Shown piece by piece: positions 1 to 44,392 of a stretch of 44,392 nt of DNA. The notes below the pieces were generated by a model. The model was not told the DNA's origin. It worked only from the letters and a program-made list of their open reading frames with translations, and ran no database searches. The stretch comes from an uncultured Lachnospiraceae bacterium (GTDB taxonomy: Bacteria; Bacillota; Clostridia; Lachnospirales; Lachnospiraceae). The stretch lies in contig CANTEW010000021.1 of NCBI GenBank assembly GCA_947652925.1, positions 1 to 44,392 of the forward strand. Reading direction: 5' to 3'. Positions within the stretch are counted from its first letter, which is position 1. Each line of letters opens with the position of its first letter. A program made the position numbers and the translations under genes.

Positions 1-942
1 TCCTGTTCTTATGTGATATCGGGGATCACGATCGTGTATTTCAATGTGATGCGCAGTGTGGAGCGGGTGGTGATCGCCACGGTGACCTATGGCGTGTCCC
101 TGGTGATCAATGTGGTCTGCAATGCCGTCTTTATCTTCGGGCTTTTGGGGCTGCCCGCTATGGGGATCCAGGGGGCGGCTCTGGGCACGCTGATCGCCCG
201 GATCTTCGAGATATGTGTGGTGATCATCTATGGATGGAGATTTAACGATACGGTGCGCTTCCACTGGAAGGATCTCTTTGCCAAGGACCCGTTGCTGCAC
301 AGGGATTTCCTGAGATATTCCATGCCTGTGATGTTCAATGAGCTGGCCTGGGGCGCTGGTATGGCGGCGGTCACAGCGATCGTGGGTCATCTGGGCAGCG
401 CGGCGGTGGCGGCCCATTCGGTCACCCAGGTCAGCCGTCAGCTGGCCATGGTGGTGAGCATGGGCGTGGCGGCGTCTGCGGCGATCGTCTGCGGCAAAGC
501 CATAGGCGAGCAGAAAGAGGAACTGGCTAAGGTCTATGCGGCCCGTTTTACCAGGCTGTCGGTGATCCTGGGGCTGGCGGGGGGCGTCTTGATCTTAGTG
601 ATCTCCCCGGTGGCCAGGGCTCTGCTGAACCTGTCTGACCAGGCCAGGTCTTATCTGGGGTTCATGATGTTCGTGATGGCGGTCTTTGCACTGCTCCAGT
701 CTATGAACTGCGTGTGGATCGTGGGTGTCTTCCGTTCCGGCGGCGATACCAAGTATGGGCTTTATCTGGATGGGTTCTCTCTGTGGGGCGGGTCGATCCT
801 CTTAGGTTCGGTATGTGCATTCGTCCTGCATATCCCCATGCCCTGGCTGTATGTGATCCTCTGCTGTGACGAACTGCTGAAGCTGCCCTTTTCGATCAGA
901 CGGTATAGATCCTATCGCTGGCTCAGGAACGTGACCAGATAA
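1..942 (+). CDS. MATE family efflux transporter, C-terminal part (cut by window start)
   Basis: The reading frame is open from base 1, so the gene begins before the window; 313 codons remain. The protein is highly hydrophobic, with about eight membrane segments. It carries the MATE signature of a Gly-rich turn between helices (MGIQGAALGTLIAR) and a second-half helix pair starting near FNELAWGAGMA. MATE proteins export drugs or metabolites using a Na+ or H+ gradient. Full-length members have about 450 residues in 12 helices, so roughly the last two thirds is present. The substrate cannot be read from sequence. It ends 164 bases before the sugar-transport operon, and no clear terminator is visible behind it. 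Confidence 0.85.
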   Translation, partial: SCSYVISGITIVYFNVMRSVERVVIATVTYGVSLVINVVCNAVFIFGLLGLPAMGIQGAALGTLIARIFEICVVIIYGWRFNDTVRFHWKDLFAKDPLLHRDFLRYSMPVMFNELAWGAGMAAVTAIVGHLGSAAVAAHSVTQVSRQLAMVVSMGVAASAAIVCGKAIGEQKEELAKVYAARFTRLSVILGLAGGVLILVISPVARALLNLSDQARSYLGFMMFVMAVFALLQSMNCVWIVGVFRSGGDTKYGLYLDGFSLWGGSILLGSVCAFVLHIPMPWLYVILCCDELLKLPFSIRRYRSYRWLRNVTR

Positions 943-981
943 AGGGTTTTGTATTGTATATTTTGTCAGATAGACAGAGGA

Positions 982-997
982 TATGACAAATGTCATA
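982..997. promoter_or_regulatory. 7-2-7 inverted repeat, candidate response-regulator site
   Basis: TATGACA and TGTCATA form perfect 7-base arms separated by AA. This is the layout of NarL/LuxR-family response-regulator sites. It lies about 60 bases upstream of the likely transcription start of the ABC transporter, where activators of this family commonly bind. A further TGTC...GACA repeat lies just upstream (964-976). The link to the regulator encoded at 7306-7977 is inference. Confidence 0.4.
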
Positions 998-1019
998 GAA
1001 AAAACATTACAAAATATAG

Positions 1020-1048
1020 GTGATTTTTATTCCTTTTTGAGTTAAAAT
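1020..1048 (+). promoter_or_regulatory. Possible promoter of sugar ABC operon
   Basis: A -10-like TAAAAT (1043-1048) lies 17 bases after a poor -35 (GTGATT). A weak -35 would fit a promoter that needs an activator. The assignment is tentative; the start codon follows about 58 bases later. Confidence 0.3.
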
Positions 1049-1106
1049 AGAAAACGTAAAGTAAACAGTCAGATCCATATTTTTTAAAAAGGGAGGAAGT
1101 AAGGAT

Positions 1107-2183
1107 ATGAAGAGAAGATTATTGGCAGCTTTACTCTGCTTGACTATGGCAGGGACATTACTGGTGGGATGCGGTGGAGGTTCAGACAGCGGCTCTACAG
1201 ATAATAAAGAGACAGAGGCTGCTGAAGACACCACAGATGATGCGGCAGATGCAGAAGAAGACACAGATGCGGCTGACGATACGGCAGATGATGCAGAGGA
1301 AGATGCCGATACTGGAAATGCAGGCGGACCTTATACGTTCGGTTACACATGTATGGATGGGACAAACCCATTCTTCGTGACGATCGAGGATGCGATCCGC
1401 GCGGCAGTTGAAGAAAAAGGAGACAAACTGATCTCTACGGACCCGGCAAATGATGTCTCTCTGCAGATCACACAGATCGAAGATATGATCGCACAGGGGA
1501 TGGACGGTATCTTCCTGAACCCTGCTGAGGCAGAAGGTATCCTTCCGGCACTGGATGCGCTGAAAGAAGCAGATGTACCGATCATCAACTTTGATACAGA
1601 AGTCGCGGATCTGTCTTATGTAGCTACTTATACAGGATCAGATAACTACAATGCAGGTAAAGTATGCGGCGAAGACCTTGTAAAGAAATGTCCGGACGGC
1701 GGCCCGATCATCGTATTGGATTCCCCGACCATGAACTCTGTCGTTGACAGGACGAACGGTTTCCTGGATGCGATCGAGGGCAAAGGATTTGATATCGTCG
1801 CACAGCAGGATGCGAAAGGTAATCTGGAAGTATCTATGGGTATCGCAGAAGATCTTCTGCAGGCTCATAGTGACGTAGTGGCGATCTTCGGCGGCAATGA
1901 CCCGACAGCACTGGGCGCATTGGCAGCAGCAAATGCAGCAGGGCTGACCGACTGTAAGATCTATGGCGTGGATGGTTCTCCTGACATCAAGTCAGAATTG
2001 GCTTCCGGCGAATCTCTGATCGAGGGCAGCGGGGCACAGTCACCTGTATCCATCGCTGAATCTTCTGTGGATCTGATGTACAAGATCATGGCTGGAGAAA
2101 AAGTAGACGAGAGATATCCTGTCGAGACATTCTTGATCACTGCTGACAATGTAGCTGATTACGGCACAGATGGATGGCAGTAA
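1107..2183 (+). CDS. Sugar ABC transporter substrate-binding lipoprotein (Peripla_BP_4 type)
   Basis: This 358-residue protein starts with a lipoprotein signal peptide ending in LLVGC (Cys22 would carry the lipid). An acidic linker rich in Asp, Glu, Thr and Ala follows (about residues 30-70), then a type I periplasmic-binding fold related to RbsB/MglB. Ligand-pocket features are visible: NPFF near the start of the domain, FDTEV in the middle, and GGNDPTALGALAA plus GVDGSP in the C-terminal lobe. It should capture a sugar outside the cell for the permease encoded downstream. The RBS is GGGAGGAAG. The ligand (ribose, galactose, xylose or a related sugar) cannot be settled. It is clearly paralogous to the anchored protein at 4954-5949; both end in DGWQ. 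Confidence 0.92.
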   Translation: MKRRLLAALLCLTMAGTLLVGCGGGSDSGSTDNKETEAAEDTTDDAADAEEDTDAADDTADDAEEDADTGNAGGPYTFGYTCMDGTNPFFVTIEDAIRAAVEEKGDKLISTDPANDVSLQITQIEDMIAQGMDGIFLNPAEAEGILPALDALKEADVPIINFDTEVADLSYVATYTGSDNYNAGKVCGEDLVKKCPDGGPIIVLDSPTMNSVVDRTNGFLDAIEGKGFDIVAQQDAKGNLEVSMGIAEDLLQAHSDVVAIFGGNDPTALGALAAANAAGLTDCKIYGVDGSPDIKSELASGESLIEGSGAQSPVSIAESSVDLMYKIMAGEKVDERYPVETFLITADNVADYGTDGWQ

Positions 2184-2237
2184 GCGCAGGCGCAAAAAGA
2201 CCGATCTTTTATGAGATGATAAATTAACGTGGTGAAA

Positions 2238-2287
2238 GGAACTGCCTCAAAAGCCGCATAGATAGACAGGCTTTTGGGGCAGGTTCC
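2238..2287 (+). terminator. Intergenic stem-loop between binding-protein and ATPase genes
   Basis: The arms at 2238-2255 and 2269-2287 pair almost completely (GGAACTGCC with GGCAGGTTCC, and CAAAAGCC with GGCTTTTG). No U-tract follows. Such hairpins after a binding-protein gene usually protect the upstream mRNA end or partly stop transcription, giving more binding protein than ATPase. Confidence 0.6.
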
Positions 2288-2329
2288 ATGTTTGGCGTGA
2301 TCACAATAAAAACTTAAGTGGGTGATGAT

Positions 2330-3814
2330 TTGAGTGAACAGGTTTTGTTAAAAATGGAGCATATACATAAAAGATTCCCCGGTGTGTATGCGTTAAATGA
2401 TGTCAGCTATGAATTGAGAGCCGGCGAAGTCCATGCACTCTTGGGTGAGAATGGGGCTGGAAAATCCACATTGATCAAAGTGCTGGGCGGTATCTATCAT
2501 CCGGAGGAAGGGGATATCTATATCGATGGAAAGAAGGTGACCATTGCCGGGGTACGGGATGCCCAGGAGAATGGGATCGCCATCATACATCAGGAGCTGG
2601 TGCTGGTGCCCCATATGACAGTCGCCGAGAATATCTTTCTTGGCAGGGAACATGGCAGCGGTGTCCTGATCGACCGTAAGAAAATGACTGAAGAGGCACA
2701 GGCTCTGCTCGATGCCCAGGAGATCAATATAGAGGCGGATAAGCTGATCAAAGATCTGACGATCGCACAGCAGCAGATGGTGGAGATCGTCAAGGCTATC
2801 TCCTATGATTCGAAGATCTTGGTCATGGATGAACCCACATCTTCGATCTCAGACAAAGAGGTGGCATTCCTCTTCCAGACCATGCGCAAACTGACGGCAA
2901 AAGGCGTGGGGATCGTGTATATCTCCCATAAGATGAGCGAGCTGGAAGAGATCTGTGACCGGGTGACCATCATGCGGGACGGCCAATATGTGGGGACGAA
3001 AGTTGTCAAAGAGACGACGAAAGACGATTTGATCGCCATGATGGTAGGCCGGGAACTGACGAATTATTATACCAGGGATTACCAGGAGCCGGGGGAGACG
3101 CTGCTCAAATGTGAGCATATCTCTGATGGGAAGATGGTCCAGGATGCCAGCTTTGAGCTGAAGAAGGGCGAGATCATCGGATTTGCCGGACTGGTGGGAG
3201 CCGGGCGGAGCGAGACGATGAAGTGTATCTTCGGGCTGACCAAAGGCTCCAAGGGGGACGTGTATGTAAAAGGACAGAAGGTAAATGTCCAAAGCCCCAT
3301 AGACGCTTTAAAATACGGCATAGCCCTGGTCCCGGAGGACCGGAAGCTGGAAGGCCTGTATCATGTACAGAGCGTGCGCTTCAATTCCACCATAGAAGTA
3401 TTGGAACAGTTCATCCATGGTATATCTGTAGACAGTAAGAAGGAAGTGGATATCACACAGAAATACATTGATATGATGAGCACCAAGACCCCTACCCAGG
3501 AACAGGCCATAGGGAACCTGTCCGGCGGGAACCAGCAGAAGGTGATGATCGGACGCTGGCTGGCCACCAGCCCGGATATACTGATCTTGGACGAACCCAC
3601 CCGCGGTGTGGACGTGGGGGCAAAATCCGAGATCTACGCGATCATGAACCAGCTGGTCAAGGAGGGCATGTCTATCATCATGATCTCATCAGAGCTGCCG
3701 GAGATCATCAATATGAGCGACCGGGTCTACGTGATGGCAGAGGGCCGGGTGGCGGGCTGTCTGGATCATTCGGAAGTGACGCAGGAATCGATCATGCAGT
3801 TGGCAGCAAATTAG
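2330..3814 (+). CDS. Sugar ABC transporter ATP-binding protein (two ATPase domains, RbsA/MglA type)
   Basis: This 494-residue protein drives sugar import from the cytoplasmic face. The first ABC domain has Walker A GENGAGKST and Walker B LVMDEPTSSIS. The second has a degenerate Walker A (GLVGAGRSE), signature LSGGNQQK and Walker B LILDEPTRGVD. The degenerate second P-loop is normal for the RbsA/MglA family. I chose TTG at 2330 because GGGTGAT lies correctly spaced before it; an in-frame GTG at 2318 has no RBS. It is followed by the permease after 26 bases. Sugar specificity is not visible in the ATPase. Confidence 0.93.
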   Translation: MSEQVLLKMEHIHKRFPGVYALNDVSYELRAGEVHALLGENGAGKSTLIKVLGGIYHPEEGDIYIDGKKVTIAGVRDAQENGIAIIHQELVLVPHMTVAENIFLGREHGSGVLIDRKKMTEEAQALLDAQEINIEADKLIKDLTIAQQQMVEIVKAISYDSKILVMDEPTSSISDKEVAFLFQTMRKLTAKGVGIVYISHKMSELEEICDRVTIMRDGQYVGTKVVKETTKDDLIAMMVGRELTNYYTRDYQEPGETLLKCEHISDGKMVQDASFELKKGEIIGFAGLVGAGRSETMKCIFGLTKGSKGDVYVKGQKVNVQSPIDALKYGIALVPEDRKLEGLYHVQSVRFNSTIEVLEQFIHGISVDSKKEVDITQKYIDMMSTKTPTQEQAIGNLSGGNQQKVMIGRWLATSPDILILDEPTRGVDVGAKSEIYAIMNQLVKEGMSIIMISSELPEIINMSDRVYVMAEGRVAGCLDHSEVTQESIMQLAAN

Positions 3815-3840
3815 GTATATAGGATCAAGGAGGGGAAAAA

Positions 3841-4827
3841 ATGGCTCAGGGAGCAACAAAAAAAGCCAGCTCCAACAAAGCGGTGGCTTTTTTGAAAGAA
3901 AATATGGGTATCATCGGCGCCCTGTTGGTGCTGTGTGTGTTCTTAGCCGTATTTCCGGCTACAAGCGGATCTTTTTTGACTTCAAAGAATATCTTCAACG
4001 TATTGCGTCAGATCTCGACCAATATGTTCCTTGCCTGCGGCATGACGATGGTCATCATCCTGGGCGGCATCGACCTTTCGGTGGGTTCGATCATCGCTCT
4101 GTCCGGTGTGTTGGCGGCAGGCTGTGTATCACGCTATGACCTGCCCATCGCGGTGGCCCTGATCGTAGGTGTATTGATCGGGCTGGTGATCGGGGTCTTT
4201 AATGGTTTTGTGATCAGTTCAACGACCATCCCGCCTTTTATCGTGACCCTTGCGACCATGAACATCGCCCGGGGTCTGGCAAAAGTCTATACAGGCGGTT
4301 CTCCGGTGCGTGTCGTGACGAAAGAATGGCAGTTCATTGGGGCTGGATATGTAGGGTTTGTCCCGGTCCCGGTCATCCTGATGCTGATCGTGCTGGTGAT
4401 CACGGCTCTGATCATGAATAAGACGAAGATGGGGCGCCATATCTATGCAGTGGGTGGAAATGCCCAGGCAGCTGTATTTTCAGGTATCAAAGTATCAAGG
4501 GTAAAATTCTTCGTCCATGCATTCTCCGGCGTGATGGCCGGACTGGCGGGCATCGTCCTGGCTTCCCGTATGTATTCCGGACAGCCGACGGCAGGTGAGG
4601 GCGCAGAGATGGACGCGATCGCAGCGGTCGTCGTGGGCGGTACATCCATGGCCGGCGGTTCCGGTAAGATCGGAGGGACCATCATCGGCGCGCTGATCAT
4701 CGGTATCCTGAACAATGGACTGAACCTGCTCAATGTGAACTCATTCTGGCAGGACGTGGTAAAAGGTATCGTTATCCTGTTGGCCGTATTCATTGACTAT
4801 GTAAAAAATACAAAAGAAAAAGCATGA
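3841..4827 (+). CDS. Sugar ABC transporter permease (RbsC/MglC type)
   Basis: This 328-residue membrane protein belongs to the BPD_transp_2 family and forms the channel of the importer, probably as a dimer with two ATPase subunits. About eight to ten hydrophobic helices are visible. Family-typical stretches include GGIDLSVGSIIAL near residue 75, TLATMNIARGLA near residue 138, and the C-terminal GGTSMAGGSGKIGGTIIGA. The RBS is AAGGAGGGG. A strong terminator right after the stop shows that the three transport genes end here as a unit. Confidence 0.93.
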   Translation: MAQGATKKASSNKAVAFLKENMGIIGALLVLCVFLAVFPATSGSFLTSKNIFNVLRQISTNMFLACGMTMVIILGGIDLSVGSIIALSGVLAAGCVSRYDLPIAVALIVGVLIGLVIGVFNGFVISSTTIPPFIVTLATMNIARGLAKVYTGGSPVRVVTKEWQFIGAGYVGFVPVPVILMLIVLVITALIMNKTKMGRHIYAVGGNAQAAVFSGIKVSRVKFFVHAFSGVMAGLAGIVLASRMYSGQPTAGEGAEMDAIAAVVVGGTSMAGGSGKIGGTIIGALIIGILNNGLNLLNVNSFWQDVVKGIVILLAVFIDYVKNTKEKA

Positions 4828-4834
4828 GTGATAG

Positions 4835-4877
4835 AAAGGATGGCAGAGCCTGAGCAGAGGGCGCTGCCATCCTTTTT
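4835..4877 (+). terminator. Rho-independent terminator after permease gene
   Basis: AAAGGATGGCAG pairs with CTGCCATCCTTT across a 17-base loop, and a T run ends the structure. It separates the transporter transcript from the sensor genes. Confidence 0.88.
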
Positions 4878-4900
4878 GTCAGAGCCCGTCTGAAAAAAAG

Positions 4901-4929
4901 TTGATGATCTGGGCGGAGTATGGTATGAT
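4901..4929 (+). promoter_or_regulatory. Sigma-A promoter of sensor/two-component operon
   Basis: TTGATG (4901-4906), a 17-base spacer and TATGAT (4924-4929). It gives the binding-protein, kinase and regulator genes their own start, independent of the transporter. Confidence 0.7.
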
Positions 4930-4953
4930 CTGCATAGAAGGGCGACAGGAGGT

Positions 4954-5949
4954 ATGCGGAAGATCTATCAGAAAGGCTTAGTTGAGAAAAAGAGAGTATT
5001 GATATGTATGTCAGTCCTGTTCCTGCTGGCGGCTGTCGTCGTCGGCTGCATCTTCTATGGCGGGGGACGCCGGGGGGAGAAGGCAGACAGCCATAGACCG
5101 CTGAAATTCGGCGCCACTTACATGACGATGAACAATCCCTACTTTACAGCTTTGAATGAGAGCATCCGGGAAGTGGTGGAGGCGAACGGGGATATCCTGC
5201 TCACCCGCGACCCGGCGCAGGACCAGATACGGCAGAATGCCCAGATCCAGGAGATGTTGGATGAAGGAGTGGCCGGGATCTTTGTCAATCCGGTGGATTG
5301 GAAAGAGATCACGCCGGCGCTGCAGGCATGCCAGGAGGCAGGGGTACCTGTCTTCAATGTGGATACAGATGTGGAGGAACCCCAGTATGTAGCTACGGTG
5401 ATCCAGTCGGACAACTATCAGGCGGGGGTACAGTGTGCCAGAGATATGATGTCAAAATGCGACCACGCCCGGATCGTGATCATGGATCATTATAACATAC
5501 GCTCTACCCTGCAGCGTGTGCAGGGATTTCTGGATACGATCCAAGGGTATCCCCAGTATGAAGTGGTGGCGGAGAGATCCACGACTTCCGAGTTGGAAGT
5601 GGCTATGGAAGTCATGAAGCAGATACTGGATACGGATCTTAAATTCGATGTGGTGCTGGGCGGCAACGATCCTACGGCGCTGGGGGCATTGGCGGCGCTC
5701 CAGATGCGCCATGTGGAGGATCAGGTCATGATCTACGGGATCGACGGATCACCGGACAGTAAGGCGATGATCCAGCAGGGGTATATGGAGGGCACCAGCG
5801 CCCAGCAGCCGATCCAGATGGGGCGGATCAGCGCTCAGGCAGCCTACGACTATCTGGACGGGAAAGAGATCGAGAAGGATATCGTGGTGGAAGTGACACT
5901 GATCACCAGAGAGAACCTGGATGGATTTGATATTGACGGGTGGCAGTAG
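4954..5949 (+). CDS. Membrane-anchored sugar-binding protein, probable sensor partner of the histidine kinase
   Basis: This 331-residue Peripla_BP_4-type protein is a close paralogue of the transporter's binding protein, sharing NPYF, VDTDV, GGNDPTALGALAA and GIDGSPDSK. The N-terminus is a basic stretch then one hydrophobic helix ending in VVVGC (Cys32), so it is held in the membrane as a helix or lipoprotein. It lacks the long acidic linker. It comes directly before a histidine kinase, not a permease, so I infer that it reports extracellular sugar to the kinase. XylFII-LytS of Clostridium beijerinckii is a known case of this kind. The AGGAGGT directly touches the ATG, an unusual zero spacing; ATG at 5008 is a less likely alternative. 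Confidence 0.82.
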   Translation: MRKIYQKGLVEKKRVLICMSVLFLLAAVVVGCIFYGGGRRGEKADSHRPLKFGATYMTMNNPYFTALNESIREVVEANGDILLTRDPAQDQIRQNAQIQEMLDEGVAGIFVNPVDWKEITPALQACQEAGVPVFNVDTDVEEPQYVATVIQSDNYQAGVQCARDMMSKCDHARIVIMDHYNIRSTLQRVQGFLDTIQGYPQYEVVAERSTTSELEVAMEVMKQILDTDLKFDVVLGGNDPTALGALAALQMRHVEDQVMIYGIDGSPDSKAMIQQGYMEGTSAQQPIQMGRISAQAAYDYLDGKEIEKDIVVEVTLITRENLDGFDIDGWQ

Positions 5950-5983
5950 TGTGTCGTGCAGGAAAGGGTTCGGTGACCGTGGT

Positions 5984-7309
5984 ATGAGAGCAAAAAGGAT
6001 CGAGATCTCTCTGGTGAACTATCTGATGTTGATCCTGAACTGGGTGATGGTGGTGGCGGTGACGGGATTTATCGCAGTGACCACAGAGAACATAAGGGAG
6101 TCTTATATCGCAAGGGACTTTATCGCCAAAGTGGAGGCGATCCCCTGGAGGCCGGAGACGATCCTGGCAGTGTGCGTGCTGTTGATGTTCGGGCTGACTT
6201 TATCTTTTGTGATGCGGGATATCATCCATTTCAGGGACAGCAGGCTGCAAGTCGGTTCTCTGGTCTTTGACCTTATAGTCAGCATTGGGATCGTTTATCT
6301 GTTGAATTTTAATTATAACGGGATCTTGTTGTGGGTGTTCGCCAATGTGATCTTCTATACGAAGAAGAGTTCCGGGCAGTTCTTGTTCATGCTCCTGGCG
6401 GTGCTGAGTTTTGTGGGGACAGATTATGGACTGGCTTCTGTGAACGCTCCATTATATGATATCCAAGATTACATCAGCTACTATGATGCCGGCCAGCAGT
6501 CTTATATATTTGTGTTCTATAATGTGCTGACTTCTCTGAATATGGTCCTTTTTATCATTTTCTGCGTGTTCGTCATACAGGAGCAGAGAGGGACGATAGA
6601 GGAAGTCAACGAATTATATGGAAAGCTCTCCGCGGCGAATGAAGAGCTGCAGCAGGCAAATGTGCAGCTGCAGAAATATGCAGATATGAAAGAGAAAATG
6701 GGGCAGACAAAAGAAAGGAACCGTCTGGCCCGTGAGATCCATGATACGCTGGGACATACCCTGACGGGGATCTCAGCGGGTATCGATGCATGCATCGCTA
6801 CGATCGACATAGCGCCGGATAAGACAAAGAGTCAGCTGGAAGTGATCTCCGGAGTGACTCGAGAGGGGATCCAGGAGATCCGGCGGTCGGTGAGCCAGCT
6901 CCGTCCGGATGCACTGGAAAGGCTCAGTCTTGAGTATGCGATCCGGAAGATGGTGGAGGATACAAATACCCTGACGAGAACGAAAGTCTCTTTCGCCTGC
7001 CAGATCCAGCCGCTGCGTTTTTGCGAGGATGAGGAAAACGCCATCTATCGCGTGGTCCAGGAGAGCCTGACCAATGCTATGCGCCATGGGAGGGCGACAC
7101 AGGTAGAGATCCGTATGTGGCGGGAGGAGGGCGATATCCGGTTATCCATACAGGATAACGGCGTGGGATGCAAAGAGATCCAGCCGGGATTCGGCACAGA
7201 ACATATCCGGGAGCGGATCGCTCTGCTCAATGGTACAGTGGTGTTTGATGGCAGCCATGGTTTTCTCGTGGATGTGACCATTCCGATCAGATGGGGGGAC
7301 AGCGTATGA
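5984..7309 (+). CDS. Sensor histidine kinase, NarL/DesK class (HisKA_3)
   Basis: This 441-residue membrane kinase has five or six hydrophobic segments in the first 200 residues, a coiled coil (EELQQANVQLQ region), a HisKA_3 phospho-acceptor (LAREIHDTLGHTLTG, His253) and a HATPase_c domain with VVQESLTNAMRHG and DNGVGC. It should autophosphorylate His253 and pass phosphate to the regulator encoded next, whose start overlaps its stop codon (ATGA). No large extracellular sensor domain is present, which fits sensing through the separately encoded anchored binding protein just upstream. ATG 5984 was chosen because GGTGA sits upstream and the hydrophobic region follows directly. Confidence 0.9.
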   Translation: MRAKRIEISLVNYLMLILNWVMVVAVTGFIAVTTENIRESYIARDFIAKVEAIPWRPETILAVCVLLMFGLTLSFVMRDIIHFRDSRLQVGSLVFDLIVSIGIVYLLNFNYNGILLWVFANVIFYTKKSSGQFLFMLLAVLSFVGTDYGLASVNAPLYDIQDYISYYDAGQQSYIFVFYNVLTSLNMVLFIIFCVFVIQEQRGTIEEVNELYGKLSAANEELQQANVQLQKYADMKEKMGQTKERNRLAREIHDTLGHTLTGISAGIDACIATIDIAPDKTKSQLEVISGVTREGIQEIRRSVSQLRPDALERLSLEYAIRKMVEDTNTLTRTKVSFACQIQPLRFCEDEENAIYRVVQESLTNAMRHGRATQVEIRMWREEGDIRLSIQDNGVGCKEIQPGFGTEHIRERIALLNGTVVFDGSHGFLVDVTIPIRWGDSV

Positions 7310-7977
7310 TCAAAGTATTGATAGCAGATGACCAGGAGTTGATCCGGCAGAGCCTGCAGATCGTACTGGACAGCAGGGAGGACCTGCATGTGACAGATGC
7401 AGTGGCAAACGGACAGGAAGTGGTGGGGAGCGTGCGCAGGGAGAAGCCGGATGTGATCCTCATGGATATCCGTATGCCTAAGATGGACGGAGTGCAGTGT
7501 ACCAAGATCATCAAGGATCAATGTCCGGATATCAAGATCATCATACTGACGACGTTCGATGATGATGAGTATGTGTACAATGCCTTAAAATATGGGGCCA
7601 GCGGATATCTGCTGAAGGGCGTGTCCATGGATGGGCTGGTAGAAGCCATCGAGACTGTCTACAGCGGCAGGGCTATGATCAACCCGGATATAGCGGCGAA
7701 GGTACTCAGGCTCTTCTCACAGATGGCCCAGTCGGATTATTGCATCCCTATCAGCGATAAACAGGTGGGGACGCTGACCAAGACAGAGTGGAAGATCATC
7801 GCACAGGTGGAGAAGGGGTCTTCCAACAGGGAGATCGCGGAGGCTCTGAGCCTTTCAGATGGGACCGTACGCAATTATCTGAGTACCATACTCAATAAGC
7901 TGGATCTGCGGGACCGGACACAGCTGGCGATCTGGGCTGTCCAGAGACAGGCGGGGAAACATCTGGAGTGTATCTGA
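7306..7977 (+). CDS. Response regulator, NarL/LuxR family
   Basis: This 223-residue regulator has an N-terminal receiver domain (LIADDQELIR; phospho-acceptor Asp54 in LMDIRMPKMDG; Lys in LLKGVS) and a C-terminal LuxR-type helix-turn-helix (NREIAEALSLSDGTVRNYLS). Its ATG overlaps the kinase stop by four bases, with GGGGGA upstream as RBS, so the two proteins should be made together. It likely activates sugar-uptake genes; the 7-2-7 inverted repeat at 982-997 is a candidate target. The target itself is inferred. Confidence 0.93.
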   Translation: MIKVLIADDQELIRQSLQIVLDSREDLHVTDAVANGQEVVGSVRREKPDVILMDIRMPKMDGVQCTKIIKDQCPDIKIIILTTFDDDEYVYNALKYGASGYLLKGVSMDGLVEAIETVYSGRAMINPDIAAKVLRLFSQMAQSDYCIPISDKQVGTLTKTEWKIIAQVEKGSSNREIAEALSLSDGTVRNYLSTILNKLDLRDRTQLAIWAVQRQAGKHLECI

Positions 7978-7998
7978 GACAGGATCTAAAGGAGGGAT

Positions 7999-9312
7999 AT
8001 GGTGAGAGGGAAAAGGTGGCAGGCCGCTGCTGTCATTTTTCTTGCGGCGGGCCTTGTCCTTGCCATTGGCCTGGGCGGCAGGAGCGGCGATACAGTCCTG
8101 GAATTTGGCATGTTTGCCGGGAGCAACTGGGGCGTAGCCAATGCAGACAGCTGTATCATCATAGATAAAGCCATAGAAAAATATGAAAGAGCACATCCGG
8201 GTGTACGGATCCACTATTACAGCGGGATCCCGAAAGATGATTATCCAGAATGGCTGGCCAGGAAGATCCTGGGCGGGGAGACACCGGATGTCTTTATGGT
8301 ACTCTCCAACGATCTTGACAAAATGGTCTCTTTGGGGGTACTGGCGGATCTGGGACCCTGGATGGACAAAGACCAGGATTTTTCCAAGTCCGCTTTTTTC
8401 CAGACGGCCCTGGCCGCCGGCGTGCGTGACCATCAGCAGTATGCGCTGCCTTATGAGACGGTTCCCACATTGATGTTTGTGAATAAGACGCTCCTCAATC
8501 AGGCGGGATTCGGCGTGCCGGATAATGACTGGGATTGGGACAGGCTCATGGATATCTGTAAAAAGATCACGAAAGATACGGACGGGGACGGCAGGGTGGA
8601 CCGGTTCGGCACGTATAATTACGGATGGATGGAGGCGGCATATTCCAACGGTGGGAAACTGTTTGATGAGGACGGGACGAAGTGTTATATCCATTCTGAG
8701 CAGGTCGCCCAGGCGGTCCGGTATGTGAATGGATTGAGCGATCTGAACCAGGGGCAGAAAGTGACCCAGGAAGACTTTGACGGCGGCCATGTGGCCTTTA
8801 TGCCGCTGTCATTTGCGGAATACAGGACATATAAATCTTATCCGTATAAGATCAAAAAATACAGCACATTCCAATGGGATTGTATCACCCTCCCGGCCGG
8901 TCCCCAGGGGGACAATATCTCAGAGGTGGACAGCCTGCTGATCGGGATCAGCAGCCATAGCCGTAAGAAACAGCTGGCCTGGGAGTTTTTGAAGATGCTC
9001 ACGTATGACGAGGAGATCCAGATGGAGATCTTCCGCTACTCCCAGGGGGCTTCGGTGCTGCGTTCTGTGACGGGGTCTGAGCAGATGGAGGAGATCGTGA
9101 GGCGGGATATGGAGGCCAGTGACAGGGTCATAGACCATATGCTGCTCAGTACCGTTATCGAGAAAGGGAGGGCTGTGCCCAGATTTTCCAGGTACGGGGA
9201 AGCTCTCGCACTGGCTGAGAGCGAAGTCCTGAAGATATATGAGGGAGAGAAGAATGTGGACAGCTCCCTGAAGATCGCCCGGCGGACGATCGATCACTTC
9301 TTGGCGCGATAG
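7999..9312 (+). CDS. Anchored extracellular solute-binding protein, family 1 (MalE-like)
   Basis: This 437-residue protein has an N-terminal hydrophobic helix without a lipobox Cys, so it is probably anchored by that helix. A type II sugar-binding fold follows, with TPDVFMVLSN, YALPYETVPTLMFVNK, TKDTDGDGRVDRFGT and a C-terminal WEFLKMLT segment, all typical of SBP_bac_1 proteins. It starts 21 bases behind the response-regulator gene (RBS GGAGGG), and no permease is nearby. It may therefore be a second sensory input to the two-component system, or it may feed permeases encoded elsewhere. It belongs to a different structural class from the two other binding proteins of the locus. Confidence 0.8.
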   Translation: MVRGKRWQAAAVIFLAAGLVLAIGLGGRSGDTVLEFGMFAGSNWGVANADSCIIIDKAIEKYERAHPGVRIHYYSGIPKDDYPEWLARKILGGETPDVFMVLSNDLDKMVSLGVLADLGPWMDKDQDFSKSAFFQTALAAGVRDHQQYALPYETVPTLMFVNKTLLNQAGFGVPDNDWDWDRLMDICKKITKDTDGDGRVDRFGTYNYGWMEAAYSNGGKLFDEDGTKCYIHSEQVAQAVRYVNGLSDLNQGQKVTQEDFDGGHVAFMPLSFAEYRTYKSYPYKIKKYSTFQWDCITLPAGPQGDNISEVDSLLIGISSHSRKKQLAWEFLKMLTYDEEIQMEIFRYSQGASVLRSVTGSEQMEEIVRRDMEASDRVIDHMLLSTVIEKGRAVPRFSRYGEALALAESEVLKIYEGEKNVDSSLKIARRTIDHFLAR

Positions 9313-9332
9313 GGATCACACAGGATCTTGTC

Positions 9333-10541
9333 CTACATCTCATCGCACACTTGGAAGATATAAAATTTCAGATAATAAGACTGATCCGCTGCCCAGAGGA
9401 TCGGATGGTCGCAGGCCTGTGTCCTGTATTCTACCTGGCGCAGGCGGCGGTGCGCTCCCCGGGCGGCTTCGCGGAGTGTCTTTGTGAACAGATCCGGATC
9501 CATGAAATGGGAGCAGGAGCAGGTGGCGAGAAAGCCGCCGTTTTTCACCAGTCTCATGCCGCGCAGGTTGATCTCCCGGTATCCTTTGACTGCGTTTTTG
9601 ATGGAGTGGCGGGATTTGGTGAAGGCGGGTGGATCTAAGATGACCACATCGTAGGATCTGCCCTGTCTCTCCAGTTCAGGCAGGAGTCTAAATACGTCGG
9701 CACATTGGAAACGCACCCGGTCTTCTACGCCGTTCAAACGGGCATTTTCTTCTGCCTGCATGCAGCCGGTCTCTGAGGAATCAATGCCCAGGACGCTCTT
9801 AGCGCCTGCCACGGCGGCATTTAAGGCAAAGGATCCGGTATGGGTGAAGCAGTCGAGTACATCTTTGTCTTTACAGAGACGCTGGATGGCAAAGCGGTTG
9901 TATTTCTGGTCGAGAAAGAAGCCGGTCTTCTGTCCGTTTTCCACATCCACCAGATAGCGGACACCGTTTTCTGTGATCTCTACTTTCGTGTCGAAAGGTT
10001 CCCCGATAAAGCCTTTGACACGCTCCATCCCCTCCTGTGTGCGGACTTTCGCGTCGCTGCGCTCATAGACGCCGCGGATATGGATGCCGTCTTCTTCCAG
10101 GACTTTTTTCAGGATATCCAGGATGGCGGGTTTTAGACGGTCGATGCCCAGGGCGAGGGACTCCACGACCAGTATGTCGGAGAATCTGTCTACCACCAGC
10201 CCGGGCAGGAAGTCCGCTTCGCCGAATATGAGCCGGCAGCAGCTTGTATCGCAGACGGTTTTCCGGTATCCCCAGGCGTCCCGTACGCGCCGGGTGAGGA
10301 AGGCTCCGTCGATGATATTTTCTTTTTTGCGGGTCATGAGGCGTACCCGGATCTTGGAATGTATATTGATAAAACCATAGCCCATAAAATATCCGTCATG
10401 ATCCAGGACGGTCACCATATCTCCGTTTTCAAAGTCCTCAGCTTTGGCCACTGAGCCAATCTCGTTGTCATATATCCACAGTCCGCCCGCCTTGATGGTG
10501 CGGCCTTCCCCTTTTTTCAATGTTACGGTCGTTTTGTACAT
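9333..10541 (-). CDS. Class I SAM-dependent rRNA methyltransferase (RlmI-like, PUA domain)
   Basis: This 402-residue protein has an N-terminal PUA-like RNA-binding domain (GGLWIYDNEIG) and a Rossmann methyltransferase domain (VLDCFTHTGSFALNAAVAGA; VILDPPAFTKSR; ATCSCSHFM). The DPPAF motif and the TCSCS cysteine belong to m5C methyltransferases of the RlmI/YccW group, which modify 23S rRNA. The exact base in this organism is unknown. ATG 10541 was chosen because GTAGGAGG lies seven bases before it; a longer frame to 10559 lacks this. It overlaps nothing but starts 10 bases after the DUF1638 gene, so the two form an operon. Confidence 0.88.
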   Translation of the reverse strand: MYKTTVTLKKGEGRTIKAGGLWIYDNEIGSVAKAEDFENGDMVTVLDHDGYFMGYGFINIHSKIRVRLMTRKKENIIDGAFLTRRVRDAWGYRKTVCDTSCCRLIFGEADFLPGLVVDRFSDILVVESLALGIDRLKPAILDILKKVLEEDGIHIRGVYERSDAKVRTQEGMERVKGFIGEPFDTKVEITENGVRYLVDVENGQKTGFFLDQKYNRFAIQRLCKDKDVLDCFTHTGSFALNAAVAGAKSVLGIDSSETGCMQAEENARLNGVEDRVRFQCADVFRLLPELERQGRSYDVVILDPPAFTKSRHSIKNAVKGYREINLRGMRLVKNGGFLATCSCSHFMDPDLFTKTLREAARGAHRRLRQVEYRTQACDHPILWAADQSYYLKFYIFQVCDEM

Positions 10542-10551
10542 AAAGTGCCTC

Positions 10552-11220
10552 CTACTCAAAAAAATCGCTGTGTTTGATGGTATGTCCCGGTTCGGCTATC
10601 AGGAATTGTATGTCCCATTTTCCACGCACGAGTTTTTCCAGGAGTAAGTTACTGCCTTCAACATAATCCAGCACGGCATGTATCAGATCGGCGTTATCCT
10701 GGGCTTTTTGGGCATATCTTTCAGAATAGCAGTCGTTAAGCCCGGTATCGATGATATCCAGATGGGTATAGTTGTCAAAGTACATGTGGAAGAGTGTTTC
10801 CTGGCTGATGCCTTCATAGCTGGTCTGGTTTTCCTGGAACATTTTTTCAAAAGAAAGATCTTCCGGATCTTGTTCCATCATATACAGATGGCCTGTTTCT
10901 TTGGGATTGGGGTCATAGATACCGTCCTTTTGCAGCATCAGTGATACACAGTCGTCTACGCGGGGGATCACAAAACGCCTGGAAAATGAGATATGGTCGA
11001 ATGCTCCTCCGCAAAATCCCATGGCGACCAGGACGTTTTTTATTGTATCCGGCAATCTTTTTTCAGCGTCTATGATGCATTTTTTCATATTTTCCGGTTC
11101 CAGATGGTTTTCTTTATCCAGAAAAATGATCTGGTAGGATGTCCCGGCCCGTTCTTGGGCGGCGTATATATATGATCTGAGAGAACTGCAGGCGAAGATC
11201 ACAGTGTCCATATGATCCAT
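10552..11220 (-). CDS. DUF1638 family protein
   Basis: This 222-residue cytoplasmic protein of unknown function matches the DUF1638 pattern: an N-terminal strand followed by a Cys (FACSSL), then VAMGFCGGAF, RVDDCVSLML and DTGLNDC. The repeated conserved cysteines suggest metal or cofactor binding. DUF1638 members often sit near corrinoid or methyl-transfer genes, but none is seen here; the partner is an rRNA methyltransferase gene 10 bases downstream. The second ATG of an ATGATCATG cluster (11220) was chosen because it gives seven bases after GGAGG. Confidence 0.75.
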   Translation of the reverse strand: MDHMDTVIFACSSLRSYIYAAQERAGTSYQIIFLDKENHLEPENMKKCIIDAEKRLPDTIKNVLVAMGFCGGAFDHISFSRRFVIPRVDDCVSLMLQKDGIYDPNPKETGHLYMMEQDPEDLSFEKMFQENQTSYEGISQETLFHMYFDNYTHLDIIDTGLNDCYSERYAQKAQDNADLIHAVLDYVEGSNLLLEKLVRGKWDIQFLIAEPGHTIKHSDFFE

Positions 11221-11246
11221 GATCATCCCTCCTTCTTTTTTTGTCC

Positions 11247-11276
11247 AGTATATCACGGTTCTTAGCGGTCTAGCAA
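11247..11276 (-). promoter_or_regulatory. Sigma-A promoter of DUF1638/rRNA methyltransferase operon
   Basis: On the minus strand: TTGCTA, an 18-base spacer, and TATACT preceded by TGa (extended -10). It is about 27 bases upstream of the chosen start. Confidence 0.6.
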
Positions 11277-11306
11277 GTGTCAGTCCGACTGTGTGAAAGG
11301 ACGCGC

Positions 11307-11335
11307 TTGATTGACTCAGGTATACGTGATAAGAT
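11307..11335 (+). promoter_or_regulatory. Sigma-A promoter of sugar kinase/aldolase operon
   Basis: TTGATT (11307-11312), a 17-base spacer and TAAGAT (11330-11335), with the extended -10 element TGa. It is divergent from the DUF1638 promoter. Confidence 0.6.
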
Positions 11336-11374
11336 GTAGATATGCAGGAAGTGCGGAAAGGGAGGGATGTCGGC

Positions 11375-12892
11375 ATGTATCTTATCGGGATCGATCTGGG
11401 GACTACGGGGGTGAAGGCGGTGGTCTTTACAGAGGATGGTCAGATCGCCGCGATGGAGTATGAGGCATATCATCAGGAAGCGGTAAAGGGAAAAAGGGAG
11501 CTGCGGGCGGAAGCTCTCTGGGCCAGCAGCCAGAGGGTGCTGGCGGCAGCCATGGGGCGCTGTCCCAGCCAGGAGGAAGGGGCTGTGTGCGTCTCCTCGT
11601 TTGGTGAAGGCTTCGTATGCCTGGATGGAGCGGGGCGGGAGATCAGTCCGGTCATGCTCCTGACAGACGACAGGGGGCGGGAGGAGTTTGACCGGCTGGT
11701 CCGTGGGGCGGATGCCGGACAGATCGCCCGGATCACCGGGCTGAGGCCCCATCGGTCCTATTCTCTGTCGAAGATCTTATATCTGCGGCATCATCATCCG
11801 GAGATCTATGGAAAGACCAGGCATATCCTGCTGATGGGTGACTATCTGTATCACAGGCTGGGAGGGATATATGTCACGGACTATTCCATGGCGTCCCGGA
11901 CCATGTTGTTTGATGTACATAAGAAGCGGTGGGACCCCTGGCTTTTGGAGCGGGCGGGAGTGGGAGAAAAGCTCCTGAGCCGTCCGGTACAGGGCGGTAC
12001 GGTGGTCGGGGAGGTCTCGGCGGAGGTGGCGGGCAGGCTCCATCTGCCCAGGAAGACATTGTTGGTCATGGGAGGCCATGACCAGCCTGTGGCGGCGGTG
12101 GTCAGCCGGGGGAAGACTGCTTATACAATGTGTTCTATGGGTACGTCTGAATGTATCACCCCGATCTTGAGGGAAACTCTGGCGGAAGATCATATCCTCG
12201 CCTGGGGGCATCCCAATGAACCGTTTATGGAAGCCGGGGTTTACAATACGTTGGCTTATAATGTGACTTCCGGACTGCTGACGGAATGGGCTACGAAGGT
12301 ATTTTCGGCGCGGGAGCGGCAGGAAGGTCTGCAGGCATATCAGATCCTGGAACAGGAGATGCCCGCGTATCCCACCCGTATCCTGGTGCTGCCCTATCTC
12401 CATGGGAGCGGCACGCCTTACCTGGATGCCCAGGCCCGTCTGTCTCTTCTGGGGATAGACGAGGCAGACTGCAGGGGTGATATCTACCGGGGGATCCTGG
12501 AGGGATTGTGTATGGATCAGAAACTGAACGTGGAGAGACTCGGCGCGGACAGATCAAAGGGAGCGGGTCTGCTGGTCACGGGAGGATCCAGCAGGTCCCG
12601 GGCCTGGCTCCAGATCAAGGCAGACGTGCTGGACTGTCCCATCCACCGACTGGAAGGCGCCCAGGCCGGGGCTTTGGGCTGTGCGGTCCTCTGCGCGGCC
12701 GCGGCGGGCGTGTATGGATCCCAGGAAGAGGCGGCCGGGGCCATGGTGCAGGTGGGAGAGGAGATAAGGCCAAGGAGGGCGGAGAGCCAATTCTACCAGG
12801 AGAAATACAAGATCTATCGGACACTTTATGAAGACTGCAGGAGGGCGAATGCCTATGCAACAGGGGATGAAGGAGGAAATACAGTATGTTAG
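11375..12892 (+). CDS. FGGY family carbohydrate kinase
   Basis: This 505-residue protein has the two actin-like domains of FGGY kinases. The N-terminal phosphate loop is IGIDLGTTGVKAVVF, the middle carries GGHDQPVAAVVSRG, and the C-terminal nucleotide site is LLVTGGSSRSRAWLQIKADVL. These enzymes phosphorylate sugars or polyols such as xylulose, fuculose, rhamnulose or glycerol; the substrate cannot be assigned here. The gene shares an operon with a class II aldolase, whose ATG overlaps its stop, suggesting kinase then aldol cleavage of a ketose phosphate. ATG 11375 follows GGGAGGG at good spacing; an in-frame ATG at 11342 lacks an RBS. The importer 6 kb upstream may supply the sugar. Confidence 0.88.
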   Translation: MYLIGIDLGTTGVKAVVFTEDGQIAAMEYEAYHQEAVKGKRELRAEALWASSQRVLAAAMGRCPSQEEGAVCVSSFGEGFVCLDGAGREISPVMLLTDDRGREEFDRLVRGADAGQIARITGLRPHRSYSLSKILYLRHHHPEIYGKTRHILLMGDYLYHRLGGIYVTDYSMASRTMLFDVHKKRWDPWLLERAGVGEKLLSRPVQGGTVVGEVSAEVAGRLHLPRKTLLVMGGHDQPVAAVVSRGKTAYTMCSMGTSECITPILRETLAEDHILAWGHPNEPFMEAGVYNTLAYNVTSGLLTEWATKVFSARERQEGLQAYQILEQEMPAYPTRILVLPYLHGSGTPYLDAQARLSLLGIDEADCRGDIYRGILEGLCMDQKLNVERLGADRSKGAGLLVTGGSSRSRAWLQIKADVLDCPIHRLEGAQAGALGCAVLCAAAAGVYGSQEEAAGAMVQVGEEIRPRRAESQFYQEKYKIYRTLYEDCRRANAYATGDEGGNTVC

Positions 12893-13740
12893 TGACAATG
12901 AAGAGTATCTTGGACTTTGCGGAAGCCAACAACGCAGCCATCGGGGCGTTTAACGTGACCACGTTAGAGGGGATCCTTGGCACGCTGGAGGCGGCAGAAG
13001 AGCTGGGGCATCCGGTGATCATACAGTTTGCCCAGGTACATGAATCCCTGATCCCGGTGAAAGTGCTGGGACCCATCATGGTGATGCTGGCGGAGCAGGC
13101 TTCCGTGCCGGTCTGCGTACATCTGGACCATGGCGAAGACCTGGATTATATCAAGAGAGCGATGGACATGGGCTTCACCTCCGTGATGTATGACGGCTCT
13201 GTGTTGGACTTTGAGAAAAATGTGGCGAATACCTGTATGGCTGTGGAGATCGCTGCCAGCTACGGTGTGTCCGTGGAAGGGGAGATCGGATCCATGGGCA
13301 GGGAAGAGTTCGGCAGCGTGGGCGCCGAAGGCGAGGCAGTGGCGTCCCTGTATACGGATCCGGACGAGGCAAAAAGATTTGTGGAGCATACAGGGGTGGA
13401 TGCACTGGCCTGCTCTTTTGGGACCGTACATGGTCTGTATCTGACAGAGCCGAAACTGGACTTTGATATCATCAGTGCCATCCGGGAGAAGGCGGAGATA
13501 CCGGTGGTCATGCACGGGGGATCTGGAGTGAGTGCAGAAGATTTCCGCCGGTGTATCCAGAGAGGTGTGCGCAAGATCAATTACTACACCTATGCGGCCA
13601 AAGCAGGCGGGCAGGCGGTAAGAGAACGGTGCGAGGCAGAAGACGACATCGTGTATTTCCATGATGTGGCCACATGGGGAAAAGAAGCGATGAAAGCGGA
13701 TGTCATGGAAGCCATGAAGGTGTTTGCCGCTGAGTACTAG
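12886..13740 (+). CDS. Class II fructose-bisphosphate/tagatose-bisphosphate-type aldolase
   Basis: This 284-residue zinc aldolase of the FbaA/GatY/KbaY family has GAFNVTTLEG near the N-terminus, the metal-binding HLDHG (His79, His82), GEIGSMGREE, a further metal His in FGTVHG, and the phosphate-binding HGGSGVSAEDFRR. It splits a ketose-1,6-bisphosphate, or a related ketose phosphate, into two trioses. Fructose- and tagatose-specific members cannot be told apart by eye. The RBS AAGGAGG lies within the end of the kinase gene and the two genes overlap by seven bases, so translation is coupled. Confidence 0.9.
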   Translation: MLVTMKSILDFAEANNAAIGAFNVTTLEGILGTLEAAEELGHPVIIQFAQVHESLIPVKVLGPIMVMLAEQASVPVCVHLDHGEDLDYIKRAMDMGFTSVMYDGSVLDFEKNVANTCMAVEIAASYGVSVEGEIGSMGREEFGSVGAEGEAVASLYTDPDEAKRFVEHTGVDALACSFGTVHGLYLTEPKLDFDIISAIREKAEIPVVMHGGSGVSAEDFRRCIQRGVRKINYYTYAAKAGGQAVRERCEAEDDIVYFHDVATWGKEAMKADVMEAMKVFAAEY

Positions 13741-13902
13741 TACTCCATCCGGCCAGAGATCATAGTTTGATTCCGTCTGCTCCGCACCATTGCGTCGTTA
13801 AAATTTCTAACCGATGCCACCGCATCGCCGTCAAAATTTTGCCTAGCACTGGTGCAGACCAGGCAAAGTCAAACTATAATTTCTGACTGGATGGAGTGCT
13901 AG
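13737..13902. repeat. 166-base imperfect palindromic element
   Basis: Outer arms of 34 bases (13737-13770 and 13869-13902) pair at 29 of 34 positions; the ends are CTAGTACTCCATCC and GGATGGAGTGCTAG. Nested inside are AAAATTT/AAATTTT arms and an apex hairpin CGATGC-CACC-GCATCG (13812-13827). All five mismatches are transitions. The left end includes the aldolase stop codon. It may be a MITE- or REP-like element, may act as a terminator, or may be a structured RNA. It fills most of the 304-base gap before prfB. Confidence 0.75.
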
Positions 13903-13968
13903 ATCTGTTTCTATATAGGTCGCCTGGATAAATAGTGTATATATCCCATATTCTGTGTAACTTGCAAG

Positions 13969-13997
13969 TTGTTTTTACCCATGAAATGTGTTATTGT
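13969..13997 (+). promoter_or_regulatory. Sigma-A promoter of prfB
   Basis: TTGTTT, a 17-base spacer and TATTGT (13992-13997), ending 47 bases before the start codon. A 12-base palindrome AACTTGCAAGTT (13959-13970) overlaps the -35. Confidence 0.5.
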
Positions 13998-14044
13998 AGG
14001 GGGCAGGAACAAAAATCGCGTTACGCAGGAAAGAAGGTGATACT

Positions 14045-15161
14045 GTGGTTGAGTTAGATCAGATGAAAACGATCCTGAATTCTTACACAGGGCCATTGGT
14101 AGAAGTGAGGGATTCACTTTGACCTGGCTCGCAAAGAGGAAAGGATCGAAGAGTTAGAACGAGAGATGGAGGCTCCTGATTTCTGGGACGATCCCCAGCG
14201 TTCCCAGGAGATGATGCGGGATCTGAAATATATGAAGAGCGACCTGGAGACATACCAGGGGCTGGAGGGTCAGATGGAAGATATGGAGACCCTGCTGGAG
14301 ATGGGGTATGAGGAACAAGATCCCGATGTGATCCCGGAACTCCAGGAGATGCTGGAGGATTTCCAGGCCTCTTTTGAGATGATCCGTATGAAGACGCTGT
14401 TATCCGGAGAATATGACCAGGATAACGCCATCGTCACGCTCCATGCAGGTGCGGGCGGGACAGAAGCCTGTGACTGGGCCAGCATGCTCTACCGGATGTT
14501 CACCCGCTGGGGGGAGAGCAAAGGGTTTGCCATGGAGATGCTGGATTATCTAGATGGGGACGAGGCGGGCATCAAGTCTGTGACCTTTGAGGTAAAAGGT
14601 GAGAATGCTTACGGATACTTGAAGTCAGAAAAAGGTGTGCACCGTCTGGTGCGCATATCGCCTTTTAACGCGGCGGGAAAACGCCAGACTTCTTTTGTAT
14701 CCTGCGATGTGATGCCGGATATCGAGGAGGATCTTGATATTGAGATCAAAGATGATGAGCTGAGGATAGACACGTACCGTTCCAGCGGTGCGGGCGGACA
14801 GCATATCAATAAGACTTCATCAGCGATCCGCATCACCCATCTGCCCACGGGTATCGTGGTACAGTGTCAGAACGAGCGCTCCCAGCATATGAATAAGGAT
14901 AAAGCGATGCAGATGCTGAAAGCCAAGTTGTATCTGTTAAAACAACAGGAAAACGAAGCAAAGATGTCCGGTATCCGGGGGGAAGTCTCGGAGATCGGAT
15001 GGGGGAGCCAGATCCGGTCTTACGTCATGCAGCCCTACACGATGGTGAAAGATCATCGGACAGGGTATGAAGTGGGCAATGTGGATGCTGTCCTGGATGG
15101 CGAGCTGGATCCGTTCATCAATGAATACCTAAAATTTATGGCTACGGGTCGTCCGTCATAA
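14045..15161 (+). CDS. prfB: Peptide chain release factor 2, with programmed +1 frameshift
   Basis: RF2 ends translation at UGA and UAA. The first 25 codons (GTG 14045 to CTT 14117-14119) end in an in-frame TGA at 14120-14122. Shifting +1 at that point continues as DLARKEERIEELERE into the long frame to 15161. The joined protein is 371 residues, the usual size. RF2 features include the GGQ loop (SSGAGGQHINKTSSAIR), which triggers peptide release. The stop-recognition SPF-type segment appears as RISPFNAAGKRQTSF. The GTG start is preceded by AGAAGGTGAT. The upstream 25 codons form too short a frame to appear as a gene on their own. Confidence 0.95.
14108..14123 (+). promoter_or_regulatory. RF2 autoregulatory frameshift site
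   Basis: AGGGAT, then TCA, then CTT-TGA-C. The AGGGAT sits where the internal Shine-Dalgarno-like AGGGGG lies in Escherichia coli prfB, three bases before the CTT slip codon. Low RF2 lets the ribosome pause at UGA and slip +1. Confidence 0.9.
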
Positions 15162-15173
15162 ATACGGGAGAAG

Positions 15174-15216
15174 GGCGCTGCTGCGGAGATACGTTCTCTG
15201 CGGCGGCGTCTCTTTT
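15174..15216 (+). terminator. Likely terminator after prfB
   Basis: A GC-rich 16-base hairpin (GGCGCTGCTGCGGAGA with TCTCTGCGGCGGCGTC, several G-U pairs) is followed by TCTTTT. The T-run is short. Confidence 0.6.
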
Positions 15217-15229
15217 GTGGAAAAGGGTC

Positions 15230-15258
15230 TTGCGTAAAGGGTGAGAGTGTGCTAATAT
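15230..15258 (+). promoter_or_regulatory. Sigma-A promoter of ACT protein/iPGM-like/aspartokinase operon
   Basis: TTGCGT, a 17-base spacer and TAATAT (15253-15258). It lies just behind the prfB terminator and about 55 bases before the chosen start. Confidence 0.6.
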
Positions 15259-15313
15259 ATCTCTCGTCAACAAACAGATGTGTTTCATGTACAGACAAAG
15301 GAATGTGCGGCAA

Positions 15314-15766
15314 ATGGAAAATTCACAGAAACGCCAGAAATATTATGTAGTACGGGAGAAAGCTGTCCCGGAGGTATTGATACTGGTTGTGGAAGCCAAA
15401 AGGCTGCTGGATTCCGGCAGGGCAGAGACGGTGCAGGAAGCCACTGATATGGTGGGGATCAGCAGGAGTTCTTTTTATAAATACAAAGATGATATCTTTC
15501 CCTTCCATGCGGAGACGAAAGGGAAGACCATCACTTTTATCATACAGATGGATGATAAACCAGGGATATTGTCAGACGTGCTGACGACGATCGCACATTT
15601 TCACGGAAATATCCTGACTATCCACCAGAGCATCCCCATCAACGGCGTCGCTATGCTCACGCTCAGCGTAGATATCCTCCCAGCCAGCGGGGACGCAGCC
15701 TCGATGGTGGAGGACATCGAGCAGAGGCCCGGGATCCATTATCTGAAGATATTGGGAAGCGAATAA
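15314..15766 (+). CDS. ACT domain-containing protein (PheB/UPF0735 type)
   Basis: This 150-residue protein has an N-terminal helical segment resembling a helix-turn-helix (VGISRSSFYKYKDDIFPF) and a C-terminal ACT domain (FIIQMDDKPGILSDVLTTIA...). ACT domains bind amino acids and regulate enzymes or transcription. The family includes PheB of Bacillus subtilis, encoded beside pheA. Here the neighbours are an iPGM-like enzyme and aspartokinase, so a role in aspartate-family (threonine, lysine, methionine) control is more likely; this is inference from context. ATG 15314 was chosen after AAAGGA, and an in-frame ATG at 15278 would add 12 residues. Confidence 0.85.
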   Translation: MENSQKRQKYYVVREKAVPEVLILVVEAKRLLDSGRAETVQEATDMVGISRSSFYKYKDDIFPFHAETKGKTITFIIQMDDKPGILSDVLTTIAHFHGNILTIHQSIPINGVAMLTLSVDILPASGDAASMVEDIEQRPGIHYLKILGSE

Positions 15767-15786
15767 AGGATGAAAGGGGCATACAG

Positions 15787-16992
15787 ATGAAATATGTAGT
15801 GATCTTAGGCGACGGTATGGCAGATGAGCCAGTAGGAGTTCTGGGCGGCCAGACGCCGCTGGCGTATGCAAAGACCCCTGCCATGGACAGTCTGGCAGCA
15901 AAAGGGGAGATCGGACTGGTACATACCATACCGGAAGGGATGCACCCCGGCAGTGATACGGCCAATCTGTCTGTCCTGGGGTATGATCCCCGGCAGTATT
16001 ATACAGGGCGTTCGCCCCTGGAAGCTCTGAGCATCGGCGTGGATATGGAAGAGGGAGACGTGGCGCTCAGATGCAATCTGGTCACTCTGACAGAAGAGGA
16101 TATGCCTTATGAGCAGCAGACCATCCTGGATCACAGTTCCGGGGAGATCAGTACGGGAGATGCCCAGGTACTGCTGGAGGCGGTGGCAAGAGAACTGGCA
16201 GACGAGGACCACCAATTTTACACAGGGACAGGATACAGGCACTGTCTCATATGGAAAAATGGATCCGTGACAGAACTTACGGCGCCCCATGATGTGCTTG
16301 GGCAGAAGATCAGCCCATATCTGCCAGGAGAAGAGAGATTACTGCAGATGCAGGAGCGCAGTTATGAGATCTTAAAAGAACACCCTCTGAATAAAGAGCG
16401 GAGGGAAAAAGGTCTGGCTCCAGCCAACAGTTTCTGGTTCTGGGGTGCAGGGACCAAGCCGGCCCTGTCTTCTTTTGCAGATACTAATCACAAAAGAGGC
16501 GCGATGATCTCAGCGGTGGATCTGCTGAAAGGGATCGCTGTGGGTGCCGGTATGGACAACATAACGGTAGAAGGCGCCAACGGGGGTCTGGAGACAGACT
16601 ATGAAGGAAAAGCCCAGGCAGCAGTCAGGGCTTTGACAGAGGGCGGCTATGACTTTGTCTATGTCCATGTGGAAGCGCCGGATGAGATGGGGCACCAGGG
16701 AAGTGCTGAGAAGAAGGTCAGAGCGATCGAATATCTGGATCAGCGCGTGATCCGTCTGGTGGAAAAGGGGCTTTCGCAGGCCGGGGTGGATCATCGCATG
16801 CTGATCATGCCGGATCATCCCACGCCCATCCGCCTGCGGACGCATACAGCTTCTCCGGTGCCGTATCTGCTCTATGACAGTACAGCACCTCAGACGGGGG
16901 GATGGAGATATCAGGAAGACCAGGCAGAGCAGAGCGGGAATGTGATCCGTCATGGATGGGATCTGATGAGGCGTTTGTTTCAGGAAGATTAA
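15787..16992 (+). CDS. Cofactor-independent phosphoglycerate mutase family protein (ApgM type; possible homoserine kinase)
   Basis: This 401-residue alkaline-phosphatase-superfamily enzyme has the metal site DGMAD at the N-terminus, the nucleophile region HPGSDTANLSVLGYDP, the central HVEAPDEMGHQG, and a C-terminal LIMPDHPTP. The family includes archaeal-type phosphoglycerate mutases and a subgroup annotated as proposed homoserine kinases (TIGR02535). The gene lies between an ACT-domain regulator and aspartokinase, 20 bases after the former and 16 before the latter. That context favours a step in threonine synthesis over glycolysis. The activity cannot be decided from sequence alone. Confidence 0.85.
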   Translation: MKYVVILGDGMADEPVGVLGGQTPLAYAKTPAMDSLAAKGEIGLVHTIPEGMHPGSDTANLSVLGYDPRQYYTGRSPLEALSIGVDMEEGDVALRCNLVTLTEEDMPYEQQTILDHSSGEISTGDAQVLLEAVARELADEDHQFYTGTGYRHCLIWKNGSVTELTAPHDVLGQKISPYLPGEERLLQMQERSYEILKEHPLNKERREKGLAPANSFWFWGAGTKPALSSFADTNHKRGAMISAVDLLKGIAVGAGMDNITVEGANGGLETDYEGKAQAAVRALTEGGYDFVYVHVEAPDEMGHQGSAEKKVRAIEYLDQRVIRLVEKGLSQAGVDHRMLIMPDHPTPIRLRTHTASPVPYLLYDSTAPQTGGWRYQEDQAEQSGNVIRHGWDLMRRLFQED

Positions 16993-17008
16993 GAAGAAGG
17001 AGAGCAGC

Positions 17009-18217
17009 ATGTTAGTTGTAAAAAAATTCGGCGGCACGTCTGTTGCCAATAAAGAGAGGATCTTCAATGTGGCAAGGCGCTGCATCGAAGACTATAAAAA
17101 AGGAAATGATGTGGTGGTCGTATTATCCGCGATGGGGAAATACACCGATGAACTGATCGAGATGGCCCAGGATATCGCGCCCAGGCCTCCGAAACGGGAG
17201 ATGGATATGCTCTTTACCATCGGTGAGCAGATGTCTGTAGCGCTGATGGCGATGGCGCTGAACAGTCTGGGAGTACCGGCGATATCCCTGAATGCTTTCC
17301 AGGTGACCATGCATACCACCAGCGCCTATGGGAATGCCCGTCTGAAGAGGATCGATACAGACCGGCTCAACAGAGAACTGGAAGATGGGAAGATCGTAGT
17401 GGTGACCGGATTCCAGGGGATCAACAAATACGACGATTACACCACGCTGGGGCGCGGCGGGTCTGATACCACAGCGGTGGCTCTGGCGGCTGCGCTGCGT
17501 GCGGATGCCTGTGAGATCTATACAGATGTGGACGGCGTTTACACGGCGGATCCCAGGCTGGTGCCCACGGCAAAGAAATTAAAAGAGATCACCTATGAGG
17601 AGATGCTGGATCTGTCCACGCTGGGGGCGGGCGTCCTGCATAACCGTTCAGTCGAGATGGCTAAGAAATATGGAGTGACATTGGTAGTACGTTCCAGTAT
17701 GAACGAGGTAGAAGGAACTGTGGTGAAGGAGGATGTAGAAGTGGAAAGAATGCTGGTGAGTGGGGTTGCGTTGGATAAAAAGGCAGACCGGATAGCCGTG
17801 ATCGGACTAAAAGATGAGCCAGGTATCGCGTTCAAAGTATTTGACTGCCTGGCGAAGAAGAATATCAATGTGGATGTGATCTTACAGTCCATCGGGCGCG
17901 AGGGCACAAAGGATATCTCATTTACGATCGACGACGGGGATATCGAGGAGGCGATGGCGGTCCTGAAAGCGAATAAAGCCCGCCTGTCTTTCCAGCGGCT
18001 GGAATGCGAGACAAAGATCGCTAAGCTGTCTATCGTGGGCGCAGGTATGATGAGTAACCCAGGCGTGGCTGCGAAGATGTTCGAGACTTTGTATAATGCC
18101 AATATCAACATCAATATGATCTCCACTTCTGAGATCAGGATCACCGTGCTGATCCAGGAGTCAGACGGAGAACGGGCGATCCAGGCTGTACACGATGCCT
18201 TTGGCCTGGCGGAGTGA
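17009..18217 (+). CDS. lysC: Aspartate kinase
   Basis: This 402-residue enzyme phosphorylates aspartate, the first step toward lysine, threonine and methionine. The catalytic domain begins with VVKKFGGTSVA, includes GRGGSDTTAVALAAAL, and has the EIYTDVDGVYTADPR segment. Two ACT domains follow from about residue 265 (VALDKKADRIAVIGLKDEPG and AKLSIVGAGMMSNPGVAA), which usually bind the feedback amino acid. Length and order match the monofunctional, allosteric form. The RBS is AGAAGGAG. Which amino acid inhibits it is not visible. It is the last gene of its run; a DUF2752 gene converges on it after seven bases. Confidence 0.94.
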   Translation: MLVVKKFGGTSVANKERIFNVARRCIEDYKKGNDVVVVLSAMGKYTDELIEMAQDIAPRPPKREMDMLFTIGEQMSVALMAMALNSLGVPAISLNAFQVTMHTTSAYGNARLKRIDTDRLNRELEDGKIVVVTGFQGINKYDDYTTLGRGGSDTTAVALAAALRADACEIYTDVDGVYTADPRLVPTAKKLKEITYEEMLDLSTLGAGVLHNRSVEMAKKYGVTLVVRSSMNEVEGTVVKEDVEVERMLVSGVALDKKADRIAVIGLKDEPGIAFKVFDCLAKKNINVDVILQSIGREGTKDISFTIDDGDIEEAMAVLKANKARLSFQRLECETKIAKLSIVGAGMMSNPGVAAKMFETLYNANININMISTSEIRITVLIQESDGERAIQAVHDAFGLAE

Positions 18218-18224
18218 TCGGCGG

Positions 18225-18656
18225 TCACAGCGCCAGATGGAATGTGCAGAGCAGGAGATTTTTTAATACCCAGTTGACGAGGATGAGCGCCACGGCTATA
18301 TAGAGGTAGATCTTCCGGAAAGCCATACCGGAGGTGATGCCTTTTATAGAAAAACCTTTCCGTTCTGCCAGGAGCGCCAGCAGGTTGCGCAGTGCGTAGA
18401 CTGTGTACACAGCTGTCCCGTACAGGACGACAGGATGATAGATCAGGGATCGTAAAAAATGCCCGTGCAGCAGCGCGATGCAGGCCCGGGTGCCGCCGCA
18501 TCCCGGGCAGTACAGTCCTGTGAGCCTGAAAAAAAGACAGGGCGGGAGGGTGATGTGCGCCCCTTTGATGAAGATGAGCAGTCCGCCAAAGGCAGCGGAT
18601 AGGATCAGGCTGGCCAGGAAGAGTTTTCTTTGTTCGGGGTTTGTCATTGTATTCAT
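18225..18656 (-). CDS. DUF2752 family membrane protein
   Basis: This 143-residue protein of unknown function has the DUF2752 hallmark TGLYCPGCGGTRA near residues 46-58, followed by about three hydrophobic helices. The paired cysteines could bind a metal or act in redox chemistry. It faces the lysC gene head-on with only seven bases between the stops, and no terminator is obvious in the gap. The RBS before ATG 18656 is weak, and an in-frame ATG three codons in is equally possible. Confidence 0.8.
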   Translation of the reverse strand: MNTMTNPEQRKLFLASLILSAAFGGLLIFIKGAHITLPPCLFFRLTGLYCPGCGGTRACIALLHGHFLRSLIYHPVVLYGTAVYTVYALRNLLALLAERKGFSIKGITSGMAFRKIYLYIAVALILVNWVLKNLLLCTFHLAL

Positions 18657-18815
18657 GCGTCTACTATATCATATGGATATCCAGTCGTCCAGAGGAGGCG
18701 CCGGGATGGGCATTCTGCGCATAAGGGATATAGTTGTTGAGACAGCCGCGATTCGGCGTGAGAGTCTGGACTGAGAGATCCTTTGTTAAAAGATGGGATA
18801 AAGGAGAGTAAGAGT

Positions 18816-19580
18816 TTGGGAAAGATGTACGGGAGTTTTGCATCTGTTTATGATATGTTCATGGATGATGTCCCTTATGATCGATGGGCGGAATATGTAT
18901 GCGGCCTGTTGCGGGAACAGGGGATCGCAGACGGGCTGCTCCTGGAGCTTGGCTGCGGTACGGGCAGCATGACGCAGCGTCTGGCGGAGGCGGGGTACGA
19001 TATGATCGGGGTGGATTCTTCAGCCGAGATGCTGCAGGCCGCCGTGGAGAAGCGGGACAAGAGCGGCCTGGACATCCTGTACCTGCTCCAGGATATGCGG
19101 GAGTTTGAACTGTACGGTACTGTGCGCGGGGTGGTCTGTGTCTGCGATCCCCTGAATTATATCACGGAGACGGAAGGTCTCCTCCAGGTGTTTAGATCGG
19201 TCAATGCTTATCTCGATCCAGGCGGTGCATTTATCTTTGACCTGAACACGGTCTATAAATATGAGAAAGTCATGGGAGACTGTACCATTGCGGAAGACCG
19301 GGAGGAGGCCAGCTTTATCTGGGAGAACAGCTATGATGCCGGGGAGAAGATCAACACCTATCAGCTGGCTGTCTTTATACGGGAAGAGGACGGGCGTTAT
19401 TCGAAACATGAAGAGACGCATATCCAGCGGGCTTATGGGATAGAGGAGGTGAAAGACCTCCTTGAAAGAGCGGGCATGGAGCTTGTGGCGGTCTATGACG
19501 CGTTCACCCGCCAGCCGCCCAGACGGGAGAGCGAGCGGATCTATGTCCTTGCCAGAAGATCGGGAAAGATCGGGTATTGA
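18816..19580 (+). CDS. Class I SAM-dependent methyltransferase, substrate unknown
   Basis: This 254-residue protein has a Rossmann fold with motif I LLELGCGTGSMTQRLA, an acidic motif II (GVDSSAEML) and LLQDMREFEL. The start YGSFASVYDMFMDDVPYD.W is common in a clostridial methyltransferase group whose targets are not established. TTG 18816 follows AAAGGAG by nine bases and is preferred over TTG 18783, which has no RBS, and ATG 18825, which is too far. A strong promoter for the next gene begins on its stop codon. Confidence 0.8.
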   Translation: MGKMYGSFASVYDMFMDDVPYDRWAEYVCGLLREQGIADGLLLELGCGTGSMTQRLAEAGYDMIGVDSSAEMLQAAVEKRDKSGLDILYLLQDMREFELYGTVRGVVCVCDPLNYITETEGLLQVFRSVNAYLDPGGAFIFDLNTVYKYEKVMGDCTIAEDREEASFIWENSYDAGEKINTYQLAVFIREEDGRYSKHEETHIQRAYGIEEVKDLLERAGMELVAVYDAFTRQPPRRESERIYVLARRSGKIGY

Positions 19581-19605
19581 CATGTGGACGAGATCCACGT
19601 ACAAT
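19577..19605 (+). promoter_or_regulatory. Strong sigma-A promoter of MATE gene, with inverted repeat in spacer
   Basis: TTGACA (19577-19582), a 17-base spacer and TACAAT (19600-19605). The spacer holds GTGGA-CGAGA-TCCAC (19584-19598), a likely repressor site. The -35 overlaps the preceding stop codon. Confidence 0.8.
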
Positions 19606-19613
19606 AGGAGAAT

Positions 19614-19718
19614 ATGGAAGTAACGGTAGTTATCGGATGGCCAGCCATGGGTTGGGCATCCGATTTTTTCACGGATAAGGAGGTCAAAGATGGAAGAAGC
19701 TGTACAGAAAGAAAATAA
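19614..19718 (+). CDS. Small upstream ORF in MATE leader (34 codons)
   Basis: ATG 19614 follows TAGGAG. The 34-codon frame reads through the leader terminator hairpin, overlaps the MATE start and stops at 19718. It includes two Trp codons in WPAMGW within the hairpin. The predicted transcript start (about 19612) would leave almost no leader, so this peptide would be translated leaderless or only from read-through mRNA. It could be a regulatory leader peptide or chance. Confidence 0.3.
   Translation: MEVTVVIGWPAMGWASDFFTDKEVKDGRSCTERK
19632..19669 (+). terminator. Leader terminator (possible attenuator) of MATE gene
   Basis: ATCGGATGGCCAGCC pairs with GGTTGGGCATCCGAT (one mismatch), followed by six T. 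It lies between the only visible promoter and the MATE start, so transcripts for the exporter must pass it. Confidence 0.8.
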
Positions 19719-21048
19719 GATGGGGGTCCTTCCGATCCCACGGCTGCTCTTTAGTATGTCGCTGCCCATGATGTTGTCCATGTTGATACAGGCATTGTAT
19801 AATGTGGTGGACAGTGTCTTCGTGGCGCAGATCAATGAGAATGCCTTGACTGCAGTATCCCTGGTGTTCCCCATACAAAACCTGATGATCGCTATCGCGG
19901 CGGGCGCCTGCGTAGGCGTGAACGCCCTGCTCTCGCGGAATCTTGGTGAAAAGGACTTTGAGAGCGCCAATGCAGCGGCCAAGAACGGGATTTTCCTGGC
20001 GCTCGTTTGTTATCTGCTCTTTGCGGTGCTGTCTACCAGTCTGGCGGATCTGTTCCTGCGGGTACAGACGACAGATGTACAGATCCGCACATATGGGACA
20101 ACTTATATGCGGATCATATCCGTATGTTGTATCGGGGTCTATATGCAGCTTATGATGGAGCGTCTGCTCCAGTCCACAGGACGGACGGTCATGACGATGA
20201 TCACCCAGAGTATCGGCGCACTGATCAATCTGGTCATGGATCCTATCCTGATCTTCGGTCTGTTCGGTCTGCCAAAGATGGGCGTGGCCGGGGCTGCTCT
20301 TGCAACGATCTTCGGACAGGTCGTGGCCATGTGCCTGGCATGGTTCATGAATGTAAAATGGAATACAGAGATCGATATCAATATGAAAGGATTCCGTCCC
20401 AGTAAGAAGATCCTCGGGAGGATCCTGGCAGTGGGCATCCCGACGACGATCGTACAGGCGATCGGTTCGGTGATGACTTTTGGGTTTAATAAGATCTTAT
20501 TGATGTTTACCCCTACAGCTACGGCAGTTTTTGGTGTATACTTTAAATTGAACAGTTTTATCTTCATGCCGGTGTTCGGACTGAACAATGGGATGGTGCC
20601 GATCATCGCCTATAATTACGGCGCCCGCAACAGGAAGCGTATCGTGGAGACGATACGGCTTAGCGTGATCACAGCCGTCTGCCTGATGCTGATCGGCCTG
20701 ACGATCTTCATGACTGTCCCAGGTACGCTGCTCAGTTTCTTTAACGCGTCGGAGGAGATGCTGTCTATCGGGATCCCGGCACTGCGGACCATATGCTGGA
20801 GCTTTTTATTTGCTGGATACTGTATCATCATCGGTTCGGTGTTCCAGGCGCTGGGCAACGGGATCTACAGCCTGTGGGTGTCTCTGGCCAGGCAGCTTTT
20901 CGTACTCTTGCCGTCTGCCTACATACTGGCGCGTGTGTTTGGACTGGATCGTGTGTGGTGGTCTTTCCCGATCGCGGAGCTGGTCTCTGTTGTGCTGACG
21001 ACTATTTTATTCAGACGGATCTATCGGCAGAAGATCGCACAGATGTAG
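19690..21048 (+). CDS. MATE family efflux transporter
   Basis: This complete 452-residue MATE exporter has 12 hydrophobic segments in two homologous halves. The N-half has MLSMLIQALYNVVDSVFVAQ and AAGACVGVNALLSRNLGE; the middle has FGLFGLPKMGVAGAALAT; the C-half has FKLNSFIFMPVFGLNNGMVPIIAYNYGARN. It uses an ion gradient to expel organic cations, drugs or metabolites, and the substrate is unknown. The RBS is AAGGAGG. The promoter with an operator-like repeat and the leader terminator suggest inducible expression. hslO follows after 15 bases. Confidence 0.93.
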   Translation: MEEAVQKENKMGVLPIPRLLFSMSLPMMLSMLIQALYNVVDSVFVAQINENALTAVSLVFPIQNLMIAIAAGACVGVNALLSRNLGEKDFESANAAAKNGIFLALVCYLLFAVLSTSLADLFLRVQTTDVQIRTYGTTYMRIISVCCIGVYMQLMMERLLQSTGRTVMTMITQSIGALINLVMDPILIFGLFGLPKMGVAGAALATIFGQVVAMCLAWFMNVKWNTEIDINMKGFRPSKKILGRILAVGIPTTIVQAIGSVMTFGFNKILLMFTPTATAVFGVYFKLNSFIFMPVFGLNNGMVPIIAYNYGARNRKRIVETIRLSVITAVCLMLIGLTIFMTVPGTLLSFFNASEEMLSIGIPALRTICWSFLFAGYCIIIGSVFQALGNGIYSLWVSLARQLFVLLPSAYILARVFGLDRVWWSFPIAELVSVVLTTILFRRIYRQKIAQM

Positions 21049-21063
21049 AAAGGATATGTTGTG

Positions 21064-22161
21064 ATGGACAGAGAGAAGATAGAGGGGCGGGACCATGTGG
21101 TGAGGGGCACCGCTGCAGGCGGGCAGATCCGTGCCTTTGCCGCGGATGCGAGAGAGTTGACGGAGACGGCCAGGCAAGCACATGATACAAGTCCGGTGGC
21201 CACGGCCGCCCTGGGGCGGATGCTGACAGCCGGTGTGATGATGGGCGTGATGATGAAAGGGGAGAAGGATCTTCTGACCCTGCAGATCCGATCCCAGGGC
21301 CCGCTGCAGGGGATCACAGTGACTGCGGATCCCCATGGGAATGTGAAAGGCTATGTGGGAAACCCGCATGTATGTATCCCGGCCAACGCACAGGGCAAAC
21401 TGGACGTAGCCGGGGCTGTGGGAGAGGGCAGCCTGCAGGTGATCAAAGACCTGGGGTTGAAAGAACCTTATCTAGGCCAGACAGAACTCCAGACCGGGGA
21501 GATCGCCGAAGACCTGACGTATTATTTTGCAGCCAGCGAGCAGATCCCTTCTTCTGTGGGTCTGGGTGTGCTGATGGATAAGAACAATACAGTACGCCAG
21601 GCGGGGGGGTTTATCATCCAGCTGATGCCGGACACCCAGGAAGAGGTGATCGCCCGGTTAGAAAAAAATATCCGTGGCCTCAAGCCAGTGACCACCATGC
21701 TGGAGTCCGGCCTCACACCAAGACAGATGCTGGAGACAGTACTCGATGGGTTTGATGTGGAGGTCTTAGGGACCGCGCCCTGCAGGTTTTACTGCAACTG
21801 TGACCGGCAGCGGGTGGAGAAAGCCCTGATCAGTATCGGGGAAAAAGAGATCGAGGATATGATCCGGGAAGGGAAAGACGTGGAGCTGAACTGCCATTTC
21901 TGCAATAGCCATTATATATTTACGCCGGAAGACCTGAGAAGGTTGGTGGATCGGTCAGATATCTTTGGAGGGGTGAGGTGTATGTCAAAAGCAAAAGTAT
22001 TACATGATCTGTATGAGCAGTGCAGATCTATTGAGTTTGATGAATCATATGATCTGTTGAAAGAAGCACGAGATAAAGAAGAAGAAGATTTCTTTCGTGT
22101 TGTTACAGATTTTATATTGCGGCAGAAACAGAAAGCAGTGGTCAGGGAAAAGAGATCTTGA
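21064..22161 (+). CDS. hslO: Hsp33 redox chaperone, fused in frame to a 60-residue antitoxin-like tail
   Basis: The protein has 365 residues, while Hsp33 normally has about 290-300. Residues 1 to about 300 are a standard Hsp33: a folded chaperone domain, then the zinc/redox switch with FYCNCDRQRVE and ELNCHFCNSHYIF (CxC and CxxC). Oxidation releases zinc and activates this chaperone. After LRRLVDRSDIF the frame runs without a stop into about 60 charged helical residues (21982-22161), which have their own RBS and start codon and precede a zeta-like toxin gene. The Hsp33 end looks as if its stop was replaced when this module arrived. A GTG at 21061 is an alternative start. Confidence 0.88.
   Translation: MDREKIEGRDHVVRGTAAGGQIRAFAADARELTETARQAHDTSPVATAALGRMLTAGVMMGVMMKGEKDLLTLQIRSQGPLQGITVTADPHGNVKGYVGNPHVCIPANAQGKLDVAGAVGEGSLQVIKDLGLKEPYLGQTELQTGEIAEDLTYYFAASEQIPSSVGLGVLMDKNNTVRQAGGFIIQLMPDTQEEVIARLEKNIRGLKPVTTMLESGLTPRQMLETVLDGFDVEVLGTAPCRFYCNCDRQRVEKALISIGEKEIEDMIREGKDVELNCHFCNSHYIFTPEDLRRLVDRSDIFGGVRCMSKAKVLHDLYEQCRSIEFDESYDLLKEARDKEEEDFFRVVTDFILRQKQKAVVREKRS
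21982..22161 (+). CDS. Putative antitoxin of zeta-like toxin (internal start within the hslO frame)
   Basis: ATG 21982 is preceded by GGAGGGGTGAGG and would give a 59-residue, charged, mainly helical protein (IEFDESYDLLKEARDKEEED). Its stop overlaps the toxin's TTG start by four bases, the usual antitoxin-first order. Base composition becomes AT-rich here, unlike the Hsp33 part. I do not recognise a named antitoxin family with certainty; the role is inferred from position, size and coupling. Confidence 0.55.
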   Translation: MSKAKVLHDLYEQCRSIEFDESYDLLKEARDKEEEDFFRVVTDFILRQKQKAVVREKRS

Positions 22162-22730
22162 CATTAAAAAGTTATATTATATTTGCTGGTTGTAATGGTG
22201 TGGGAAAAACCACATTACGTCAGACAAACCAGAGATTTTCGAGGATCCCAGAAGTCAATATGGATAAGATGGCCCGGGAACTGGGTTCCTGGAAAGATCC
22301 AAGAGTGTTAATGGAAGCTGGGAAGATGTCTGTCCGTAAAATAAAAGCATATTTTTCACAGGGGATAACATTTTCGCAGGAGACAACACTATGTGGAAAT
22401 ACGATCTTAAATAATATAGAAAAGGCAAAAGAACAGGGATATACCATCGTAATGTATTATGTTGGAGTCTCTTCTGTCGAGATCGCGAAAAAAAGGATAC
22501 AGCAACGGGTAGAGAATGGCGGACATGGCATACCCTCGGCAGATGTGGAAAAACGTTATGTAGAGTCTCTTAAAAAATTGAAGATCGTGTGTCCCCTATG
22601 TGACATTTTGGAATTATATGATAATTCGGATGTTTTTTTGAGAGTGGCCAGAGTGGAAAATGGTGTTTGTGTAGAAAGAGTCCCGGATCGTCCTCTGTGG
22701 GTCAGAGATGTATTGGGAGAGTTGTCATAG
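22158..22730 (+). CDS. Zeta toxin-like P-loop kinase
   Basis: This 190-residue protein has Walker A GCNGVGKTTLRQ (Lys17), NMDKMARELG after it, FSQETTLCG, and the distal KKRIQQRVENGGHGIPSADV with Arg residues. This R-V-x-x-GGH-x-IP pattern is typical of zeta-like kinases. Zeta toxins phosphorylate UDP-N-acetylglucosamine and block wall synthesis when not held by their antitoxin; some relatives are not toxic. TTG 22158 overlaps the preceding stop (TTGA). The gene is clearly richer in A and T than its neighbours, which suggests recent transfer. It ends 25 bases before nadE. Confidence 0.78.
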   Translation: MTLKSYIIFAGCNGVGKTTLRQTNQRFSRIPEVNMDKMARELGSWKDPRVLMEAGKMSVRKIKAYFSQGITFSQETTLCGNTILNNIEKAKEQGYTIVMYYVGVSSVEIAKKRIQQRVENGGHGIPSADVEKRYVESLKKLKIVCPLCDILELYDNSDVFLRVARVENGVCVERVPDRPLWVRDVLGELS

Positions 22731-22755
22731 CTGTTTTTAACAACAGGAGGTGGAT

Positions 22756-24663
22756 ATGGAACAGGGATTTATAAAAGCAGGCGCGGGAACGCCGAAAGTG
22801 CGGGTCGCGGATTGTGCATACAATGCCGGTCAGATCATACAGGTGATCCGGCAGATGGGAGAGGAACAGGCGAAGATCATCGTACTGCCGGAGCTTTGCA
22901 TCACAGCGTATACCTGCGGGGATCTGTTTTGGCAGGAGAGGCTGCTGGAGGAGGCAAAAGGGCAGCTCCTGCGGATCGCCCGGGAGACGAGGGATGTGGA
23001 GGCGCTGGTCTTTGTGGGCTTTCCGCTGGAATATGAGAGCAAGCTCTATAATGTGGCGGCTGTGCTGGATCAGGGCAGCATACTGGGGATGGTGCCGAAA
23101 GTCCATATCCCCAATTACAATGAATTTTATGAGGCGCGGTATTTTACCTCGGGGCGTGATGTGGAAGGTGTTATAGAGCTGGGAGGCCATGAGATACCTT
23201 TTTCACCCGATCAGATCTTCGTCTGTGAACAGATGCCGAAGCTGAAAGTGGGGGTGGAGATCTGCGAGGATCTGTGGGCGGCGGATCCGCCCAGTAATAG
23301 GCTGGCCCTCCAGGGGGCGAATGTGATCGTAAATCTGTCTGCCAGTGATGAACTGGCGGGAAAAGCGGATTACCGCAGGGATCTGGTGCGGGGCCAGTCG
23401 GCCCGGTCACTGTGCGCATATATCTATTCTTCTGCCGGGGAAGGGGAATCCACCCAGGATGTGGTCTACAGCGGACACAGCCTGATCGGGGAAAACGGTG
23501 TGATCCTTGCTGAGAGCAGGCGATTCCAGAATGATATCATTTATGCCGACCTGGATATCTTCCGTCTGGAAGGGGAGCGCAGGCGCATGTCCACGTTCCA
23601 GCCGGAGGGCAGGTATCACGAGAAGGTCCCTTTTAGTCTGCGTCTGCAGGAAACAGTGCTGGACAGGGTATTTTCCCCGGATCCTTTTGTGCCGGAGGAC
23701 CGTGGCGACCGCAGCCAGCGGTGTGATGAGATCTTGGATATCCAGGCCATGGGATTGAAACAGCGGCTGGAGCATACAGGATGCCGCTGGGCAGTGCTGG
23801 GCTTGTCCGGGGGATTGGATTCTACGCTCGCCCTGCTGGTGACGGCGCGGGCTTTTGACAGATGTAAGATACCCAGGGAGAACATCATGACAGTGACCAT
23901 GCCCTGTTTTGGCACCACAGACCGCACGTATCAGAATGCCTGCAACTTGAGCCGATGTATGGGTACGACTTTGAGGGAAGTGGATATCAAGGAAGCGGTG
24001 ACCATCCATTTCCGGGATATCGGGCAGGATCCCGGGAAACATGATTTGACGTATGAGAACAGCCAGGCGCGGGAGCGGACGCAGGTCCTGATGGATCTGG
24101 CCAATCAGAAAGGCGGGATGGTGATCGGGACAGGGGATCTGTCGGAACTGGCTCTTGGATGGGCTACCTACAATGGCGACCATATGTCCATGTACGGTGT
24201 GAACAGTTCCATACCGAAGACACTGGTGCGCTATCTGGTGGATCACTATGCGGATACTTGTGGTGATGCGGCGCTCACTGAGATATTGAAAGACGTGTTG
24301 GATACTCCGGTCAGTCCGGAACTCCTTCCCCCCACAGACGGGACGATCTCACAGAAGACAGAGGATCTGGTGGGGCCGTACAGACTGCACGATTTTTTCC
24401 TATATTATATGCTGCGCTGGGGATATCCGCCGCGTAAGATCTACCGGGTCGCATGTCTGGCTTTTGAGGGGATCTACGAGGAGGAGATCATAAGGCATTG
24501 GCTGTCTGTTTTCTATAAACGCTTTTTTGCGCAGCAGTTTAAGCGTTCCTGTCTGCCGGATGGACCGAAAGTGGGTTCCGTGGCGGTCTCTCCCAGGGGC
24601 GACCTGCGGATGCCCAGCGACGCCTGCGGCGCAGCCTGGCTAAAGGAACTGGCGGAGGTTTAA
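22756..24663 (+). CDS. nadE: NAD(+) synthase, glutamine-hydrolysing
   Basis: This 635-residue enzyme makes NAD from deamido-NAD, ATP and glutamine. The N-terminal half is a nitrilase-type glutaminase: catalytic Glu in VLPELCITAY, Lys in VPKVHIPNYNEFYE, and Cys in VGVEICEDLW. The C-terminal half is the synthetase with the ATP-pyrophosphatase loop LGLSGGLDSTLAL and GTGDLSELALGW. Length matches the two-domain form. ATG 22756 has AGGAGG five bases before it; GTG 22750 overlaps the RBS. Its stop overlaps the stop of the convergent gene by three bases. Confidence 0.95.
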   Translation: MEQGFIKAGAGTPKVRVADCAYNAGQIIQVIRQMGEEQAKIIVLPELCITAYTCGDLFWQERLLEEAKGQLLRIARETRDVEALVFVGFPLEYESKLYNVAAVLDQGSILGMVPKVHIPNYNEFYEARYFTSGRDVEGVIELGGHEIPFSPDQIFVCEQMPKLKVGVEICEDLWAADPPSNRLALQGANVIVNLSASDELAGKADYRRDLVRGQSARSLCAYIYSSAGEGESTQDVVYSGHSLIGENGVILAESRRFQNDIIYADLDIFRLEGERRRMSTFQPEGRYHEKVPFSLRLQETVLDRVFSPDPFVPEDRGDRSQRCDEILDIQAMGLKQRLEHTGCRWAVLGLSGGLDSTLALLVTARAFDRCKIPRENIMTVTMPCFGTTDRTYQNACNLSRCMGTTLREVDIKEAVTIHFRDIGQDPGKHDLTYENSQARERTQVLMDLANQKGGMVIGTGDLSELALGWATYNGDHMSMYGVNSSIPKTLVRYLVDHYADTCGDAALTEILKDVLDTPVSPELLPPTDGTISQKTEDLVGPYRLHDFFLYYMLRWGYPPRKIYRVACLAFEGIYEEEIIRHWLSVFYKRFFAQQFKRSCLPDGPKVGSVAVSPRGDLRMPSDACGAAWLKELAEV

Positions 24664-25094
24664 ACCGCCGCCTTTTTTAATGCCGTGGAGATGGCATTGA
24701 TCAATATGAGGGAGGTATATTTGTTCTCCTCGGAATATGAGATATCGTCTAGGGACTGGGAAGTGTAGATCTGGCTGGCCAGATCGTCCAGTGTGGGTTC
24801 CATCAAGGGGAACATGGCTGTCGTACTCTCACTTAAGTTTACCAGCCGTATGGCTTTTATCCGGTTGCTGTCAACGGTCACTTCTACATCGAATGTGTTT
24901 TCGTGGATCGCTATGGTGGAAGAATATACGCCCGGCTGATAGCGGACATCGCCGTCGGCGGAGGCTGATCCAGCCTTTTGGGGGCCGAACATCAGGAAGA
25001 GGAGCACGCCTAATAAAAGGGCGAGCACCAGGAAAACGATGGTGTAGACTACTTCTTTCATATGTAATACGACGATCTTTGTTTTTGCACTCAT
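24660..25094 (-). CDS. Small membrane-anchored protein with FMN-binding-like domain
   Basis: This 144-residue protein has one N-terminal hydrophobic helix (about residues 15-36) followed by an extracellular domain. The region YQPGVYSSTIAI...VEVTVDSNRIKAIRLVNLSESTT resembles FMN-binding (RnfG/NqrC-type) domains. A threonine is present near the usual flavin-attachment position, but the full motif is not clear, so flavin binding is uncertain. The RBS is GTAGGAGG. It converges on nadE, sharing stop-codon bases. Its function is unknown. Confidence 0.6.
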   Translation of the reverse strand: MSAKTKIVVLHMKEVVYTIVFLVLALLLGVLLFLMFGPQKAGSASADGDVRYQPGVYSSTIAIHENTFDVEVTVDSNRIKAIRLVNLSESTTAMFPLMEPTLDDLASQIYTSQSLDDISYSEENKYTSLILINAISTALKKAAV

Positions 25095-25244
25095 GGGATG
25101 CGCCTCCTACTTTCTTTGTATATCCTATGAAAAAATCATTAGATTATGATAAAATGATATTGCCAAGTTGGGGGCATATCTCCCCGCATACATGTATGGA
25201 ACATCCTTCCTATTATTTTTTGTTCGAAAGAAACGGAGTGACCT

Positions 25245-28200
25245 ATGTCGTTGCATTTTATATTAGGGCCGTCTGGCTCTGGAAAGTCACATGATCTATA
25301 TGAAAACATCATCACACGATCCATCCGTCATCCCGAGACGACCTATCTGGTCCTGGTGCCGGAGCAGTTTACCATGCAGACGCAGAAAGAGCTGGTAGAT
25401 ATGCATCCCAGCGGCGGGATCTTAAATATAGACGTCTTAAGTTTCCAGCGTCTGGCATACCGGATACTGGCGCAGCTGGGCACAGACAGCCGGCGGATCT
25501 TAGAGGAGACAGGAAAGAGCCTGGTGCTGCAGAAAGTGGCACAGGAGCAGCAGGAACAGCTCACCTATCTGGGGGACCAGATAAAGAAGCAGGGGTATGT
25601 CCAGGAAATAAAGTCTCTTATATCAGAGTTTATGCAGTACGGCATCACGATAGAACAACTGGAGCAGATGATCGGCGCCGTGGATGGAAAAAAGAAAGTG
25701 ACCGCCAGGAAATTACAGGATATCGCACTCTTATATGGATCCTTCCACCGCTATCTCGAGGATAAGCTGATCCCGGCGGAGGAGGTCCTGGATGTGCTGT
25801 GCCAGTGTATCTCCCGTTGGGGCAAGATCAAAAGCTGTGAGATCGTGCTGGACGGGTTCACCGGATTCACACCAGTGCAGGATAAATTGCTGGATGTGCT
25901 GTTGGGGCTGTGTCCGCATATCTGGGTGACGGTGACGCTGGGCGAGGGGGAGGACCCGCACGGGAAGATCGCGGAACACCAGCTCTTTGCCATGAGTAAG
26001 AAGACGATCGCCTCTCTGTGCCGTATGGCGCAGAAAAGGAAAGTGGAGATCACACAAGAGTGGGTGACCGCAGGCGGCCAATGGCGTTTTAAGGAGGCGC
26101 CTGCCCTGCATTTTCTGGAACAGGAGATCTTCCGTTTCCGGCGCAGGACGTATGAAGGGCCGGTGGAGGAGATCCGTCTTTTTACGGCCCAGGATCCCAA
26201 AGAGGAGATAGAGGAAGTCAGCCGCCGTATCCTGCGGCTCATCCGGGAAAAAGGTTTCAGGTACAGAGATATCGCGGTGATCACCGGGGATCTGACCTGT
26301 TATGGCAGCCACGCCCGCCAGGTGATGGAAGAAATGGAGATCCCTTGTTTTGTGGATGAGAAGCATACAATATGGATGAATCCCTATATAGAGGGCTTGC
26401 GGGCGGTGGTGGATCTTGTAAGATGTAATTATTCTTATGAGAGCGTCTTCCGTTATCTGCGCTGCGGCATGTCGGATCTGCATACAGAGGAAGTGGATCT
26501 TCTGGAAGATTATGTGCTGGCATTAGGGATCCGCGGGTTTGGCCGCTGGCAGGAAGTGTGGACGCGTCTCTACCAGGGGATGCCGGGGGAGGATATAGAG
26601 ACGGTCAATGGACTGCGGCAGCGTTTCCTGGAGGAGGTGGAAAGTTTCACCCTGTGCTGTAAAGAGAAGCCCCGCACGGTGGAGAGCCTGACCAGAGGGC
26701 TGTATGCGTTCGGCGTGAAAAACCGGATGCAGGAGAAACTAAAACGGCGGGAACTCCTTTTCCAAAAGCGGGGCGACCGGGCTATGGAAAAGGAGTATGC
26801 CCAGATATATGGCATTGTGATGGGCCTGATGGAGAAGATGATACATATCCTGGGTGAGGAGCCGATGACCGTCCAGGAATATCAGAAACTTTTGGAGGCA
26901 GGGCTCACAGAGGCGAAAGTGGCGCTGATCCCGCCCAGCGGTGACCAGGTACTGGTGGGAGATATGGAGCGGACGCGTCTCAAAGATGTGAAGGCGTTGT
27001 TTTTCGTGGGTGTGGACGATCAGACGATCCCCAAGAACAAGAAGACCGGCGGGATCCTCTCGGAGCAGGAGAGGGCCCTGTTCCAGGAGGCGGGTGTGGG
27101 ATTGTCCCCCTCCCGCAGGGAAGCCATGTATATCCAGAAATTCTATCTCTACCTGAACATGACGAAGCCTTCCAGGTGTCTCACCCTGTCCTACAGCCGG
27201 GCGGACGGGGAGGGGAAAGTCTGCGGCCCTGCCTATCTGATCGACAGCCTGCGGCGTTTGTTTCCAGCGCTCACTCTGGAGGATGCTGCCGCTGACCGGT
27301 CCTATGACCGTCTGCTGGAGCATCCTTCCGGGGGGATACCGCTGCTGATCCAGGGGTTGGCGGATCTGGCAAAAGGCCGGGAGGATGCCCGGTGGCGGGA
27401 ACTGTTCCACTGGTACCGCTGCCAGCCAGCTTATGAAAAACTGGCCCGCCGGCTGGCAGAGGCTGCCTTTTACCAGGCGCCTGCCGAGCGGATCGGGAAG
27501 AGTGTGGCCAGGGTGCTGTATGGGGAGGCGGACCGGTCCGGCCAGTTCAGTCCCACAAGGCTGGAACAGTTTGCGGCCTGTGCTTTTGCCCATTATGTAA
27601 AATATGGACTGAGGCTGAAAGAACGGGTACTCTATGGATTCCGGCCCATGGATATGGGGATAGTGATGCACAGGGCGCTGGAGCTGTATGCCGGGTATCT
27701 GCGCCGGGAGCAGCTCTCCTGGACGGAGCTGACGGAAGAAGGACAACGGGAGCTGATCGAGGCGTGTGTGGATCAGGTAGCCGCAGATCATGGGAATACA
27801 GTCCTCCACAGCAGCGCCCGCAATGAATACATGATCGCCAGGATCAAACGCATCCTGTGCCGTACCGTGTGGGCGCTGAAAGAACAGATGCTGCGGGGGG
27901 GATTTACGCCGGCAGGATCTGAGGTGGATTTCCCTGGCGGCCGTATCGACCGGATGGATCTCTATGAAGATGGGGAAAAAGTATATGTGAAGATCATAGA
28001 CTATAAGACGGGGCATACACATTTTGACCTGACTTCTCTGTATTATGGACTGCAGCTCCAGCTGGTGGCCTATCTGAACGGGGCGGTGGGAATGGAGCAG
28101 AGACGGCGTCCGGGACAGAGCGTGGAGCCTGCCGGGATCTTCTATTACAATATCCAGGATCCTCTCGTACACGGGGAGGCCGGGGAGAGTGGAGATTCCC

Positions 28201-28610
28201 GGGAAAAGAAGATCTTAAAAGAACTGCGCATGGACGGGCTGGCCAGCGACCAGCGGGAGGTCCTGGAGAAACTGGACGCCACAGGGGAGACGATCCCCGT
28301 TTCCTATAAGAAAGACGGATCTCTGAGCAAGACTTCCAGCGTGGCGTCCAGGGAACAGTTTACACAGATGATGGGATTTGCCAAGAAGAAGATGGAGGAG
28401 CTGTCTGCGAAGATCCGGGAAGGGGCTGCCGGGATAGAGCCTTATGAACTGGGGAATGAGCAGGCATGCACCTGGTGTCCATACCGGGCGGTCTGCGGGT
28501 TTGACGAGGGGATCAAAGGCTATGCATATCAGCGTCTGCGCCCCCTCTCCCCGGAGGAATGTTGGAAAGCCATAGAGGAGGGATATAAAGATGGGGATGA
28601 CCTGGACTGA
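25245..28610 (+). CDS. addB: ATP-dependent helicase/nuclease subunit B
   Basis: This 1121-residue protein is the second subunit of AddAB, which resects broken DNA ends and loads RecA. The N-terminal P-loop is ILGPSGSGKSHDLY; the C-terminal nuclease has FPGGRIDRMDLYED and VKIIDYKTG. A 4Fe-4S cluster site is complete: Cys779 plus Cys1075, Cys1078 and Cys1084, with the same spacing as in Bacillus subtilis AddB. It overlaps addA by 20 bases, ensuring paired synthesis. No clear promoter was found in the 150 bases upstream, although several AT-rich -10-like words are there. Confidence 0.95.
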   Translation: MSLHFILGPSGSGKSHDLYENIITRSIRHPETTYLVLVPEQFTMQTQKELVDMHPSGGILNIDVLSFQRLAYRILAQLGTDSRRILEETGKSLVLQKVAQEQQEQLTYLGDQIKKQGYVQEIKSLISEFMQYGITIEQLEQMIGAVDGKKKVTARKLQDIALLYGSFHRYLEDKLIPAEEVLDVLCQCISRWGKIKSCEIVLDGFTGFTPVQDKLLDVLLGLCPHIWVTVTLGEGEDPHGKIAEHQLFAMSKKTIASLCRMAQKRKVEITQEWVTAGGQWRFKEAPALHFLEQEIFRFRRRTYEGPVEEIRLFTAQDPKEEIEEVSRRILRLIREKGFRYRDIAVITGDLTCYGSHARQVMEEMEIPCFVDEKHTIWMNPYIEGLRAVVDLVRCNYSYESVFRYLRCGMSDLHTEEVDLLEDYVLALGIRGFGRWQEVWTRLYQGMPGEDIETVNGLRQRFLEEVESFTLCCKEKPRTVESLTRGLYAFGVKNRMQEKLKRRELLFQKRGDRAMEKEYAQIYGIVMGLMEKMIHILGEEPMTVQEYQKLLEAGLTEAKVALIPPSGDQVLVGDMERTRLKDVKALFFVGVDDQTIPKNKKTGGILSEQERALFQEAGVGLSPSRREAMYIQKFYLYLNMTKPSRCLTLSYSRADGEGKVCGPAYLIDSLRRLFPALTLEDAAADRSYDRLLEHPSGGIPLLIQGLADLAKGREDARWRELFHWYRCQPAYEKLARRLAEAAFYQAPAERIGKSVARVLYGEADRSGQFSPTRLEQFAACAFAHYVKYGLRLKERVLYGFRPMDMGIVMHRALELYAGYLRREQLSWTELTEEGQRELIEACVDQVAADHGNTVLHSSARNEYMIARIKRILCRTVWALKEQMLRGGFTPAGSEVDFPGGRIDRMDLYEDGEKVYVKIIDYKTGHTHFDLTSLYYGLQLQLVAYLNGAVGMEQRRRPGQSVEPAGIFYYNIQDPLVHGEAGESGDSREKKILKELRMDGLASDQREVLEKLDATGETIPVSYKKDGSLSKTSSVASREQFTQMMGFAKKKMEELSAKIREGAAGIEPYELGNEQACTWCPYRAVCGFDEGIKGYAYQRLRPLSPEECWKAIEEGYKDGDDLD

Positions 28611-31600
28611 AGAACAGAAGAAAGTGATCGATCTGCGGGACAGGAATATACTGGTCAGCGCTGCGGCCGGATCCGGCAAGACGGCCGTTCTGGTGGAACG
28701 GATCTTGTCTATGGTCACAGATCCGGTGAGACCTCTTGATATCGACAGGCTGCTGATCGTGACATTTACCCGCGCCGCCGCCGGGGAGATGCGGGAGCGT
28801 CTGCGCACAGCCATCGAAAAACGCCTGGCGGAGACCCCCGACGACCCTCATCTGCAGAAACAGTCCACACTGATCTACAGCGCCCAGATCAGCACCATTG
28901 ACGGCTTCTGCGGAAATGTGATCCGGGATTATTTCCATCGTCTGGGGCTGGATCCTTCCTACCGGACAGGGGACGAAGGAGAGCTGAGATTATTGAAGGC
29001 GGATGTGGCAGAAGAAGTGCTGGAAGAGGCTTATCAGGCCGGGGATCCGGATCTTCACTGTCTGGTAGAGTGTTATGCCTCCGGAAAGAGCGACGAGGGT
29101 CTGGTGGATCTGATGCTGCAGGTCTATGAGTTTGCCATGAGCTATCCCTGGCCCCGGGAGACATTACAGGAGTGGCGGCAGGCTTACCAGGTGGATACGA
29201 CAGAAGGACTGGGGAGTTCTCCCTGGATGCGCGCGCTCTTGGAGGACGCGGGGAAGAAGATCCAGGCGGCGTGGGAACTCTCAGAAGAGGCCTGTGAGCT
29301 GGCTATGGGAGCGGGCGGCCCGTATATGTATGCAGACGCGCTGGAGAAAGACAGGGAGATCTTCGAGAGGCTTCGTGCGGCTTGCGCCTTCGACGGCTTT
29401 GTGCAGGCGCTGTCCGGTCTTTCTTTCACAGCCCTCTCACGAAAAAAAGACGACCAGGTGGATCCCCAGACCCGGGAGCAGGTAAAAAATATCCGGGAGC
29501 AGTACAAAGAGATCTTGAAGTCTCTCAAAGAAGATTATTTTTCAGAAAAGCTGGAGACGGTCCTGGAGCAGGTCAGGGTCTGCCGGGTGCCTGTCTGTAC
29601 TCTGCTGGATCTGACGGAAGCTTTCATGGAGAGCTATGGGAAGAGAAAGCGGGAGAAAGGTCTGGTGGATTTCTCAGATCTGGAACATTTTGCCCTGGAT
29701 ATCCTGGTGGAGCGTACAGACGGGGAGATCCGTTACACCTCTGCGGCGCGGGAACTCTCAGATCAGTTCGAAGAGATCCTCATCGACGAGTACCAGGACA
29801 GCAGTTTTGTCCAGGAACAGCTCATGACGGCTGTATCGCAGGTCTGGCGGGGAAAGGATAATATCTTCATGGTGGGGGATGTGAAGCAGAGCATCTACCG
29901 CTTCCGCCTGGCCCGGCCGGAGCTTTTTATGGAAAAGTTCGACAGGTACACCCTCTCGGACAGTAAAGAGCAGCGGATCGACCTGCACAAGAATTTCCGC
30001 AGCCGGGAACAGGTACTCGCCGGGATCAACTATCTGTTTTACCAGATCATGGGCCGGGACGTGGGGGATGTGGGATACGACGCTTCCGCGGCTCTGTATC
30101 CGGGAGCGGTCTTTCCGGAGACAGAAGATGAGCAGGACAGATCTGTGGAAGTCCTCCTGGTGGAAGCCGACGGGCCGGAGCTGGAGGAGGAGAAAGGGAC
30201 GAAGATGCAGCGGGAGCTGGAAGCCCTGGCCATCGCCGGGAAGATCAAAGAACTGGCGGGGACGTATCTGGTGCTGGATAAGGAGACAGGGGAGTATCGC
30301 CCCGCCCGGTACGGGGACATGGTGATCTTACTGCGCACGGCTTCCGGCTGGTCCGATATCTTCGTCAGGGTGCTGGCAGCCCAGGGGATCCCGGCGTACA
30401 GCCCATCAAAGACCGGGTACTTCTCTGCAGTGGAGGTGGTGACTGTGCTAAATTATCTCCGCATCTGTGACAATCCCCGGCAGGATATCCCCTTCGCCGC
30501 GGTGCTGCATTCCCCCATAGGTGGCTTTAGCGCCCAGGAGATGGCCCTGCTGGGGGACCGTCCAGGCAGCCTGTATGAGCGGGCCAGGGACTATGCAGAA
30601 AACGGAGAAGATGAAAAGCTGCGGGAAAAGCTGGGACAGTTCCTGGCATGTCTGTGGGATGTGCGGGGGCGTGTGGCGGATACGCCCATCCATCAGCTGC
30701 TCCTCTACATCCTGAAAGTGACCGGGTATGGCGATCATGCGGCGGCCCTGCCCCCCGGCGATCAGCGCGCAGCCAATCTGCAGATGCTGGTGGAGAAAGC
30801 GCGGGAATATGAAGCTACCAGTTACCGGGGGCTGTTCCATTTTGTCCGCTATATCGAAAATCTCCAGAAATACCAGGTGGATCATGGGGAAGTGCCATTG
30901 GCCGGGGCGGAAGACCATACAGTCCAGATCCTGACGATCCACAGGAGCAAGGGGCTTGAATACCCCATTGTGTTTGCGGCGGGTATGGGGAAACGTTTCA
31001 ATCAGCAGGATGCCAATGCCCGCCTGCTGCTCCATCCGGATCTGGGGGTGGGCGCCGACGCGATCTATCCCAAGGAGCGTCTCCGGGTGTCCACAGCGGC
31101 CCGCCAGGTCATCCGTCAGAAGACGCTGACAGAGAATCTGGGAGAGGAGCTGCGTGTATTATACGTGGCCCTCACCCGGGCGAAAGAGAAACTCATCCTG
31201 ACAGGGACAGTCACCAAGCTGGAAAAACGCCTGCTGGAGTACCAGGGGATCGGGCATAGGAAAGAGCAGAAGCTGTCTGTACACACTCTGGAGAAGGCGA
31301 AAGACTACTGGGGATGGATCCTCCCCGCCCTGGTGCGCCATCCGGCTATGGAGGACATTTACGGGCGATATGGGATATCCTGGGAGAAGTGCCCTCCGGC
31401 CCTGGACGTGTCCGCGCCTTTTACCATAGGAGTGACCGGGGCGGGAGGACTCTTGGCAGAGCAGGTGGAGCAGCAGACAGAGGCCGCCTTCCAGAAAGAG
31501 ATCCTTTTTTCCGAGGACAGGGAGGCAGTCTTCCACACCCCCACCCGGGAATTGTTGGAAGAGAGGTTTTCTTTCGTGTATCCTTATGCAGACAGGAAGG

Positions 31601-32256
31601 GCATCCCCATGAAAGTGTCCGTATCAGAGATCAAAGGATGGGAGGCCCAGCCGGAGGAAGACGCGGAACTTATGTATCTTGAACCGGATATCGTTCCTCT
31701 GATCCCGGATTTTATAGAGGAAAAAGAGGCGGATCTGCAGGGAGTGGCCCGAGGGACGGCTTATCACAAAGCGATGGAATACCTGGATCTTTCACAGGCG
31801 GATACAAAAGAGCGTGTCAGAGAGCAGATGGGACTCTGGGTGTCAGAGGGGCGGATGGACGGGCAGGAACGTTCCTGCATACGGGCAGAGGATCTGTCTG
31901 TGTTGGCCGCCTCTCCCCTGGGACAGCGGATGCGCCAGGCCCAGGAGCAGGGCCTTTTATACCGGGAGCAGCCATTCGTCATCTCTCAGAGAGCATCAGA
32001 GGTGGACGGGGATTGGGATGGAGGGGAAGAGATCCTGGTACAGGGGATCATCGACGCTTATTTTCAGGAACAGGAGGAGCTGGTGGTGGTGGATTACAAG
32101 ACTGACTGGGTCACACCAGGCGGAGAAAGACAGTTGGTGGAAAAATACCGGATCCAATTGGGATACTATGGGGAAGCGCTGGAACGGCTGACAGGAAAGA
32201 AGGTTAAAGAGAGGTATCTGTATTCTTTCCGTCTGGGGAAGGCACTGCCTGTGTGA
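28591..32256 (+). CDS. addA: ATP-dependent helicase/nuclease subunit A
   Basis: This 1221-residue UvrD-like helicase with a C-terminal RecB-type nuclease has Walker A SAAAGSGKTAVLVER, motif II ILIDEYQDSS, motif III MVGDVKQSIYRFR, motif V TIHRSKGLEYPIVF, motif VI LYVALTRAKEKL, and the nuclease signature VVVDYKTDWV near the end. With AddB it unwinds and cuts DNA ends until it meets a Chi-like sequence. ATG 28591 follows GAGGG; a second ATG six bases on is possible. Length is normal for the family. Confidence 0.96.
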   Translation: MGMTWTEEQKKVIDLRDRNILVSAAAGSGKTAVLVERILSMVTDPVRPLDIDRLLIVTFTRAAAGEMRERLRTAIEKRLAETPDDPHLQKQSTLIYSAQISTIDGFCGNVIRDYFHRLGLDPSYRTGDEGELRLLKADVAEEVLEEAYQAGDPDLHCLVECYASGKSDEGLVDLMLQVYEFAMSYPWPRETLQEWRQAYQVDTTEGLGSSPWMRALLEDAGKKIQAAWELSEEACELAMGAGGPYMYADALEKDREIFERLRAACAFDGFVQALSGLSFTALSRKKDDQVDPQTREQVKNIREQYKEILKSLKEDYFSEKLETVLEQVRVCRVPVCTLLDLTEAFMESYGKRKREKGLVDFSDLEHFALDILVERTDGEIRYTSAARELSDQFEEILIDEYQDSSFVQEQLMTAVSQVWRGKDNIFMVGDVKQSIYRFRLARPELFMEKFDRYTLSDSKEQRIDLHKNFRSREQVLAGINYLFYQIMGRDVGDVGYDASAALYPGAVFPETEDEQDRSVEVLLVEADGPELEEEKGTKMQRELEALAIAGKIKELAGTYLVLDKETGEYRPARYGDMVILLRTASGWSDIFVRVLAAQGIPAYSPSKTGYFSAVEVVTVLNYLRICDNPRQDIPFAAVLHSPIGGFSAQEMALLGDRPGSLYERARDYAENGEDEKLREKLGQFLACLWDVRGRVADTPIHQLLLYILKVTGYGDHAAALPPGDQRAANLQMLVEKAREYEATSYRGLFHFVRYIENLQKYQVDHGEVPLAGAEDHTVQILTIHRSKGLEYPIVFAAGMGKRFNQQDANARLLLHPDLGVGADAIYPKERLRVSTAARQVIRQKTLTENLGEELRVLYVALTRAKEKLILTGTVTKLEKRLLEYQGIGHRKEQKLSVHTLEKAKDYWGWILPALVRHPAMEDIYGRYGISWEKCPPALDVSAPFTIGVTGAGGLLAEQVEQQTEAAFQKEILFSEDREAVFHTPTRELLEERFSFVYPYADRKGIPMKVSVSEIKGWEAQPEEDAELMYLEPDIVPLIPDFIEEKEADLQGVARGTAYHKAMEYLDLSQADTKERVREQMGLWVSEGRMDGQERSCIRAEDLSVLAASPLGQRMRQAQEQGLLYREQPFVISQRASEVDGDWDGGEEILVQGIIDAYFQEQEELVVVDYKTDWVTPGGERQLVEKYRIQLGYYGEALERLTGKKVKERYLYSFRLGKALPV

Positions 32257-32289
32257 GGATAGGGGAACAGGAAAGGATGTGGGGCGGAT

Positions 32290-32520
32290 TTGAAGAAGAC
32301 AGGGATGCTCATGCTCATTGTCTTACTCCTTGTCTGTCTGAGCGGCCTGCTGTATGGGTGTTGGGCGGTCTATCAGGATCTGGCGCGTATGAGCGAGAGA
32401 AAAGAGCAGACACAGGCACAGCAGGAGCAGAGAGAGCATCAGGCAAAAAAAGAACGCAGAGCAAAGAAAAAGCAGAAAAAAAAAAGGATACCGGAAAGAG
32501 ATACAAAAGCTCCGGTCTGA
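32290..32520 (+). CDS. N-terminal membrane-anchor fragment of a split serine hydrolase
   Basis: TTG 32290 opens a 76-codon frame with a hydrophobic helix (residues 6-30) and a Gln/Lys-rich coiled coil. At 32476-32485 it meets ten consecutive A, after which the frame ends at 32520. Losing one A would carry the coiled coil on as GYRKEIQKLRSDLQEMTGG into the hydrolase that begins at 32531. I therefore read it as the anchor of one protein of about 315 residues, split by a frameshift. A separate function as a small membrane protein is less likely. Confidence 0.6.
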   Translation: MKKTGMLMLIVLLLVCLSGLLYGCWAVYQDLARMSERKEQTQAQQEQREHQAKKERRAKKKQKKKRIPERDTKAPV

Positions 32521-32530
32521 CTTACAGGAG

Positions 32531-33238
32531 ATGACCGGGGGTTTTGGCGACGGCGAATGGGCGGTCTATGTAAAAGACTTGACAGACGGAGGTTCTTTTG
32601 ATATCAACAGCCATCAGATGGAATCGGCCAGTCTGATCAAGCTCTATATCATGGGAGCGGTCTGCCAGGCCATAGAGAGCGGCTTTCTTTCCGATACCCC
32701 TGAGATCCGGGAGCAGATGGAACAGATGATCACAGTCAGTGACAACGAGTCCTCCAACCGTCTGGTGGAGGCGTTGAGTCCCAGCGGGCTGGACCATCCG
32801 GAGGGGCGGGACGTTGTCAATGGGTTCGCGGCTCTCAATGGGTTTTCCGATACGTCCCAGGGCAGGGCTTTAAAAGACCACAGGGATGTGGAGCCGGTGG
32901 AGAAGAACTATACATCCGTCAGGGACTGCGGCCTGTTCATGGAAAAAGTATACCGGGGCGAGTGTGTCTCCCCGGAAGCTTCCGGGCGGATGCTGGAACT
33001 ATTAAAGAGGCAGCAGAACAGGGAGAAGATCCCCGGCGGCCTGCCGAAGGATACGATGACGGCCAACAAGACCGGGGAGGTCAGTACGATGGAACACGAT
33101 GCGGCTATCGTCTATGGTCCTGGGAGGGACTATGTCCTCTGTGTGATGTCCGTGGGTCTTACAGATACCCGGGCGGCGCGGGAGCATATCCGGGAGATCT
33201 CGGCGATGGTCTATGAGGGATTTGGGAGGTTACAGTGA
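32531..33238 (+). CDS. Class A beta-lactamase-like serine hydrolase (catalytic part)
   Basis: The 235-codon frame from ATG 32531 contains the three active-site motifs of penicillin-binding serine hydrolases: SLIK (Ser34, Lys37; SxxK), SDN in ITVSDNESSN, and KTG in TANKTGEVS. No clear Omega-loop ExxxN motif is seen, so it may be a cell-wall or peptide hydrolase and not a drug-resistance enzyme. From this ATG it would lack any export signal, although the domain should act outside the cell. The anchor lies just upstream in another frame (see 32290-32520). The mntP start overlaps its stop. Confidence 0.78.
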   Translation: MTGGFGDGEWAVYVKDLTDGGSFDINSHQMESASLIKLYIMGAVCQAIESGFLSDTPEIREQMEQMITVSDNESSNRLVEALSPSGLDHPEGRDVVNGFAALNGFSDTSQGRALKDHRDVEPVEKNYTSVRDCGLFMEKVYRGECVSPEASGRMLELLKRQQNREKIPGGLPKDTMTANKTGEVSTMEHDAAIVYGPGRDYVLCVMSVGLTDTRAAREHIREISAMVYEGFGRLQ

Positions 33239-33798
33239 ACTTTTTTTCATTATTTATGATCGCGGTAGGTTTATCCATGGATGCCTTTGCAGTCTCTATC
33301 TGTAAGGGACTGTCCCTGTCCAGTATGAAATGGACATATCCGGTGCTGGCGGGGGTATATTTTGGCGGGTTCCAGGCGTTGATGCCGCTGTTGGGCTATG
33401 GACTGGGCGCGCGTTTCCAGGGAGTGATCGCCCGTTTTGACCATTGGATCGCGTTCGTACTGCTCTGCATCATTGGCTTGGATATGCTGAAAGAAGCCAG
33501 GCAGAAAGAGGGATGCTTCCAGGCAGACCCGTCTTTTGATGTGAAGACCATGGTCGTGCTGGCAGTCGCTACCAGTATAGATGCCCTGACGGTGGGGGTC
33601 ACCTTTGCTTTTCTGCAGGTGCAGATAGCGGCGGCAGTCTTAGTCATCGGGGTCACGACCTTTTGTTTCAGTGCGGCGGGAGTCAAGATCGGACATATCT
33701 TTGGGGCAAAGTATCAGGCGAGGGCGGAGCTGGCTGGCGGTGCGATCTTGATCTTTATGGGGTTTAAGATCCTATTGGAGCATCTGGGGGTCTTATGA
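33235..33798 (+). CDS. mntP: Manganese efflux pump MntP
   Basis: This 187-residue membrane protein has six hydrophobic helices and the two repeated MntP signatures, GLSMDAFAVSICKG and ATSIDALTVGVTFA, whose Asp residues line the metal path. MntP exports Mn2+ from the cytoplasm. GTG 33235 overlaps the stop of the hydrolase gene and GGGAGG precedes it, so translation is coupled. No Mn-sensing yybP-ykoY riboswitch is visible upstream, unlike many mntP genes. Confidence 0.88.
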   Translation: MNFFSLFMIAVGLSMDAFAVSICKGLSLSSMKWTYPVLAGVYFGGFQALMPLLGYGLGARFQGVIARFDHWIAFVLLCIIGLDMLKEARQKEGCFQADPSFDVKTMVVLAVATSIDALTVGVTFAFLQVQIAAAVLVIGVTTFCFSAAGVKIGHIFGAKYQARAELAGGAILIFMGFKILLEHLGVL

Positions 33799-33823
33799 GG
33801 ATGGAATATGAAAGGATCGATAA

Positions 33824-34285
33824 ATGATAGGTATAGGGACGATGGTCATAAAAAAAGCTGAAAGAGAGGATCTGCAGGAGATACTTGCCCTGCAATACTT
33901 GGCGTATCAAAGTGAAGCGAGACTTTTTGACGATCTTGATATCCCTCCTTTGAGACAAACGCTCCCTGATGTGGAAGATGAATATCAGAGGGGGATCATT
34001 TTAAAAGCTTTGGATGAGGATCGCATTGTGGGTTCTGTCAGAGCCCATATCGATAAGGGGACAGTCTATATAAACAAACTGATCGTCCATCCTGAAAGAC
34101 AGCGTCAAGGGATAGGGAGAAGACTCCTGCAGGAGATAGAACGTAGATACCCGCAAGATAGATATGAACTTTTCACAAGTGACAGGAGTAAAGATAATAT
34201 AGCGTTTTACGAACGGTCAGGATACAGGATCTTTGATAAAAGACAGATCACAGATGCCCTGGTATTTGTATATTTAGAAAAATAA
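33824..34285 (+). CDS. GNAT family N-acetyltransferase
   Basis: This 153-residue protein has the acetyl-CoA loop VHPERQRQGIGRRLL (Q/RxxGxG/A) and the C-terminal DNIAFYERSGYRIFDKR typical of GNAT enzymes. They transfer acetyl groups to amines of small molecules or proteins; the substrate is not readable. ATG 33824 follows AAAGGA at eight bases; an in-frame ATG at 33842 would drop six residues. It is somewhat richer in A and T than its neighbours. The trp promoter starts 14 bases behind it. Confidence 0.85.
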   Translation: MIGIGTMVIKKAEREDLQEILALQYLAYQSEARLFDDLDIPPLRQTLPDVEDEYQRGIILKALDEDRIVGSVRAHIDKGTVYINKLIVHPERQRQGIGRRLLQEIERRYPQDRYELFTSDRSKDNIAFYERSGYRIFDKRQITDALVFVYLEK

Positions 34286-34299
34286 CCAGAAAAAAGGAT

Positions 34300-34328
34300 T
34301 TGACAAAGCTTTTTTTTAGGTGTATACT
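34300..34328 (+). promoter_or_regulatory. Sigma-A promoter of trp operon
   Basis: TTGACA (34300-34305), a 17-base spacer and TATACT (34323-34328). This is the best promoter in the window and drives the T-box leader. Confidence 0.88.
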
Positions 34329-34334
34329 AATCCC

Positions 34335-34649
34335 CATAAAAAGTTAAAGAACCGATGAAACCTATGAACAAGAGTAGTACTCTGTTGCGGATATGTCAGA
34401 GAGCTGTCGGCAGGTGGAAAGACAGTCATGGAAGTACAGACGAATGGACTTGTGAGGGCAGCCCGAAACCATTTTATATCATTGGCAGTAGGCGCTGACG
34501 GAAACCTGATCCGTTATCAAGCAGGTATGTATGATCGTACATAGAGTAGAGTGGGTCTGGAAGGACAGACCAATCTGGGTGGTACCGCAGGAGCGTATAT
34601 CGAACGGCTTTTGTCCCTATATAAGTGGGGCAAGAGCCGTTTTTTTGTT
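34335..34649 (+). promoter_or_regulatory. T-box riboswitch sensing tRNA-Trp
   Basis: Stem I base ACAAG (34368-34372) pairs with CTTGT (34449-34453). The specifier loop has AGTA on the 5' side and, after AGTAC, AGACGAA-TGG-A on the 3' side, so the specifier codon is UGG (34445-34447, Trp). The T-box sequence GGGTGGTACCGCAG is at 34577-34590, and the terminator (AACGGCT...AGCCGTTTTTTT) at 34603-34647. Uncharged tRNA-Trp should bind both sites and allow transcription of trpE onward. The base facing the tRNA discriminator is U. Confidence 0.95.
34603..34647 (+). terminator. T-box-controlled terminator
   Basis: AACGGCTTTTGTCCC pairs with GGGGCAAGAGCCGTT with small mismatches, followed by a run of T. 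It is the default 'off' structure of the Trp T-box. Confidence 0.9.
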
Positions 34650-34670
34650 ACCCATTGACTGACATTTGAC

Positions 34671-34739
34671 AGATCAGCCTGTAAGAGTGCGTCTGTCTTT
34701 CATTTATGGTCATGTCTGCGTGAGCAGACATGCTGATCT
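34671..34739 (+). promoter_or_regulatory. Second structured leader element before trpE
   Basis: A perfect 9-base hairpin, CATGTCTGC-GTGA-GCAGACATG (34711-34732), is enclosed by an outer helix AGATCAG/CTGATCT (34671-34677 and 34733-34739), just before AGGAAGGAGG. GTCTGT at 34691-34696 could pair with GCAGAC instead. It may modulate trpE translation; this is not a known named element to me. Confidence 0.5.
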
Positions 34740-34756
34740 AAGGAAGGAGGTCTTAT

Positions 34757-36232
34757 ATGCAGCCTTCATGTGAACAGATCATGGAATATGCTAAAGACTA
34801 TGATAGGGTCCCGGTGTGCAGAGAGATCTATGCGGATATCATCACACCGATCGGCCTGCTGAAGAAGATATCCAGGCAGAGTCCATATCATTATCTTTTG
34901 GAGAGTGTGGAGGGAGGGGAAAAATGGGGACGTTATTCTTTCCTGGGTTATGATCCTGTGATGCGGGTGTACTGCCAGGACGGTACGGTCACCATAGAAG
35001 ACGGGGGAGAGATCCGGAAGATCCGGACCCGGCAGCCCATGCAGATCCTCCGGGATATCTTAAAAGATCACAGAGCCCCCAGGATCGGAGGGTTTCCCCC
35101 CTTTGCCGGAGGGTTTGTGGGATATTTTGCCTATTCTATGATCGGATATGCGGAGCCGGTGCTGCAGATCAAGAGGGGCAGTTTCCACGACTTTGACCTG
35201 ATGCTCTTTGATAAGGTGATCGCTTACGACCATCTGAAACAGAAGATCTGTCTGATCGTCAATATGAAGACCGACAAGGTCATGGAAAATTACGGAAAGG
35301 CGGCCGCCGATCTGGAGGCCATGGCGGCCATGATACGCAGGCCGGATATGCCGGAAGAGAAAGCTCCCAGAGAAAACGTGCATTTTACCTGTAATGTGTC
35401 GAAAGAAGAATACTGCCGGATGGTCGAGGAGGCCAAGAGATACATCCGGGCGGGCGATATCTTCCAGGCGGTGATCTCCCGGCAGTTCGAGAGTCTGTAT
35501 AAAGGGAGCCTGCGGGATGCTTACCGGGTCTTGAGGACCACGAACCCGTCACCTTACATGGTCTACATGCATATTGACACAGAGGAGATCATGAGTACGT
35601 CTCCGGAGACTCTGGTCAGGTTGGATCAGGGGCGTCTGGTCACATTCCCGGTGGCGGGATCCCGGCCGCGGGGGAGGACACGGGAAGAAGACCAGGCGCT
35701 TGAGCGGGAGCTGCTCCGGGATGAGAAGGAGCTGGCGGAACACAATATGCTGGTGGACCTTGGCAGGAATGATCTGGGAAAGATATCTTCTTATAACACT
35801 GTAGAGGTGACCGGGTACAAGATGGTCCATCGTTATTCCAGGATCATGCATATCTGTTCCCAAGTGGAAGGAGATATCCGCCCGGGATGCGACGGACTGG
35901 ATGCGGTGGACGCGGTACTCCCGGCCGGGACACTCTCCGGCGCACCGAAGATACGTGCCTGCGAGATCATCGAGGAGTTGGAAAAAGAGGCGCGGGGGAT
36001 CTACGGAGGCGCTCTGGGCTATCTGGACTTTACGGGAAATCTGGACACCTGCATCGCCATCCGTATGGCGGTGAAAAAGGATGGTGTGGTCTATGTACAG
36101 GCAGGAGGGGGCATCGTGGCAGACAGTGTGCCGGAGCGGGAGTACGAGGAATCGGCCAACAAAGCCATGGCGGTGATGAACGCTCTGGAACATGCCTGGG
36201 AGGTGGATGATCATGATGCTCTTGATCGATAA
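34757..36232 (+). CDS. trpE: Anthranilate synthase component I
   Basis: This 491-residue enzyme turns chorismate and ammonia into anthranilate, the first step to tryptophan. The tryptophan feedback motif is LLESVEGG near residue 46. The chorismate-binding domain fills the C-terminal 260 residues, with MSTSPETLVRL, PVAGSRPRGRT, LVDLGRNDLGK, PAGTLSGAPKIRA and GGALGYLDF. It works with TrpG, whose gene overlaps its end by 20 bases. The RBS is AAGGAGG. Expression is governed by the Trp T-box upstream. Confidence 0.97.
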   Translation: MQPSCEQIMEYAKDYDRVPVCREIYADIITPIGLLKKISRQSPYHYLLESVEGGEKWGRYSFLGYDPVMRVYCQDGTVTIEDGGEIRKIRTRQPMQILRDILKDHRAPRIGGFPPFAGGFVGYFAYSMIGYAEPVLQIKRGSFHDFDLMLFDKVIAYDHLKQKICLIVNMKTDKVMENYGKAAADLEAMAAMIRRPDMPEEKAPRENVHFTCNVSKEEYCRMVEEAKRYIRAGDIFQAVISRQFESLYKGSLRDAYRVLRTTNPSPYMVYMHIDTEEIMSTSPETLVRLDQGRLVTFPVAGSRPRGRTREEDQALERELLRDEKELAEHNMLVDLGRNDLGKISSYNTVEVTGYKMVHRYSRIMHICSQVEGDIRPGCDGLDAVDAVLPAGTLSGAPKIRACEIIEELEKEARGIYGGALGYLDFTGNLDTCIAIRMAVKKDGVVYVQAGGGIVADSVPEREYEESANKAMAVMNALEHAWEVDDHDALDR

Positions 36233-36782
36233 TTATGATAGTTTTTCTTATAATCTAGTGCAGATGTTCGGCGGACTGGATCCGGATATCCAGGTGGTCC
36301 GCAACGATGTGGTCACTGTGGATGGGATCCGTGGGGGGCATCCCAGCCATATCGTATTGTCACCGGGGCCGGGATACCCTGCCAAAGCCGGGGTCTGTGA
36401 GGAGGTGGTCAGGACTCTGGCCGGAGAGATCCCCATACTGGGCGTATGTCTGGGGCATCAGGCCATCTGTGAAGTTTACGGCGCAGCCATCGCTCCGGCC
36501 CGGCAGCTGATGCACGGCAAACAGAGTCTTGTGGATGTGGAACAGGCCTGTCCTCTTTTCCATGGGCTGCCTGCGAAGATCCAGGCCGCCCGGTATCATT
36601 CTCTCATAGCGCGGGAGGAGACGATCCCGGACTGCCTGCAGGTCACAGCCACAGCGGAAAACGGGGAGGTCATGGCCGTGGCGCACCGAAGATATCCGGT
36701 CTATGGGCTGCAGTTCCACCCGGAATCTATACTGACACCCCAGGGTCATTTGATCTTGGAAAACTTCTTAAAAATTGAATAA
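36213..36782 (+). CDS. trpG: Anthranilate synthase component II (glutamine amidotransferase)
   Basis: This 189-residue class I amidotransferase frees ammonia from glutamine for TrpE. The catalytic triad is visible: Cys79 in GVCLGHQAI, and His169 and Glu171 in FHPESILT. The oxyanion region SPGPGYP is also present. ATG 36213 was chosen because GGGAGGT lies eight bases before it; ATG 36192 and 36207 are too close to, or before, that site. It is not fused to trpD, unlike in enteric bacteria. Confidence 0.95.
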   Translation: MMLLIDNYDSFSYNLVQMFGGLDPDIQVVRNDVVTVDGIRGGHPSHIVLSPGPGYPAKAGVCEEVVRTLAGEIPILGVCLGHQAICEVYGAAIAPARQLMHGKQSLVDVEQACPLFHGLPAKIQAARYHSLIAREETIPDCLQVTATAENGEVMAVAHRRYPVYGLQFHPESILTPQGHLILENFLKIE

Positions 36783-36843
36783 AGCTTTACACCACATCCT
36801 GTTTTATCTATGATAAAAGGCAAGCAGGCAGGGAGGTGATCAT

Positions 36844-37023
36844 ATGCCGATCAGTGAAAAAGAGTACAATGGGTATCTCATGGATCAATTGGAGCTGATA
36901 GAACGGATCGAAATGGTCGCAAAAGAAAGCAAAGATCTGGAGGCAGTCTTAAAGCAGCTCGCTCTTGGAAGAAAATTTGTTGAACGGAAGCTGTATCAGG
37001 AGCCGCCGTTAGAGCGAAGTTGA
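36844..37023 (+). CDS. Small hypothetical protein inside the trp operon (59 residues)
   Basis: ATG 36844 has a near-perfect RBS (GGGAGGTGATC), better than that of most trp genes. It opens 59 codons of a charged, helical protein (MDQLELIERIEMVAKESKDL). I do not recognise the family. It has no Trp codon, so it is not a Trp leader peptide. The gene is bordered by GCTTTACACC on both sides (36784 and 37067), the second copy being part of a hairpin. The product might adjust trp expression or enzyme activity; that is speculation. Confidence 0.6.
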   Translation: MPISEKEYNGYLMDQLELIERIEMVAKESKDLEAVLKQLALGRKFVERKLYQEPPLERS

Positions 37024-37034
37024 AAAAAGTGGTC

Positions 37035-37080
37035 AAAAGGTGTAAAGTCTTATTTTTGATAAACAGGCTTTACACCTTTT
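37035..37080 (+). terminator. 13-base perfect hairpin between small ORF and trpD
   Basis: AAAAGGTGTAAAG (37035-37047) and CTTTACACCTTTT (37068-37080) are exact complements around a 20-base loop. The descending arm ends in TTTT. It should stop or slow transcription before trpD in part of the transcripts. Confidence 0.7.
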
Positions 37081-37116
37081 ATCGTGGTATGCAGTTGAGT
37101 TGAAGGAGGGATGGAT

Positions 37117-38139
37117 ATGATCCAGGAAGCGATCCACCAGCTGGTGAACGGCAGGGATCTGACGTATGAGCAGGCCAGCCTGGTGATGGAAGAGATGATG
37201 AGCGGAGAGGCGACCCAGGCGCAGATGGGAGGGTTTCTCATGGCCCTGCGGATGCAGGGGGAGACGATCGATGAGATCACGGCTTTTGCCCAGGTCATGC
37301 GGGAAAAAGGCGTGAAGATAGAGCCGAAGAGAGATGTGATCGATATCGTGGGCACCGGGGGTGATGAGACGGGGACTTTTAACATCTCCACCACTTCTGC
37401 TTTTGTGGTGGCCGCGGGCGGGGTCCCGGTGGCAAAGCATGGGAACCGGAGTGTTTCCAGCAAGAGCGGCGCCGCCGATGTGTTGGAGAGGCTGGGAGCG
37501 GATCTGCATCTGACTGCGGAGGAGAATGAAAAAGTGTTGGCGGCTTGCGACGTCTGTTTTCTGTTCGCCCCGGTCTATCATTCTTCTATGCGATATGCAG
37601 CGCCGGTGAGAAAAGAGCTTGCAGTGCGGACAGTGTTCAATATCCTGGGTCCGCTGTCCAACCCGGCGGCGGCCACCATGCAGCTCCTTGGCGTATATGA
37701 CAAGAAGCTGGCCGGTCCGCTGGCGCAGGTACTCTCTAATCTGGGCGTGGTGCGCGGCGTGGCGGTCTGCGGGGAAGACGGTCTGGATGAGATCACGCTG
37801 ACCGGGGAGACGTCTGTTTACGAGATCCGCCATGGGGAGATACGTTCTTATACGATCACGCCGGAACAATTTGGCCTGCGCCGCTGCGCTCTGTCGGAGC
37901 TGGTGGGCGGCGATCCGGAGGAAAACGCCGCCATCACCCGGGATGTACTCACCGGGAGAGAGACGGGGCCGAAACGTGATATCGTACTGATGAACGCGGG
38001 TATGAGCCTGTATCTGGGAAAAGACGGCTTTTCCATCCAGGACGGCATAGACCAGGCGGCGGATCTGATCGACAGCGGCAAGGCTTATGAGAAACTGCAG
38101 GAGTTTGTCAGACTGACACAGGGTGGTGGGACACAGTGA
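37117..38139 (+). CDS. trpD: Anthranilate phosphoribosyltransferase
   Basis: This 340-residue enzyme joins anthranilate and PRPP. The PRPP-binding GTGGDETGTFNIST begins at residue 79, followed by KHGNRSVSSKSGAADVLE and FNILGPLSNPA, all strongly conserved. ATG 37117 was chosen because AAGGAGGG ends six bases before it; ATG 37111 would touch the RBS. Its stop overlaps the GTG of trpC. Confidence 0.96.
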   Translation: MIQEAIHQLVNGRDLTYEQASLVMEEMMSGEATQAQMGGFLMALRMQGETIDEITAFAQVMREKGVKIEPKRDVIDIVGTGGDETGTFNISTTSAFVVAAGGVPVAKHGNRSVSSKSGAADVLERLGADLHLTAEENEKVLAACDVCFLFAPVYHSSMRYAAPVRKELAVRTVFNILGPLSNPAAATMQLLGVYDKKLAGPLAQVLSNLGVVRGVAVCGEDGLDEITLTGETSVYEIRHGEIRSYTITPEQFGLRRCALSELVGGDPEENAAITRDVLTGRETGPKRDIVLMNAGMSLYLGKDGFSIQDGIDQAADLIDSGKAYEKLQEFVRLTQGGGTQ

Positions 38140-38921
38140 TATTAGATAAGATCATACAGTCTACCAGGGCGCGGGTCGCCCGGGAGAAAGAGGTAAGGGG
38201 TCTGGAAGAGATGAGAGAGCAGGCCTTGTCCATAGAAGCCAAAAAAGAGTTCCCGTTTGAGAAAATGCTCTGGACAGAGGGGATCCAGTTTATCTGTGAG
38301 GTGAAGCGGGCGTCTCCGTCCAAAGGAGTGATCGTGGAGGACTTTCCCTATCTGGATATCGCCCGGGAATATGAACAGGCGGGGGCCGGGGCCGTCTCGG
38401 TACTGACAGAGCCGGAGTTTTTCCAGGGTTCGCCCCGCTATCTTGAGGAGATACGGAAAGAGGTGGGGATCCCTCTGCTGCGCAAGGATTTTACCATCGA
38501 TGCCTATCAGATCTACCAGGCGAAAGTCCTGGGGGCGGATGCGGTGCTTTTGATCTGTGCCGTGCTGGATGGAGAGACTCTAGGGGGATATATCAGACTC
38601 TGCGATCAGCTGGGGCTGTCTGCGCTGGTGGAAGCCCATGATGAGCGGGAGATGGAGCAGGCGCTGGCGGCGGGAGCCAGGATCATGGGGGTCAATAACA
38701 GGAACTTAAAAGATCTGACCGTGGATATCGGCAACAGTCTCCGCCTGCGGGAGCGTGCGCCGAAGTCAGTGGCCTTTGTGGCGGAGAGCGGCATCAAGAG
38801 CAGAGAGGACATCGAACGTCTGGAAGCGGCGAGGGTCAATGCGGTCCTCATAGGAGAGACGTTGATGCGCAGTCCTGATAAAAAAGCCATGCTGGATGAG
38901 CTGCGGGGAAAAAGGTCATGA
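38136..38921 (+). CDS. trpC: Indole-3-glycerol-phosphate synthase
   Basis: This 261-residue TIM-barrel enzyme closes the indole ring. CEVKRASPSKG near residue 50 holds the catalytic Lys; PLLRKDFTIDAYQIYQA, GVNNRNLKDLTVD and VAESGIKSREDIERL are the other family motifs. GTG 38136 overlaps the trpD stop (GTGA), and the end overlaps trpF by four bases (ATGA). It is a separate gene from trpF, unlike the fused enteric form. Confidence 0.96.
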   Translation: MILDKIIQSTRARVAREKEVRGLEEMREQALSIEAKKEFPFEKMLWTEGIQFICEVKRASPSKGVIVEDFPYLDIAREYEQAGAGAVSVLTEPEFFQGSPRYLEEIRKEVGIPLLRKDFTIDAYQIYQAKVLGADAVLLICAVLDGETLGGYIRLCDQLGLSALVEAHDEREMEQALAAGARIMGVNNRNLKDLTVDIGNSLRLRERAPKSVAFVAESGIKSREDIERLEAARVNAVLIGETLMRSPDKKAMLDELRGKRS

Positions 38922-39553
38922 GCATAACACAGGAGAGGCGGGTGCAGGTGAAGATCTGCGGTCTGTGCCGGATGGAAGACGTGGTCTATGTAAATGACTG
39001 TCTCCCGGATCACGCAGGATTTGTCTTTGCCAGGAGCAGACGGCAGGTCACGGACCGGCAGGCAGAGCAGATGCGAAAAGCCCTGGATCCGCGTATCCGG
39101 ACGGTGGGCGTGTTTGTCAATGAGAGGATCGAGAGGATCCGTCAGCTCTGTGACCGGGGGATCGTGGATCTGATACAGCTCCACGGGGATGAAGACCGGG
39201 CATATATGGAGCGGCTGGCGGGCTGTGTCCATAAGCCTGTCATCCGGGCAGTGCGGGTGCGGGACACAGGTCAGATCCTAGCGGCCCAGGAGCAGCCCTG
39301 TGATTATCTCCTCCTGGACACGTACATCCCCGGTCAGTACGGAGGCGGGGGCCAGTCTTTTGACCCGGCGCTGATCCCGGCCCTTTCTAAGCCCTGGTTC
39401 CTTGCAGGCGGCCTGCAGCCGGGGAATGTGGGGGAGCGGCTGGCAGTCCTTGCGCCTTTTGGCGTGGATGTGAGCAGCGGCGTGGAGACAGACGGAAAGA
39501 AAGACCCGGAGAAGATCCGGGAATTTATAAAAAATGTGAGAGGATCGAGATAA
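38918..39553 (+). CDS. trpF: Phosphoribosylanthranilate isomerase
   Basis: This 211-residue TIM-barrel enzyme performs the Amadori rearrangement. Catalytic Cys is in [11 protein letters not shown], and the acid Asp is in [13 protein letters not shown]; phosphate binding uses [10 protein letters not shown] and VDVSSGVET. The first eight residues (MSITQERR) extend beyond the usual VKICG start, so a start at GTG 38942 is possible. It lies between trpC and trpB in tight coupling. Confidence 0.94.
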
Positions 39554-39554
39554 T

Positions 39555-40739
39555 ATGGAAAATGGTAAATATGGCATCTTCGGCGGACAGTATGTGCCGG
39601 AGATCCTGATGACAGCTGTGCATGAAGTGGAGACGGCTTACGAGAGATACAAGGCCGATCCACAGTTCCAGGCAGAGCTTGGGGAGCTGATGAGAGATTA
39701 TGCGGGAAGGCCGTCCCTTCTGTACTATGCAGAAAAAATGACCAGAGATCTAGGCGGCGCCAAGATCTATCTGAAGAGGGAAGATCTGAACCATACCGGA
39801 TCCCATAAGATCAACAACGTGCTGGGCCAGGTGCTGCTGGCGAAGAAGATGGGCAAGACCCGGGTCATCGCGGAGACCGGAGCAGGTCAGCACGGGGTAG
39901 CTACGGCTACAGCAGCGGCGTTGATGGATATGGAATGTGAAGTGTTCATGGGAAAAGAAGACACGGACCGACAGGCGTTGAATGTATTCCGTATGGAGCT
40001 GCTGGGGGCGAAAGTCCATGCGGTGACTACAGGGACGCAGACATTGAAAGACGCGGTCAACGAGACGATGCGGGAGTGGAGCCGCCGGGTAGACGATACC
40101 CTGTATGTGCTGGGATCCGTGATGGGGCCTCATCCATTCCCCATGATGGTGCGGGATTTCCAGAAGGTCATCGGCAAAGAGATCAAAGAACAGCTGAAAG
40201 AGAAGGAAGGCCGTCTGCCGGATGCGGTGCTTGCCTGTGTGGGCGGCGGGAGCAACGCCATGGGAGCTTTCTATGAATTTATCCCGGATACATCCGTGGC
40301 TCTGATCGGATGCGAGGCGGCGGGCCTGGGCGTGGAGACGGGGAAACATGCCGCCACGATCGCCAAGGGAAAGGCGGGGATCTTCCATGGGATGAAATCT
40401 CTATTCTGTCAGGATAAAGACGGGCAGATCGAACCGGTGTATTCCCTGTCCGCGGGATTGGATTATCCGGGGATCGGGCCGGAACATGCGCATCTGGCCG
40501 AGACGGGCCGAGCGTCTTATGTTCCGGTGACGGATGAGGAGGCTGTGTCTGCCTTTGAATATCTGTCCAGGACAGAGGGGATCATCCCGGCGCTTGAGAG
40601 CGCTCATGCAGTGGCCCATGCCAGGAAGATCGCGCCGGGTATGTCAAAAGACCAGATCATTGTGGTGAATTTATCCGGGCGGGGTGATAAAGACGTAGCC
40701 GCAATAGCCAGATACAGGGGGGTAGAACTTTATGAATGA
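39555..40739 (+). CDS. trpB: Tryptophan synthase beta chain
   Basis: This 394-residue PLP enzyme condenses indole and serine. PLP-binding Lys85 is in HTGSHKINN; the catalytic [12 protein letters not shown] and phosphate-binding [10 protein letters not shown] motifs are present. It is a canonical TrpB1-type protein that pairs with TrpA in a tunnelled alpha2-beta2 complex. The trpA start lies eight bases inside its end. Confidence 0.97.
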
Positions 40740-41523
40740 TCTAAGATATGAAAGGATATCCAAGGCTTTCGACCATGGAAAGGCGTTTATACCATTTATC
40801 ACAGGGGGGGATCCCAGCTTGGAGGTGACGGAGCGGCTGCTCATCGCCATGGAGGAGGCAGGCGCGGATCTGATCGAGATCGGGCTCCCTTTCTCCGACC
40901 CGATCGCAGAGGGGGAAGTGATCCAGGAAGCTACTTATCGAGCGCTGGCGGCAGGCTGTACCACCGATGGGCTTTTTGATATGATAAAAAAGGCCCGGGA
41001 GACCGTGCAGATACCGTTGGTCCTGCTCACATATATAAATTCTATATTTTCATATGGCAAAGAAACATTCATGCAGCGGTGCGTGGAGTGCGGCGTGGAC
41101 GGTCTGATCGTGCCGGATATGCCCTTTGAGGAAAAAGATGAGGTCATGGGAGTCAGCAGGAAATATGGGGTCGCCATCATCTCTCTGATCGCGCCCACGT
41201 CTAAGGAACGGATCAAAGCCATCGCCCGGGATGCGCAAGGGTTTATCTATGTGGTGTCGTCTCTTGGAGTGACAGGTGTGCGCAGTGAGATCACCACCAA
41301 TGTGGAGGAGATGACAGAGATGGTCCGGCAGGTGACGGACGTCCCATGTGCCATCGGCTTTGGGATCTCCCGGCCGGAACAGGCGGCGCGGATGGCACGG
41401 GTGTCCGACGGGGCCATCGTGGGTTCTGCGATCGTGCGCATCATAGGAGAGTATGGAGAGGAATGTGTGCCAGCGGTGGCCGCATATGTGGAGGAGATGA
41501 AAGAGGCAGTCATGCAGGTGTGA
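40732..41523 (+). CDS. trpA: Tryptophan synthase alpha chain
   Basis: This 263-residue TIM-barrel enzyme splits indole-glycerol phosphate to indole. Glu49 in [11 protein letters not shown] is the catalytic acid. At the position of Escherichia coli Asp60 there is Glu (SDPIAEG), a conservative change that I believe is common among Firmicutes. [12 protein letters not shown] and [10 protein letters not shown] complete the phosphate site. It is the last gene before the operon terminator. Confidence 0.96.
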
Positions 41524-41538
41524 GCCTTATGGTCATAG

Positions 41539-41583
41539 AAAGATCCCTGGAGCGTGTCTGAGATACGTTCCAGGGATCTTTTA
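41539..41583 (+). terminator. Terminator of trp operon, probably bidirectional
   Basis: AAGATCCCTGGA pairs with TCCAGGGATCTT and extends through CG/CG pairs, followed by TTTT. On the minus strand the same stem follows the SGNH-like gene stop directly, so it can serve both sides. Confidence 0.88.
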
Positions 41584-42663
41584 TCATCGCGGGGTCATGG
41601 GGAGGGCGTCGTAATCGTAAGATGTATAGTGATCGTGTACCCGCTCCCAATAAGCGTCATAATTTTCCTGGGTCAACAGGTGTTCTCCGTTTCTCATCCA
41701 TAAAAGGATCTGAGAATTTATATCTTCGCTGTAGTGGGCGATATCCTTATATCTATCCATATCGCAGATCATATCGAACGCGTCAAAAAAGGAGAACAAA
41801 TGGATATTTTCATAGGGCAGCATCAGATGTACGGCGTATCGTTCTGCCTGCAGCTGTCTTTCCAAAGTGCCGGATCTGTCCAGGCTGTCCCAGTAATAGA
41901 TACTGTAGGGGGTGAAGAACAGATAGAAGTCAATGGCGGGATTTTTTTCCGCCAGATCAGTCACGTTCTGATGGATGTTCTCCTCTATATTTTTCATATT
42001 TCTTTTCGTGAGTTTTTTCTGTTTTTTTGACTTTTTCGGCCTTTCATACTCCTGAAGGACAGCTTCTCTGCCAAAAGTGTGGGATCCCATCCAGTTGCTG
42101 TACCGGTCAAAATCCGGCGTAGTATACCCATTTTTTGTAAAAGAGATCGTACCGAATGTCTCCTCGATCAGGACTGATCTATTAAAGATATAGCTCACAT
42201 CATCCAGGATATTTTCATTGTATAGATATGTGGGGTAAAAACTCTCGTCGTATTCCATCGTATCTTTTTTATCCAGTAAACGTTTGTAGTCCAGCCCTCT
42301 GACTACCTGCTCCAGATCCGGGGCTGAGTGGATCGCCCGGGCCAGATGGTCATTGATCTCTTTATAGCTCCCGCCGGAAAAAGGGGTTTTTATCGCGTTC
42401 ACACCAAACAGGCGGCTGTACTCGGACGCCTTGAAGTTTTCTGTCATGGAAGTGCCGATGATCAGCGCATTATAGTCAAAATGCTTAAGGATCCCGTCGT
42501 TCTGGTACCGCTGGTCCGCCTTGCTGAGTTGATATTCCAAGGAGTCTAACGGTTTATGGTAATGGAAGTACGGGTCCACGATTACGGTAAAAAGCCCCAG
42601 TCCGATCAAGAGGATACAGGATAAGGCCAAAACGCCCAGACACCATTTTTTATCTCGGTCCAT
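41584..42663 (-). CDS. SGNH-hydrolase-like (AlgJ/AlgX-type) partner of MBOAT acyltransferase
   Basis: This 359-residue protein has one N-terminal membrane helix (residues 8-30) and an extracytoplasmic domain. FDYNALIIGTSMTENFK places a Ser in the position of the SGNH nucleophile block I (GTSM). The GGSYKEI stretch resembles block II and FFTPYSIYYWD block III. Such proteins accompany MBOAT transferases and move or place acetyl groups on wall polymers or exopolysaccharide. It starts 13 bases after the MBOAT gene. The acceptor polymer is unknown, and the SGNH assignment rests on context and short motifs. Confidence 0.7.
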   Translation of the reverse strand: MDRDKKWCLGVLALSCILLIGLGLFTVIVDPYFHYHKPLDSLEYQLSKADQRYQNDGILKHFDYNALIIGTSMTENFKASEYSRLFGVNAIKTPFSGGSYKEINDHLARAIHSAPDLEQVVRGLDYKRLLDKKDTMEYDESFYPTYLYNENILDDVSYIFNRSVLIEETFGTISFTKNGYTTPDFDRYSNWMGSHTFGREAVLQEYERPKKSKKQKKLTKRNMKNIEENIHQNVTDLAEKNPAIDFYLFFTPYSIYYWDSLDRSGTLERQLQAERYAVHLMLPYENIHLFSFFDAFDMICDMDRYKDIAHYSEDINSQILLWMRNGEHLLTQENYDAYWERVHDHYTSYDYDALPMTPR

Positions 42664-42676
42664 TCGATGCCTCCAT

Positions 42677-44128
42677 TTAAAAATTAAAATACAGGAAGAT
42701 ACTCACTCCGGTCAGAGAAAAGATGCACCATACGAGCAGCAGGACAGTCGTCATCCCGTTGACCATAGTGGGTCTTAGAGCCAGCATCCTTTCATAAGCA
42801 TTTTTCGTGCCCAGGAGCATCCACAGCACGACGGCAAATGCCAGTCCAAGTAAAAGATGTGGATAGACCGTCTGGATCCCCGTCAGATCTAAAAGGACCT
42901 GGAACTCTGGCAGATGGAAACATCCTGTGATATTTGTATCGATCTCTCCGAAGCGGAGCTGGGCGATCCGGTTTAAGAACCGGAGCGCGTCCCGGGCTGT
43001 CTCTGCGCGGAACAATACCCATGTGACATTTACAAAAGAAAAAGTGAGGAGCCAGTTCAAGGCCGGGTGGAGCCTTTCAAAAGATCCCTGCCATATCCGG
43101 GTCACGACCATGAAGATCCCATGGAGAGCGCCCCACAGGACAAACGTCCAGGCTGCTCCGTGCCACAGACCGCTGAGGAGGAATACAGCCATCGTGTTGA
43201 CATAAGTGCGTATCCTGCCTTTTCGGTTCCCACCCAGAGGGATGTACACATATTTTGTAAAAAAACGCGTCAGCGTGATGTGCCAGCGTTTCCAAAACTC
43301 CGTGATGGTCAGCGCTTTATAAGGAGAGTTAAAATTTAGCGGCAGATCGATATTCATCATCTTGCCAAGTCCGATAGCCATATCGCAATATCCGCTAAAA
43401 TCAAAATAAAGCTGTATCGTGTAAGCCAGCATGGAAAGGAGCGCGTTCGTCGTATCCAACGAACCGATATTGGCAAATCCCCAATTGGAGGCATTTCCAA
43501 AAGTATCGGCCACGAGTACTTTCTTTGCCAGTCCCAGCGCAAAGAGATAGATACCTTCCGATAGATGATGCCAGTCCAGACTCTTTTTCTCTTTGTCCAT
43601 AAACTGCGGGATCAGTTCGTCATGAGATACGATCGGGCCGGCGATCAGCTGTGGAAAATAAGTCACAAATGAGACATAATAGAGCAGGCCGCAGTCAGTC
43701 ACTTCCCCTTTATATGCATCCACGATAAAAGAGATCTGCTGGAATGTAAAAAAACTGATCCCCAACGGGAGGAGTATCTCTTTGGATGTATAGTCTGTCC
43801 TGAACAGTACATTCATGTTGTCCATAAAAAAGTTAAAATATTTAAAATAGAATAAAAGTCCCATGTCAAACACGATCCCCGCGATCAGGGAGATATCCCG
43901 GATCTTTGCGGCGGATGTGTGTCCCATGATGGAGTATATCAGATAATTCCCAGCCATGCTGACGACGATCAAGAGAAGATATCCTATATGGAAATACCCA
44001 TAAAACCATAAGGACATAGCCGCTATGAACATCTGGCCCCACCGAAGATCAAAATGGTTCAGGCCAAAATAACCGATCAGGCAGACCGGTAGAAAAAATA
44101 AAATAAATATATAAGAATTAAACAGCAT
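42677..44128 (-). CDS. MBOAT family O-acyltransferase (AlgI/DltB type)
   Basis: This 483-residue membrane protein has about ten helices. Family features are YFPQLIAGPIV, the EFWKRWHITLTRFFTKYVY block, IPLGGNRKG and the active-site histidine in SGLWHGAAWTFVLWGALHG. MBOAT proteins of this type carry acyl groups across the membrane for O-acetylation of alginate-like polysaccharides, or D-alanine for teichoic acids. No dlt genes are present, so polysaccharide O-acetylation is more likely. ATG 44128 follows GTGGAGA; the frame is open up to 44200 but lacks an RBS there. Confidence 0.92.
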   Translation of the reverse strand: MLFNSYIFILFFLPVCLIGYFGLNHFDLRWGQMFIAAMSLWFYGYFHIGYLLLIVVSMAGNYLIYSIMGHTSAAKIRDISLIAGIVFDMGLLFYFKYFNFFMDNMNVLFRTDYTSKEILLPLGISFFTFQQISFIVDAYKGEVTDCGLLYYVSFVTYFPQLIAGPIVSHDELIPQFMDKEKKSLDWHHLSEGIYLFALGLAKKVLVADTFGNASNWGFANIGSLDTTNALLSMLAYTIQLYFDFSGYCDMAIGLGKMMNIDLPLNFNSPYKALTITEFWKRWHITLTRFFTKYVYIPLGGNRKGRIRTYVNTMAVFLLSGLWHGAAWTFVLWGALHGIFMVVTRIWQGSFERLHPALNWLLTFSFVNVTWVLFRAETARDALRFLNRIAQLRFGEIDTNITGCFHLPEFQVLLDLTGIQTVYPHLLLGLAFAVVLWMLLGTKNAYERMLALRPTMVNGMTTVLLLVWCIFSLTGVSIFLYFNF

Positions 44129-44176
44129 ATCTCTCCACGATCCTAATATATGGTCTACTCTCAAAAAACAAACCTT

Positions 44177-44205
44177 ATCATACCATCTTACTATGTACAA
44201 AGCAA
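44177..44205 (-). promoter_or_regulatory. Sigma-A promoter of MBOAT operon
   Basis: On the minus strand: TTGCTT (44200-44205), a 17-base spacer, and TATGAT (44177-44182). It lies about 50 bases ahead of the MBOAT start. Confidence 0.65.
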
Positions 44206-44258
44206 TGGGTTTCTGTACTTATCTATATATTATATCACAGTATATCATAACGATCGTA

Positions 44259-44287
44259 TTGACTTAGCGATATGTATATCGTATCAT
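44259..44287 (+). promoter_or_regulatory. Outward-facing promoter with operator-like repeat in spacer
   Basis: TTGACT (44259-44264), a 17-base spacer and TATCAT (44282-44287). The spacer contains CGATAT-GT-ATATCG, a perfect inverted repeat (44268-44281). No gene follows inside the window. Confidence 0.45.
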
Positions 44288-44344
44288 ATGTCCCACATAG
44301 TGTAGTGTAGCGACAAGCTGACTTCTGTATCAATTGTACCGCCT

Positions 44345-44392
44345 ATTTTGCCATCTGCTGCGTTGTCGTCAATCGCCGTAGCCACCGCTACG
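44345..44392. repeat. Left half of a palindromic element, cut by window end
   Basis: The apex hairpin CGTAGC-CACC-GCTACG (44377-44392) has the same CACC loop and 6-base stem length as the apex of the element at 13812-13827. Upstream TGCGTTGTCGTCAA resembles TGCGTCGTTAAAA of that element. The right arm should lie beyond the window. Confidence 0.5.

Follow-up and report, generated by a model that had tools for sequence, protein, structure and literature searches.

The central question raised by this locus is why the gene for the chaperone Hsp33 should run, in frame, into what looks like a small antitoxin, directly in front of the gene for a putative toxin. The window analysed here is a whole contig of 44,392 bases, and the junction between hslO and the antitoxin lies in mid-contig. 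The earlier note had pointed out that the Hsp33 frame does not end behind its zinc domain, and indeed it stays open on the plus strand from ATG 21064 (with GTG 21061 as an alternative start) to TGA 22159-22161. This single frame of 21064-22161 encodes 365 amino acids, i.e. a complete Hsp33 followed by a tail of 59 residues.

The hslO part occupies positions 21064-21981 of the plus strand, including a short linker at its end. PF01430 covers residues 10-287 of the fused frame (E 1.7e-106; 356.1 bits against a curated cut-off of 21.4), NF001033 scores 336.2 bits with a cut-off of 244, and the Hsp33 zinc motif is complete (C-x-C-x30-C-x2-C, represented by CNC and CHFC, with the last pair at residues 277 and 280). 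Past Hsp33, about 20 residues still have counterparts in relatives; then follow the short linker and the methionine encoded at 21982. The earlier description of some 60 charged residues with a ribosome-binding site of their own held for the RBS-like GGAGGGGTGAGG and the ATG at 21982, and is corrected here to 59 residues, counted from the internal methionine and preceded by the linker. That the tail might be a normal C-terminus of Hsp33 was rejected, as all of the 40 other Hsp33 loci examined end 15-24 residues after the CxxC motif and none bears the tail. These loci represent 39 genes (G023 entered twice), 29 of the loci coming from relatives and 11 being the longest other frames among the matches listed, in which the extra length was N-terminal only. 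Neither these loci nor the family, order and class draws of genomes yielded an Hsp33 carrying the tail without a toxin gene, and Hsp33 itself was found in 373 of the 397 family genomes searched.

The tail (21982-22161, plus strand) is modelled as three helices (mean pLDDT 88.1) and matches a profile of its homologues, in which it is itself included, at E 4.1e-23. It is 51% identical to the stand-alone homologue L035 and 61% identical to L063, the best aligned. In Lachnospiraceae genomes, and also on a plasmid of Fusobacterium, stand-alone homologues with the same start position are located directly 5' of homologous kinases. When searched with an HMM of the tail, 100 of 110 kinase loci, the window included, had an antitoxin homologue upstream (the match at L047 being partial and weak, 28.8 bits), and this small gene, overlapping or adjoining the toxin gene and kept together with it across genomes, conforms to the layout of type II toxin-antitoxin systems. 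The 110 loci consist of 80 named ones, the best 80 of 228 relatives, and 30 with G handles, and some records occur in both sets, e.g. L038 and L114. By their titles, 46 of these best 80 of 228 relatives are Lachnospiraceae, and the selection may omit the species of the window itself. Among the ten loci lacking an antitoxin homologue, nine have kinases 32-36% identical to that of the window, and one (L048) 45%. At the position of ATG 21982, a start codon was present in 57 of 57 aligned antitoxins (Met in 55, GTG in two), the alignment comprising the window and the 56 homologues, out of 74, whose match was nearly full-length. A chance open frame was rejected as an explanation of the tail, since it belongs to this conserved family. 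No Pfam match to epsilon, PezA or another known antitoxin family was obtained for the tail or for any of 17 members. The data support the view that the tail is an antitoxin-type protein with its kinase behind it.

Matches to the tail profile were found in 39 of 397 genomes of the family, 27 of 392 of the order and nine of 245 of the class, where the window's own genome is counted each time and the draws overlap, so that these are not counts of independent genomes. Only the match of the window was seen inside an Hsp33 frame, a marginal match in a long frame (G728:C91, E 7.9e-4, frame of 352) aside; a weak match was also noted in an open frame of 111 (G666:C85, L181). An unfused open reading frame on the same strand, ending at most 60 bases before the antitoxin, was present at four of the 80 named loci (best 80 of 228), when frames of at least 110 amino acids were taken as putative genes.

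The second gene of the cassette (22158-22730, plus strand) encodes a protein of 190 amino acids and starts with TTG 22158, which overlaps the antitoxin stop codon TGA 22159-22161. This TTGA overlap (22158-22161) is as previously noted, and an overlap of four bases occurs also at L034, L035, L036 and L040. The proposal that the protein is a zeta-like P-loop kinase stands for the family more firmly than for the window alone. The Zeta_toxin model (PF06414) gives 19.8 bits with the window kinase, below the cut-off of 22.3 (E 5.6e-4), whereas it matches 15 of 15 family members, that of the window included, at E of 0.1 or lower (best 4.6e-9), and the homologue from a Fusobacterium plasmid passes the cut-off with 48.3 bits. 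The window kinase is therefore zeta-like by sequence, remotely. In 62 of 62 aligned rows (the window and 61 of 79 available homologues) K17 of the Walker A motif GCNGVGKT, D36, E75-T77, R113 and R117 are invariant, and the AF2 model is confident (mean pLDDT 92.6, pTM 0.89). According to PMC3062530, Asp66/Asp67 acts as the catalytic base and Thr118 contacts UDP-GlcNAc; we infer from its place after Walker A that D36 may be the equivalent of Asp66/67, and T76 or T77 could play the role of Thr118. A profile search of PDB sequences listed 43 matches at E of 1 or lower, which included adenylate kinases and other P-loop proteins and no zeta entry.

The kinase family was detected in 45 of 299 family genomes, own genome included, and matched 589 records of the plasmid collection, four of the phage collection and four viral contigs. 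A mobilizable plasmid of Fusobacterium hwasookii carries a homologous pair: in a search of four proteins, the tail profile gave 26.5 bits with its 57-aa protein and the kinase profile 216.3 bits with its kinase. Comparison with anti-phage defence families brought up no more than three kinase matches, all weak (E 0.026-0.043). Several variants of such loci were encountered. On a Fusobacterium plasmid (L184:1161-3169), zeta-type kinases are arranged in tandem, a canonical one (160.7 bits) being followed by the homologous cassette. At L053, L055, L057, L059 and L061, more distant zeta-like kinases stand behind an unrelated short open reading frame with a conserved end of the YPDGRREYV type, which seems to be another kind of antitoxin, serving a related toxin. 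Two kinase homologues, L164 (G116) and L051 (G066), look broken, one missing its middle stretch and the other bearing an in-frame stop, and the antitoxin is intact.

The genus is represented by five genomes in the analysis, and in the four besides that of the window hslO has its own stop and no tail; neither tail nor toxin was matched within the 4.5-7.5 kb around hslO in these four. The earlier note had taken a stop codon between the two parts in related genomes as a sign of an assembly error; a stop behind Hsp33 is present, but in relatives devoid of the cassette, which leaves the proposal of a landed module intact. On the other side, the cassette is bordered by nadE (22756-24663, plus strand, start at ATG 22756), encoding an NAD synthase with a CN_hydrolase domain (PF02540, PF00795). 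This gene lies directly behind hslO in two of the four genus relatives (G003 and G004), about 1.6 kb beyond it in G001, and outside the 4.5-7.5 kb stretch examined in G002. Outside the genus, hslO and nadE are direct neighbours in seven of 25 relatives, while in 18 nadE is not found within about 1.5 kb, and in none of these 25 does a tail or toxin stand beside hslO. The hslO-nadE order is thus recurrent, not general; since the genes on either side of the cassette occur naturally side by side, a chimeric contig is unlikely. The genus relatives by themselves already show what we take to be the empty insertion site. The reported shift to AT-rich DNA at the junction was confirmed as well: GC content falls from 0.57 in hslO to 0.39 in the antitoxin and toxin genes and returns to 0.56 in nadE, and GC3 from 0.68 in hslO to 0.29 in the antitoxin and 0.37 in the toxin, with 0.66 in nadE. 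Taken together, the stand-alone homologues, the absence of the tail from 40 of 40 Hsp33 loci, the hslO-nadE adjacency in two of the four genus relatives and the fall in GC3 indicate that the end of hslO is where the cassette landed, as had been suggested.

Two further features of the surroundings may be mentioned. A 144-aa open reading frame on the opposite strand (24660-25094, minus strand), with no Pfam match at 1e-5, lies between nadE and addB, and a protein of the Beta-lactamase2 fold (32531-33238; PF13354, E 9.8e-42) is encoded amid housekeeping genes.

A separate problem is how the junction is read by ribosomes. The Shine-Dalgarno-like GGAGGGGTGAGG (21967-21978, plus strand), located inside the hslO frame before the antitoxin ATG, contains a GGGG run at 21970-21973. 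With a pairing energy of -13.0 kcal/mol to the 16S tail, ATG 21982 has the strongest such signal of 345 in-frame internal ATGs within the 27 window frames taken as genes (the next being -12.2), and free antitoxin is therefore likely to be the main product. The kinase TTG 22158 has a weak Shine-Dalgarno site (-5.1), which is consistent with coupling through the overlap with the antitoxin. A scan for a promoter of the cassette's own at the end of hslO gave four sites in 2 kb, with 2.5 expected. As the earlier note assumed, both a free and a fused antitoxin are encoded, through the strong internal start and the open frame.

The fused form is more delicate. Directly behind the GGGG run, a TGA (21974-21976, plus strand) is in frame one base over; shifting the frame by one base before 21974 would end Hsp33 about 23 residues after the CxxC motif, and this stop would fall five bases upstream of the antitoxin ATG. 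On the sequence at hand, the fusion is dependent on one base and one genome. The claim that the incoming module had removed the hslO stop is a fair description of the frame, but a one-base shift accounts for the open frame just as well as a stop lost upon insertion. The sequence is compatible with two histories: the cassette may have landed behind hslO as a normal separate gene, the frame being opened later by a change of one base, or a single base may be wrong in the assembly.

The new element in our analysis is that in-frame fusions occur elsewhere in this antitoxin family, with another host gene at L065 and with a helix-turn-helix domain at L118 and L162. At three of the 100 antitoxin loci, more than 100 open codons precede the antitoxin in its own frame, namely in the window (311), at L065 (154) and at L118 (108), the next value being 61. 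At L065 (3427-3996) a host gene continues in frame into an antitoxin of this family; a homologue of the upstream part, 64% identical, occurs in G196, one of two genomes matched among 200 (the other at 34%). The G196 gene stops alone shortly after the shared part, from which it follows that at L065, too, the host gene ran into the antitoxin. In L118 (3540-4007) the antitoxin stands behind a helix-turn-helix domain (HTH_3 of Pfam, E 4.6e-9), and by similarity to it a closely related fusion is seen at L162 (G231), where the minus strand has an open frame of 161 aa. Such an arrangement is in keeping with antitoxins that act as regulators of their own operon. These helix-turn-helix fusions and L065 support the antitoxin reading and show that an N-terminal partner is tolerated. 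Their recurrence does not show anything about the function of the Hsp33 fusion.

The probable explanation, in our opinion, is that a zeta-type cassette was inserted exactly at the end of hslO, before nadE, and yields mainly free antitoxin and a minor amount of the fusion. This reading is built on what can be seen in the DNA, namely the family to which the cassette belongs, relatives whose hslO has no cassette beside it, flanks that adjoin each other in relatives, the break in composition and the open frame of the fusion. It is also favoured by the Shine-Dalgarno rank of ATG 21982, the homologous pair on the Fusobacterium plasmid and the helix-turn-helix fusions, and the sub-threshold Zeta_toxin score of the window kinase, the PDB matches without a zeta entry, the limited spread of the hslO-nadE order and the departures of the window pair from its family speak against it. 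In such a scenario, the pair, consisting of the 59-aa antitoxin and the overlapping 190-aa zeta-like kinase, would have been acquired horizontally and placed between hslO and nadE, the substrate of the kinase probably being a UDP-sugar. Transcription of hslO would feed the cassette, so the pair would be driven at least partly from hslO. Ribosomes would mostly initiate anew at ATG 21982, giving free antitoxin, and the toxin would be translated after it by way of the stop-start overlap. Provided that the frame is real, a fraction of the ribosomes that translate hslO could read through and produce a minor Hsp33-antitoxin fusion, an extra source of antitoxin that would probably be neutral or mildly helpful. 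The toxin-antitoxin pair and its landing site are clear, the tailed chaperone being a putative product.

Since the fusion is seen in a single genome, a sequence error or a neutral by-product has to be reckoned with. If one base too many or too few near the GGGG run hid the hslO stop at 21974, the locus would be an ordinary coupled operon. The position of this TGA at the end of Hsp33 in relatives and the resulting spacing, typical of coupled genes, speak for such an error, as does the single genome. On the other hand, a run of four bases is short for a sequencing error, and the in-frame host-gene fusion at L065, although likewise from a single metagenome assembly, indicates that fusion does occur in this antitoxin family. 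We regard an assembly error as unlikely, while keeping it in mind for the fused frame.

Relaxed selection offers another, rather improbable, view of the fusion, according to which toxin and antitoxin are drifting and the cassette is in decay. The window antitoxin departs at two near-invariant places, F59S (F in 56 of 57 rows) and Q47R (Q in 53 of 57), and only two of the 57 rows depart at least twice where conservation is 90% or more; at columns of this conservation the window toxin has the most departures of all 62 rows (8 of 60). However, with the threshold set at 95% the toxin departs in one of 47 columns, an unremarkable value matched or passed by 26 of the 62 rows, counting itself, and the three departures of the antitoxin at ten columns of 80% conservation are reached by 11 of 57 rows. 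Moreover, both frames are intact, the candidate active residues are conserved throughout (62 of 62 rows), and the sampling inflates the departures, since the homologues in it resemble one another more closely than they resemble the window. The departures may thus reflect adaptation, decay or mere distance from the sampled relatives, and the pair could, on these alignments, be weakened.

The proposal that Hsp33 links the redox state to release of the toxin fared worst. Reduced Hsp33 would here bear an active antitoxin, and its oxidation, through disulfides, zinc loss and unfolding, would alter binding or lifetime of the antitoxin and free the kinase. All four zinc cysteines are present, the tail sits directly behind the redox domain, and the antitoxin family accepts N-terminal partners. 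In PMC4735815, oxidised Hsp33 is described to lose zinc and its linker to unfold. There is precedent for antitoxins controlled by a chaperone in the TAC systems, as stated in PMC5105189. The idea is, as we see it, physically reasonable, but separately made antitoxin would mask it: with the strongest internal Shine-Dalgarno signal of 345, free antitoxin would be made whatever Hsp33 does and would keep the kinase blocked. With one genome and one base behind the fusion, the conservation that selection would leave is absent, and the redox domain is described in PMC4735815 as regulatory, not client-binding. We find redox gating of the antitoxin very improbable, and give hardly more than a slim chance to a one-piece redox sensor and antitoxin, i.e. 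a chaperone captured by the cassette, with oxidation deciding whether the kinase is free.

Returning to insertion at the hslO end, the locus would exemplify a toxin-antitoxin pair taking over the end of a housekeeping gene, in which the antitoxin keeps its own start and yet tails a chaperone. What most deserves attention is that N-terminal fusions are found repeatedly in this family. Should captures of this kind prove recurrent (Hsp33, the host protein of L065, helix-turn-helix domains), toxin-antitoxin pairs could obtain sensors in this way, and the redox reading, were it true, would be one of several N-terminal sensor recruitments, along with the L065 host protein and the regulators of L118 and L162. 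The Hsp33 case lends itself to a direct test, as the fusion can be produced and its reduced form compared with the oxidised one.

In the titles and abstract beginnings of the open-access literature searched, no description of an Hsp33-antitoxin fusion was found. Comparison with known systems places its parts as follows. The TAC systems, with their SecB-like chaperone, share with the window a chaperone gene directly beside a toxin-antitoxin pair on the same strand, and a possible influence of the chaperone on the antitoxin. Unlike them, the window has Hsp33 as its chaperone, which is present in relatives without the cassette and stands N-terminal of the antitoxin, and its antitoxin is devoid of the C-terminal chaperone-addiction extension described in PMC5105189. 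Indeed, the window antitoxin ends like its stand-alone homologues except for the last residue, and a dedicated SecB-like chaperone is missing, which sets the locus apart from TAC. With Hsp33 (HslO), the redox-regulated holdase, the window protein shares the full domain and the four zinc cysteines, but its frame continues for 85 residues past the last zinc cysteine, where the other 40 loci stop after 15-24. With respect to epsilon/zeta and PezAT, the window differs in having an antitoxin of 59 aa, without a Pfam match to a known antitoxin family and joined to Hsp33, and the UDP-GlcNAc kinase activity is putative. The helix-turn-helix-antitoxin fusions of L118 and L162 resemble PezA in layout. 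What the cassette has in common with epsilon/zeta and PezAT is a small antitoxin gene before a P-loop kinase, assigned to the zeta family by Pfam in the relatives of the window, and a conserved Walker lysine with an early Asp, in the manner of the catalytic Asp66/Asp67 given in PMC3062530.
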